Positions 1 through 42,506 of a stretch of 42,506 bases of DNA are shown piece by piece. The DNA is from Bifidobacterium breve (lineage in GTDB: Bacteria > Acidobacteriota > Vicinamibacteria > Vicinamibacterales > CAVVIG01): contig CALQBJ020000005.1 in assembly GCA_943328785.2 (NCBI GenBank), forward strand, positions 1 through 42,506, in the 5' to 3' direction. The translations under genes and the position numbers were made by a program. How positions within the stretch are numbered: the stretch's first letter is position 1; every line of letters begins with the position of its first letter. A model generated the notes under the pieces. It did no database searches. It saw only the letters and a list, made by a program, of their open reading frames with translations, and was not told where the DNA came from.

Positions 1-1835
1 GCGTAGATGGCGTCCTTGCCGAGGCGATAGGTGATCGCCTGCGTCGGCCACTTCGAGTAGCGGAAGACCGCGCGTTCGGCCGCTGCGCAGCTGGCGCGCT
101 TGGCGTCGCTGGTCGCTCGGCCGACCGCATCGCAGGCGCCCGGCAGGAAGTCGACCACCTCCGAGAACAGCGTCGTCGCATCGTCGTAGCCGAAGCGTCC
201 GATGTGGAGGCCGGTGTCGATGCGGACGCGCAGATCGCGGTAGAGCGTGCCCTGCAGTTGGTAGAGCCGCTCTTCCGGCGTGTAGAAGCCGTTCGGTGCG
301 CCCGGCTGCGGCTCGGCCATCAGTGCTTCGGCGTAGAGGCCCCAGCCTTCAGCGGCGAGTGAGTCCTGCCACATGGCAGCCGAATCTTCGACCGCACCAG
401 GCGTGAGCCAGCGGACCGGTGAGAACGACCCTTTCGCCTGCGTCAGCACTTTGAAGTACCAGTCGTGGCCGGGGAACCCTTCGTGCGCGGACAGGTCGGC
501 GAGCGCGGCGCGGTTGTTCGCCTGCAGCGCGGCCGGATCGTTCCCGGTCGGGGTGACGTAGTAGCGACCGACGCCGGTTGTCTTGAACGGCGGCGCGGGA
601 TAGTAGGCGGCGCCGTCGATCGAGGCGCGCAGCGGCGGCGGCGTCTCCACCACCTCGAGCGTGTAGTCGGCGGGGACATCGAACAGCCCGGTCTTGCGCG
701 CGAAGTCGACCAGGCGGAAGGCGGCGTCGCTGTACCACGACACCATCTCGGCATCCGACTTCGGGTAGTCCTTCGAGAGCTGATCGAACACGGCGCGGAC
801 CGCGGCCTGGCCGTCGGCTGGCAGCGACAGGCCGTTCTTCTGGCCGACCTGACGCGCGAGCTCGATCATCTGCTTCTGGGTCGCCTCGACGATCGGCCAC
901 GAGTCGTCGAACAACTGCGATGCCTTCACCTGGAGGTGGAAGTTGTTCTCGAGCGCCCAGTCGTACTCGGTGGCGCCGACGGCGTAGCGGTCGGCCGCGT
1001 AGGCCGGTTTCACCGTGTGCGAGCCGGGCTCGAAGAACGTGTCGGCGATGAAGGTGCGGAACTGCCCGTAGGCGGCGCCCGCATCGCGTCCGGCGGTGCG
1101 GATGTCGGCGAGCCGCGCGTCCCGCCCCGGTCCAGCCGCGATGCGTTGGGCGGCGACCGCCGGCAGCGTCTCGCGGAAGTACGTCGCGTTGGCGTCGCTG
1201 GTGTTCAGGCCATCGCGTTCGAGCATGCGGCGATCGGCGACATTGCCCGACTGCACGCCCGCTTCGAGCTGCGTGCGTGCTGCGGCGAGAAACGCCGGGA
1301 TGGCCTTCACGCGCTGGACGACCAGCGCCCATTCCTCGGGTGTGCCGTAGCTGCGTTCGCCGGTCTGGGTGAGCCCCTGGAGCTGCCAGTCGATAGCGCG
1401 GAACGGTTCGCCGACGTAGGTGTCGACGGCGCGTTCCTGGTAGCGGCGCACCTGGTGCTGATGCAGCAGGAAGCGCACCTGCGCCACCGCCACGTCACGG
1501 TCGATCAGCACCGCCGGCGTCAGCGCGTCGATGTCGACGGCGCTGAGGCTGCGCGCGACAATGCCGAGCCACTTGTCCTCGTCGTCGATCGCGGCCTGCG
1601 AGTAGTTGCGCAGGGTGCCGTCCACCGCCGCCAGCGACGGGTCGAGCCCCGCGCCACCGAGGTAGGTGTTCGTGGTCGGATTGCGTTTCAGGAATTCGAC
1701 CACGTAGCCCGAGAGCGTCTTCGCGACGAGCGGGTCGCCTGCGCCGGCATTGCCGTAGGTCTGGGTGCCTGGCACCGAGCCGCAGCCCGCCACGAAGAGC
1801 GCCAGCGCCACCGCGCCGGCCGATGACGCGCGCAT
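1..1835 (-). CDS. DUF885 family lipoprotein, putative metallopeptidase (3' end beyond window)
   Basis: Read from the minus strand as one open frame from ATG at 1835 to the window edge, 611 complete codons without a stop. The N-terminus is a lipoprotein signal: a hydrophobic run ending VAGC near residue 20, so the mature protein is probably anchored by lipidated Cys. The motif HEGFPGH at about residues 451-457 matches the HExxPGH signature of DUF885 proteins, which are thought to be zinc-dependent peptidases (family knowledge; substrate unknown). The C-terminal part YSKWPTQAITYRLGK is also typical of the family. Members are usually around 570-620 residues, so only a short C-terminal tail should be missing. 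It lies 8 bp downstream of the FKBP gene on the same strand, so the two are probably co-transcribed. Family call is firm; peptidase activity is inferred. Confidence 0.85.
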   Translation of the reverse strand, partial: MRASSAGAVALALFVAGCGSVPGTQTYGNAGAGDPLVAKTLSGYVVEFLKRNPTTNTYLGGAGLDPSLAAVDGTLRNYSQAAIDDEDKWLGIVARSLSAVDIDALTPAVLIDRDVAVAQVRFLLHQHQVRRYQERAVDTYVGEPFRAIDWQLQGLTQTGERSYGTPEEWALVVQRVKAIPAFLAAARTQLEAGVQSGNVADRRMLERDGLNTSDANATYFRETLPAVAAQRIAAGPGRDARLADIRTAGRDAGAAYGQFRTFIADTFFEPGSHTVKPAYAADRYAVGATEYDWALENNFHLQVKASQLFDDSWPIVEATQKQMIELARQVGQKNGLSLPADGQAAVRAVFDQLSKDYPKSDAEMVSWYSDAAFRLVDFARKTGLFDVPADYTLEVVETPPPLRASIDGAAYYPAPPFKTTGVGRYYVTPTGNDPAALQANNRAALADLSAHEGFPGHDWYFKVLTQAKGSFSPVRWLTPGAVEDSAAMWQDSLAAEGWGLYAEALMAEPQPGAPNGFYTPEERLYQLQGTLYRDLRVRIDTGLHIGRFGYDDATTLFSEVVDFLPGACDAVGRATSDAKRASCAAAERAVFRYSKWPTQAITYRLGKDAIY

Positions 1836-1843
1836 GGTGGACG

Positions 1844-2638
<795 letters not shown>

Positions 2639-2828
2639 CCCGACATTCTCGCATCCCTACGCGGCGTCGATTCGTGGGAGTTCTTTCCTGTTCCTGGCGG
2701 GGGCGCCACAGTTGGCCTCTTCCCTGCGCCCCGCTACTCGCCGACGCGGACAGCTACCTCCTCAGCGTCGCCGCTCGCGCACCCACCCGCCGCGGCCACC
2801 TGGGCAACGGCTACAAAGGCGCCGTGTC

Positions 2829-5642
2829 TTAGCGCCGGTTCTGCAGTTCCTGCAGCTTCCCCTTCAGTGCTTCGAGGCGCTGGCCGGCTTCACCGAGTTT
2901 CCCCTCGGCCGTCAGCCGCTGGTAGTCCTCGAGGTCTTGCGCCGCACTCCGGATGAGCGCATCCGGTGTCGCGGCAGCGCCCGCTGCGGCAGGTGTGCCC
3001 GCTGCGGATGAGGATGCGACCGCTCGCGGGGCCTGCGTCGTGCCGCCAGGGCCTGGTGAACCAAGCGTCGACGTCCCATTGCCGAACAGCGCCGCCAGGG
3101 CGGTCTCGAAGTTCGGCCCGTACGCCAGGCGGTCCTGCAGCGCCAGTACCACGATGCGCAGTTCAGGCATCGGGCTGCGTTCGGCCTGCAGGTAGATCGG
3201 CTCCGCATACAGCAGCCCGCGTCCCACCGGAATCACGATGAGCGTGCCGCGCCGCACGTGCGACCCCTGCTGGTTCCACAGTGACAGCTGGCCCGAGAGC
3301 TGCGCGTTCTGATCGATGCGTGCCTCGATCTGCAGCGGTCCATCCACCAGCTTCGTCTTCGGGAAGTCGTACACCAGCGCTTTGCCGTAGTTCGGCCCGT
3401 CGCTGCGTCCGGCGATCCAGCCAATGAGGTTGTTGCGGTTGGCCGGCGTGAACGGCAGGATCTCGACGAATTCCAGTGCGGCTTCGCCCGGCAGCTTCAT
3501 CAGCACGAAGTTCGGCTCCATCGTCTGCGCACTGGTCTGATTGGTGCTGTCCGTGGTCCGCACTTCCGACGCCACGGTCCACAGGTCCTCGCGGTTGTAG
3601 AACACGTCTGGCGTCGTCATGTGGTACAGCCCGTAGACCAGCGCCTGCATCTGGAGCAGCAGCTCGGGGTAGCGGACGTGGCTGCGCAGGTCGGCCGGCA
3701 TCTCGGCGGCGTCGCGGAACAGGGTCGGGAAGATCCGACGGTACGCCGCGATGAGCGGGTCGGTGTCGTCGAACACGTAGAGCGTCACCGATCCGTCGTA
3801 GGCGTCGATCGCCACCTTCACGCTGTTGCGGATGTAGTTCACCTGGTCGTTGCCGAGCCGGTAGTGGCGCGCGTAGGGGTAGCTGTCGGAGGTGGTGAAG
3901 CCGTCGACCAGCCACACCAGCCGCCCTTCCTTCGTCACCACGATGTACGGGTCGGTGTCGTAGGTGAGGAACGGCGCGATGGTGTTCAGCCGTTCGCGAA
4001 TATTGCGGCGCATCAGCAGTCGGCTGTCCGGCGTGATGTCGTCGCTGAACGGCACCTTCGTCAGGTCGCCGCGGTCGAGCGCAATCATGATGCGGCGGAA
4101 GAAGCCGCCCAACTGGATGCCGCCCGTCCCCTCGTAGGTCGCGAAGCTGTTCGTCTCGCCCTGCGGGAAGTCGAATTCCTTCTGGTTCGTGCGCACGTAG
4201 ACGTCGGTGTTCGTCAGCTCACCGAAGTACACCTGCGGCCGCGTCAGTTCCAGTCCGGGAATCTTGCTCTGCACCGGCATGTTGCCGAGCAGCAGATCGG
4301 GCAGTCCCTCTGGCGTGAAGCCGTTCACCGGGTTCATCGTGACGCCGTAGCCGTGCGTGTAGACCAGCTTCTCGTTGATCCAGTTGCGGCTGCTGTCTGG
4401 CAGACGATCGACATTCAGTTCGCGCACGGCCAGCATCATCTGGCGCGTCTTGCCGTCGAACGTGTAGCGGTCGATGTCGATGTCCGGGAAGTCGTAATAG
4501 GTGCGGATCTCCTGGATCTGGCGCAGCGTGTCCTGCAGCGCCCGCCAGTCCCAGAGGCGGATGTTCTCGAGCGTCTCCCCGTTGCTGGCGGCGTCGATCG
4601 CCTCGAGGCCGTTGTCGGCGGGGAACGGCGTCTCGGTGATGCGGTTCAGCCCGAACGCCTCCTGCGTGTAGGCAATGTTGTTCGTGATGAACGGCCGTTC
4701 GCGCACCAGTTCGTTCGGCTTCACGACGAAGCCGTTCACGTACCAGGCGGCCAGGCTGACCACCACGTAGGTGGCCACCGCCGGCAGCAGCGCGCCCACG
4801 ATCCAGCGCACCTTGGGCGCCGCTACCGCGTTGAGCGCGCAGATCACGGCGCCGAGCACGAGCGCCATCGAGACATAGAGCATCCCCGGCACCAGCACGT
4901 GCGCGTCGGTGTAGGTGATGCCGGCGAAGATGGTGTGGTCCTGCAGGATGCGGCTGAAGCGGCCGACGTAGGTCTGCGCCGCGAAGGCCAGCAGCAGGCC
5001 GCTTGCGGCGACCGAGACGCCGCGCAGTGCGCTGTTGCTGCTCATGGTGGTGCGCGTCAGCACGCGCGACCCGCCGGTGATGACGGCGAAGAATGCGGCG
5101 ACCGCGGCGATAATCACCGCCAGCGTCGTCGCCCAGCCGGCCACGAGCTGCCAGACCGGCAGCGTGAAGAGGTAGAAGGTGGCGGGACGGCCGAAGATCG
5201 GATCGAGTGCCGCGCCGGCCACCGGCGCCTGGTTCCAGTAGAGCGCGAAGGTGGTCCACTGCGCCATCATCCCGAGTCCGGTGACGATGGCGAGGAACGC
5301 CGCCGCGATGAGCGCGATCATCCGCAGCACCGGTTCGACCGGCAGCCGGATCGGTTGCCCGTTGATCAGGATGGGACCGCTCGTCAGGTCGAGTTGCGCC
5401 GGCTTGAGCGCGAAGTAGCCGGCGTAGAGCAGGAAGAAGGTCGCGCCGAGGAAGACGCTGAAGACGATGCTCTGGACCCGCAGTGTCGTCCAGAAGACGT
5501 CACCGAAGCCGAGTGAGGCGAACCAGAGGGAATCGACGTAGTAGGAGAGTGTCGTCCCGCCCCCGAACAGCACGAGGGCAAGAACGACGAACAGCAGCGC
5601 ACGACCGCGCCGTCGCGGCTGGCGCGATGGCGTCCAGTCCAT
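2829..5642 (-). CDS. UPF0182 family large integral membrane protein
   Basis: 937 residues from ATG at 5642; a GTG three codons upstream (5651) overlaps the preceding stop and is an alternative start. The N-terminal third has about seven membrane segments, beginning with a hydrophobic run near residue 15 followed by the conserved YVDSLWFASLGFGDVFW block. The remainder is a large, mostly soluble domain with family blocks such as RNIRERLNTIAPFL and YTHGYGVTMNPVN. A Pro/Ala-rich stretch near residue 870 leads into a short C-terminal coiled-coil-like tail (LEDYQRLTAEGKLGEAGQRL). The whole matches UPF0182 (COG1615) in length and motifs. The function of this family is not established. It sits 5 bp after the DUF1080-like gene and so is probably the last gene of the cytochrome operon. 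Confidence 0.92.
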   Translation of the reverse strand: MDWTPSRQPRRRGRALLFVVLALVLFGGGTTLSYYVDSLWFASLGFGDVFWTTLRVQSIVFSVFLGATFFLLYAGYFALKPAQLDLTSGPILINGQPIRLPVEPVLRMIALIAAAFLAIVTGLGMMAQWTTFALYWNQAPVAGAALDPIFGRPATFYLFTLPVWQLVAGWATTLAVIIAAVAAFFAVITGGSRVLTRTTMSSNSALRGVSVAASGLLLAFAAQTYVGRFSRILQDHTIFAGITYTDAHVLVPGMLYVSMALVLGAVICALNAVAAPKVRWIVGALLPAVATYVVVSLAAWYVNGFVVKPNELVRERPFITNNIAYTQEAFGLNRITETPFPADNGLEAIDAASNGETLENIRLWDWRALQDTLRQIQEIRTYYDFPDIDIDRYTFDGKTRQMMLAVRELNVDRLPDSSRNWINEKLVYTHGYGVTMNPVNGFTPEGLPDLLLGNMPVQSKIPGLELTRPQVYFGELTNTDVYVRTNQKEFDFPQGETNSFATYEGTGGIQLGGFFRRIMIALDRGDLTKVPFSDDITPDSRLLMRRNIRERLNTIAPFLTYDTDPYIVVTKEGRLVWLVDGFTTSDSYPYARHYRLGNDQVNYIRNSVKVAIDAYDGSVTLYVFDDTDPLIAAYRRIFPTLFRDAAEMPADLRSHVRYPELLLQMQALVYGLYHMTTPDVFYNREDLWTVASEVRTTDSTNQTSAQTMEPNFVLMKLPGEAALEFVEILPFTPANRNNLIGWIAGRSDGPNYGKALVYDFPKTKLVDGPLQIEARIDQNAQLSGQLSLWNQQGSHVRRGTLIVIPVGRGLLYAEPIYLQAERSPMPELRIVVLALQDRLAYGPNFETALAALFGNGTSTLGSPGPGGTTQAPRAVASSSAAGTPAAAGAAATPDALIRSAAQDLEDYQRLTAEGKLGEAGQRLEALKGKLQELQNRR

Positions 5643-5647
5643 GTTGC

Positions 5648-6286
5648 TCACTTCACGCCAAACCCGTCGACGTGCACGTTGAGGTTGTGGTTCACGCGCA
5701 GGCCGGCGATGCCGGCGCCGTCGACGCCAGCGGCGGGCTGCGCGCTGACTTCCGTGTTGTTCACGAGGAAGCGCACCTTGTCGGCGGCCACGACGATGGA
5801 CAGCACGTTGGTGCCCTTGACCGACGCATCGGTCTTCTTCACCGCGGCGTTGTCGGTCCACGGCATGACCGGCGTGACCTTCGCACCGTCACGGCGCGAA
5901 ATCATGAACTTGCCGTCCTGGCGGACCAGAAAGTAGGTGTACTTCTGCGTCGCCGCGGCGAGGTTCGCGCCGCCGATAAAGATGCCGTACGCCTCGGGAT
6001 GCGCCGACGGTTCCATCTGGCTGAACGCGGCACGCACTTCGTACACGCCGGTCTTCGCATCGGCCGCACGGTAGTAGATGCCGGCGGGACCGGTCTTGAA
6101 GTGGATGCCGCCGCCCATTGGCATGACGCTGACGCCGTCTGGCTTAGTGGCGCCGCTGTCGAGGCGAATCGACCAGCCGGCCGGGAGGCTGCCGCTCGCC
6201 TGCATCTTGTCCATGTCGTGCTGCTGAGCACCGACGGCGGTGGCGCCGAGCGCCGCGAAAGCCAGGATTGCGAGAACGCGTTTCAT
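5648..6286 (-). CDS. Secreted protein with a DUF1080/laminin-G-like beta-sandwich (putative)
   Basis: 212 residues, ATG at 6286 preceded by AAGGAGA, a good ribosome-binding site. A signal peptide covers residues 1-20 (LAILAFAALGATAVGAQ). The body looks like a concanavalin/laminin-G type beta-sandwich, similar to the DUF1080 (3-keto-disaccharide hydrolase) fold: GIYYRAADAKTGVYEVRAAF, then AYGIFIGGANL, YTYFLVRQDGKFMISRR, and a terminal HNLNVHVDGFGVK strand. That domain binds or cleaves sugars in some proteins. I see no clear catalytic residues here, so the enzymatic role is open. It lies 25 bp after the one-haem cytochrome gene and 5 bp before UPF0182, so it is probably in that operon. Confidence 0.7.
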   Translation of the reverse strand: MKRVLAILAFAALGATAVGAQQHDMDKMQASGSLPAGWSIRLDSGATKPDGVSVMPMGGGIHFKTGPAGIYYRAADAKTGVYEVRAAFSQMEPSAHPEAYGIFIGGANLAAATQKYTYFLVRQDGKFMISRRDGAKVTPVMPWTDNAAVKKTDASVKGTNVLSIVVAADKVRFLVNNTEVSAQPAAGVDGAGIAGLRVNHNLNVHVDGFGVK

Positions 6287-6310
6287 CGAGGAATCTCCTT
6301 ATCGTCGAGT

Positions 6311-6922
6311 CTAATTGATCCCGTAGTCCTTCAATCCGAAAATGCCCTCGACCGCACCGGGCGGAAGGGCCACCGGCTCGAACGACGGCTCGGGGATCTT
6401 GTGGGTGACCGGCGGCAGGCTGCGCAGGTAGACCACGATGGCGTGCCGGTCCTCCTCGGTCAGGTGCGAGAAGTTGGCCCACGGCATCGTCGTGTAGGGC
6501 ACGACGTGGCCGTCGGGGAAGGTGCCGCTCCGGAGCACGCGCTTCACGTCGTCGTCCGTGCGCCGCGCGAGTCCGGTGGCAAAGTCGGGCGTCAGGTTGC
6601 GCGTCACGTAGGTGCCGCGCTCCGAGACGATCTTCGTGCCGCCACCCGCCAGGTACTTCGTCAGGTCAGGTCCCTGCGGACCATTGGTGGCGTGGCAGCC
6701 GGTGCAGCCGATGTTCATGGCCAGTGTGCGGCCGCGCTCGGCGATGGCGCGCCGTGCCGGATCGGCGATGCCGTCTACCGGCGGCGCCGCGTGGCGCATG
6801 TCCGCCCCGAACGTCTCCGGCGCAATCCAGAAGAGCGGCGGGATGTTGTAGAGGAATGCGAGGAAGCCGACGACGGTCAGGATAACGAGCGTCAGCGCGG
6901 CCCGCTTCAGGAACGTCTTCAT
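6311..6922 (-). CDS. Membrane-anchored one-haem cytochrome c
   Basis: 203 residues from ATG at 6922, which overlaps the stop of the upstream cytochrome as TGATG; a GTG one codon earlier is possible. A single N-terminal membrane segment (LTLVILTVVGFLAFLYNI, about residues 9-27) anchors it with the haem domain outside. One CxxCH haem site, CTGCH, lies near residue 75. A distal methionine is available in YTTMPWANFSHL. The segment TRNLTPDFATGLARRTDDDVKR resembles the cytochrome subunits of membrane alcohol/aldehyde dehydrogenases. No flavin or quinoprotein dehydrogenase partner lies nearby, so the electron donor is unknown. The tight overlap means it is translated together with the three-haem protein. 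Confidence 0.92.
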   Translation of the reverse strand: MKTFLKRAALTLVILTVVGFLAFLYNIPPLFWIAPETFGADMRHAAPPVDGIADPARRAIAERGRTLAMNIGCTGCHATNGPQGPDLTKYLAGGGTKIVSERGTYVTRNLTPDFATGLARRTDDDVKRVLRSGTFPDGHVVPYTTMPWANFSHLTEEDRHAIVVYLRSLPPVTHKIPEPSFEPVALPPGAVEGIFGLKDYGIN

Positions 6923-8247
6923 CACTGGCCTCCCGTCGAGCCGGCGTTGCCAGCGTAGAAGTAGCTCGGCAGGTCCCGGCCGAGGATTAGCATCTCGAAC
7001 TTGTTCCAGAGGTAGACCGGCAGGAAGGTGCGCGTCAGTCGTGGCACCTTGTTGCGCACCGGCGGTACCGTCCGCAGGTAGGCCACGACGGCGTTGAGGT
7101 CCGACTCCTTCATCGTCGAGAACGAGGGCCAGTCCATCGGGAAGGGCAGCATGCGCGTGCCGTCACGGAGGGTCCCCTTCGTGATGACGCGCTTGATCTC
7201 GTCATCGGTCCAGTTGCCGAGGCCGGTCTCCTTGTCTGAGGTGAGGTTGCCGGTCGGATACATCCCGAACGGCGAGAGCTGCATGCGCAGGCCGCCGGCC
7301 AGCCGCATGCCGGGCAGCGTGCGGCGCTGCTCGTCCACCGGCGAGTGACAGACCGGGCAGGCGAGGATATCGACGAGATACTCGCCGCGCTTCACCGGGT
7401 CGGCCAGCGCCTCGGCCTCCTGCTGTGCGTAGAACGTCGTCACGTCGTCGGCGTTCATTTCCCAGACCGGCTTGCGGCGGAGCGACACCACGTAGTTCGC
7501 GAGGTCCCACATCTCGGCGTCCGTGGCCGTGCCCGTGTACGACGGCATCGGCGTGCCAGACACCCCGGCGCGGAACCGCATGAACGCGTCAGCGGCGTCA
7601 GGGCCGCCACGGAAGCTCCACGGTTCGGCAAGGTTAGCGGCGTGCAGCGTGAAGCCCCAGTCGTCCTCGAACCGGGTGGTGACGGCGCCGACGCCGCGGC
7701 CGTCTTCGCCGTGGCACTTCGAGCACTGTAGCGTGGCGTAGACCGACGCCCCGCGCGCGACGCTGTCGGGCGAGGAGCGTACCGGCGTCGAGGCCGGAAT
7801 CGGCTCGGGCCGTTCGGCAGCGAAGCGTGGCGACAGCGTCTTGATGTAGCCGACCACCGCGCGGATGTCGTCGTCGGGAAGCAGCGGACCCCAGCCAGGC
7901 ATGGCGCTGCCGGGGAGCCCCGTGCGCACCGAGCGCAGCAGGTCATCGTCGGTGGGCAGGCTGCCCGTTTCAGTCGAACGGATTTTGTAGCGGCCGCTGG
8001 TGAAGTCGCGGGGGTGCGGCACGAGTGACATCGCCGCCGGGCCATCGCCCTTGCCGCTCTCGCCGTGGCACTCCACGCAGTGTTTCTCGTAGACCTGCCG
8101 GCCGCGCGACCTGGCCGCCGGTGGCGGTGGTGACGCGGAGCCCCGCTGGGCCCGGACGTGCGGTGACAGGGCGGCGACCGTGGCGGCGCAGGCGAATGTC
8201 GTCAGGGCGAGCACGATGGCTCGTCCTGGCGTGACTCGGGTGTGCAT
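6922..8247 (-). CDS. Periplasmic three-haem cytochrome c
   Basis: 441 residues from ATG at 8247, chosen because a signal peptide follows directly (AIVLALTTFACAATVAA, cleavage near RAQ) and GGAG lies just upstream. Three cytochrome c domains are visible, each with one haem-binding motif: CVECH near residue 62, CSKCH near 180 and CPVCH near 305. Possible distal Met ligands follow each one (SAMPGWGPLL, TPMPSYTG, MLPFPMDWPSF). The C-terminal part is closely related to the one-haem protein encoded next and to the cytochrome subunits of dehydrogenase complexes. It probably passes electrons from a periplasmic oxidation to the respiratory chain; this is inference. Its promoter and a candidate operator lie at 8282-8322. 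Confidence 0.93.
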   Translation of the reverse strand: MHTRVTPGRAIVLALTTFACAATVAALSPHVRAQRGSASPPPPAARSRGRQVYEKHCVECHGESGKGDGPAAMSLVPHPRDFTSGRYKIRSTETGSLPTDDDLLRSVRTGLPGSAMPGWGPLLPDDDIRAVVGYIKTLSPRFAAERPEPIPASTPVRSSPDSVARGASVYATLQCSKCHGEDGRGVGAVTTRFEDDWGFTLHAANLAEPWSFRGGPDAADAFMRFRAGVSGTPMPSYTGTATDAEMWDLANYVVSLRRKPVWEMNADDVTTFYAQQEAEALADPVKRGEYLVDILACPVCHSPVDEQRRTLPGMRLAGGLRMQLSPFGMYPTGNLTSDKETGLGNWTDDEIKRVITKGTLRDGTRMLPFPMDWPSFSTMKESDLNAVVAYLRTVPPVRNKVPRLTRTFLPVYLWNKFEMLILGRDLPSYFYAGNAGSTGGQ

Positions 8248-8281
8248 GTCGAGGCGCTCCAGGCTGCGCCCGGTGGTTCGG

Positions 8282-8322
8282 GCGCGCCTGATTATACGAG
8301 CGCTTGAGTTCGAATCAGGCGC
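8282..8322 (-). promoter_or_regulatory. Promoter of the cytochrome operon inside an 11-bp inverted repeat
   Basis: A perfect -10 box TATAAT is read on the minus strand at 8295-8290, giving a start near 8283 and a leader of about 36 nt to ATG 8247. The box overlaps one arm of a perfect 11-bp inverted repeat: CGCGCCTGATT (8282-8292) and AATCAGGCGCG (8312-8322), with a 19-nt spacer. The second arm falls where the -35 region should be, and no good -35 hexamer is present. This geometry suggests a dimeric regulator binding over the promoter; that part is inference. Confidence 0.6.
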
Positions 8323-8362
8323 GGTGTGCCGCACCGCGCCGCGTCGGGTTGGTCTGGTTGCG

Positions 8363-9340
8363 TCAGACGGTGATGACGACCTTGCCGATCGCGCCGGAGC
8401 TCATCACCATCTCGTGCGCCTTCGGCGCGTCCTCGAGTGGGAATTCGTGCCCGACGAGCGGCTTCAGCGTGCCGTTCTCGAGGCCGGCCACGAGCGCGGC
8501 ATGCGTGATGGCCAGCTCTGCCGCCGACACGTTGAACAGCAACATGCCGTGGATCGAGGCTTCACGCCCCATGGTGCCGCGAGGGTCGATCTCGACGCGG
8601 CCGCGGCTGCCGATGATCACGACGCGTCCGAACTTCGCGAGCAGCGTGAGGTCGTGGTCGAGATTCAGGTGCGCGGCCATCTCGAGGATGACGTGCACGC
8701 CGGTGCCGCCCGTGGCCTTGCCGATGGCGTCGAGGTAGCCGGGTGCCGAGTGGTCGACGACCACGTGCGCGCCGTGTGCCTGCACGAGGGCGCGGCCGCG
8801 TTCGGTGCTGGCGGTGCCGATGACGAACATGCCGTGCGCGCGTGCCAGCTCGACGGCGGCGATGCCGACACCACCGCTGGCGCCGTGCACCAGCACGGTC
8901 TCGCCGGGCCGCGCGTTGGCGCGCCGGAAGAGCGAGTAGTAGGCCGTGGCGTACGGCACGCCGATGGCGGCGCCCTGCGCGTAGCTGACGTGCGCAGGCA
9001 GGTGGTGCAGCTGTGTCGGCGCACAGAGCACGAGTTCCGCGCACAGGCCGGTGTGCGGCGAGCTGTGGTTGTCGTTGGCGATGTAGACGCGATCGCCCGG
9101 TTTCACCGTCGTCACGTCCGCGCCTACCGCCACGACGTCGCCCGCGCCGTCGTGACCTGGCGTGTAGGGAAGGGGCGGCTTTGCGGCGTAGACGCCGCTG
9201 CGGATGTAGGTGTCGACCGGGTTGACGCCAACGGCCCGGACACGCACCAGGACCTGCGCCGCCGACGGCGTCGGATCGGGCAGTTGCTCGACCTGCATCA
9301 CCTGGGGGGCACCGAACTCGCGGACGACAATTGAGCGCAT
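8363..9340 (-). CDS. NADPH:quinone oxidoreductase, zeta-crystallin type (MDR superfamily)
   Basis: 325 residues from ATG at 9340 (a GTG at 9346 would add two). The N-terminal GroES-like domain contains [17 protein letters not shown] and the [15 protein letters not shown] block. The nucleotide-binding Rossmann domain has [18 protein letters not shown] near residue 145, the NADPH-binding signature. The structural zinc Cys cluster of alcohol dehydrogenases is absent, as expected for quinone oxidoreductases. The family transfers hydride from NADPH to quinones or reactive enones. The gene is transcribed away from ispG across a gap of only 26 bp, so the two probably share a promoter region. Specific substrate unknown. 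Confidence 0.9.
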
Positions 9341-9357
9341 GGGCACGATGCTATCAT
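9331..9357 (+). promoter_or_regulatory. Candidate ispG promoter in the 26-bp divergent gap
   Basis: TTGAGC (9331-9336) and TATCAT (9352-9357) form plausible -35 and -10 boxes with a 15-bp spacer, shorter than ideal. On the opposite strand TAGCAT (9353-9348) could serve the oxidoreductase gene with almost no leader. GAGGA at 9358-9362 is the ispG ribosome-binding site. Confidence 0.4.
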
Positions 9358-9366
9358 GAGGAATTC

Positions 9367-10596
9367 ATGGCACTTGTACGACTCCACAAGACCGTGGGCG
9401 TGAAGGTGGGACGCGTCCAGGTTGGCGGCGGTGCGCCCATCGTCGTCCAGTCGATGACGATGACGGACACCGCGAATGCGGTGTCCACCGCAACGCAGTG
9501 CATCGAGCTCGCAGCCGCGGGCTCCGAGATGGTGCGCGTCACGGTGAACAATAACGAGGCCGCCGCGGCGGTGCCCGAGATCAAGCAGCGCATGCTCGAT
9601 GCCGGTTGCACGGCGCCGCTCATCGGCGACTTCCACTACAACGGTCACCTGCTGTTGACGCGGTACCCGGCCTGCGCCGAGGCGCTCGACAAGTACCGCA
9701 TCAACCCGGGCAACGTCGGCACCGGCAAGCGCCGTGACGAGCAGTTCTCGACCATCTGCCAGGTGGCGGTCGACCACGGCAGGCCCGTGCGCATCGGCGT
9801 CAACGGCGGCTCGCTCAACCAGGAACTGGTTGTCGCGAAGATGCAGGAGAACACCGACCGCAACCTCGGGAAGGAATCCGACGAGATCATCAACGAGTGC
9901 ATGGTGCTCTCGGCGATCGAGTCGACGGCGCTGGCCATCGAGAGCGGCCTGCGCAAGGACCAGATCATCATCTCGTGCAAGACGTCGCGTCCGCGCGACC
10001 TCATCGCGGTCTACCGCGCGCTGTCGAAGCAGACCGATCAGCCGCTGCACCTCGGGCTGACCGAGGCGGGGATGGGGACGAAGGGGCTCGTCTGGTCGTC
10101 GGCGGCGATGGGCGTGCTCCTCGCCGAAGGGATCGGCGACACGATTCGCGTGTCGCTGACGCCGCGGCCCGGCGGCGATCGACGCGAAGAGGTGTACGCG
10201 GCGTGCGAACTGCTGCAGTCGCTCGGCCTGCGGTCGTTCTCGCCAAGTGTCACCGCCTGCCCAGGGTGCGGCCGCACCACGAGCAGTACGTTCCAGGAAC
10301 TGGCCGAGGCCATTCAGAACTACATCCGCGAGCAGATGCCAACGTGGAAGGTCCAGTACGACGGCGTGGAAACCATGACGCTCGCCGTGATGGGATGTGT
10401 GGTGAACGGCCCCGGCGAGTCGAAAGCCGCGAACATCGGCATCAGCCTGCCCGGCACCGGTGAGGCGCCGAACTGCCCGATTTTCATCGACGGCCAGCAC
10501 CACTCGACGCTGCGCGGCACCTACGAAGAACTCGCAGCGGCCTTCCAGGCGCTCGTCGACGATTACGTGTCCACCCGCTATCCGAGGAAATCCTAA
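9367..10596 (+). CDS. ispG: 4-hydroxy-3-methylbut-2-en-1-yl diphosphate synthase (IspG/GcpE)
   Basis: 409 residues from ATG at 9367, with GAGGA four bases upstream. It converts methylerythritol cyclodiphosphate to HMBPP in the MEP isoprenoid pathway using a [4Fe-4S] cluster. The cluster ligands are visible: ACPGCGRT near residue 298 gives two Cys and [10 protein letters not shown] near 342 gives the third, plus the glutamate of the TYEELAAA region. The N-terminal TIM-barrel block [18 protein letters not shown] is characteristic. This is the short, single-barrel bacterial form. It overlaps or abuts recQ at its stop codon, so the two are co-transcribed. Confidence 0.97.
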
Positions 10597-12605
10597 TCAG
10601 CACGTACGACGCCGCCCTGCGCGATGCGCTGCACCGCGTCTGGGGATTCTCGGACTTCAGGCCGTTGCAGCGCGAAGCCATGCACGCCGTGCTGGAAGGA
10701 CGCGACAGCCTTGTCGTGCTGCCGACCGGCGGCGGCAAGTCGCTGTGCTTCCAGGCGCCGGCGCTGGTGATGGATCATGCCGCGGCAGGTGCGGCTGACG
10801 CCGACCTCGCGTCTGGTCCGGCTGAAGCCGGACACTACGCGGAGAGCGCGCCTGACCTGATCACCGTCGACGACGAGAGCCTGGGCTACGACGTCGACTT
10901 CGATGCGTTACCCGCCGCAGATGTCTCCCGTAGTGTCCGGCGTCAGCCGGACCGGGGCCGTCAGGGTTTCGCCGTCGTCGTGTCACCGCTCATCTCGTTG
11001 ATGAAGGATCAGGTCGACGGCCTGCGCGTCGATGGCGTCGAGGCGTGGTATCTCAACAGTACCCAGACCTCGGCCGAGCGCGACGAGGTCTTCGCCAGCC
11101 TGAAGGCCGATCGCTGCCGCCTCCTCTACGTCTCGCCCGAGCGGCTCGTGGGCGAGGGGAGTCAGGGCTTCCGCCGCATGCTGGCGAAGTGGGGCGTGCG
11201 GTTCGTCGCCGTCGACGAAGCGCACTGCATCAGCCAGTGGGGGCACGACTTCCGGCCGGAGTACCGGCAACTGGGGCGGCTGCGCGAAGACTTTCCTGGC
11301 GCGTCGTTCCACTGCTTCACCGCCACGGCCACCGAGCGCGTCCGGCACGACATCCTCACCGAACTCCGGCTGAACGATCCGCTCGTGCTCGTCGGCTCGT
11401 TCGACCGGCCGAACCTGGTCTACCGCGTCCTTCGCCGCGGCACGCTGAAGAAGCAGCTCAAGGTCATCCTGTCGCGGCACGACGGCGAGTCGGGCATCGT
11501 CTACTGCGGTTCGCGCCGCGAGGTGGAGGAACTGGCCGAGTGGCTGCGCGGCGAAGGGCACGAAGCGCTGCCGTATCACGCCGGCCTGTCCGACGCCATG
11601 CGTGCGAAGCACCAGGAAGCGTTCCTGCAGGAGCGCGCCGACATCATCGTCGCGACGGTGGCGTTCGGCATGGGCATCGACCGCTCGAACGTGCGCTTCG
11701 TCATTCATGCAAGCGCCCCGCGCTCGCCCGAGCACTACCAGCAGGAGGCCGGCCGCGCCGGCCGCGACGGCCTGGCGGCGGAGTGTGTGCTCATCTACTC
11801 CGGCGCCGACTTCGTGCGCTGGCGGCAGATGCTCGAGCAGAACGGCGAGTTCACCGACAGCGCGCGTGGCCTGCTGCGGGACATGGAGCGCTATGCCGCG
11901 GGCACGCACTGCCGCCACCGTTCGCTCGTCGAATACTTCGGCCAAGCCTGGACACGTCAGGAGTGCGGCGCCTGCGACTGGTGCCTGAAGGAACTGGACG
12001 CGGTCGACGACTCGACGACGGTCGCCCGCAAGGTGCTGTCGTGCGTGGCGCGCGTGAGCCAGCGCTACGGACTCGCCCACGTCGCCGATGTGCTGCTCGG
12101 CAAGGCGAACGAGAAGGTGGTGGCCTACGGTCATGCCGAGCTGTCCACCTTCGGCCTGCTGAAACACGAAACGCCGGCGGCGGTGCGCGGCTACATCGAA
12201 CAGCTCGTGGCCGGCGGCTGGCTGGCCCGCGAAGGGGAGCCGTACCCGATTCTGAAACTCACGGCGCAGGGCGCGGTGCTGCTGAAGGGTGACGGCACGT
12301 GCGCGCTGTTCCGCGAGCAGGTCCCGGTGAAGGGCAAGAGCCGGACGCGCGGGGCAGGTGCCGCCAGCTTCGGCGGCGACCCGAATCTGTTCGACAAGCT
12401 GCGCGAGGTGCGCACGCGCATCGCGCGCGAACGCGGCGTGCCGCCGTACGTCATCTTCCACGACACCACGCTGCAGCAGATGGCCGAACGCCGGCCGTCC
12501 ACGGTCGACGACCTGCGCGACATCTACGGTGTCGGCACGAAGAAAGCCGCCGACTTCGGCGACGAGTTCCTCGACGCCATCAGAACGTTCCACCGGCCGG
12601 AATAG
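10596..12605 (+). CDS. recQ: ATP-dependent DNA helicase RecQ with an in-frame repeat-derived insertion and a non-canonical start
   Basis: RecQ unwinds DNA 3' to 5' in recombination and fork repair. The conserved motif 0 (FSDFRPLQREA) is encoded at about 10647-10679, upstream of the first TTG (10665) and ATG (10680). No ATG, GTG or TTG precedes it in frame, so those cannot be the true start. The best candidate is ATC at 10596, overlapping the ispG stop as TAATC, six bases after GAGGAA. From there: Walker A LPTGGGKS at residues 42-49, an extra segment at about residues 63-123 not found in ordinary RecQ, then VVVSPLISLMKDQ, DEAH (VAVDEAHCISQWGHDF), the GRAGRDG motif VI, a Cys4 zinc site (HCRHR..CGACDWC), winged helix and a C-terminal HRDC domain. 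The insertion carries two inverted copies of a palindromic repeat. CTG at 10617 is an alternative start. Confidence 0.93.
   Translation: MSTYDAALRDALHRVWGFSDFRPLQREAMHAVLEGRDSLVVLPTGGGKSLCFQAPALVMDHAAAGAADADLASGPAEAGHYAESAPDLITVDDESLGYDVDFDALPAADVSRSVRRQPDRGRQGFAVVVSPLISLMKDQVDGLRVDGVEAWYLNSTQTSAERDEVFASLKADRCRLLYVSPERLVGEGSQGFRRMLAKWGVRFVAVDEAHCISQWGHDFRPEYRQLGRLREDFPGASFHCFTATATERVRHDILTELRLNDPLVLVGSFDRPNLVYRVLRRGTLKKQLKVILSRHDGESGIVYCGSRREVEELAEWLRGEGHEALPYHAGLSDAMRAKHQEAFLQERADIIVATVAFGMGIDRSNVRFVIHASAPRSPEHYQQEAGRAGRDGLAAECVLIYSGADFVRWRQMLEQNGEFTDSARGLLRDMERYAAGTHCRHRSLVEYFGQAWTRQECGACDWCLKELDAVDDSTTVARKVLSCVARVSQRYGLAHVADVLLGKANEKVVAYGHAELSTFGLLKHETPAAVRGYIEQLVAGGWLAREGEPYPILKLTAQGAVLLKGDGTCALFREQVPVKGKSRTRGAGAASFGGDPNLFDKLREVRTRIARERGVPPYVIFHDTTLQQMAERRPSTVDDLRDIYGVGTKKAADFGDEFLDAIRTFHRPE
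10816..10838 (-). repeat. 23-bp palindromic repeat, copy A (inside recQ)
   Basis: Palindromic core of 8-bp arms around TC or GA, GTCCGGCT-GA-AGCCGGAC in plus reading at 10816-10833, followed by ACTAC. On the minus strand it is identical over 23 bases to the copy at 28970-28992. In recQ it is translated as SGPAEAGHY. Confidence 0.85.
10930..10952 (+). repeat. 23-bp palindromic repeat, copy B (inside recQ)
   Basis: GTAGT followed by GTCCGGCG-TC-AGCCGGAC. It differs from copies A and C at one position in 23 and is inverted relative to copy A, 91 bp away. The A-B pair spans 137 bp and fits a REP/BIME-like arrangement within the coding sequence. Confidence 0.82.
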
Positions 12606-12662
12606 CCCGCTACAACCCGCAGTCTGTCATCACCCATCGCCAAAGAGCAGTCAGGTTTCCCT

Positions 12663-13109
12663 ATGACCACGACACCGCCCCCGACCACGAGCCTGCCGCT
12701 GCCTTACGGCGCGCCGCTCACACTCGACGTCGCCAAGCGCATCATGGCCGCGGCCGAGCAGGAAGCCGCCGCCCACCACTGGCCGATGGCGATTGCCATC
12801 GTCGACAGCACCGCGCATCTGGTGATCTTCCAGCGCGCCGACAACACGCAACTCGGGAGCATGGACGTGTCGATCGCGAAGGCGATGACCGCCGTGAAGT
12901 TCCGCCGCGCCACGAAGATCTTCGAGGATGCAATGGCTGCTGGCGGCGCAGGCCTGCGCCTGTCGACCATGCCTGGCATGGCCGCGCTCGAAGGCGGCGT
13001 GCCGATTGTCGTGGGCGGCCAGGTGGTCGGCGCCATCGGCGTATCGGGCATGCTGTCCACCCAGGACGCGCAGGTGGCGGCCGCCGGACTCGCCGCGCTC
13101 AACGTCTGA
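12663..13109 (+). CDS. GlcG/HbpS-family (DUF336) haem-binding-like protein
   Basis: 148 residues from ATG at 12663. The sequence has the family layout: LTLDVAKRIMAAAEQEA helix, MAIAIVDSTAHLVIFQRAD strand pair, a conserved SIAKAMTAVKFRR helix, then LEGGVPIVVGGQVVGAIGVSGM and a final helix. No signal peptide is seen, so it is probably cytoplasmic. Relatives include GlcG of the glycolate locus and the haem-binding HbpS; the actual ligand here is unknown. No glycolate oxidase genes are nearby. It lies 57 bp after recQ with no clear terminator between, so read-through from recQ is possible. Confidence 0.85.
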   Translation: MTTTPPPTTSLPLPYGAPLTLDVAKRIMAAAEQEAAAHHWPMAIAIVDSTAHLVIFQRADNTQLGSMDVSIAKAMTAVKFRRATKIFEDAMAAGGAGLRLSTMPGMAALEGGVPIVVGGQVVGAIGVSGMLSTQDAQVAAAGLAALNV

Positions 13110-13163
13110 GCACCGAGGGCGGGGACCGATGGCGAACGAACCTGAGCCCGGCCAGCCCGGTGC

Positions 13164-13200
13164 TGCCGGCCGTGCCACCCAGGGTGTGGCACGGCCGGCA
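13164..13200. terminator. Strong hairpin between convergent genes (candidate bidirectional terminator)
   Basis: Perfect 15-bp arms TGCCGGCCGTGCCAC (13164-13178) and its reverse complement (13186-13200), with a 7-nt loop CCAGGGT. It lies between the GlcG-like gene (plus) and the amidase (minus). No T-tract follows on either strand, so it may be a transcript-end stabiliser or a protein site instead of a classic intrinsic terminator. Confidence 0.55.
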
Positions 13201-13457
13201 GAACCTGTCGAACGACGTCTCGATGTTCGTGAACATGTTCGATCGGCCCGATGCCGATGACGATCCCGACGAGTGGCGGTTCCCGGCCGACACCCCGGAA
13301 CATCCCATTCCGCTTCAGCTGATCCGTTTGTCCTGACGCTCTGGACGGCCGACCTCGCTGTCGCCGCACTCGCTGGACGATCTGCGCGCCGTGAGAGACG
13401 TGCTCGAACGCGCGCAGCTCTTCGCCGGCATCAACCCCGTGCCCCGAACCGTTCGCC
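13184..13457 (+). other. Region without a recognised gene; possible coding remnant
   Basis: The 348 bp between the GlcG-like stop (13109) and the amidase stop (13458) contain no gene I recognise. One plus frame reads protein-like on both sides of an in-frame TGA at 13334-13336: MFDRPDADDDPDEWRFPA before it and LDDLRAVRDVLERAQLFAGI after it. There is no ribosome-binding site before the possible starts at 13184 (GTG) or 13223 (ATG). A decayed gene is the simplest reading, at low confidence. Confidence 0.25.
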
Positions 13458-15047
13458 CTACCTGGCGATGAGCGACGGCGTCGTCTTCGGCGCACGCCTC
13501 GGAGCAACGAGCCGCTCGTAGGCGTAGGCCACCTTCAACAGCGTCGGTTCACTCCACGGCTGTCCCAGCAGTTCCATGCCGATGGGGAGCCCGTCAGTGG
13601 TGAAGCCCGCAGGCATGCTCAGCGCCGGATAGCCGGTCGTTGCGCTCAACTGACAGTTCGAGCCCCCCTGCGGTTGCCCAATCAACGCCGGCTTGCGGCG
13701 CAGTGTGGGATAGACGAATGCGGTGATGTTCTGGCGGCGCATCTGCGTCGCCACCGCGTCGCGTACATCATCGCGCCTGGCGAGTGTGGCCGTGTAGGCG
13801 GCCGAATGGCGCTCCGTCACCTGGTCGGCGCGCTTCAACACGCTCTCGACGGCCGGATGATACTTCCCGCCCGACAGGATCTCGGTGAGCGAATGGACCG
13901 GGGCGGAGGGATAGGCTGACAGGAAGTCGAGCAGGTCGAACTTGAACTCGGCGTTGATGACGCTGGTGTTCTGCAGCAGTTCTTCGAGATCCGGGAACGG
14001 CACCTCGACGATGCCGGCGCCGAGCGAGCGCAGATCCTCGAGCGCCGTGCGGACGATGCGCGCCGCCTCTTCGTCTTCTGGCGCGGTGCCGAAGAGCGGC
14101 GTCAGCACGCCGATGGTGACGTCGCCAAGACTGGCGTCTCCCACACTGCCGTTGTAGCTGCGCGGAATGTGTTCGGCGCTCGCGCTCGTCGTGGAATCTG
14201 CCGGATCGACCCCGACGGTGTAGTCGAGCATCAGGTAGAGGTCGGTGACCGTGCGCGCCAGTGGCCCGCCAATATCCTGCGTATGCGCGAGCGGCACGAT
14301 GCCGCTGCGGCTCGACAGCCCCGCCGTGCCGCGCAGCCCGAACAGGTTGTTCTCCGAGGCCGGATTGCGGATGGAGCCGCAGGTGTCGGTGCCCATGCCC
14401 GCCGCGGCGAAGCTCGCCGCAACCGCGGCCGCCGTGCCGCCACTCGAGCCGCCCGGGTTACGCGTCGGGTCGTACGGATTGCGCGTCTGGCCGCCAGCGG
14501 AGCTGATGGACGTGATGCCGTAGGCGAGTTCGTGCAGGTTCGTCTTGCCGATGATGACCGCGCCCGCGTCCTTCAACCGCTTCACCATGAAGGCGTCGCG
14601 TCCGGTCTGGAAGCCGGCCAGCGCCGACGAGCCCGCTGTGGTCGGCATGTCCTCCGTGGCGTAGTTGTCCTTCACCACGATCGGAATGCCGTGCAGCGGC
14701 CCGCGCACGCGTCCGGCACGCCGTTCGGCGTCGAGCGCCGCGGCCTCGTCGAGCGCCCGCGGGTTGAGCGTGATGATGGCGTTCAGCTTCGGACCGTCCT
14801 GGTCGTACGCACGAATGCGATCGAGGTACTTCTGCACGAGGTCGCGCGACGTGACCGTGCCGATGCGCTGCGCGGCCAGCAGGTCGACGATGCTCTTCTC
14901 GAACACGTCGAAGGTGGCGGTTGGCGCCGCGGCCGGCAGCGGCGCCAGCGCACCGAACGGCTGCTGCGGCGCCTGCGCCGAGAGGCCGATGGCCGCTGCC
15001 AGTGCAGCTCCGGTCACTGCCCATGCGGTCCTGTTCCTGAACGTCAC
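13458..15047 (-). CDS. Secreted amidase (amidase signature family)
   Basis: 529 residues from GTG at 15047; the start is supported by AAGGAGGG three bases upstream. Residues 1-25 are a signal peptide ([16 protein letters not shown]), which is unusual for GatA-like enzymes and places this one in the periplasm. The amidase-signature triad is visible: Lys in [10 protein letters not shown] (near residue 124), the cis-Ser in [14 protein letters not shown], and the nucleophilic Ser in [10 protein letters not shown]. The family hydrolyses carboxamides. The lack of GatB/GatC neighbours and the export signal argue against a role in tRNA amidation. Substrate unknown. It diverges from purT. Confidence 0.93.
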
Positions 15048-15159
15048 ACGCCCTCCTTTGTCTTCGTCGCAGTCCGACGCGAATTCTCGCGGACGGGTCC
15101 GTGCATGCCGGCCGGCCGCTGCCTGCCCGAAGTGTATGCTGTCCGCGGAGAGTCATCAG

Positions 15160-16341
15160 ATGAGTCGCATCGGTACGCCGCTGTCGCCCACCGCCCTTCG
15201 CGTGATGTTCCTCGGTGGAGGAGAGCTCGGCAAGGAAGTGGTGATCGAGCTGCAGCGGCTCGGGGTCGAGACGATCGTGGTCGATCGCTACCCGCATGCA
15301 CCGGCACACCAGGTGGCGCATCGCTCGTATGTCATCGATATGACCGATGCCGCCGCACTGCGTGCGCTGGTCGAGCGGGAACGGCCGCACCTGCTGGTGC
15401 CCGAGATCGAGGCCATTGCCACCGACGAACTCGTGCGGATCGAGGCGGCCGGCCTGACGCGCGTCATTCCCACCGCATTCGCGGCGCACACCACGATGAA
15501 CCGCGAGCGCATTCGCCGGATGGCGGCCGAAGAGCTGCAGCTCCCGACGTCGCCCTACGCATTTGCGTCGTCGCTCGAGGAACTGCGCGGCGCGGTCGGG
15601 AAGATCGGGTACCCGTGTTTCGTGAAGCCGGTCATGTCCTCATCCGGGAAAGGGCAGAGCCGGCTGACGGGACCAGACGACGTCGAGCGCGCGTGGGCGT
15701 ACGCGCTGTCCGGTGGACGCGTGAAGCAACCGCGCGTCATCGTCGAGGGGCAGGTGTCGTTCGATTTCGAAGTGACCCTGCTCACCGTGCGCGCGGGCAG
15801 CACGCATTTCTGCGAGCCGATCGGGCACGTGCAGGTGGACGGCGACTACGTGGAGAGCTGGCAGCCGCAGGCGATGAGTGCGCCGGCGCTGGCGCGGGCG
15901 CAGGAGATTGCCGGTGCCGTGACGTCGGCACTCGGCGGTGTGGGCATCTTCGGCGTCGAGTTGTTCGTATCGGGCGATGAGGTCTGGTTCTCGGAGGTGT
16001 CGCCGCGTCCGCACGACACCGGGCTCGTGACGCTGGTCTCGCAGGTGCAGAGCGAGTTCGCGCTGCACGCGCGGGCCATTCTCGGCCTGCCCGTCGACAC
16101 GTCGCTGCGCGCGCCCGGCGCGAGCGCCGTCATCTACGGCGGACTCGACGCGACAGCCATTGTGTTCGACGGCGTCGCCGACGCCCTGGCCGTGCCGCAG
16201 ACCGAGGTGCGCCTGTTTGGCAAGCCCGAGAGTTTCCGGACGCGCCGCATGGGGGTGGCGCTGGCGCGCGGCGCCGATACCGGCGAAGCGCGGGCGCGGG
16301 CGAAGCAGGCCGCGTCGCTCGTGATCCCCCGGTTCGACTAA
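15160..16341 (+). CDS. purT: Formate-dependent phosphoribosylglycinamide formyltransferase PurT
   Basis: 393 residues from ATG at 15160, close to the 392 of the E. coli enzyme. It makes formyl-GAR from GAR, formate and ATP in purine synthesis. The N-terminal Rossmann-like part has [21 protein letters not shown]. The ATP-grasp domain has [17 protein letters not shown] (ATP-binding Lys and glycine loop), [17 protein letters not shown], and metal-ligand acids in [25 protein letters not shown]. The residue pattern is that of PurT, not PurK (NPRPHNS-type in PurK). No other purine gene is adjacent. It converges on the Cys-rich gene with only 22 bp between stops. Confidence 0.96.
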
Positions 16342-16361
16342 CGCTCACCGCGAGCGGTTAG
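16338..16361. terminator. Candidate bidirectional terminator hairpin between purT and the Cys-rich gene
   Basis: CTAA-CGCTC (16338-16346) pairs with GAGCG-TTAG (16352-16361, one bulged G) around a 5-nt loop ACCGC. It starts within the purT stop codon and ends just before the stop of the convergent gene. No long T-run. Confidence 0.4.
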
Positions 16362-16363
16362 CG

Positions 16364-16834
16364 CTACTTGGCGTCCGCCGTGTGGCCGGCGTGCGGGTCG
16401 GCGGCGTCGCCGGCCTTCATGTTCGCGCAGCAACCACCGGCCGCCTTGTCGTCCGCCTTCGCGGTCGCGCCGTGGCTCATGCCGGCACAGCAGCCTGCGG
16501 CGGCCGCGCCGTCGGCCTTCGCTGCGGCTCCGTGGTTCATGCCGGCGCAGCATCCGGCGCCGTGGTCCATCGGCTTCGCTTCGGCCTTCGCCGCGGGCGC
16601 CGCCTGGTGCTCGGCGTGATCGGCTGCGGCCCCAGCCTTGGCCGCCATGGTGCCGCAACAGCCGCCCCCGGCCGCGTGATTCACCGCGTCAGTGCCGGTT
16701 TTTCCGCAGCAGGCGCTGGTTGGTGCTGACGCCGACGTCTCGGCGGGTTGCTGCGCGCCGAGCGTGGCCGACGCGAGTACAAGAACTGCGGTAGCAACAA
16801 ATACGGGCACTGAGAGGTAGGAAAGGCGACGCAT
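16364..16834 (-). CDS. Secreted Cys/Met/His-rich low-complexity protein, putative metal binder
   Basis: 156 residues from ATG at 16834, with GGAGGG six bases upstream; a longer reading from 16861 lacks a signal peptide start. Residues 1-27 are a signal peptide (FVATAVLVLASATLGAQ). The mature part is Ala/Gly/Lys-rich and contains five CC units: ACCGKT, GCCGTM, GCCAGM, GCCAGM and GCCANM, alternating with Met/His pieces MDHGAG, MNHGAA, MSHGAT and a C-terminal HAGH. Paired Cys with nearby Met and His are typical ligands for soft metals such as copper(I). I do not recognise a named family. A periplasmic copper or silver buffer, or a cross-linked structural protein, is inference only. No metal exporter or sensor is adjacent. 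Confidence 0.8.
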   Translation of the reverse strand: MRRLSYLSVPVFVATAVLVLASATLGAQQPAETSASAPTSACCGKTGTDAVNHAAGGGCCGTMAAKAGAAADHAEHQAAPAAKAEAKPMDHGAGCCAGMNHGAAAKADGAAAAGCCAGMSHGATAKADDKAAGGCCANMKAGDAADPHAGHTADAK

Positions 16835-16965
16835 GGATCCCTCCTTGTAGAACACGGACAAGAGCCGTTGGGGAACGGTTCTGCATCATGTACGCCAGAG
16901 TGTTGGGCGGCGTCAGGCTCGGGTGGAGGGCGTCGCTGCCGCCCTTCAGGGCGGCGAGATCGGGT

Positions 16966-17385
16966 CTAGTGGACCGTGTAGGGTTCGTGCAGGGCGAAGT
17001 GCGCGATCTCGACGTCGAAGGGTTCGCCGCCTTCGGTCCCCATCGAGTAGGTGCCGCGCATGACACCGGTCGACGTTTTGAGCGCGCAGCCCGACGTGTA
17101 CGTGAACGACTCGCCTGGCGTCAGCACCGGCTGCTCACCGACCACGCCCGGACCACGCACCTCTTCGGTGTGCCCGGTGGCGTCGGTGATGACCCAGTGA
17201 CGGCTCAGCAACTGCACGGTGTCGTCACCCTCGTTGGTGATCTTGATCGTGTAGTGGAAGAACCAGTGGCTCTGGAACGGCTGGGAGTGGCCCGGCGCGT
17301 AGTGGGATTCCACTTCGACACGCACGTTGTTCGTGACCGCTTCCGACGACGAGACGTGCATCGGTTGATTCTTGATATGTGGCAT
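16966..17385 (-). CDS. apaG: ApaG domain protein
   Basis: 139 residues from ATG at 17385; TTG at 17394 and ATG at 17361 are alternatives, and none has a clear ribosome-binding site. The fibronectin-III-like ApaG fold is recognised from HWFFHYTIKITNEG, then SRHWVITDATGHTEEVRGPGVVGEQPVLTPGE, FTYTSGCALKTSTGVMRGTY and a final FDVEIAHFALHEP. ApaG is linked to cobalt/magnesium efflux phenotypes in enterobacteria, but its biochemical role is unsettled. It is not next to apaH or ksgA here. The start lies 137 bp from the divergent LolA-like gene. Confidence 0.94.
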   Translation of the reverse strand: MPHIKNQPMHVSSSEAVTNNVRVEVESHYAPGHSQPFQSHWFFHYTIKITNEGDDTVQLLSRHWVITDATGHTEEVRGPGVVGEQPVLTPGESFTYTSGCALKTSTGVMRGTYSMGTEGGEPFDVEIAHFALHEPYTVH

Positions 17386-17522
17386 CGGGGGCAAGCGCGC
17401 GCCGCGCGTTAGATTTACATAGTAGCAGTGTTCAGCTGGCGGCCGCGTGTGCGCCGCCGATCAGCGCCGAGGAACTTCATGGTTTTGGAGTGCGTCTGAT
17501 AGGGTCAAACGGTCGCCACCAT

Positions 17523-18542
17523 ATGCATCCACCCGTACCTTCTCCACGCACGCGGCTGCGTCCCCTCCTGCTGTGCGCTGCCCTGGCGCTCCTCACGGCA
17601 GGCACCGCCACGCCGCACGCGCAGACAGACCTGGACGCGTTCATGCGGCAGGTGGTCGAGACCCGCGACACGAACTGGAAGAAGCTGCAGCAGTACGTGC
17701 TCGACGAACGTGAACAGGTCGAGATGCGCGGACCGGCGGGAACGCCGCTGTGGGGCGAACGCCGCGACTACACCTGGTACGTGCGCGACGGCTTCTTCAT
17801 CCGCAGTCCGCTGCGCGTGAACGGCGCGGTGGTTGGCGAAGGCGACCGCGTGGAGTACGAACAGGAGTTCCTCGAGCGCGAACGGCGGCGAGAGGCCCGG
17901 AGCCAGGCCGGCGGCGGCGCCGACGCGGCTATCGAGCGGGGGCCGGCCGCGCCGGCTGAGGCCGCACCGCACGACGTCGACGGACTGATTCGCCAGTCGC
18001 GCCAGCCGCAGTTCATCTCGTCCGCCTACTTCCTGCGTTTCAGGTTCGACGAGGGGCGCTACGCGCTGGTCGGGCGTGAACAGTTCGATGGGCGCGAGGT
18101 CCTGCGTATCGAGTATTACCCCACCCAGCTCTTCACCCCCTCGAGCCGAGAGGAGCGCCGCGCCGAGCGGGGCCGCGAGCGCGAACCGCGCGAGCGCAAC
18201 GCCGCCGACGCGAGCCTCGACACCGAATTGATGCGGCTGATGAACAAGGCGTCACGCGTAACCCTCTGGGTCGTCCCCGAGTCGCACCAGATCGTGAAGT
18301 ACACCTTCGACGATCTCGGCTGGAACTTCTTCCCGGGGCAGTGGCTGGCGCAGATGGACGAGGTCACCGCGTCGATGACCATGGGCGAGGCCTTCCCGGA
18401 CGTGTGGCTGCCACGTGGACTCGAGATGCACGTCGGTCTGCTGATGGCCTTCGGCCAGATGCAGATGCGCTACACCCTCCAGTACGACAACTATCGCCAA
18501 GCTGACGTGCAATCGAAGATCGGCATCCCGGACAGGCCCTGA
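17523..18542 (+). CDS. Secreted protein of unknown function, possibly LolA-like
   Basis: 339 residues from ATG at 17523. A signal peptide covers about residues 1-34 (LLLCAALALLTAGTATPHAQ). The mature protein begins with a helical DLDAFMRQVVETRDTNWKKLQQYVLDERE, followed by antiparallel strands (WGERRDYTWYVRDGFFIRSPLRVNG) and a late section ASRVTLWVVPESHQIVKYTFDDLGW with YTLQYDNYRQ at the end. The strand pattern, in which a residue-specific statement about how a surface film evolves ends in a Y-rich strand, recalls LolA/LolB-type lipid or lipoprotein carriers; no domain can be named with certainty. An Arg/Glu-rich insertion lies near residues 120-150 and another near 200-225. It is three bases from the Omp85-like gene, so the two products probably act together. 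Confidence 0.7.
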   Translation: MHPPVPSPRTRLRPLLLCAALALLTAGTATPHAQTDLDAFMRQVVETRDTNWKKLQQYVLDEREQVEMRGPAGTPLWGERRDYTWYVRDGFFIRSPLRVNGAVVGEGDRVEYEQEFLERERRREARSQAGGGADAAIERGPAAPAEAAPHDVDGLIRQSRQPQFISSAYFLRFRFDEGRYALVGREQFDGREVLRIEYYPTQLFTPSSREERRAERGREREPRERNAADASLDTELMRLMNKASRVTLWVVPESHQIVKYTFDDLGWNFFPGQWLAQMDEVTASMTMGEAFPDVWLPRGLEMHVGLLMAFGQMQMRYTLQYDNYRQADVQSKIGIPDRP

Positions 18543-18545
18543 CGC

Positions 18546-19778
18546 GTGCTGTCTCTCCTGCTCGCTGTCACCCTGTTCGCCGCCCAGCCCACTGAACGTG
18601 TCGCGGCCGTGCGCGTGCAGGGCAATACCCTGACGCCCGAGTCCGACATCGTGCGCCTGGCCGGCGTGCCGATCGGTGCCGAGGTCACCCCGGCGCTACC
18701 CGGAGAGGTGGCGGCCCGCCTCACGCGCAGCGGACGCTTCGAGCGGGTCGAGGTGCTGAAGCGCTACGCGTCGATCGCGGACCTGTCGCAAGTGCTGCTC
18801 GTCATCATCGTCGATGAAGGAGCGGTCGTTGTGCGGCCCATGCGCGATGGCCAGGCGGCGCGTGCCGTCCGCCGCCGTGGGCCGCCGCTGATGTTCCTGC
18901 CGCTGTTCGGTTCCGACGACGGCTACGGCTTCACGTACGGAGCGCTGGTCTCGATGCCGAACGTGGCCGGACCGCGGACGCGCGTCTCGGTCCCGCTCAC
19001 GTGGGGCGGCGAGCATCGCGCGGGTGTCGAGCTCGAGAAGCGTGCGGGCGGTACCCGCTTCGCCCGCGTGCGTGCGGGCGGTGCACTCCTGCAGCGCGAG
19101 AACCGCGCCCTCGGTGCCACCGACACGCGCCAGCAGCTCTGGCTGCGCGGCGAACGCGGAATGGCGCGCGCGCTTCGTCTCGGCGCCTGGGCCGGCCTCG
19201 ACCACGTCTCCTTCGGCGCTGATGACCACGTGGTGGTGCGCACAGGGGCCGACGCCGCCTTCGACACGCGCGTCGATCCGATGTTGTCGCGCAACGCGGT
19301 CTATGTGCGGGCTGCGGTCGAGCGGCTTGGCCTCCGGCAGGGGACGGCGCCACTGCGAACCCTGCTCGACGCCAGCGGCTACCTCGGCGCCATCGGCCCG
19401 AGCACGCTCGTGGTGCGCGTCTATCGCGACGGCGCCAACCAGCCGGTCCCCGGCTACCTGAAGGTGCTGCGTGGGCGCGACTCGACGCTGCGTGGCTTTC
19501 GGGCGGGCACCGATGCGGGCGACACCACCGCCGCCGGCAGCCTCGAACTGCGGTGGCCCGTCACGTCACCGCTGAGCCTCGGCAAGCTCGGCGTCCGCGC
19601 GTTCATCGATGCGGCCACGGTATACGATGCAGGAGCGCACCTGCGCCGACAGCACTTCGAACGCGGCGCCGGCGGCGGCGTCTGGTTCACCGCCACCGTC
19701 ATCAGGCTGGCGTTCGACGTGGCGCACGGCTCGAATGGCGGCACCCGCGCCCAGCTCAGCTCGGGGCTGTTGTTCTAA
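18546..19778 (+). CDS. Omp85-family outer-membrane protein with a single POTRA domain
   Basis: 410 residues from GTG at 18546, three bases after the upstream stop. A short signal peptide (LSLLLAVTLFAAQ) is followed by one POTRA domain, about residues 18-95: RVAAVRVQGNTLTPESDIV, then LTRSGRFERVEVLKRY and LLVIIVDEG. The rest is a 16-strand-type barrel region rich in alternating strands. It includes the Omp85 lid-lock motif LRGFRAG near residue 317 and ends in a C-terminal Phe (SGLLF), the usual outer-membrane insertion signal. BamA has five POTRAs and TamA three, so this is a minimal member. Export or assembly of a cell-surface substrate is the family role; the substrate here is unknown. Confidence 0.88.
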   Translation: MLSLLLAVTLFAAQPTERVAAVRVQGNTLTPESDIVRLAGVPIGAEVTPALPGEVAARLTRSGRFERVEVLKRYASIADLSQVLLVIIVDEGAVVVRPMRDGQAARAVRRRGPPLMFLPLFGSDDGYGFTYGALVSMPNVAGPRTRVSVPLTWGGEHRAGVELEKRAGGTRFARVRAGGALLQRENRALGATDTRQQLWLRGERGMARALRLGAWAGLDHVSFGADDHVVVRTGADAAFDTRVDPMLSRNAVYVRAAVERLGLRQGTAPLRTLLDASGYLGAIGPSTLVVRVYRDGANQPVPGYLKVLRGRDSTLRGFRAGTDAGDTTAAGSLELRWPVTSPLSLGKLGVRAFIDAATVYDAGAHLRRQHFERGAGGGVWFTATVIRLAFDVAHGSNGGTRAQLSSGLLF

Positions 19779-19817
19779 CGAAGGTGATGGCCGGTAGGCG
19801 ATGGGCCCGGAGCCGCG

Positions 19818-19848
19818 AACTTCTGACTTCTGACTTCTGACTTCCAAC
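19818..19848 (+). repeat. 7-bp periodic array 1 (GACTTCT type)
   Basis: GAC occurs at 19825, 19832 and 19839, with AAC at 19818, an exact 7-bp period with unit GACTTCT. It lies between the Omp85 stop and the ferredoxin start (ATG 19857), ending nine bases before it. Confidence 0.85.
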
Positions 19849-19856
19849 GTCCCCAC

Positions 19857-20228
19857 ATGTCTGACTCCGATTCCCAACGTGCCATCGCCGCAACGATTGG
19901 TGTGCCGGTGGCACGCCGTCACATCTTCCTGTGCTGCGACCAGACGACGCCAAAGTGCTGCGATAAGGCGCGCAGCCTGGCGGCCTGGGACTACCTGAAG
20001 GCGCGCCTCAAGACGCTGGGGTTGAGCGAACAGGGCGGGATTCTCCGTACGAAGGCGAACTGCCTGCGCGTCTGTGAAGGTGGACCGATCGCCGTGGTCT
20101 ATCCGGAAGGAGCGTGGTACGGCGCCTGCGATCCGCCGGTGCTCGAACGCATCATCACCGAACACCTGATGCAGGGGCGCGTCGTCGAAGAGCACCTCAT
20201 CACCCAGCACCCGCTCGGGCCGACCTGA
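19857..20228 (+). CDS. Thioredoxin-like [2Fe-2S] ferredoxin domain protein
   Basis: 123 residues from ATG at 19857. The four cluster cysteines can be assigned by family pattern: RHIFLCCDQTTPKCCDK near residues 21-37 gives the first pair and NCLRVCEGGPIAVVYPEG near residues 68-85 gives the second. The rest fits a thioredoxin-like fold (GLSEQGGILRTKA before the second pair). Such proteins carry a [2Fe-2S] cluster and transfer electrons; partners are not known. No other redox gene is adjacent. The start is just after a 7-bp repeat array and lacks a clear ribosome-binding site. Confidence 0.92.
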   Translation: MSDSDSQRAIAATIGVPVARRHIFLCCDQTTPKCCDKARSLAAWDYLKARLKTLGLSEQGGILRTKANCLRVCEGGPIAVVYPEGAWYGACDPPVLERIITEHLMQGRVVEEHLITQHPLGPT

Positions 20229-20238
20229 CGGTCAGCAG

Positions 20239-20943
20239 CTACACCGTGCGCATAATCGTGGTCATCCACTCGACAGCGGTCTGCCGCAGCGCGTCATCGA
20301 TCGCAGCCTGACCGTCGGCGCCGGCGCGCGCCACCTTGAACGAGTGATCGCCGCCGTCGATGACGTGAATCGTCGCGGCAGGCGTGAGCGGCTCGAACAC
20401 CGGACGGAGTTCGTCCGGTGTGCCGAACGTGTCGCGGCTTCCCTGGATGACGAGCATCGGCCGCTTCACGGCCGGCAGGTGCGCATCGCGCCGCTTCGCG
20501 GGGTTGCCGGGCGGATGTAGCGGATAGCCGAGCAGCACCAGACCGGCCACCGGCAGCGCCTGATCGGACGCCGCAAGCTGCGTCGCCATGCGTCCCCCCA
20601 TCGACTTGCCGCCGATGAACAGGCAGCGGTGCGCCGACGCGAGGCGCTGGCGTGTGGCGCGAATCACCGCGGCGTAGCAGGCTTCGAGCACCGGTGCCCG
20701 GTCGGGCAGCTTGCGGCCGTGTTCGGTGTAGGGAAAGTTGAAGGTGACCGCGTCGATGCCGCGCGCCGCGACGGCGCGGGCACAGGCGGTCATGAACGGG
20801 TGCTGCTGGCCGGCACCCGCGCCGTGCGCGAGGATGTAGGTGCCGCCCGAGGCGGGCCCGGCCGCGCTGTAGTGCAGCGCCGTGACCGGCTGGCCCGACT
20901 CGAGCGCCACGGTAAATGCGTCAGGACTGTTCGAGTGCGTCAC
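20239..20943 (-). CDS. Alpha/beta hydrolase, KANL3/Tex30-like (COG3571)
   Basis: 234 residues from GTG at 20943, overlapping the end of the BON gene by 23 bp. The oxyanion block ILAHGAGAGQQHPFM near residues 54-68 and the nucleophile elbow GGKSMGGRMAT near 116 define the fold. The acid Asp is in VIQGSRDTFGTPDEL and the His is in HVIDGGDHSFKV. These features match the COG3571 predicted dienelactone-hydrolase-like group. No signal peptide is seen, so it is cytoplasmic. Substrate unknown. The overlap implies translational coupling with the upstream BON-domain protein, though a shared function is not evident. Confidence 0.88.
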   Translation of the reverse strand: MTHSNSPDAFTVALESGQPVTALHYSAAGPASGGTYILAHGAGAGQQHPFMTACARAVAARGIDAVTFNFPYTEHGRKLPDRAPVLEACYAAVIRATRQRLASAHRCLFIGGKSMGGRMATQLAASDQALPVAGLVLLGYPLHPPGNPAKRRDAHLPAVKRPMLVIQGSRDTFGTPDELRPVFEPLTPAATIHVIDGGDHSFKVARAGADGQAAIDDALRQTAVEWMTTIMRTV

Positions 20944-21469
20944 GCGCCTCCGCCACGGTCTGCAGGTGGTTGGTGACCGAGAACACCCCGGACTGATCGA
21001 CCAGCGACCGCGCGAGCATACGGTCGACGTCGCTCTGCACCACGCCCGTCAGGGTCACCCGGCCGCGCTCCACGACGATGTGGATGGACGGATTCGCCGA
21101 CGCACCATAGTTCCAGAAGTGCGGGTTCCCGTAAATCGCCCGCGCAATGCGGTAGCGCAACTGCTCGTCCCAGTTCGAGACTGGCAGCACCTCGATCTCG
21201 TTGACGACCGCAGCCACGCCGTCCACCTTCGCCACCCGCTTCGCGATGTCGTCTTTCTTGTACGGCATCGTCACCTTGCCCTTGAGCGTCACCACGCCGC
21301 CGCGTACGTCCGCACGCACGTCGTCGAAGATGGTGAAGTACGCGTAGCGATTCACCGTGGTCGAGATGTGGTTGAAGACCTGCAGATCCTTGCGTGCCGC
21401 CGGCTGAGCCAGCAGACTCTGCGCGCACAGCATGACGCCCGCTACCAACAAACCGATGTGTCGTCTCAT
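20921..21469 (-). CDS. Periplasmic BON-domain protein
   Basis: 182 residues from ATG at 21469, preceded by AGGAGGG. A signal peptide covers about residues 1-22 (LLVAGVMLCAQSLLAQ). Two BON domains follow: about 32-98 (VNRYAYFTIFDDVRADVRGGVVTLKGKV) and 108-175 (IARAIYGNPHFWNYG..IHIVVERGRVTLTGVV). BON domains are thought to bind membranes or phospholipid, as in OsmY and DolP. The Ala/Pro-poor spacing and the length are ordinary for two-BON proteins. It is encoded directly before the alpha/beta hydrolase. Confidence 0.92.
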   Translation of the reverse strand: MRRHIGLLVAGVMLCAQSLLAQPAARKDLQVFNHISTTVNRYAYFTIFDDVRADVRGGVVTLKGKVTMPYKKDDIAKRVAKVDGVAAVVNEIEVLPVSNWDEQLRYRIARAIYGNPHFWNYGASANPSIHIVVERGRVTLTGVVQSDVDRMLARSLVDQSGVFSVTNHLQTVAEARDALEQS

Positions 21470-21621
21470 CACACCCTCCTGCACAGCGTTAGATCAAAGG
21501 CAGTGCCACGGCGCGACGTTGAAGAAGCTGGTGTTTTCGAGCGAGTGACGGGTGTCGCGCGGCGAGGTGTCCACGCGAGGCGACGGTCGCGCAGGCGCTG
21601 TCGTGGACGACGAGGTCGGCT

Positions 21622-22368
21622 TCAGTGCGAGAGACGGCCGAGCAGCATCACCGTACCGATACCGGCAGCGATGAGCAGCACCTGCCGCAGCGAGTTCCGA
21701 TCGACCGTGCCGCGATGCAGATCGGGGATCAGGTCGGACATGGCGATGTAGAGCATGCTGGCCGACGAGAAGGCGAGAATGTACGGCCGCACGTGCGGCA
21801 GGACGCTCACCATGCTGTAGCCGACCAGGGCGCCCGCGATGCCGGCAGCGCCAGACGCGACGTTCAGCACCATGGCGCGCTTTCGCGAGAACCCCGAATG
21901 CAGCAGGATGGCGAAGTCGCCCACCTCCTGCGGGATCTCGTGTGCCGCGATCGCGATGGCGGTGTTGATGCCGAGCGGCACCGAGGTGAGGACGGCCGCC
22001 GCAATGATGGCGCCATCGATGAAGTTGTGGAACGCGTCGCCGATAATCACCATCTGCGCCGCGGCGCCGTGCACCTGGCAGTGATCGGTGTGGCAGTGGC
22101 GTAGCAGTACCAGCTTCTCCAGGATGAAGAAGACGACGATGCCGGCGAGGAGGGAGCCGAGGACCCGGTCCGGCGGCAGTTCCGCAAGGGCCTCGGGGAT
22201 GAGTCCGAGGAGCGAGGCGCCGAGCAGCGCCCCGACGGCGTAGCTCACCAGCCACGGCACGATCTTCGTGCGAAGCGATTCGTTGAACAGCAGGAGGGTG
22301 GACGCGACGGACAGCCCACCGAAGCTGCCCAGGAGGCTCAGCCCCAGGGCGGTCGACAGAAGAGACAC
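21622..22368 (-). CDS. ZIP-family divalent metal transporter
   Basis: 248 residues from GTG at 22368. About eight membrane segments are visible. The family signatures are in the middle: IIGDAFHNFIDGAIIAAA (segment 4, HNxxD) and IAIAAHEIPQEVGDFAILL (segment 5, HEIPQE), which form the binuclear metal centre. A cytoplasmic-loop His/Cys cluster, RHCHTDHCQVH near residues 89-99, precedes them and probably binds zinc. ZIP proteins import Zn, Fe or Mn. It starts nine bases after the VWFA stop, so it is likely transcribed with that gene. The 152 bp after it (21470-21621) holds no recognised gene. Confidence 0.93.
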   Translation of the reverse strand: MSLLSTALGLSLLGSFGGLSVASTLLLFNESLRTKIVPWLVSYAVGALLGASLLGLIPEALAELPPDRVLGSLLAGIVVFFILEKLVLLRHCHTDHCQVHGAAAQMVIIGDAFHNFIDGAIIAAAVLTSVPLGINTAIAIAAHEIPQEVGDFAILLHSGFSRKRAMVLNVASGAAGIAGALVGYSMVSVLPHVRPYILAFSSASMLYIAMSDLIPDLHRGTVDRNSLRQVLLIAAGIGTVMLLGRLSH

Positions 22369-22377
22369 CGCGATATT

Positions 22378-23448
22378 CTAACTTGCGACGTATCCCCGGC
22401 GCGCGCGGACTCGGTACGAGCGGTTACGCAACTCCACCCGGATCGCATGCCACTGGCCGTCGTGGCCGGCCGGCGAGACGTAGCCGATCGAGTACTGCTT
22501 GCTCAGTTCGTCGGCAATGCTCGCCGTGGCCGGGTTCAGGTCGCGTGCGGTGTGCACGATCTCGGTGCGCCCGCCGCTGTCGTCGGTCATGTCGCGCAAG
22601 GCCGACACGTTCACGCGGTCGTCGTTGCCGGAGGGGAACTGCCGGCTGCCCGGCCCGAAAATCTGCGGGAACACCGGCAATCGACCACCCGGTCCGCCTC
22701 CCGGCAGACGGCCGCCGCCAGGCGGGAACGGGCTGCGTGGTCTCGGCGGGATGCGGGGCTGGGGCGGCGTGCGCCGGAACTGATCGAGGCTGTCGCCGTC
22801 GATGCCGACGGCATAGACGAGCACCGCACTGCCGCGCAGGCGTTCGCGCACATCGTTCAGCGTGGCGATGCTCGACGTGTCGTTGCCGTCGGAGATCACC
22901 ACCAGTGCCTTTTTGGCGTGACGGCCCGTGGCGGCCAGCGGCAGCGCCTCGAGCACGGCGTCGTACATGGCCGTGCCGCCGTTCGGCGAGACGCGTCCGA
23001 TGGCGCGGGACAGCAACGCGCGGTCCGATGTCCACCCCTGCACGAAGACCGGGTGGTCACTGAAGCGGTAGAGGAACAGCTCGTCGCGCTCGTCGAGCAG
23101 GTCGTAGGCGAAGCGGTCGAGCGCCGACTTCGCATCGTCGATCTTCTCGCCGGCCATGCTGCCGCTGGTGTCGAGCACCAGACCGAGACTGACGGGCACC
23201 CGGTCGGCGCTGAAGTAGGTGACCGCCTGCGGACGACCGTCTTCGTACACCACGAAGTCGTCCTGCCGCAGGTCCGGCACGAACCGTCCGCTGGCATCCG
23301 ACACCGTGGCGGTGACGTTGATCAGGTCGACGCCGCTCCGGAACCGCCCGCCGGGCTGGGCCGGAGGCGCAGCCGGCGGTTGCTGCGCGGCCAGCGAGCC
23401 GGCGGCCGCCACGACGAGTGCCGAGAGGAGAAGGGCGCGAATGGTCAC
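22378..23448 (-). CDS. VWFA-related Acidobacterial domain protein
   Basis: 356 residues from GTG at 23448, chosen because a signal peptide follows (IRALLLSALVVAAAGSLAAQ) and the longer reading frame has a meaningless N-terminus. After a short beta domain (VDLINVTATVSDASGRFVPDLRQDDFVVYEDG) comes a von Willebrand A fold with the MIDAS motif DTSGSMAG near residue 93, plus SPNGGTAMYDAVLEAL and VVISDGNDTSS. This arrangement is the TIGR03436-type domain, abundant in Acidobacteriota. A Pro/Gly-rich insertion (about residues 220-275) interrupts the VWA fold before its last strand. Function is unknown; metal-dependent protein binding outside the cell is expected. Confidence 0.93.
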   Translation of the reverse strand: MTIRALLLSALVVAAAGSLAAQQPPAAPPAQPGGRFRSGVDLINVTATVSDASGRFVPDLRQDDFVVYEDGRPQAVTYFSADRVPVSLGLVLDTSGSMAGEKIDDAKSALDRFAYDLLDERDELFLYRFSDHPVFVQGWTSDRALLSRAIGRVSPNGGTAMYDAVLEALPLAATGRHAKKALVVISDGNDTSSIATLNDVRERLRGSAVLVYAVGIDGDSLDQFRRTPPQPRIPPRPRSPFPPGGGRLPGGGPGGRLPVFPQIFGPGSRQFPSGNDDRVNVSALRDMTDDSGGRTEIVHTARDLNPATASIADELSKQYSIGYVSPAGHDGQWHAIRVELRNRSYRVRARRGYVAS

Positions 23449-23593
23449 AGGTTGCCGCTGGTGACAGAGAGCAAAAGGACTGCCGGGTATCGCTGCCGTG
23501 AATTCCCGGCGTTTCCGCGCCGATGCCGCGTGACCTGTCAGGTATGGGAGCCGCGCACTGTCCGCCTCAGGCGACGAACCAGCGAGGCCTGGC

Positions 23594-23656
23594 GACCAAC
23601 GACCAACGACCAACGACCAACGACTGGCGACTTGCGACTTGCGACTTGCGACTACA
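23594..23656 (+). repeat. 7-bp periodic array 2 (GACCAAC/GACTTGC)
   Basis: GAC at 23594, 23601, 23608, 23615, 23622, 23629, 23636, 23643 and 23650: nine units at exactly 7 bp, changing from GACCAAC to GACTTGC. It lies in the divergent gap between the VWFA gene and the SDR gene, ending 11 bases before the SDR start. Bases 23635-23654 are the left arm of a 20-nt inverted repeat around the SDR gene. Confidence 0.92.
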
Positions 23657-23666
23657 CTGTCCCCCC

Positions 23667-24437
23667 ATGTCCCAGTTCACCGGCAAGTCCGTCATTGTCA
23701 CCGGCGCCACCAGCGGCATTGGTCGCGCCGCAGCGCTTGAATTCGCCAGGCGCGGCGCCAACGTCCTGCTGGTTGGCCGCAGTGCCGACGCGCTGCGCGA
23801 GATGACCGCCGACCCGTCCGCCGCAACGGGTCGCCTCGTTGCCTGCGACGCCGACATCACGGCCGACGGCGCGGCCGAGCGGATTGTCACGGCCGCGGTC
23901 ACGGCCTTCGGCGGCATCGACGTCCTCGTAAATGCCGCCGGCGTCATCGCCACCGGCACGATCGACGCGACCGACGATGCGAAGTGGGACGCGATGATGG
24001 GGGTGAACGTGCGGGCGCCGTTCCGGCTGATGCGTGCGGCGGTGCCGCACCTCAAGGAGCGCAAGGGGTCGGTGGTGAACGTCTCCAGCGTGAACGGCCT
24101 GCGCGCGTTCGCCGGCGTGCTCGCCTACAACGTGAGCAAGGCCGCCATGGACCACCTCACGCGCTGCACGGCGCTCGAGATGGCGCCGTTCGGCGTCCGC
24201 GTGAACGGCGTCAATCCCGGCGTGACGATCACCAATCTGCACAAGCGCGGCGGGATGGACGAGACCGCCTACGCGGCGTTCCTGCAGCGCTCGAAGGAAA
24301 CCCACCCGCTCGGGCGCCCCGGCCAGCCCGAGGAAGTGGCGGCGATGATCCTGTTCCTGGCGTCCGACGACGCGGCGTGGATGACCGGCGAGACGATCGC
24401 GGTCGACGGCGGCCGGCACTTGACGTGCCTCAGATAG
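23667..24437 (+). CDS. Short-chain dehydrogenase/reductase (classical SDR)
   Basis: 256 residues from ATG at 23667; longer readings run into the repeat array and are not credible. The NAD(P) motif TGATSGIGRAAALEFA is near residue 12, followed by NAAGV near 91, the catalytic Ser in VNVSSVNGLR, and YNVSK near 154 with the catalytic Tyr and Lys. The C-terminal MTGETIAVDGGRHL is standard for the FabG-like group. The cofactor acidic or basic residue after strand 2 (LLVGRSADAL) suggests NADP. Substrate unknown. The stop codon TAG is part of the repeat array that follows. Confidence 0.94.
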   Translation: MSQFTGKSVIVTGATSGIGRAAALEFARRGANVLLVGRSADALREMTADPSAATGRLVACDADITADGAAERIVTAAVTAFGGIDVLVNAAGVIATGTIDATDDAKWDAMMGVNVRAPFRLMRAAVPHLKERKGSVVNVSSVNGLRAFAGVLAYNVSKAAMDHLTRCTALEMAPFGVRVNGVNPGVTITNLHKRGGMDETAYAAFLQRSKETHPLGRPGQPEEVAAMILFLASDDAAWMTGETIAVDGGRHLTCLR

Positions 24438-24507
24438 TCGCAAGTCGCAAGTCGACTAACGACGAATGCCTAATGACTTGGGACCTGCAACTAGCGACTA
24501 GCGACTT
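24435..24507. repeat. 7-bp periodic array 3, two opposed halves between convergent genes
   Basis: GTC at 24437, 24444 and 24451; then GAC (or GCC/AAC) at 24454, 24461, 24468, 24475, 24482, 24489, 24496 and 24503. Both halves are exactly 7-bp phased and meet at GTCGAC (24451-24456). The left half contains the SDR stop codon, the right half the last codons and stop of the methyltransferase-like gene. Bases 24435-24454 are the right arm of the inverted repeat around the SDR gene. Confidence 0.92.
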
Positions 24508-25052
24508 TTCGTCCCCTCGACGAATCTGAGCCCTTCGCGTTCGCCGAGGAGGCGGACGAAGCGGCAGCCGCCGGCTTCGAGGACGGGCGTCGCGTCGTAG
24601 GCGGGCCCTTTCGGGCCGCGGCCGAGCACTGCCGCCAGCCCTTCGGCCGGCAGGGCGCTGACGACCAGGACGCGACCGCCCGGTTTCAGCACGCGCACCG
24701 CTTCCTGGACGATGGCGGTCTGCGCGCCGGTGTCGAGCGAGGCGAACTGCCTGGCAGCGTCGTCCAGCACGACCAGGTCGATGTCGGCGTCGCCGGCCGG
24801 CAGGGTCGTTGGCGGTCCAACTTCGACGTCGACGAGGACGCCCTGGCGTTGTGCGCCCTTCTGCACGCGGACGGCAGTGGCGATGTCGGGCACAACGGCC
24901 AGTGCGCGGCCAGACAGGCCCACCTTCGCGGCAACCGCCGCCAGGGCGCCGCCGTCGGCGCAGCCGACCTGCAGTATCTGGTCGCCCATCTTCACGCCGG
25001 TCATGCCCGTCATGAGCAGGTATGGGTTGGTTTTTCCAAGAAACGAGAACAT
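24498..25052 (-). CDS. Class I SAM-dependent methyltransferase-like protein
   Basis: 184 residues from ATG at 25052. The sequence has a Rossmann-type methyltransferase order: motif I ILQVGCADGGALAAVAAK near residue 25, an acidic strand end AVVPDIATA, IDLVVLDDAARQF (motif II region) and VRVLKPGGRVLVVSALP (motif III). The usual E/DxGxGxG is altered to QVGCADGG, so SAM binding is likely but unproven. A C-terminal GCRFVRLLGEREGLRFVEG strand pair completes the fold. The last three residues (KSR) and the TAG stop come from the heptad array. It diverges from ino1 with 27 bp between starts. Substrate unknown. Confidence 0.7.
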   Translation of the reverse strand: MFSFLGKTNPYLLMTGMTGVKMGDQILQVGCADGGALAAVAAKVGLSGRALAVVPDIATAVRVQKGAQRQGVLVDVEVGPPTTLPAGDADIDLVVLDDAARQFASLDTGAQTAIVQEAVRVLKPGGRVLVVSALPAEGLAAVLGRGPKGPAYDATPVLEAGGCRFVRLLGEREGLRFVEGTKSR

Positions 25053-25079
25053 CAACCGGAGATGATATAGTTTTTCTCT
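25053..25079. promoter_or_regulatory. 27-bp divergent promoter region, probably near-leaderless in both directions
   Basis: TATAGT (25066-25071) is a plausible -10 box for the plus strand, placing the transcript start at or next to the GTG at 25080. On the minus strand TATATC or TATCAT in the same bases could start the methyltransferase-like transcript within a few bases of ATG 25052. Neither gene has a good Shine-Dalgarno sequence. No strong -35 hexamers are seen. Confidence 0.45.
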
Positions 25080-26387
<1,308 letters not shown>

Positions 26388-26393
<6 letters not shown>

Positions 26394-26412
26394 CAACTGA
26401 CAACTGACCGGA
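26388..26412 (+). repeat. 7-bp periodic array 4 (AACTGAC, short)
   Basis: GAC at 26388, then AACTGAC units at 26395 and 26402, with a 7-bp period, overlapping the ino1 stop TAG (26391-26393). Its phase orientation is opposite to that of most other 3' arrays. Confidence 0.6.
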
Positions 26413-26460
26413 CGATGGTGGGCACGCGCTCGCCATCGTCCGCGCCGTCCGACCGTCCTG

Positions 26461-26922
26461 ATGTCCACCTACCTGCAACCGGCGCTGCTCGGCGGTCTCG
26501 TGATGGGGGTGTTGTCCGCGCCGCCCATCATCAGTGCCGGTAACCTCTGCTGTTGTCTCTGGGTCGTCACCGGCGGGCTGCTCGCGGCCTATCTGCTCCA
26601 GCAGAACCGGCCGGGCCCGATCACTGCCGCTGACGGTGCCATCGTCGGCCTGCTGGCCGGCCTGTTCGGTGCCACTTGCCAGTTCGTGCTCTCCATCCCC
26701 ATCGGCCTGCTTGTCGGTCCCGTCGAGCGGCAACTGCTCGAGCGGCTGCGCGACATGTCGGGATCGGGTGTCGCCGAGTTCAACCTCGACCGCGGTCCGG
26801 GGCTCTTAGGCGTCATGCTCCTTCGCCTCATCGCGTACGTGTTCACGCTCGTCGTCGGCTCGATCGTATCGACGCTGGCGGGGGTGGTCGGCGCCGTGCT
26901 GTTCGCGAAGCCGAAGTCGTAG
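26461..26922 (+). CDS. Small integral membrane protein with an NLCCC motif
   Basis: 153 residues from ATG at 26461. Four hydrophobic segments are visible: about 5-27, 30-46, 57-82 (DGAIVGLLAGLFGATCQFVLSIPIGLLVG) and 120-148 (LLRLIAYVFTLVVGSIVSTLAGVVGAVLF). GNLCCCLWVVTGGLLAAYLL between the first two has three consecutive Cys, a pattern I associate with small uncharacterised membrane proteins of several phyla. A soluble amphipathic loop with RQLLERLRDMSG sits between segments 3 and 4. Function unknown. It lies between ino1 and acs on the same strand, with gaps of 67 and 44 bp. Confidence 0.8.
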   Translation: MSTYLQPALLGGLVMGVLSAPPIISAGNLCCCLWVVTGGLLAAYLLQQNRPGPITAADGAIVGLLAGLFGATCQFVLSIPIGLLVGPVERQLLERLRDMSGSGVAEFNLDRGPGLLGVMLLRLIAYVFTLVVGSIVSTLAGVVGAVLFAKPKS

Positions 26923-26966
26923 CGCGCCAGTCCGCCTGAGACGACATCCGGAGTTAGAATCGGCGC

Positions 26967-28928
26967 ATGGCCGATCCCACGACCGCCGAGTTCAGCGACC
27001 TTCTCCGCGAAGACCGCACGTTCCCTCCCTCCGAGGCGTTCCGCGCGCAGGCGCTCGTGCGCGACGAGGCGATCTACGCGGAGGCCGCCCGCGATCCCGA
27101 GGCGTTCTGGGCGAGGTTCGCGGCTGAACTCGAGTGGTCGACGCCGTGGACCCAGGTGCTCGACTGGCAGCCGCCACACGCGAAGTGGTTCGTCGGCGGG
27201 AAGCTCAACGCCAGCGTGAATTGCGTCGACCGCCACGTCCGTGGCCCGCGGCGCAACAAGGCCGCCATCATCTGGGAAGGAGAGCCTGGCGATCGTCGCA
27301 CGCTCACCTATCACGACCTCTATCGCGAGGTGTCGCAGTTCGCGAACGTCCTCAAGTCGCTCGGCGTGACGAAGGGCGACCGCGTCGCCCTCTACCTGCC
27401 GCTCATCCCCGAACTGACCATTGCCATGCTGGCCTGCGCGCGCATCGGCGCCGTGCACAGCGTGGTGTTCGGCGGCTTCAGCGCCGAGTCGCTGCGCGAT
27501 CGCATCAACGATTCCCTGTGCAAGGTGCTGGTCACCGCCGACGGCGGCTATCGCCGTGGCCAGATCGTGCCGTTGAAGCAGATGGCCGACGAGGCACTCG
27601 AAGGCACGCCGTCCATTGAAAGCGTCGTCATCGTCCAGCGCGGCGAGCAGGCGATGAAGATGGTGCACGTGAAGGAAGGGCGCGACCACTGGTACCACCG
27701 CCTGATGCAGGACGCATCGGCCAGGTGCGAGCCCGAACCGATGGACGCCGAGGACATGCTCTACATCCTCTACACGTCGGGCACCACCGGGAAGCCGAAG
27801 GGGATCGTGCACACGACCGGCGGCTACCTCACCGGCACCTACGCCACCACCAAGCTCGTGTTCGATATGAAGGACGAGGACGTCTACTGGTGCACGGCTG
27901 ATATCGGCTGGGTCACCGGGCACAGCTACGTGGTGTACGGGCCGCTGGCGAACGGCGCCACGGTGATGATGTACGAGGGCGCCCCGGACTGGCCGCAGAA
28001 GGACCGCTTCTGGTCGATCATCGAGAAGTACGGCGTCACCATCCTCTACACGGCCCCGACGGCGATTCGCGCCTTCATGCGCTGGGGCACCGACTGGCCG
28101 GCGAAGCACGACCTGTCGTCGCTGCGCCTGCTCGGCTCGGTGGGTGAACCGATCAACCCCGAGGCCTGGGTCTGGTACTACAAGTTCATCGGCGGCGAGC
28201 GCTGCCCGGTGGTCGACACGTGGTGGCAGACCGAGACCGGCGCCATCATGATCACCCCCCTGCCTGGTGTCACCACGACGCGCCCCGGGTCCGCGTCGCG
28301 TCCGTTCCCAGGCATCTCTGCCGAAATTCGCAACGAGAAGGGCGAGACCATTCCTGCCGGCGGCGGGCTGCTGGCCCTCACGCGCCCCTGGCCCTCCATG
28401 CTGCGCGGCATCTACGGCGATCCCGAGCGGTACGCTCGTCAGTACTGGAACAAGTGGGGGCTCGGCGTCTACGTCACCGGCGACGGCGCGAAGTTGGACG
28501 CCGAAGGGAATTTCTGGCTGCTCGGCCGGGTGGACGACGTGCTGAACGTGGCGGGGCACCGGATCGGCACGATGGAAGTGGAGAGTGCGCTCGTCGACCA
28601 CCCGAGCGTGGCCGAGGCCGCCGTGGTCGGCAAGCCGCACGCGATCAAGGGGCAGTCGATCGCGGCCTTCGTCACGCTGAAGGAAGGGATCTTCGGCACG
28701 AAGGCGCATCTCGAGCTGCTGCGCGAGCACGTCGCAAAGAAGATCGGCGCCATCGCCAAGCCGGACGACATCATCTTTACCGCCGACTTGCCGAAGACCC
28801 GCTCGGGCAAGATCATGCGCCGCCTGCTACGCGACATCGCCGAAGGCAAGGCGGTCGGCGATACCACGACGCTGGCCGACCCGAGCATGATGGCGAAGCT
28901 GAAGGCGCAGTACGAGAACGAAACGTAA
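26967..28928 (+). CDS. acs: Acetyl-CoA synthetase (AMP-forming)
   Basis: 653 residues from ATG at 26967, matching the usual 640-660. It activates acetate to acetyl-CoA through acetyl-AMP. The adenylation motifs are present: [19 protein letters not shown] near residue 268, [17 protein letters not shown] near 415 (the Trp is a marker of acetate specificity) and the hinge block [19 protein letters not shown] near 525. The C-terminal [14 protein letters not shown] carries the catalytic Lys, which is controlled by acetylation in other bacteria. No deacetylase or Pat-type gene is adjacent. The stop is followed by a 7-bp array and a palindromic repeat. Confidence 0.96.
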
Positions 28929-28969
28929 TGGTCGTTAGTCGTTAGTCGCCCGGTGGCGACTGGACAACT
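28929..28969 (+). repeat. 7-bp periodic array 5 with a 7-bp stem-loop
   Basis: GTC at 28931, 28938 and 28945, exactly 7 bp apart, directly after the acs stop. AGTCGCC (28944-28950) and GGCGACT (28955-28961) are perfect inverted arms around CGGT, so a hairpin can form, then GAC/AAC pieces follow. Confidence 0.82.
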
Positions 28970-28992
28970 GTAGTGTCCGGCTTCAGCCGGAC
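28970..28992 (+). repeat. 23-bp palindromic repeat, copy C (intergenic)
   Basis: GTAGT followed by GTCCGGCT-TC-AGCCGGAC. It is identical over 23 bases to the reverse complement of copy A inside recQ. It lies between the convergent stops of acs and the SNF2 gene and probably serves as part of the transcript end. Confidence 0.87.
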
Positions 28993-29000
28993 GACTTCAC

Positions 29001-32000
29001 CTACGACAGCAGCAGTTCGAGGTCTTCCCTCTGCAGGGAGCGGATCACGCTGTTATCGGCGGTGATGATGGCCTCGGCGAGCTCGCGCTTGCGCTGCTGC
29101 AGTTCCAGCACGCGTTCTTCGACCGTATCGCGCGCGATGAGCCGGTAGGCGAAGACGTTGCGGGTCTGCCCGATGCGGTGCGCGCGGTCGACCGCCTGCG
29201 CTTCCGCCGCCGGGTTCCACCACGGGTCGAGAATGAACACGTAGTCTGCGGCAGTCAGGTTCAGCCCCACCCCACCGGCCTTGAGGCTGATGAGGAACAA
29301 CCGGCACCCATCGTCGTTCTGGAACCGATCGATGCGGGCCGCGCGATCCTTCGTTCGACCGTCGAGATACTGGTACGGGATCCCGCGCGCATCGAGTTGC
29401 GTACGAAGCAGGGCCAGGAAGCTCGTGAACTGCGAGAAGACAAGCGCCTTGTGTCCGTCCTCCACGGTCTCGACCAGGCGCGGCACCAGCAGGTCGAGCT
29501 TGGCCGACGGGTCATCGGCGCGCGTCGGGTCGACGAGCGCCGGATGACACGCGGCCTGCCGCAGGCGCAGCAGCGCCTCAAGCACCTGCAGCTTCGCGCG
29601 CGGCCAGGTGTCGGCCTTGCCGAGCAGCGTGCGTCGATAATGGTCGCGGAGTTCGTTGTAGAGCGTGCGCTGCCGCCGTTCGAGCTCGCACACAATCGTC
29701 TGCTCGGTCTTCGATGGCAGTTCCGACGCCACTTGCGCCTTCGTGCGTCGCAGGATGAACGGGCGCAGGCCGCGACCCAGCAGTCGCAGTTCGTCGCCGC
29801 CGGTGTTGCCGGAGAAGGCGCGTCCGAACGCGGTGGCGCCGCTCAGCAATCCCGGGTTCAGGAATTCGACGAGGCTCCATAGATCGCTGATCCTGTTCTC
29901 CACAGGCGTGCCGCTCAGCGCGAGCCGATGCTCGCCCTTCAGCAACCGGGCCGACCTGGCCGCAACCGTGTTGGCGTTCTTGATCGTCTGCGACTCGTCG
30001 AGAATGACGTAGTCGAACGCCACGCCCGCCAGCGCCGCGGCATCGCGCCTGAGCGTGCCGTAGGTGACGAGCACGAGGTCGCTCTCCGAGATCCGGTGCA
30101 TGCGACTGGCGCGATCGGCACCCGAGAAGTCCAGCACCTTCAGCTGCGGTGCGAACCGTGCGGCTTCCTGCTGCCAGTTGAACAGCACCGATCGCGGCAC
30201 GACGACCAGTGATGGCTGCGGCGTCTGGCCCGCGGTCTGGCGCTGATGACGCCGACCATCGAGCAGTGCAAGTACCACGACGGTCTTGCCGAGTCCCATG
30301 TCGTCAGCCAGGCAGCCGCCGAACCCGAACTCGCGGAGGAACACGAGCCAGCCCAGGCCTTCGCGCTGGTACGGGCGAAGCGTCCCCTCGAAGCTGGGAG
30401 GTGGGTCGGCCGGACTGATCGTGTCGAAGGTGCGCAGTCGATCGCGTGCGGCTGCCGCCCGCCGGTCCCAGTCCACCTCGGGTGTGGTCGCGAGCAGCGC
30501 ATCCAGCAACGCCACCTGCGACGGCCTGAACCGCACGTGGTCCTTGGAGCGTGTGCCCAGGGCGAACGGTGCGAAGTCGCGCATCCATTCCTCGGGCAGG
30601 ATCCCGATCGTGCCGTCGCCCAGCCGCACCGTTCCGTGTTGTCCGCGAATGGCGTCCAGCAACTGCGGCAGGGTTGTTCGCTGGTCGTCGAACACCGCGT
30701 CGCCGCGCAGTTCGAACCAGTCGAGGCCCGAGGTGACGTGCAGGGAGGGGGCCGCGGCGGCCACGCGATAGCGCTGGCCGTCTGCCTCGACGTGCCAGCC
30801 CTCGCCCACGAGCAGTCGCGCGATCCGAGGAATGTCGGTCGTCGCCACCTGTATGACCTGTCGCCCTTCCCACGAAGCCCACGCTGTGCGCGCCCCCAGG
30901 GCATGCAGGCGGGCGTGTGCCAGCTGTTCAGCGTCGGGCTTGCGCCGTGCCATGATCTGCGGGTCGTGCGTGGGCACGAGCGGCACGGTGGAGGCCGCCT
31001 GCGCGGGTCCGCCGTCGTAGGCGAACAAGAGGTCCGCCTGCAGGAACCTGGCTCCCTGGCGTGGCGAGCGAAGTGCCAGATGCGGCACCGGCGCCGTGTC
31101 CAGGATGCCCGTGCGCAGTTCCTCTGGAAGCCCGGCCGCATCCGACGTGCCCGACATCAGCAGCGCGTCGCGCAGGCGCGCCGCTTCCGACACCGGCACC
31201 TGCAACCTGCCGCGCGCCAGCAACTGGTGCAGCCACGGCACGACGCCGCCCGGTTCGAGGCGAACGGCGCCGCTCCGGGTGAGCGCGATCCCGTTGTCGA
31301 GCAGCAGGTGCACCGCGTCGAGCGCAATCGTGGTGTCGTCGCGAACGAGTTCGCCGCCCACGGCGTAGACGCCCGCGCTGTCGTCTCGCGTGACGCGAAG
31401 CACTCCCGTGAACGGCGCCCCGCCGTCGAAGACCAGTTCGGCGAGCGGAGCGTCCTGCGGACGCGACGTCGGCACGCGTGTCAGGGCCAGTCGACATCGG
31501 CCCGTCCCGCAGATCGTCGGCAGCAGGTCGTCGGCGACGACGCCGCGCAGATGGAACACCGAGGGAAGGTCGCCGCCGACGGCGGACCAGGCCCAGTCGT
31601 GCACGGGGCGGGCGCCGGCCAGGCGTCCGAGGATGAGGCGATCCGTTTCCGGCTGGGCGGCGACGTGAGCGCTGCTGATGCGCGCAGGCTTCGGGATCCC
31701 CCAGTCGCCGTTCTGCTTCCGCTCCTGCGCGAGCAGGTGAACGACGAGCATGGCGGCGGCCTGCGAGGCCGCCAGGTCGATGACATAGAGCAGTTGGCCC
31801 GATGATGGCACCATGCGCCGGCCGCTCTCCGGCAGTGGCGTCGCGGCGATGGCGGCGAGGGTCTGCCGCCAGTCGGACAGGCGTCCGTCGCGCGGGCGCG
31901 GCGCGACCTGGCTCGAACGGTGGAATTCGGGGTCCTCTGGCGTCCCGTCGTCTTCGTTCGGCTCGTCGTCGAGGGGGATGGCCACGAAGTCGAGCTTGAC

Positions 32001-32297
32001 GGACGGAATCGTGTCGGGCGATTGCAGCGCCCCGCGCGCATCGCAGGCGAGCGCGACGGCCCAGAGGTGCTTGCACGGTTCGAGGCGGTCGTTGAAGAAC
32101 GGGCAGGTGCAGGTGCCCAGGAGGGCCCCGTCTCCGAGTTCGAGGCGCACGACGTAGTCGTCAGAGCCGCGCACCACCGCGTAGACGAAGGTCAGCTGCG
32201 GGTCGAAGTGCACCACGGCGCCACTGCGGAAGTAGTCGCCGCCACGTGTGCGGATCTTCGGGTCGGTGGCCGGTTCGAGCGCACGGGCAACGGTCAT
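29001..32297 (-). CDS. SNF2-family helicase with an N-terminal SWIM zinc finger
   Basis: 1098 residues from ATG at 32297. A SWIM zinc finger is near the start: C63 and C65 in GTCTCPFF, then C75 and H77 in EPCKHLW. A long region of unknown structure (about 100-620) follows. The helicase core begins with ADDMGLGKTVVVLALL near residue 668 (motif I), DESQ in motif II (FDYVILDESQTIKNANT), LSGTPVENRISDLW (III), and ends with VGLNLTAADYVFILDPWWN and DRAHRIGQ (V and VI) near 1010-1035. Such proteins remodel protein-DNA complexes using ATP; the bacterial SWIM-SNF2 subgroup is not well characterised. The gene stands alone and no nuclease, methylase or other defence partner is adjacent. Confidence 0.93.
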   Translation of the reverse strand: MTVARALEPATDPKIRTRGGDYFRSGAVVHFDPQLTFVYAVVRGSDDYVVRLELGDGALLGTCTCPFFNDRLEPCKHLWAVALACDARGALQSPDTIPSVKLDFVAIPLDDEPNEDDGTPEDPEFHRSSQVAPRPRDGRLSDWRQTLAAIAATPLPESGRRMVPSSGQLLYVIDLAASQAAAMLVVHLLAQERKQNGDWGIPKPARISSAHVAAQPETDRLILGRLAGARPVHDWAWSAVGGDLPSVFHLRGVVADDLLPTICGTGRCRLALTRVPTSRPQDAPLAELVFDGGAPFTGVLRVTRDDSAGVYAVGGELVRDDTTIALDAVHLLLDNGIALTRSGAVRLEPGGVVPWLHQLLARGRLQVPVSEAARLRDALLMSGTSDAAGLPEELRTGILDTAPVPHLALRSPRQGARFLQADLLFAYDGGPAQAASTVPLVPTHDPQIMARRKPDAEQLAHARLHALGARTAWASWEGRQVIQVATTDIPRIARLLVGEGWHVEADGQRYRVAAAAPSLHVTSGLDWFELRGDAVFDDQRTTLPQLLDAIRGQHGTVRLGDGTIGILPEEWMRDFAPFALGTRSKDHVRFRPSQVALLDALLATTPEVDWDRRAAAARDRLRTFDTISPADPPPSFEGTLRPYQREGLGWLVFLREFGFGGCLADDMGLGKTVVVLALLDGRRHQRQTAGQTPQPSLVVVPRSVLFNWQQEAARFAPQLKVLDFSGADRASRMHRISESDLVLVTYGTLRRDAAALAGVAFDYVILDESQTIKNANTVAARSARLLKGEHRLALSGTPVENRISDLWSLVEFLNPGLLSGATAFGRAFSGNTGGDELRLLGRGLRPFILRRTKAQVASELPSKTEQTIVCELERRQRTLYNELRDHYRRTLLGKADTWPRAKLQVLEALLRLRQAACHPALVDPTRADDPSAKLDLLVPRLVETVEDGHKALVFSQFTSFLALLRTQLDARGIPYQYLDGRTKDRAARIDRFQNDDGCRLFLISLKAGGVGLNLTAADYVFILDPWWNPAAEAQAVDRAHRIGQTRNVFAYRLIARDTVEERVLELQQRKRELAEAIITADNSVIRSLQREDLELLLS

Positions 32298-32643
32298 AGG
32301 GAGTCAATCACGACGGGTCAGGCAGGCTACTCGCGTCACGACGAATCCCGTCCGATGCGGTCTGACACGAACGATGATATTTCACAGACGGGTCCCGATC
32401 GCGTCCGCCGTGGCGAGGTCCAGTCGCGATGACGAGCCCTCAGGACTTCCGCATACCCTCACCGTGCGTCGAACCGACGAGCAATGGGAGGCGGTGGGTA
32501 GCCAATCCCACACGCCGGTGACACCCCAACCTCTTACGCGGTCAGCCACTCCGATCCGCCCAGAGCCCTTCCGACCAACGACCAACGACCAACGACCACC
32601 GGCGGAACCGCCGGTCGCCGCCGGTCGTCTATGATGAGCAGCT
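32298..32643. other. 346-bp divergent intergenic region between SNF2 and lolD-like genes
   Basis: No gene is recognised. A candidate minus-strand -10 box TATCAT at 32379-32374 could serve the SNF2 gene. The right end holds 7-bp array 6 and a hairpin at 32598-32615. A minus-strand reading frame at 32382-32585 has no ribosome-binding site or recognisable product. Confidence 0.5.
32573..32600 (+). repeat. 7-bp periodic array 6 (GACCAAC)
   Basis: GAC at 32573, 32580, 32587 and 32594, exactly 7 bp apart, units GACCAAC. It lies upstream of the lolD-like gene and is the same unit as in array 2. A perfect 8-bp-arm hairpin, ACCGGCGG-AA-CCGCCGGT (32598-32615), follows directly. Confidence 0.88.
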
Positions 32644-33330
<687 letters not shown>

Positions 33331-33435
33331 CCGGGTGCCCTTGGCAACGCGTCATCGATCGCGACATTTCGCGCAATCGCGTGAGCGACGGATGGCGCGT
33401 GGCGCAAAGTCCCGGGCTATCATCCTCGGACACTG

Positions 33436-34242
33436 ATGCGGATTCGCTTCTGGGGAGTTCGGGGATCGGTGCCGTGGGCCACACCCGCGGCCATCGGATT
33501 CGGGTGCAACACGCCCTGCGTCGAAGTGCGCGACGACCGGCGCGGTTCCTACCTCATTCTCGATGGCGGCTCCGGCCTGGTCGGCCTCAGCGATACGTTT
33601 GCCGGCGAGCCTCGCCCCACACCACTCCTCCTCTCGCACTACCACTGGGATCACACGCAGGGCCTGCCGTTCTTCGGCCCGCTCTTCAGCCCGGGCTGGA
33701 CACCGGAGGTCTTCGCGCCGGCGCTCGCCGACGTGCCGGCCGACTGGATCGAGACGCTATTCCAGCCGCCGAACTTTCCGGTGCCGTTCGCGGGCCTGCC
33801 GAACCGTCCAACGGTGACGTTCATCGAGGCGTCCCGCCACGAGATCGGCGGGTTCTCCGTCAGCGTGCAACCGCTCACGCATCCTGGCGGTGCGTTCGCG
33901 TACCGCATCCATGGCCGCACCGGCGACTTGTGCTACGTCACCGACCATGAGTTCGGCAACCCCGCGGTCGACGAACCGCTGCTCGAATTCTGCAAGGGGT
34001 GCGCGGCGCTCATCTCCGACGCCCACTTCACCCCGGACGAACTGGTCAGGCACCGCGGCTGGGGCCACGGCGACTGGCGGCAGGTGGCCGAGTTCGCCTC
34101 GCAGTGCCATGCGGGCCGCTTGTTCCTCTTCCATCACAAGCCCGGTCGAACCGACATCGAGCTGACGCAGATTGTGGGAGCCGCGCGTCGCGTGTTCCCA
34201 TCCACCGACGCCGCCTGCGAAGGGCTGGCGTTCGACATCTAG
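33436..34242 (+). CDS. Metallo-beta-lactamase-fold hydrolase, phosphodiesterase-like
   Basis: 268 residues from ATG at 33436. The N-terminus MRIRFWGVRGSVP is typical of a group of MBL-fold proteins related to cyclic-phosphate phosphodiesterases. The metal-binding motif is LSHYHWDHTQGLPFF (HxHxDH) near residues 67-72. Further ligands are likely His in PLTHPGG, the Asp in CYVTDHEFG, and His in LFLFHHKPGRTD. No signal peptide. The gene lies 28 bp before a CHASE2 adenylate cyclase, so hydrolysis of cAMP or another cyclic phosphate is a reasonable guess. That link rests on context alone. Confidence 0.85.
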   Translation: MRIRFWGVRGSVPWATPAAIGFGCNTPCVEVRDDRRGSYLILDGGSGLVGLSDTFAGEPRPTPLLLSHYHWDHTQGLPFFGPLFSPGWTPEVFAPALADVPADWIETLFQPPNFPVPFAGLPNRPTVTFIEASRHEIGGFSVSVQPLTHPGGAFAYRIHGRTGDLCYVTDHEFGNPAVDEPLLEFCKGCAALISDAHFTPDELVRHRGWGHGDWRQVAEFASQCHAGRLFLFHHKPGRTDIELTQIVGAARRVFPSTDAACEGLAFDI

Positions 34243-34270
34243 GCGCAACAGCGCCGGACAAGCAGGCAGC

Positions 34271-36343
34271 GTGCGCAAGGCGATAGCAGGGCTGGTACTG
34301 GGACTTGGCGCAGGCGCCCTCGTGCTGGGGCTCGCGCTGGTGTTTGCGCGGCAGTCGGCCGGCAGCGTCGATCCGCTCCAGTCGATCGAGTTCCGCACCT
34401 ACGACTGGCGCCTCACCCGCACCTCCAGGCCGGCGACGGCGCGCCGCGATCTGGCGCTGGTCGAGATCGACGAATACTCCCTCAGGAACCTGCAGCCGAA
34501 TGCGGGGCGGTGGCCGTGGCCGCGGGCCGTGCACTCGATGCTCATCGACTTCCTGCAGCGGGCGCCTGCGAAGGTCATCGCCTACGACGTCAGCTTCGCC
34601 GAAGCCGATACCCGCGAAGGGTTCGCCTTCGGTGGCGACACTGTGTCGGGCGCCGAGTCCGACCAGGCATTCATCGACTCGGTGAAGAAGTCGGGCAACG
34701 TCATCATGCTGGCCGACGCCACCTACGAAGGCGAAGCGGCCGACGGCGCGGCGGTGGTGCCCGATGCCGGCTTCACGCTCGACTCGCCGTTCGTGGCCGA
34801 GCGGAAGATGATCTTCCCGCCGTTCGCGGCGCTGGCCGCTGCCGTGGCCGGCTTTGGACACAACCTCTTCGTGCTCGACCCTGACGGTCCGTTGCGGCAC
34901 ACCGTGCCATTCGTGCGCGTCGGCACGCGCGCGCTGCCGTCGCTCGGACTGGCCGCGGCCCTGACGTCGGTGCAGCTCGACCCGGCGACGATTCGCACCG
35001 GGCGCGACACGTTGCACCTCGGCACGACGCCGATGCCCGTACAGATGCGCACGGTGCGCACCGCGGACGGCATCCAGGCCTACCAGTGGGGACTCGTCGA
35101 TTTCCGTGGCCCGGCGCTGCTCGCCGACATGAAGAGCCGGCCGTACCCGAGCTATGCGTTCTTCGACCTGCTCTACTCGGAAGAGCAGATCCTGGCGGGC
35201 GAGAAGCCGAACGTCGACCCCGCGGTGTTCAAGGACAAGATCGTCTTCGTCGGCGTCACGGCGTCCGGGTTGTACGACGTCTTCGAGACGCCGTTCGCGG
35301 GCGGCAAGATGCCGGGCATCCAGGTGCATGCCGCCGTGGCCGACGACGTCCTGTCGCGACACTTCCTGGCGCCGGCGTCAGACGCCGGGCGCGTCGCCAC
35401 GGTGCTCGGCGTCGCGCTCGCGGTGGGCGTGCTGGCCACCATGCTGCCGGCGTGGTGGGCGAGTGCGGCGACGCTGGGGCTGCTCGCCATGTTCGGCTGG
35501 GCGGCAACGCGCCTCTTCGCCGGCGGCACCTGGCTCAACGTGACGCAGCCGGTGTTCGCCTCGTCGGTCGCGCTGTTCGGCGGGGTGGCGTACCAGTACT
35601 TCATCGAGGGGCGCGAGAAGCGCAAGATGAAGCGCCTGTTCGGCCAGTACGTCTCGAAGGACGTCTACGCGCAGCTCGTCGCCAATCCAGACCTGGCCCG
35701 CCTCGGTGGGCAGCGACGTGACATGACCGTGCTGTTCTCCGACATTCGCGGCTTCACCACCCTGACGGAGAAGGGCCAGCCGGAGGAGATCGTTCACATG
35801 CTGAACGAGTACTTCACGCGCATGGTCGAGATTGTGTTCCGCCACAAGGGCACCGTCGACAAGTTCGTGGGCGACATGGTCATGGCGCTGTTCGGCGCCC
35901 CGCTCGACGATCCGCAACACGCCGACCACGCGGTCGAGGCCGCGCTCGACATGCTGGCCGAACTGCGCCAGTTGAACGAGAAGTGGGTGGCTGATGGGCT
36001 CGACGTGCAGGTCGACATCGGCATCGGCGTCAACACCGGGCCGATGATCGCCGGCAACATCGGGTCGGACCAGATCATGAGCTACACCGTCATCGGCGAC
36101 GCCGTGAACCTGGGGTCGCGGCTCGAATCGCTCAACAAGCAGTACTCGACCCACATCATCATCAGTGACGAGACGCGGCAGCGGCTGACTGGACAGTATG
36201 TGTTCAGACCGCTGGGCGACGTGGTTGTCAAAGGGAAGACCAAGCCGGTCGCGATTTTCGAGGTCATCGGTCGATCCGCTCCTGATACGATCGCCGCCAT
36301 ATCCGACGCGACACCGGTGGCCACCAAAGAGGCTCGTGTATGA
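34271..36343 (+). CDS. CHASE2-domain class III adenylate cyclase (class IIIb-like)
   Basis: 690 residues from GTG at 34271, where a membrane segment follows directly (IAGLVLGLGAGALVLGLALVFA). The extracytoplasmic CHASE2 sensor spans about 30-365 (DWRLTRTSRPATARRDLALVEID, WPWPRAVHSMLIDFL, FVGVTASGLYDVFETPF). Three membrane segments lie at about 373-443. The cyclase domain covers 480-680: metal Asp in VLFSDIRGFTTL and VDKFVGDMVMALFG, adenine-selecting Lys in the latter, and Asn/Arg in VNLGSRLE. A Thr stands in YTVIGDAVN where class IIIa enzymes have Asp; that is the mark of class IIIb, several of which respond to bicarbonate. Coupled by ATGA overlap to the M48 gene. Confidence 0.93.
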   Translation: MRKAIAGLVLGLGAGALVLGLALVFARQSAGSVDPLQSIEFRTYDWRLTRTSRPATARRDLALVEIDEYSLRNLQPNAGRWPWPRAVHSMLIDFLQRAPAKVIAYDVSFAEADTREGFAFGGDTVSGAESDQAFIDSVKKSGNVIMLADATYEGEAADGAAVVPDAGFTLDSPFVAERKMIFPPFAALAAAVAGFGHNLFVLDPDGPLRHTVPFVRVGTRALPSLGLAAALTSVQLDPATIRTGRDTLHLGTTPMPVQMRTVRTADGIQAYQWGLVDFRGPALLADMKSRPYPSYAFFDLLYSEEQILAGEKPNVDPAVFKDKIVFVGVTASGLYDVFETPFAGGKMPGIQVHAAVADDVLSRHFLAPASDAGRVATVLGVALAVGVLATMLPAWWASAATLGLLAMFGWAATRLFAGGTWLNVTQPVFASSVALFGGVAYQYFIEGREKRKMKRLFGQYVSKDVYAQLVANPDLARLGGQRRDMTVLFSDIRGFTTLTEKGQPEEIVHMLNEYFTRMVEIVFRHKGTVDKFVGDMVMALFGAPLDDPQHADHAVEAALDMLAELRQLNEKWVADGLDVQVDIGIGVNTGPMIAGNIGSDQIMSYTVIGDAVNLGSRLESLNKQYSTHIIISDETRQRLTGQYVFRPLGDVVVKGKTKPVAIFEVIGRSAPDTIAAISDATPVATKEARV

Positions 36344-37434
36344 AGAAGACAGTGCTCGCGCTTACCCTCCTCGCCTTCAGCACTCCGGCTTTTGCGCAGT
36401 TGGGCGGGCTCGGCGGCGCCGTCCGGCGCGCCCAGCAGGTGCAGGATACGAAGAAGAAGATCGACGACCTCACCTTCACGGATGAAGAGGAGCAGACGAT
36501 CGGCGCCGACGTCAGCACCAAGGTCCGGCAGCGTTTCGGCGTGGTGCAGGACCCGGCCATCCACAAGTACGTCACGCTCGTGGGGATGACGCTCGCCAAG
36601 GCGTCCGACCGCCCCGACCTGCCGTGGACCTTCATCGTGCTCGACACCGACGGTGTCAACGCGTTCGCGTCACCAGGCGGCTTCGTCCACATCACGCGCG
36701 GCGCCCTCGGCCTCATCCAGAACGAGGCGGAGTTAGCCGGTGTGCTCGGTCACGAGATCGGCCACGTCACGCGCAAGCACACCATCAACGCGCTCAGGAA
36801 GAACAGTGCGGTGAAGCTGGGCACCAGCGCCGCGTCCAACCGGTCGTCGTTCCTCGGCAGCGTCGGGAACGCGGTCTACGGCAACGTGCTCGAGAACGCC
36901 TACGACCGTGGCGACGAACTCGATGCCGACAAGGTGGGTGTCGACCTGCCGCAGAAGGCCGGCTACGACGGCAAGGCGCTCGGCGCGTTCCTGCAGCGCC
37001 TCGCCGACCGCAACAAGGATCAGGCGGAGAAGAACGGCCTGTTCGCGTCGCACCCGGAAACTACCGATCGCATCGGCAAGATCACCAGCCTGGCGACGGC
37101 GAAGACCACTGCCACCGTGCAGCCGCGGTACAAGTCGAACGTCAAGTACCAGCCGGCGCCGATCACCGCCATCGCCGTCGTGGCGGACGGCGCGTCGGGC
37201 CTGGCCGGTTCCAGCAAGGACGAGAAGAAGGACGAACCGAAGAAGAAGGGGTTCGGGCTCGGCTCGCTGAAGCAGACTGTGGTGCCTGAAAAGCAGAGCA
37301 GCCAGGTGTCGGCCTCAGGAGGCGCCCGAGGCGTCGGTCCCGACCGCGCCGCCAAGGGCGGCGGCAACCCTGCCCTCGTGAAGGCCGCCGTCACGGCAGG
37401 CGAACTGGCGGAGTTCAAGAAGGGCATCGCTTAG
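36340..37434 (+). CDS. Secreted M48-family metalloprotease
   Basis: 364 residues from ATG at 36340, overlapping the cyclase stop as ATGA. A signal peptide covers 1-20 (VLALTLLAFSTPAFAQ). The zinc site is HEIGHVTRKH near residue 138, with the third ligand Glu in AYDRGDELDADKVG. Upstream, the FIVLDTDGVNAFASPGGFVHITRGAL block is standard for M48C, BepA/LoiP-like periplasmic proteases that manage outer-membrane protein quality. Beyond residue 255 the sequence is a Lys/Gly-rich low-complexity tail of unknown role (SSKDEKKDEPKKKGFGLGS). The stop TAG belongs to the 7-bp array that follows. Confidence 0.94.
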   Translation: MKKTVLALTLLAFSTPAFAQLGGLGGAVRRAQQVQDTKKKIDDLTFTDEEEQTIGADVSTKVRQRFGVVQDPAIHKYVTLVGMTLAKASDRPDLPWTFIVLDTDGVNAFASPGGFVHITRGALGLIQNEAELAGVLGHEIGHVTRKHTINALRKNSAVKLGTSAASNRSSFLGSVGNAVYGNVLENAYDRGDELDADKVGVDLPQKAGYDGKALGAFLQRLADRNKDQAEKNGLFASHPETTDRIGKITSLATAKTTATVQPRYKSNVKYQPAPITAIAVVADGASGLAGSSKDEKKDEPKKKGFGLGSLKQTVVPEKQSSQVSASGGARGVGPDRAAKGGGNPALVKAAVTAGELAEFKKGIA

Positions 37435-37464
37435 TCGCAAGACGCAAGACGCAAGTCCGCAGTC
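37432..37464 (+). repeat. 7-bp periodic array 7 (TAGTCGCAAGACGCAA)
   Basis: GTC/GAC at 37434, 37441, 37448, 37455 and 37462, exactly 7 bp apart. It begins with the M48 stop codon TAG and lies in the convergent gap before the four-helix-bundle gene. Confidence 0.87.
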
Positions 37465-37483
37465 CTGGCGAGGGGCGGGTCGG

Positions 37484-37885
37484 CTATTCCGGCTCGCCCT
37501 TTTCTTTTTTCCAGCGATGTTCGCGGCCTTCGCGCTCCAGGTACGTGATGAGGCCGCTCAGCATGCGGCCCACTTCGACATACGTACCGGTCACTCGCTC
37601 GCAGTCGGCAGTCGTGATGTGGCCCCGCCGCTGCGCGATGGCGAGCTGAGCCCGGATCTCCGCGGCGCCGCCACGCGCGTCATACAGATACCGTGCGAAG
37701 TGCCGGTCTGTCTTCTGCTCGAATCCCTCTGCGATGTCCGACACGACTCGGACCGACGCGCGGTTCAACTGCGCGGTGAGGTCGCGGTCCCGCCAAAGAG
37801 ACGTTGCTCGGATGACAGCAAATAGTTCATCAGCAGCCAGGCATGCACGCTGGAAAACCTGCAATTCATGGACGTTTTTTGCCAT
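37484..37885 (-). CDS. Four-helix-bundle protein (23S rRNA intervening-sequence type)
   Basis: 133 residues from ATG at 37885. The sequence follows the TIGR02436 family: VHELQVFQRACLAADELFAVI (helix 1), TAQLNRASVRVVSDIAEGFEQ (helix 2, with the conserved IAEGF), ARYLYDARGGAAEIRAQLAIA (helix 3) and a last helix YVEVGRMLSGLITYLER. Such proteins were first described from intervening sequences in 23S rRNA genes but are now known widely as single genes. Function is unknown. No rRNA gene is nearby. It sits between two 7-bp arrays of opposite orientation. Confidence 0.93.
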   Translation of the reverse strand: MAKNVHELQVFQRACLAADELFAVIRATSLWRDRDLTAQLNRASVRVVSDIAEGFEQKTDRHFARYLYDARGGAAEIRAQLAIAQRRGHITTADCERVTGTYVEVGRMLSGLITYLEREGREHRWKKEKGEPE

Positions 37886-37921
37886 TTGCGGCCATCAGCC
37901 GCACGCAGTGTGCCAGACGCG

Positions 37922-37976
37922 GACTGCGGACCGACGACTAGCGGACTAGCGACTTGTGACCAGCGACTAGCGACTA
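37922..37976 (-). repeat. 7-bp periodic array 8 (TAGTCGC in minus sense)
   Basis: In plus reading GAC at 37922, 37929, 37936, 37944, 37951, 37958, 37965 and 37972; one interval is 8 bp, the rest 7. In the sense of oppF it starts with that gene's TAG stop (37976-37974) and reads TAGTCGC. Confidence 0.9.
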
Positions 37977-38852
37977 AATCGCCGCCCAGTGTCCGTCGGC
38001 GACTGCCTTCAGCGGCGCAGCCGCGTCGAACGACGCTGGGGCCAGCGGTGTGCGACGGCGGTGGGCGTCGGGGTCGAGTGAGGGGACGGCTGACAGCAGC
38101 GCTTGCGTGTAGGGATGCTGCGGCGCGCCAAAGATCGCGGCGGTGGTGCCGAGTTCGACGATGCGGCCGCGGTACATGACGGCGATGCGGCGGCAGATGT
38201 GTTCGACCAGCCGCAGATCGTGGGCGATGAAGAGATAGGTGAGGTGGAGGCGTGCCTGCAGGTCGAGCAGTAGGTTGACGACCTGGGCCTGCACCGACAC
38301 GTCGAGGGCTGACACCGGTTCGTCGAGCACGACGAACTGCGGGTTCAGCGCAAGCGCGCGTGCGAGACCGACGCGCTGGCGCTGGCCACCGCTGAACTGA
38401 TGCGGGTAGCGTTCGAGGTACGCGGCGTCGAGTCCGACCAGCTGGAACAGATCAGCGGCGCGCTCGCGCCGCTCGTTCCTGGTGCCGATCGCGTGGATCA
38501 CCAGCGGTTCCTCGACGATCTCCCGCGCGCGCATCCGCGGGTTCAGCGACGCGTACGGATCCTGGAAGACGATCTGCATGTCGCGTCGAGCCTCGCGCAG
38601 CCGCGCTGGCGCGAATGCCAGCACGTCTTCATCCCTGAAGCGCACGGCGCCGCTGCTCGGTTCGATGAGCCTGAGCAGGCACCGGCCTGTGGTCGTCTTG
38701 CCGCTGCCCGACTCGCCGACGAGGCCGAACGTCTCGCCCGCCTCGATGCTGAAGCTCACATCGTCCACCGCGCGAACCGTGCGGCCGGCGCCGAGCAGGC
38801 TGCCGCCACGCGTGAAGCTCTTCGTGAGATGCCGGACGTCAACGAGCGGCAT
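37974..38852 (-). CDS. oppF: Peptide ABC transporter ATP-binding protein, OppF/DppF type
   Basis: 292 residues from ATG at 38852, overlapping the end of oppD by 14 bp. Walker A is [18 protein letters not shown] near residue 45, the signature [17 protein letters not shown] near 155, and Walker [18 protein letters not shown] near 172. The PYASLNPRM after the Q-loop and the [15 protein letters not shown] end section identify the OppF/DppF subgroup. The family energises peptide, nickel or opine import. No permease or binding protein lies in the window. The TAG stop lies in a 7-bp array. Confidence 0.93.
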
Positions 38853-39825
38853 GGTCGTCGTGCAGGAAGCAGCGGACCGTGCGGTCCGGACCGGTGTGGA
38901 ACGCGCCCGGGATGGCCGCGTCGCACGGCGCGAACCGGTCTGGGCAGCGCGGGTGGAACGTGCAGCCGTTCGGGAAGGCGCCGAGGAGCGGCACACTCCC
39001 GGCAATCGGACGCAGCGGCTGGCCGAAGGTCGCGCCCGGCAGCGACGTCAGCAGGCCGCGCGTATACGGATGCTGCGGGTCGCGCAGGACATCACGCACC
39101 GGGCCCTGCTCGACGATGCGGCCGGCGTACATGACGGCAACGCGGTCGGCGGTCTCGGCCACGACCCCGAGGTCGTGCGTGATGAGGAGCATGGCGAGGC
39201 CGAGCTCCTGGCGCATGTCGCGCAGCAGCTCGAGGATCTCCGCCTGTATCGTCACGTCCAGTGCGGTCGTCGGCTCGTCGGCAATGAGCAGCGCCGGACG
39301 GCAGGCGATGGCGATGGCCATGCACACACGCTGGCGCATGCCGCCCGACAACTGGTGCGGGTAATCGCGCAGGCGGCTGGCGGCGTCGGGGATACGGACC
39401 GCGTCGAGGAGTTCACGCGCCCGGGTCACCGCCGCACGGCCCGAGGCGAGGCCGTGGACACGCAGCGCTTCCATGATCTGGTCGCCGACCGTGTAGACCG
39501 GGTCGAGGGCGGTCATCGGTTCCTGGAAGACGAAGCCGATGCCGGCGCCGCGGACACGGCGCATCTCCGGTTCGGAGAGCGACCGCAGGTCGCGCCCCTG
39601 GAAGCGCACCTGACCACTGGCCACCCGTCCGGGTGCGCGCAGCAGGCGCATGAGCGACAGGGCGGTGACCGACTTGCCGCTACCAGACTCGCCGACCAGA
39701 CCCAGGGTTTCGCCGGCGGCGATCTCGAAGCTGACGTGATCGACCGCCGTGGCGGTGCCGCCGGGAAGGTCGAAGACGGCCGTCAGGTCTCGGACGGAGA
39801 GGACCGGTTCAGGGAGTGAGGTCAT
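38839..39825 (-). CDS. oppD: Peptide ABC transporter ATP-binding protein, OppD/DppD type
   Basis: 328 residues from ATG at 39825. Walker A is [17 protein letters not shown] near residue 42, signature [17 protein letters not shown] near 160, Walker [18 protein letters not shown] near 178. The C-terminal oligo-HPY section contains [11 protein letters not shown] and a Cys cluster [14 protein letters not shown] with a fourth Cys in TVRCFLHD, which in OppD/DppD proteins can hold an iron-sulfur cluster. It is nine bases downstream of the mutase gene and overlaps oppF. The two ATPases form the usual heterodimer; cognate permeases are missing. Confidence 0.93.
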
Positions 39826-39834
39826 CTCGCCCGG

Positions 39835-41340
<1,506 letters not shown>

Positions 41341-41392
41341 GCGCGGTCGGTCGATTGTAGCGCGAGCAACCGTGCGCAGTGCCTGTAACTCC

Positions 41393-41421
41393 TTGACAGG
41401 CCTCACGGTTGTTCCTAGACT
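41393..41421 (+). promoter_or_regulatory. Sigma-70-type promoter for the 41449 gene
   Basis: Perfect -35 TTGACA (41393-41398), a 17-bp spacer, and -10 TAGACT (41416-41421, 4 of 6 consensus). The start would be near 41428, followed by GGAGG at 41437-41441, seven bases before ATG 41449. Confidence 0.7.
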
Positions 41422-41448
41422 CGATTTTACGCACTCGGAGGCGCAACG

Positions 41449-41757
41449 ATGGACGATCTCGTCAACCGCCTGGCCCGTGAACTGGCCGATGCCATCTCCG
41501 CCGCTGTCGGCAGCAGTCCCGAGGTGGAGGCCTGCCGCCAGAAGGCGCGCGAGGCCGGCTACGAGATGAAGGTGACGCTCGAGGCCGTGGTCGGGTTTGC
41601 CGTCCGAGGTCAGCAGGCGCCGCAGGCGCTGACGGGCGTGTCGGCGCCGTCCAGGGCCGTCTCGGTTCGCCGTGGCTTCGAAGTCACCGCGAACGACCGC
41701 CGGTTTCTCCGATCGCTGCGCATCGCCGCCGACGAGACGACCGAGCCAGTCGAGTAG
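41449..41757 (+). CDS. Small conserved protein of unknown function
   Basis: 102 residues from ATG at 41449, with GGAGG at ideal spacing and a good promoter just upstream. The first half is helical and acidic ([20 protein letters not shown]), followed by [25 protein letters not shown], then a basic linker and [21 protein letters not shown] recall similar short proteins from Acidobacteriota and other soil bacteria but no assigned domain. No membrane segment or signal peptide. The sole Cys is in the second helix. It diverges from the mutase gene; no functional link is implied by context. Confidence 0.8.
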
Positions 41758-41877
41758 TCGCGCCCCTGCCGATAGATGCGAACCCCAGACGGACCTCGCC
41801 AGTCCGGCCGCTGCGCGCGTCGGTCCTTTTATGCCTGAATCGTACCGGGTTTATCGGAGGGCTCATTTCGAGAGAGG

Positions 41878-42206
41878 ATGGAGCCCATGGGACGACCGAG
41901 CAAGTATTCCCCCGAGTTACATGAGCGCGCCGTACGGATGGTGCAGGAGCACACCCACGAGTCCCCGTCGCAGTGGGCGGCGATTCGGTCCATCGGCGAG
42001 AAGCTGGCCTGTACGACGAGGTGCTGCGGCGCTGGGTGCGCCAGGCCGAGCGGGACCCGGGCCAGCGCCCGGGCCTGACGACCAGCGAGCGGGAGCGTCT
42101 CACGGCGCTGGAGCGCGCGAATCGCGAGTTGAAACACGCCAACGACATCCTCCGGAAGGCCGCGGCGTTTTTCGCCCAGGCGGAGCGCGACCGCCGATGG
42201 AAGTGA
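41878..42206 (+). pseudogene. IS3-family transposase OrfA, frameshifted
   Basis: The first frame gives MGRPSKYSPELHERAVRMVQ (HTH of the IS3 OrfA family, ATG at 41887 or 41878) as far as KLACT near 42014. The homology then continues one base out of frame as DEVLRRWVRQAERDPGQRPG and a leucine-zipper-like ERLTALERANRELKHANDIL, ending at TGA 42204-42206. A single missing base after 42014 explains the break. It falls inside the HTH-to-zipper region, not at the programmed orfA/orfB slip site, so it is a mutation or a sequencing error. If real, OrfA and the fused transposase cannot be made. Confidence 0.75.
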
Positions 42207-42506
42207 TGGTCGCGTGCGTCGATGCGCAGCGCGAGACGTACGGGGTCGAGTCGATCTGTGCGCACGGACCGATCGCCCCGTCGACGTATTGGCGCCTCAA
42301 AGCGCAGCAGGCCGATCCGACGCGCCGGTCGGTCCGGGCGCAGCGCGATGACGCGCTGCGGCCCGAGCTTCACCGCGTCTGGCACGAGCAGGAAGCGGTG
42401 GATGGCGTCGACAAGGTGTGGCGCCAGTTGCGCCGCGAAGCGCTCCTCGCCGCGCGCTGCACCGTCGCCAGGCTGATGACGGACTTGGGGTTGTCGGGGG
42501 TGGTCC
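42206..42506 (+). CDS. IS3-family transposase OrfB (5' part)
   Basis: Open from ATG at 42206 (overlapping the orfA stop as TGATG) to the window edge, 100 codons. The sequence is the OrfB N-terminal HTH region: YGVESICAHGPIAPSTYW, then HRVWHEQEAVDGVDKVWRQL, and CTVARLMTDLGLSGVV. The DDE catalytic core would begin downstream of the window. In intact IS3 elements OrfB is made as an OrfAB fusion by frameshifting; here orfA is broken upstream. Confidence 0.82.
   Translation, partial: MVACVDAQRETYGVESICAHGPIAPSTYWRLKAQQADPTRRSVRAQRDDALRPELHRVWHEQEAVDGVDKVWRQLRREALLAARCTVARLMTDLGLSGVV

Follow-up and report, generated by a model that had tools for sequence, protein, structure and literature searches.

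A putative exported soft-metal trap with paired cysteines beside apaG, probably the remaining linker of a longer protein whose C-terminal domain is found in metal-resistance neighbourhoods

The DNA analysed here, a stretch of 42,506 nucleotides (contig CALQBJ020000005.1, hereafter the window), carries a small gene directly beside apaG whose product contains five cysteine pairs and several methionine/histidine boxes. The frame of this CC gene starts with an ATG at 16834 and ends with the last base of its stop codon at 16364, exactly as given in the original prediction; its strand is minus. The features of the gene and its surroundings are as follows.

16364-16834, minus strand: gene for the CC/Met/His protein, 156 aa, with an ortholog at the same place in a sister species
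16840-16846, minus strand: AAGGAGG ribosome-binding site, 5 nt ahead of the ATG, read from the sequence
16754-16834, minus strand: signal-peptide-like N-terminus, residues 1-27, by inspection and by alignment with the sister protein
16706-16711, minus strand: CC pair 1, residues 42-43, in ACCGK
16655-16660, minus strand: CC pair 2, residues 59-60, in GCCGTM
16559-16570, minus strand: MDHG box, residues 89-92
16547-16552, minus strand: CC pair 3, residues 95-96, in GCCAGM
16529-16540, minus strand: MNHG box, residues 99-102
16487-16492, minus strand: CC pair 4, residues 115-116, in GCCAGM
16469-16480, minus strand: MSHG box, residues 119-122
16427-16432, minus strand: CC pair 5, residues 135-136, in GCCANM
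16425-16552, minus strand: 60-nt tandem duplication bearing two CC/MxHG units (2.1 copies, 77% matches)
16966-17394, minus strand: apaG, the upstream neighbour and synteny anchor of the locus comparison
12663-16341, no strand assigned: block of HbpS-like (12663-13109), amidase (13458-15047) and PurT (15160-16341) genes, lacking tblastn matches at the loci of relatives

The ribosome-binding motif AAGGAGG also precedes the ATG of the ortholog in the sister species (genome G001). GC content at the three codon positions (0.71/0.65/0.80) is compatible with coding in a high-GC genome, if not striking, and the gene is single-copy in its own genome. A simple promoter scan gave no promoter-like site, the hairpin just past the stop codon is no better than those of shuffled sequences (z -1.26), and an Rfam search returned no match.

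Read by inspection, the N-terminus of the protein has a basic start followed by a hydrophobic stretch and the residues ASATLGA-QQ, a pattern suggestive of export. The remainder from residue 29 on (128 residues) is dominated by Ala (43) and Gly (19) and contains, besides other residues, ten Cys, eight His and five Met. All ten cysteines sit in the five CC pairs, four of which have the form CCxxM (CCGTM, CCAGM, CCAGM and CCANM) while the first, CCGK, is without Met; the three MxHG boxes are accompanied by one HAEH and one HAGH. Among 200,000 permutations of the residues past position 28, none reached five CC pairs, none reached four CCxxM units, and a single one reached three MxHG boxes. Part of this regularity is explained by the tandem duplication, from which units 3 and 4 arose (they agree at 19 of 25 residues); the units can therefore not all be counted as independent. 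The description from which we started, five CC units alternating with Met/His boxes, is thus borne out by motif counts and shuffles, and that of a secreted, flexible chain with repeated ligands holds at the sequence level, export being read from the N-terminus.

The protein could not be assigned to a named family, and none had been recognised in the original prediction. It had no match in Pfam at E values up to 10, and hence contains no Csp or metallothionein domain; the single NCBIfam hit (E 1.6) carries no meaning, and the PDB sequences gave none at E up to 1. Homology to a structural cell-wall protein, named beforehand as evidence contrary to a metal role, did not appear, there being no structural-family match in Pfam or NCBIfam. 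A search of plasmids with the protein gave no match, and no account of a comparable protein turned up in the papers of one open-access library. When the whole protein was searched against 60 relatives (E up to 0.1), matches occurred in 29 genomes, and the convincing one outside its own genome was that in G001, the sole other genome of the genus. The other matches were rejected as matches of composition. A scan of 31 loci for frames with at least three CC pairs gave no further candidate: apart from the window gene and the G001 gene, it returned arginine-rich-looking or out-of-phase frames.

A check for GCCxxM repeats, proposed with the original prediction, was carried out as a DNA pattern (GCC[AG]xxM occurring twice). 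It was found in 2 of 193 genomes of the class, those of the window and G001, and in none of the 193 when read backwards as a control; since the pattern requires TGC TGC in the first unit, relatives with TGT at this position are missed. The same scan of the genomes of 84,980 species, a collection which may omit the window's own genome, returned 21 stretches, in six of which the two units lie in different reading frames. Once these 21 were translated and read, exported-looking proteins with the motif were seen in G001 (L066) and in Gallionella (L075) only. The match in JAFDVO010000035.1 (‘Acidobacteria bacterium isolate SZAS-18’) is the same protein as that of G001. The Gallionella protein (L075:4749-5345, 198 aa) combines GGCCGGM with KHGG/QHGG repeats, and its gene lies between a DsbB-like gene, named by reading, and a ribonucleotide-reductase-like gene, with an isc-type cluster adjoining. 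It may represent an independent, convergent case of the same design.

The ortholog in G001 is diverged. It matches the window protein in two pieces (44% and 53% identity), and BLASTP aligns the two, with gaps, at 38% identity over 176 columns (E 9e-16). From its ATG the G001 protein has 331 aa and consists of a signal-like start, a longer linker and a C-terminal domain of 125 aa (hereafter the C-domain) that is absent from the window protein. Its linker carries CTCC and three CC pairs, fewer than in the window protein, together with several MxH and HxxH motifs. The linker part of the window protein is therefore orthologous, at the same place beside apaG, to a member of the C-domain family, while by domain content the window protein does not belong to that family, whose alignment has invariant columns that include F8, R16, P22, G24, H43, H103 and G114. 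Within the window, tblastn with the C-domain gave a chance match of 13 aa elsewhere only; in its own genome the best match had an E value of 0.4, and a profile search found none at 1e-5.

The surroundings of the gene were compared across 20 loci around apaG, comprising G001 and 19 stretches from the family. RecQ and ApaG are both present in 13 of these. In eight of them the two genes are no more than about 110 bases apart, and in four they are separated by 238 to 1718 bases, a gap that holds unrelated frames in three cases and a run of N in the fourth. In G001 the CC gene is situated between RecQ and ApaG, and it adjoins apaG in both species. Within 1500 bases on either side of apaG, the CC gene was found in G000 and G001 only, and similar genes were sought in five longer ApaG-adjacent gaps of other genera with no result. 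The RecQ frame of the window remains open upstream of its first ATG/GTG/TTG (10630-10665) and encodes RecQ-like residues there, as in G001.

Relatives show the order IspG-RecQ-ApaG without the block, which separates RecQ from the CC gene in the window alone. With tblastn at a threshold of 1e-6, its HbpS-like, amidase and PurT genes all remain without a match in the 20 loci; the closest amidase of G001 is on another contig and is 76% identical. The end of the CC gene is 22 bases from the stop of PurT, that is, the block begins where the C-domain would follow. The short form of the gene may be an artefact of misassembly, but both flanks of the block are collinear with relatives, and two false joins would therefore be required. 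With two species compared, the simplest history is an arrival of the block coupled with loss of the C-domain in the window lineage; the alternative is that the C-domain was gained in G001. According to the former, the ancestor would have possessed a metal-ligand linker and a C-terminal domain, as is still the case beside apaG in the sister species, and the linker would have retained its ligands when the domain was lost at the site where the block arrived. The window gene is probably such a linker, left after domain loss.

A gene truncated in this way could be a relic, the disordered linker of a longer protein whose working part is gone and which is now drifting. The C-domain is indeed absent just where the gene borders on a block that does not belong to this site in relatives, and the dN/dS of the CC gene on aligned codons (dN 0.41, dS 0.88, ratio ~0.47) exceeds that of apaG (0.12 and 0.78, ~0.15) and of the next gene (0.24 and 1.00, 0.24). 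This ratio is still below 1, although it mixes the time before and after the loss. Cys, Met and His residues past residue 28 are identical to those of G001 at 15 of 19 aligned positions, compared with 41 of 92 for other residues (Fisher p 0.01); as the gapped protein alignment favours matches, this figure and the dN/dS both flatter the CC gene. The frame is intact and preceded by a good ribosome-binding site, and the CC/M/H units have been kept and even duplicated. We regard mere drift as unlikely.

Indirect information on the possible role of the protein comes from the C-domain that the ortholog carries.

L032:8624-8998, strand not given: C-domain in G001 (further members in L087-L097 and L106-L112)

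The domain appears to be unnamed: nine aligned members gave no Pfam or NCBIfam match at E values up to 0.01, and their profile found no PDB chain better than E 0.33. A search of phages with the C-domain gave none, and an AlphaFold2 model of a single C-domain sequence (mean pLDDT 50.5) was too poor for use. Members were found in 11 plasmid records from Aminobacter, Mycolicibacterium, Mycobacterium, Neotabrizicola, Acidithiobacillus and Acidiphilium, many of the proteins having Met- or His-rich tails. In ten of the 11 records, which amount to about nine independent cases, an annotated metal-resistance or regulator gene lies within 6 kb of the C-domain. Two near-identical loci have merA together with ArsR and an RND pump, one has ars genes, two have a cadmium transporter with ArsR, four have heavy-metal or copper P-type ATPases (two of these four loci being near-identical), and one has CopY-like and ArsR genes with a cation transporter; regulators beside these genes include CsoR/CopY. 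In the eleventh record, from Aminobacter, the neighbours are a two-component system and a protein of the Spy/CpxP type, and it was left out of the metal count. Metal genes were seen in none of 12 control segments (four 37-kb stretches, located elsewhere on four of the plasmids; Fisher p 1e-5), the control plasmids being all mycobacterial and the segments not independent of each other.

Within the class, eight of the 193 genomes contain the C-domain, which in most cases follows a stretch rich in His and Met. In G088 a CC pair and a Met/His linker stand ahead of the C-domain; the gene directly precedes one for an outer-membrane efflux protein, and an RND permease gene follows ~1.2 kb beyond, with a CusA/CzcA model below its cut-off. 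Immediately after the C-domain gene of G011 comes one of the MerR type; it is best fitted by models of metal sensors, each scoring below its cut-off. The neighbours of the other members in the class, as far as read, include no clear metal gene. Two variants of architecture may be mentioned: G022 (L111:5880-7031) has an extra His/Met-rich N-terminal domain fused to the C-domain, and in G011 a similar N-terminal domain is found on a methyltransferase-like part (L106:8335-9507), two genes downstream of the C-domain gene.

Several known systems resemble the window protein in part. Passages of the literature describe SilE as disordered when free, folding on Ag+ and binding up to eight Ag+ (PMC5008109), and PcoE as a proposed first-line copper sponge (PMC7558416). 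Like these, the window protein would be short, exported and equipped with Met and His as ligands, its export being read by inspection. SilE and PcoE are characterised by His and Met in the passages concerned, whereas the window protein adds five CC pairs and is Ala/Gly-rich; no family model gives a meaningful match to it (Pfam and NCBIfam, E up to 10), and in place of sil, pco or cus genes its neighbours are apaG, PurT, amidase and RecQ. Storage proteins of the Csp1 type are likewise exported, thiol-rich and devoted to Cu(I), and bacterial metallothioneins such as MymT are short chains with many Cys, to go by excerpts of PMC7558416. The Csp proteins are Tat-exported four-helix bundles, unlike CC pairs in an Ala/Gly chain, and the metallothioneins differ from the window protein, which has a signal-like start and MxHG boxes; as noted above, neither domain is present. 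In MerE a cysteine pair again forms a soft-metal site, but the protein has no match to that of the window. MerT also uses a cysteine pair as a soft-metal site, and both MerE and MerT are membrane transport proteins, unlike the window protein.

CC and Met together make up a ligand set for soft metals, and their repetition along an unfolded, exported chain points to a sponge for several ions, like SilE. We favour this interpretation and give a probability of roughly 55% to an exported, likely floppy soft-metal sponge or trap that descended by loss of the C-domain; as the best reading, it would resemble SilE and PcoE in its working, with cysteine pairs added. The chain would be exported by the Sec route and stay mostly unfolded. 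Each CCxxM unit, with two thiolates and a thioether, and each MxHG box would take one soft, thiophilic ion such as Cu(I) or Ag(I), so that a single chain could hold several ions away from targets in the envelope until efflux or dilution. The presence of the gene in two species only and the lack of the metal-associated C-domain in the window copy argue against such a trap, as do the smaller number of CC pairs in the sister protein, the negative promoter scan and, a ZIP-type transporter gene ~5 kb away excepted, the lack of neighbouring metal genes in the window. Buffering of copper(I) or silver had been proposed originally, and the link to metals is indirectly supported by the metal-resistance neighbourhoods of the ortholog's C-domain; a specificity for Cu/Ag is not, as the neighbours there concern Hg, As, Cd and Cu. 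Copper-type P-ATPase matches in the genome carry little weight, as they occur in 14 of 14 control genomes as well. A more specific version, in which the rearrangement freed the linker, the CCxxM/MxHG unit was then duplicated, and the product became a free-standing sponge for Cu(I), Ag(I), Hg(II) or As(III), is put forward tentatively, as something possible that we would not count on.

The same cysteines could instead act without any metal, as interchain disulfides of an envelope protein or as a thiol redox buffer. Every Cys is paired, export is apparent, the genome encodes a VKOR-type disulfide-forming protein (above the family cut-off), and the look-alike gene in Gallionella adjoins the DsbB-like gene. 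Disulfide chemistry has no need, however, of the xxM that follows four of the five CC pairs or of the interleaved MxHG boxes, and the C-domain of the ortholog is tied to metal islands; together with the missing structural-family match, this makes a purely disulfide-based role rather improbable. A histidine-led trap whose target is Zn(II) or some other borderline metal, and in which the CC pairs play a minor part, is highly doubtful: the eight His past residue 28 would suit it, as would a ZIP-type transporter gene ~5 kb away, the only metal gene near the CC gene in the window, but this gene is a usual neighbour of apaG in relatives without the CC gene, and CC with Met points to softer metals.

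For a soft-metal trap, the VKOR-type enzyme implies that the CC thiols may be oxidised outside the cytoplasm; hypothetically, metal binding could compete with this oxidation or reverse it. If the protein does bind metal, the question arises how paired thiols remain functional beyond the cytoplasm, and a design based on cysteine pairs would join the exported sponges known mainly for Met and His. Beyond the window, an unnamed domain of ~125 aa, carried by exported Met/His-rich proteins, accompanies mer, ars, cadmium and copper genes on plasmids in at least two phyla.
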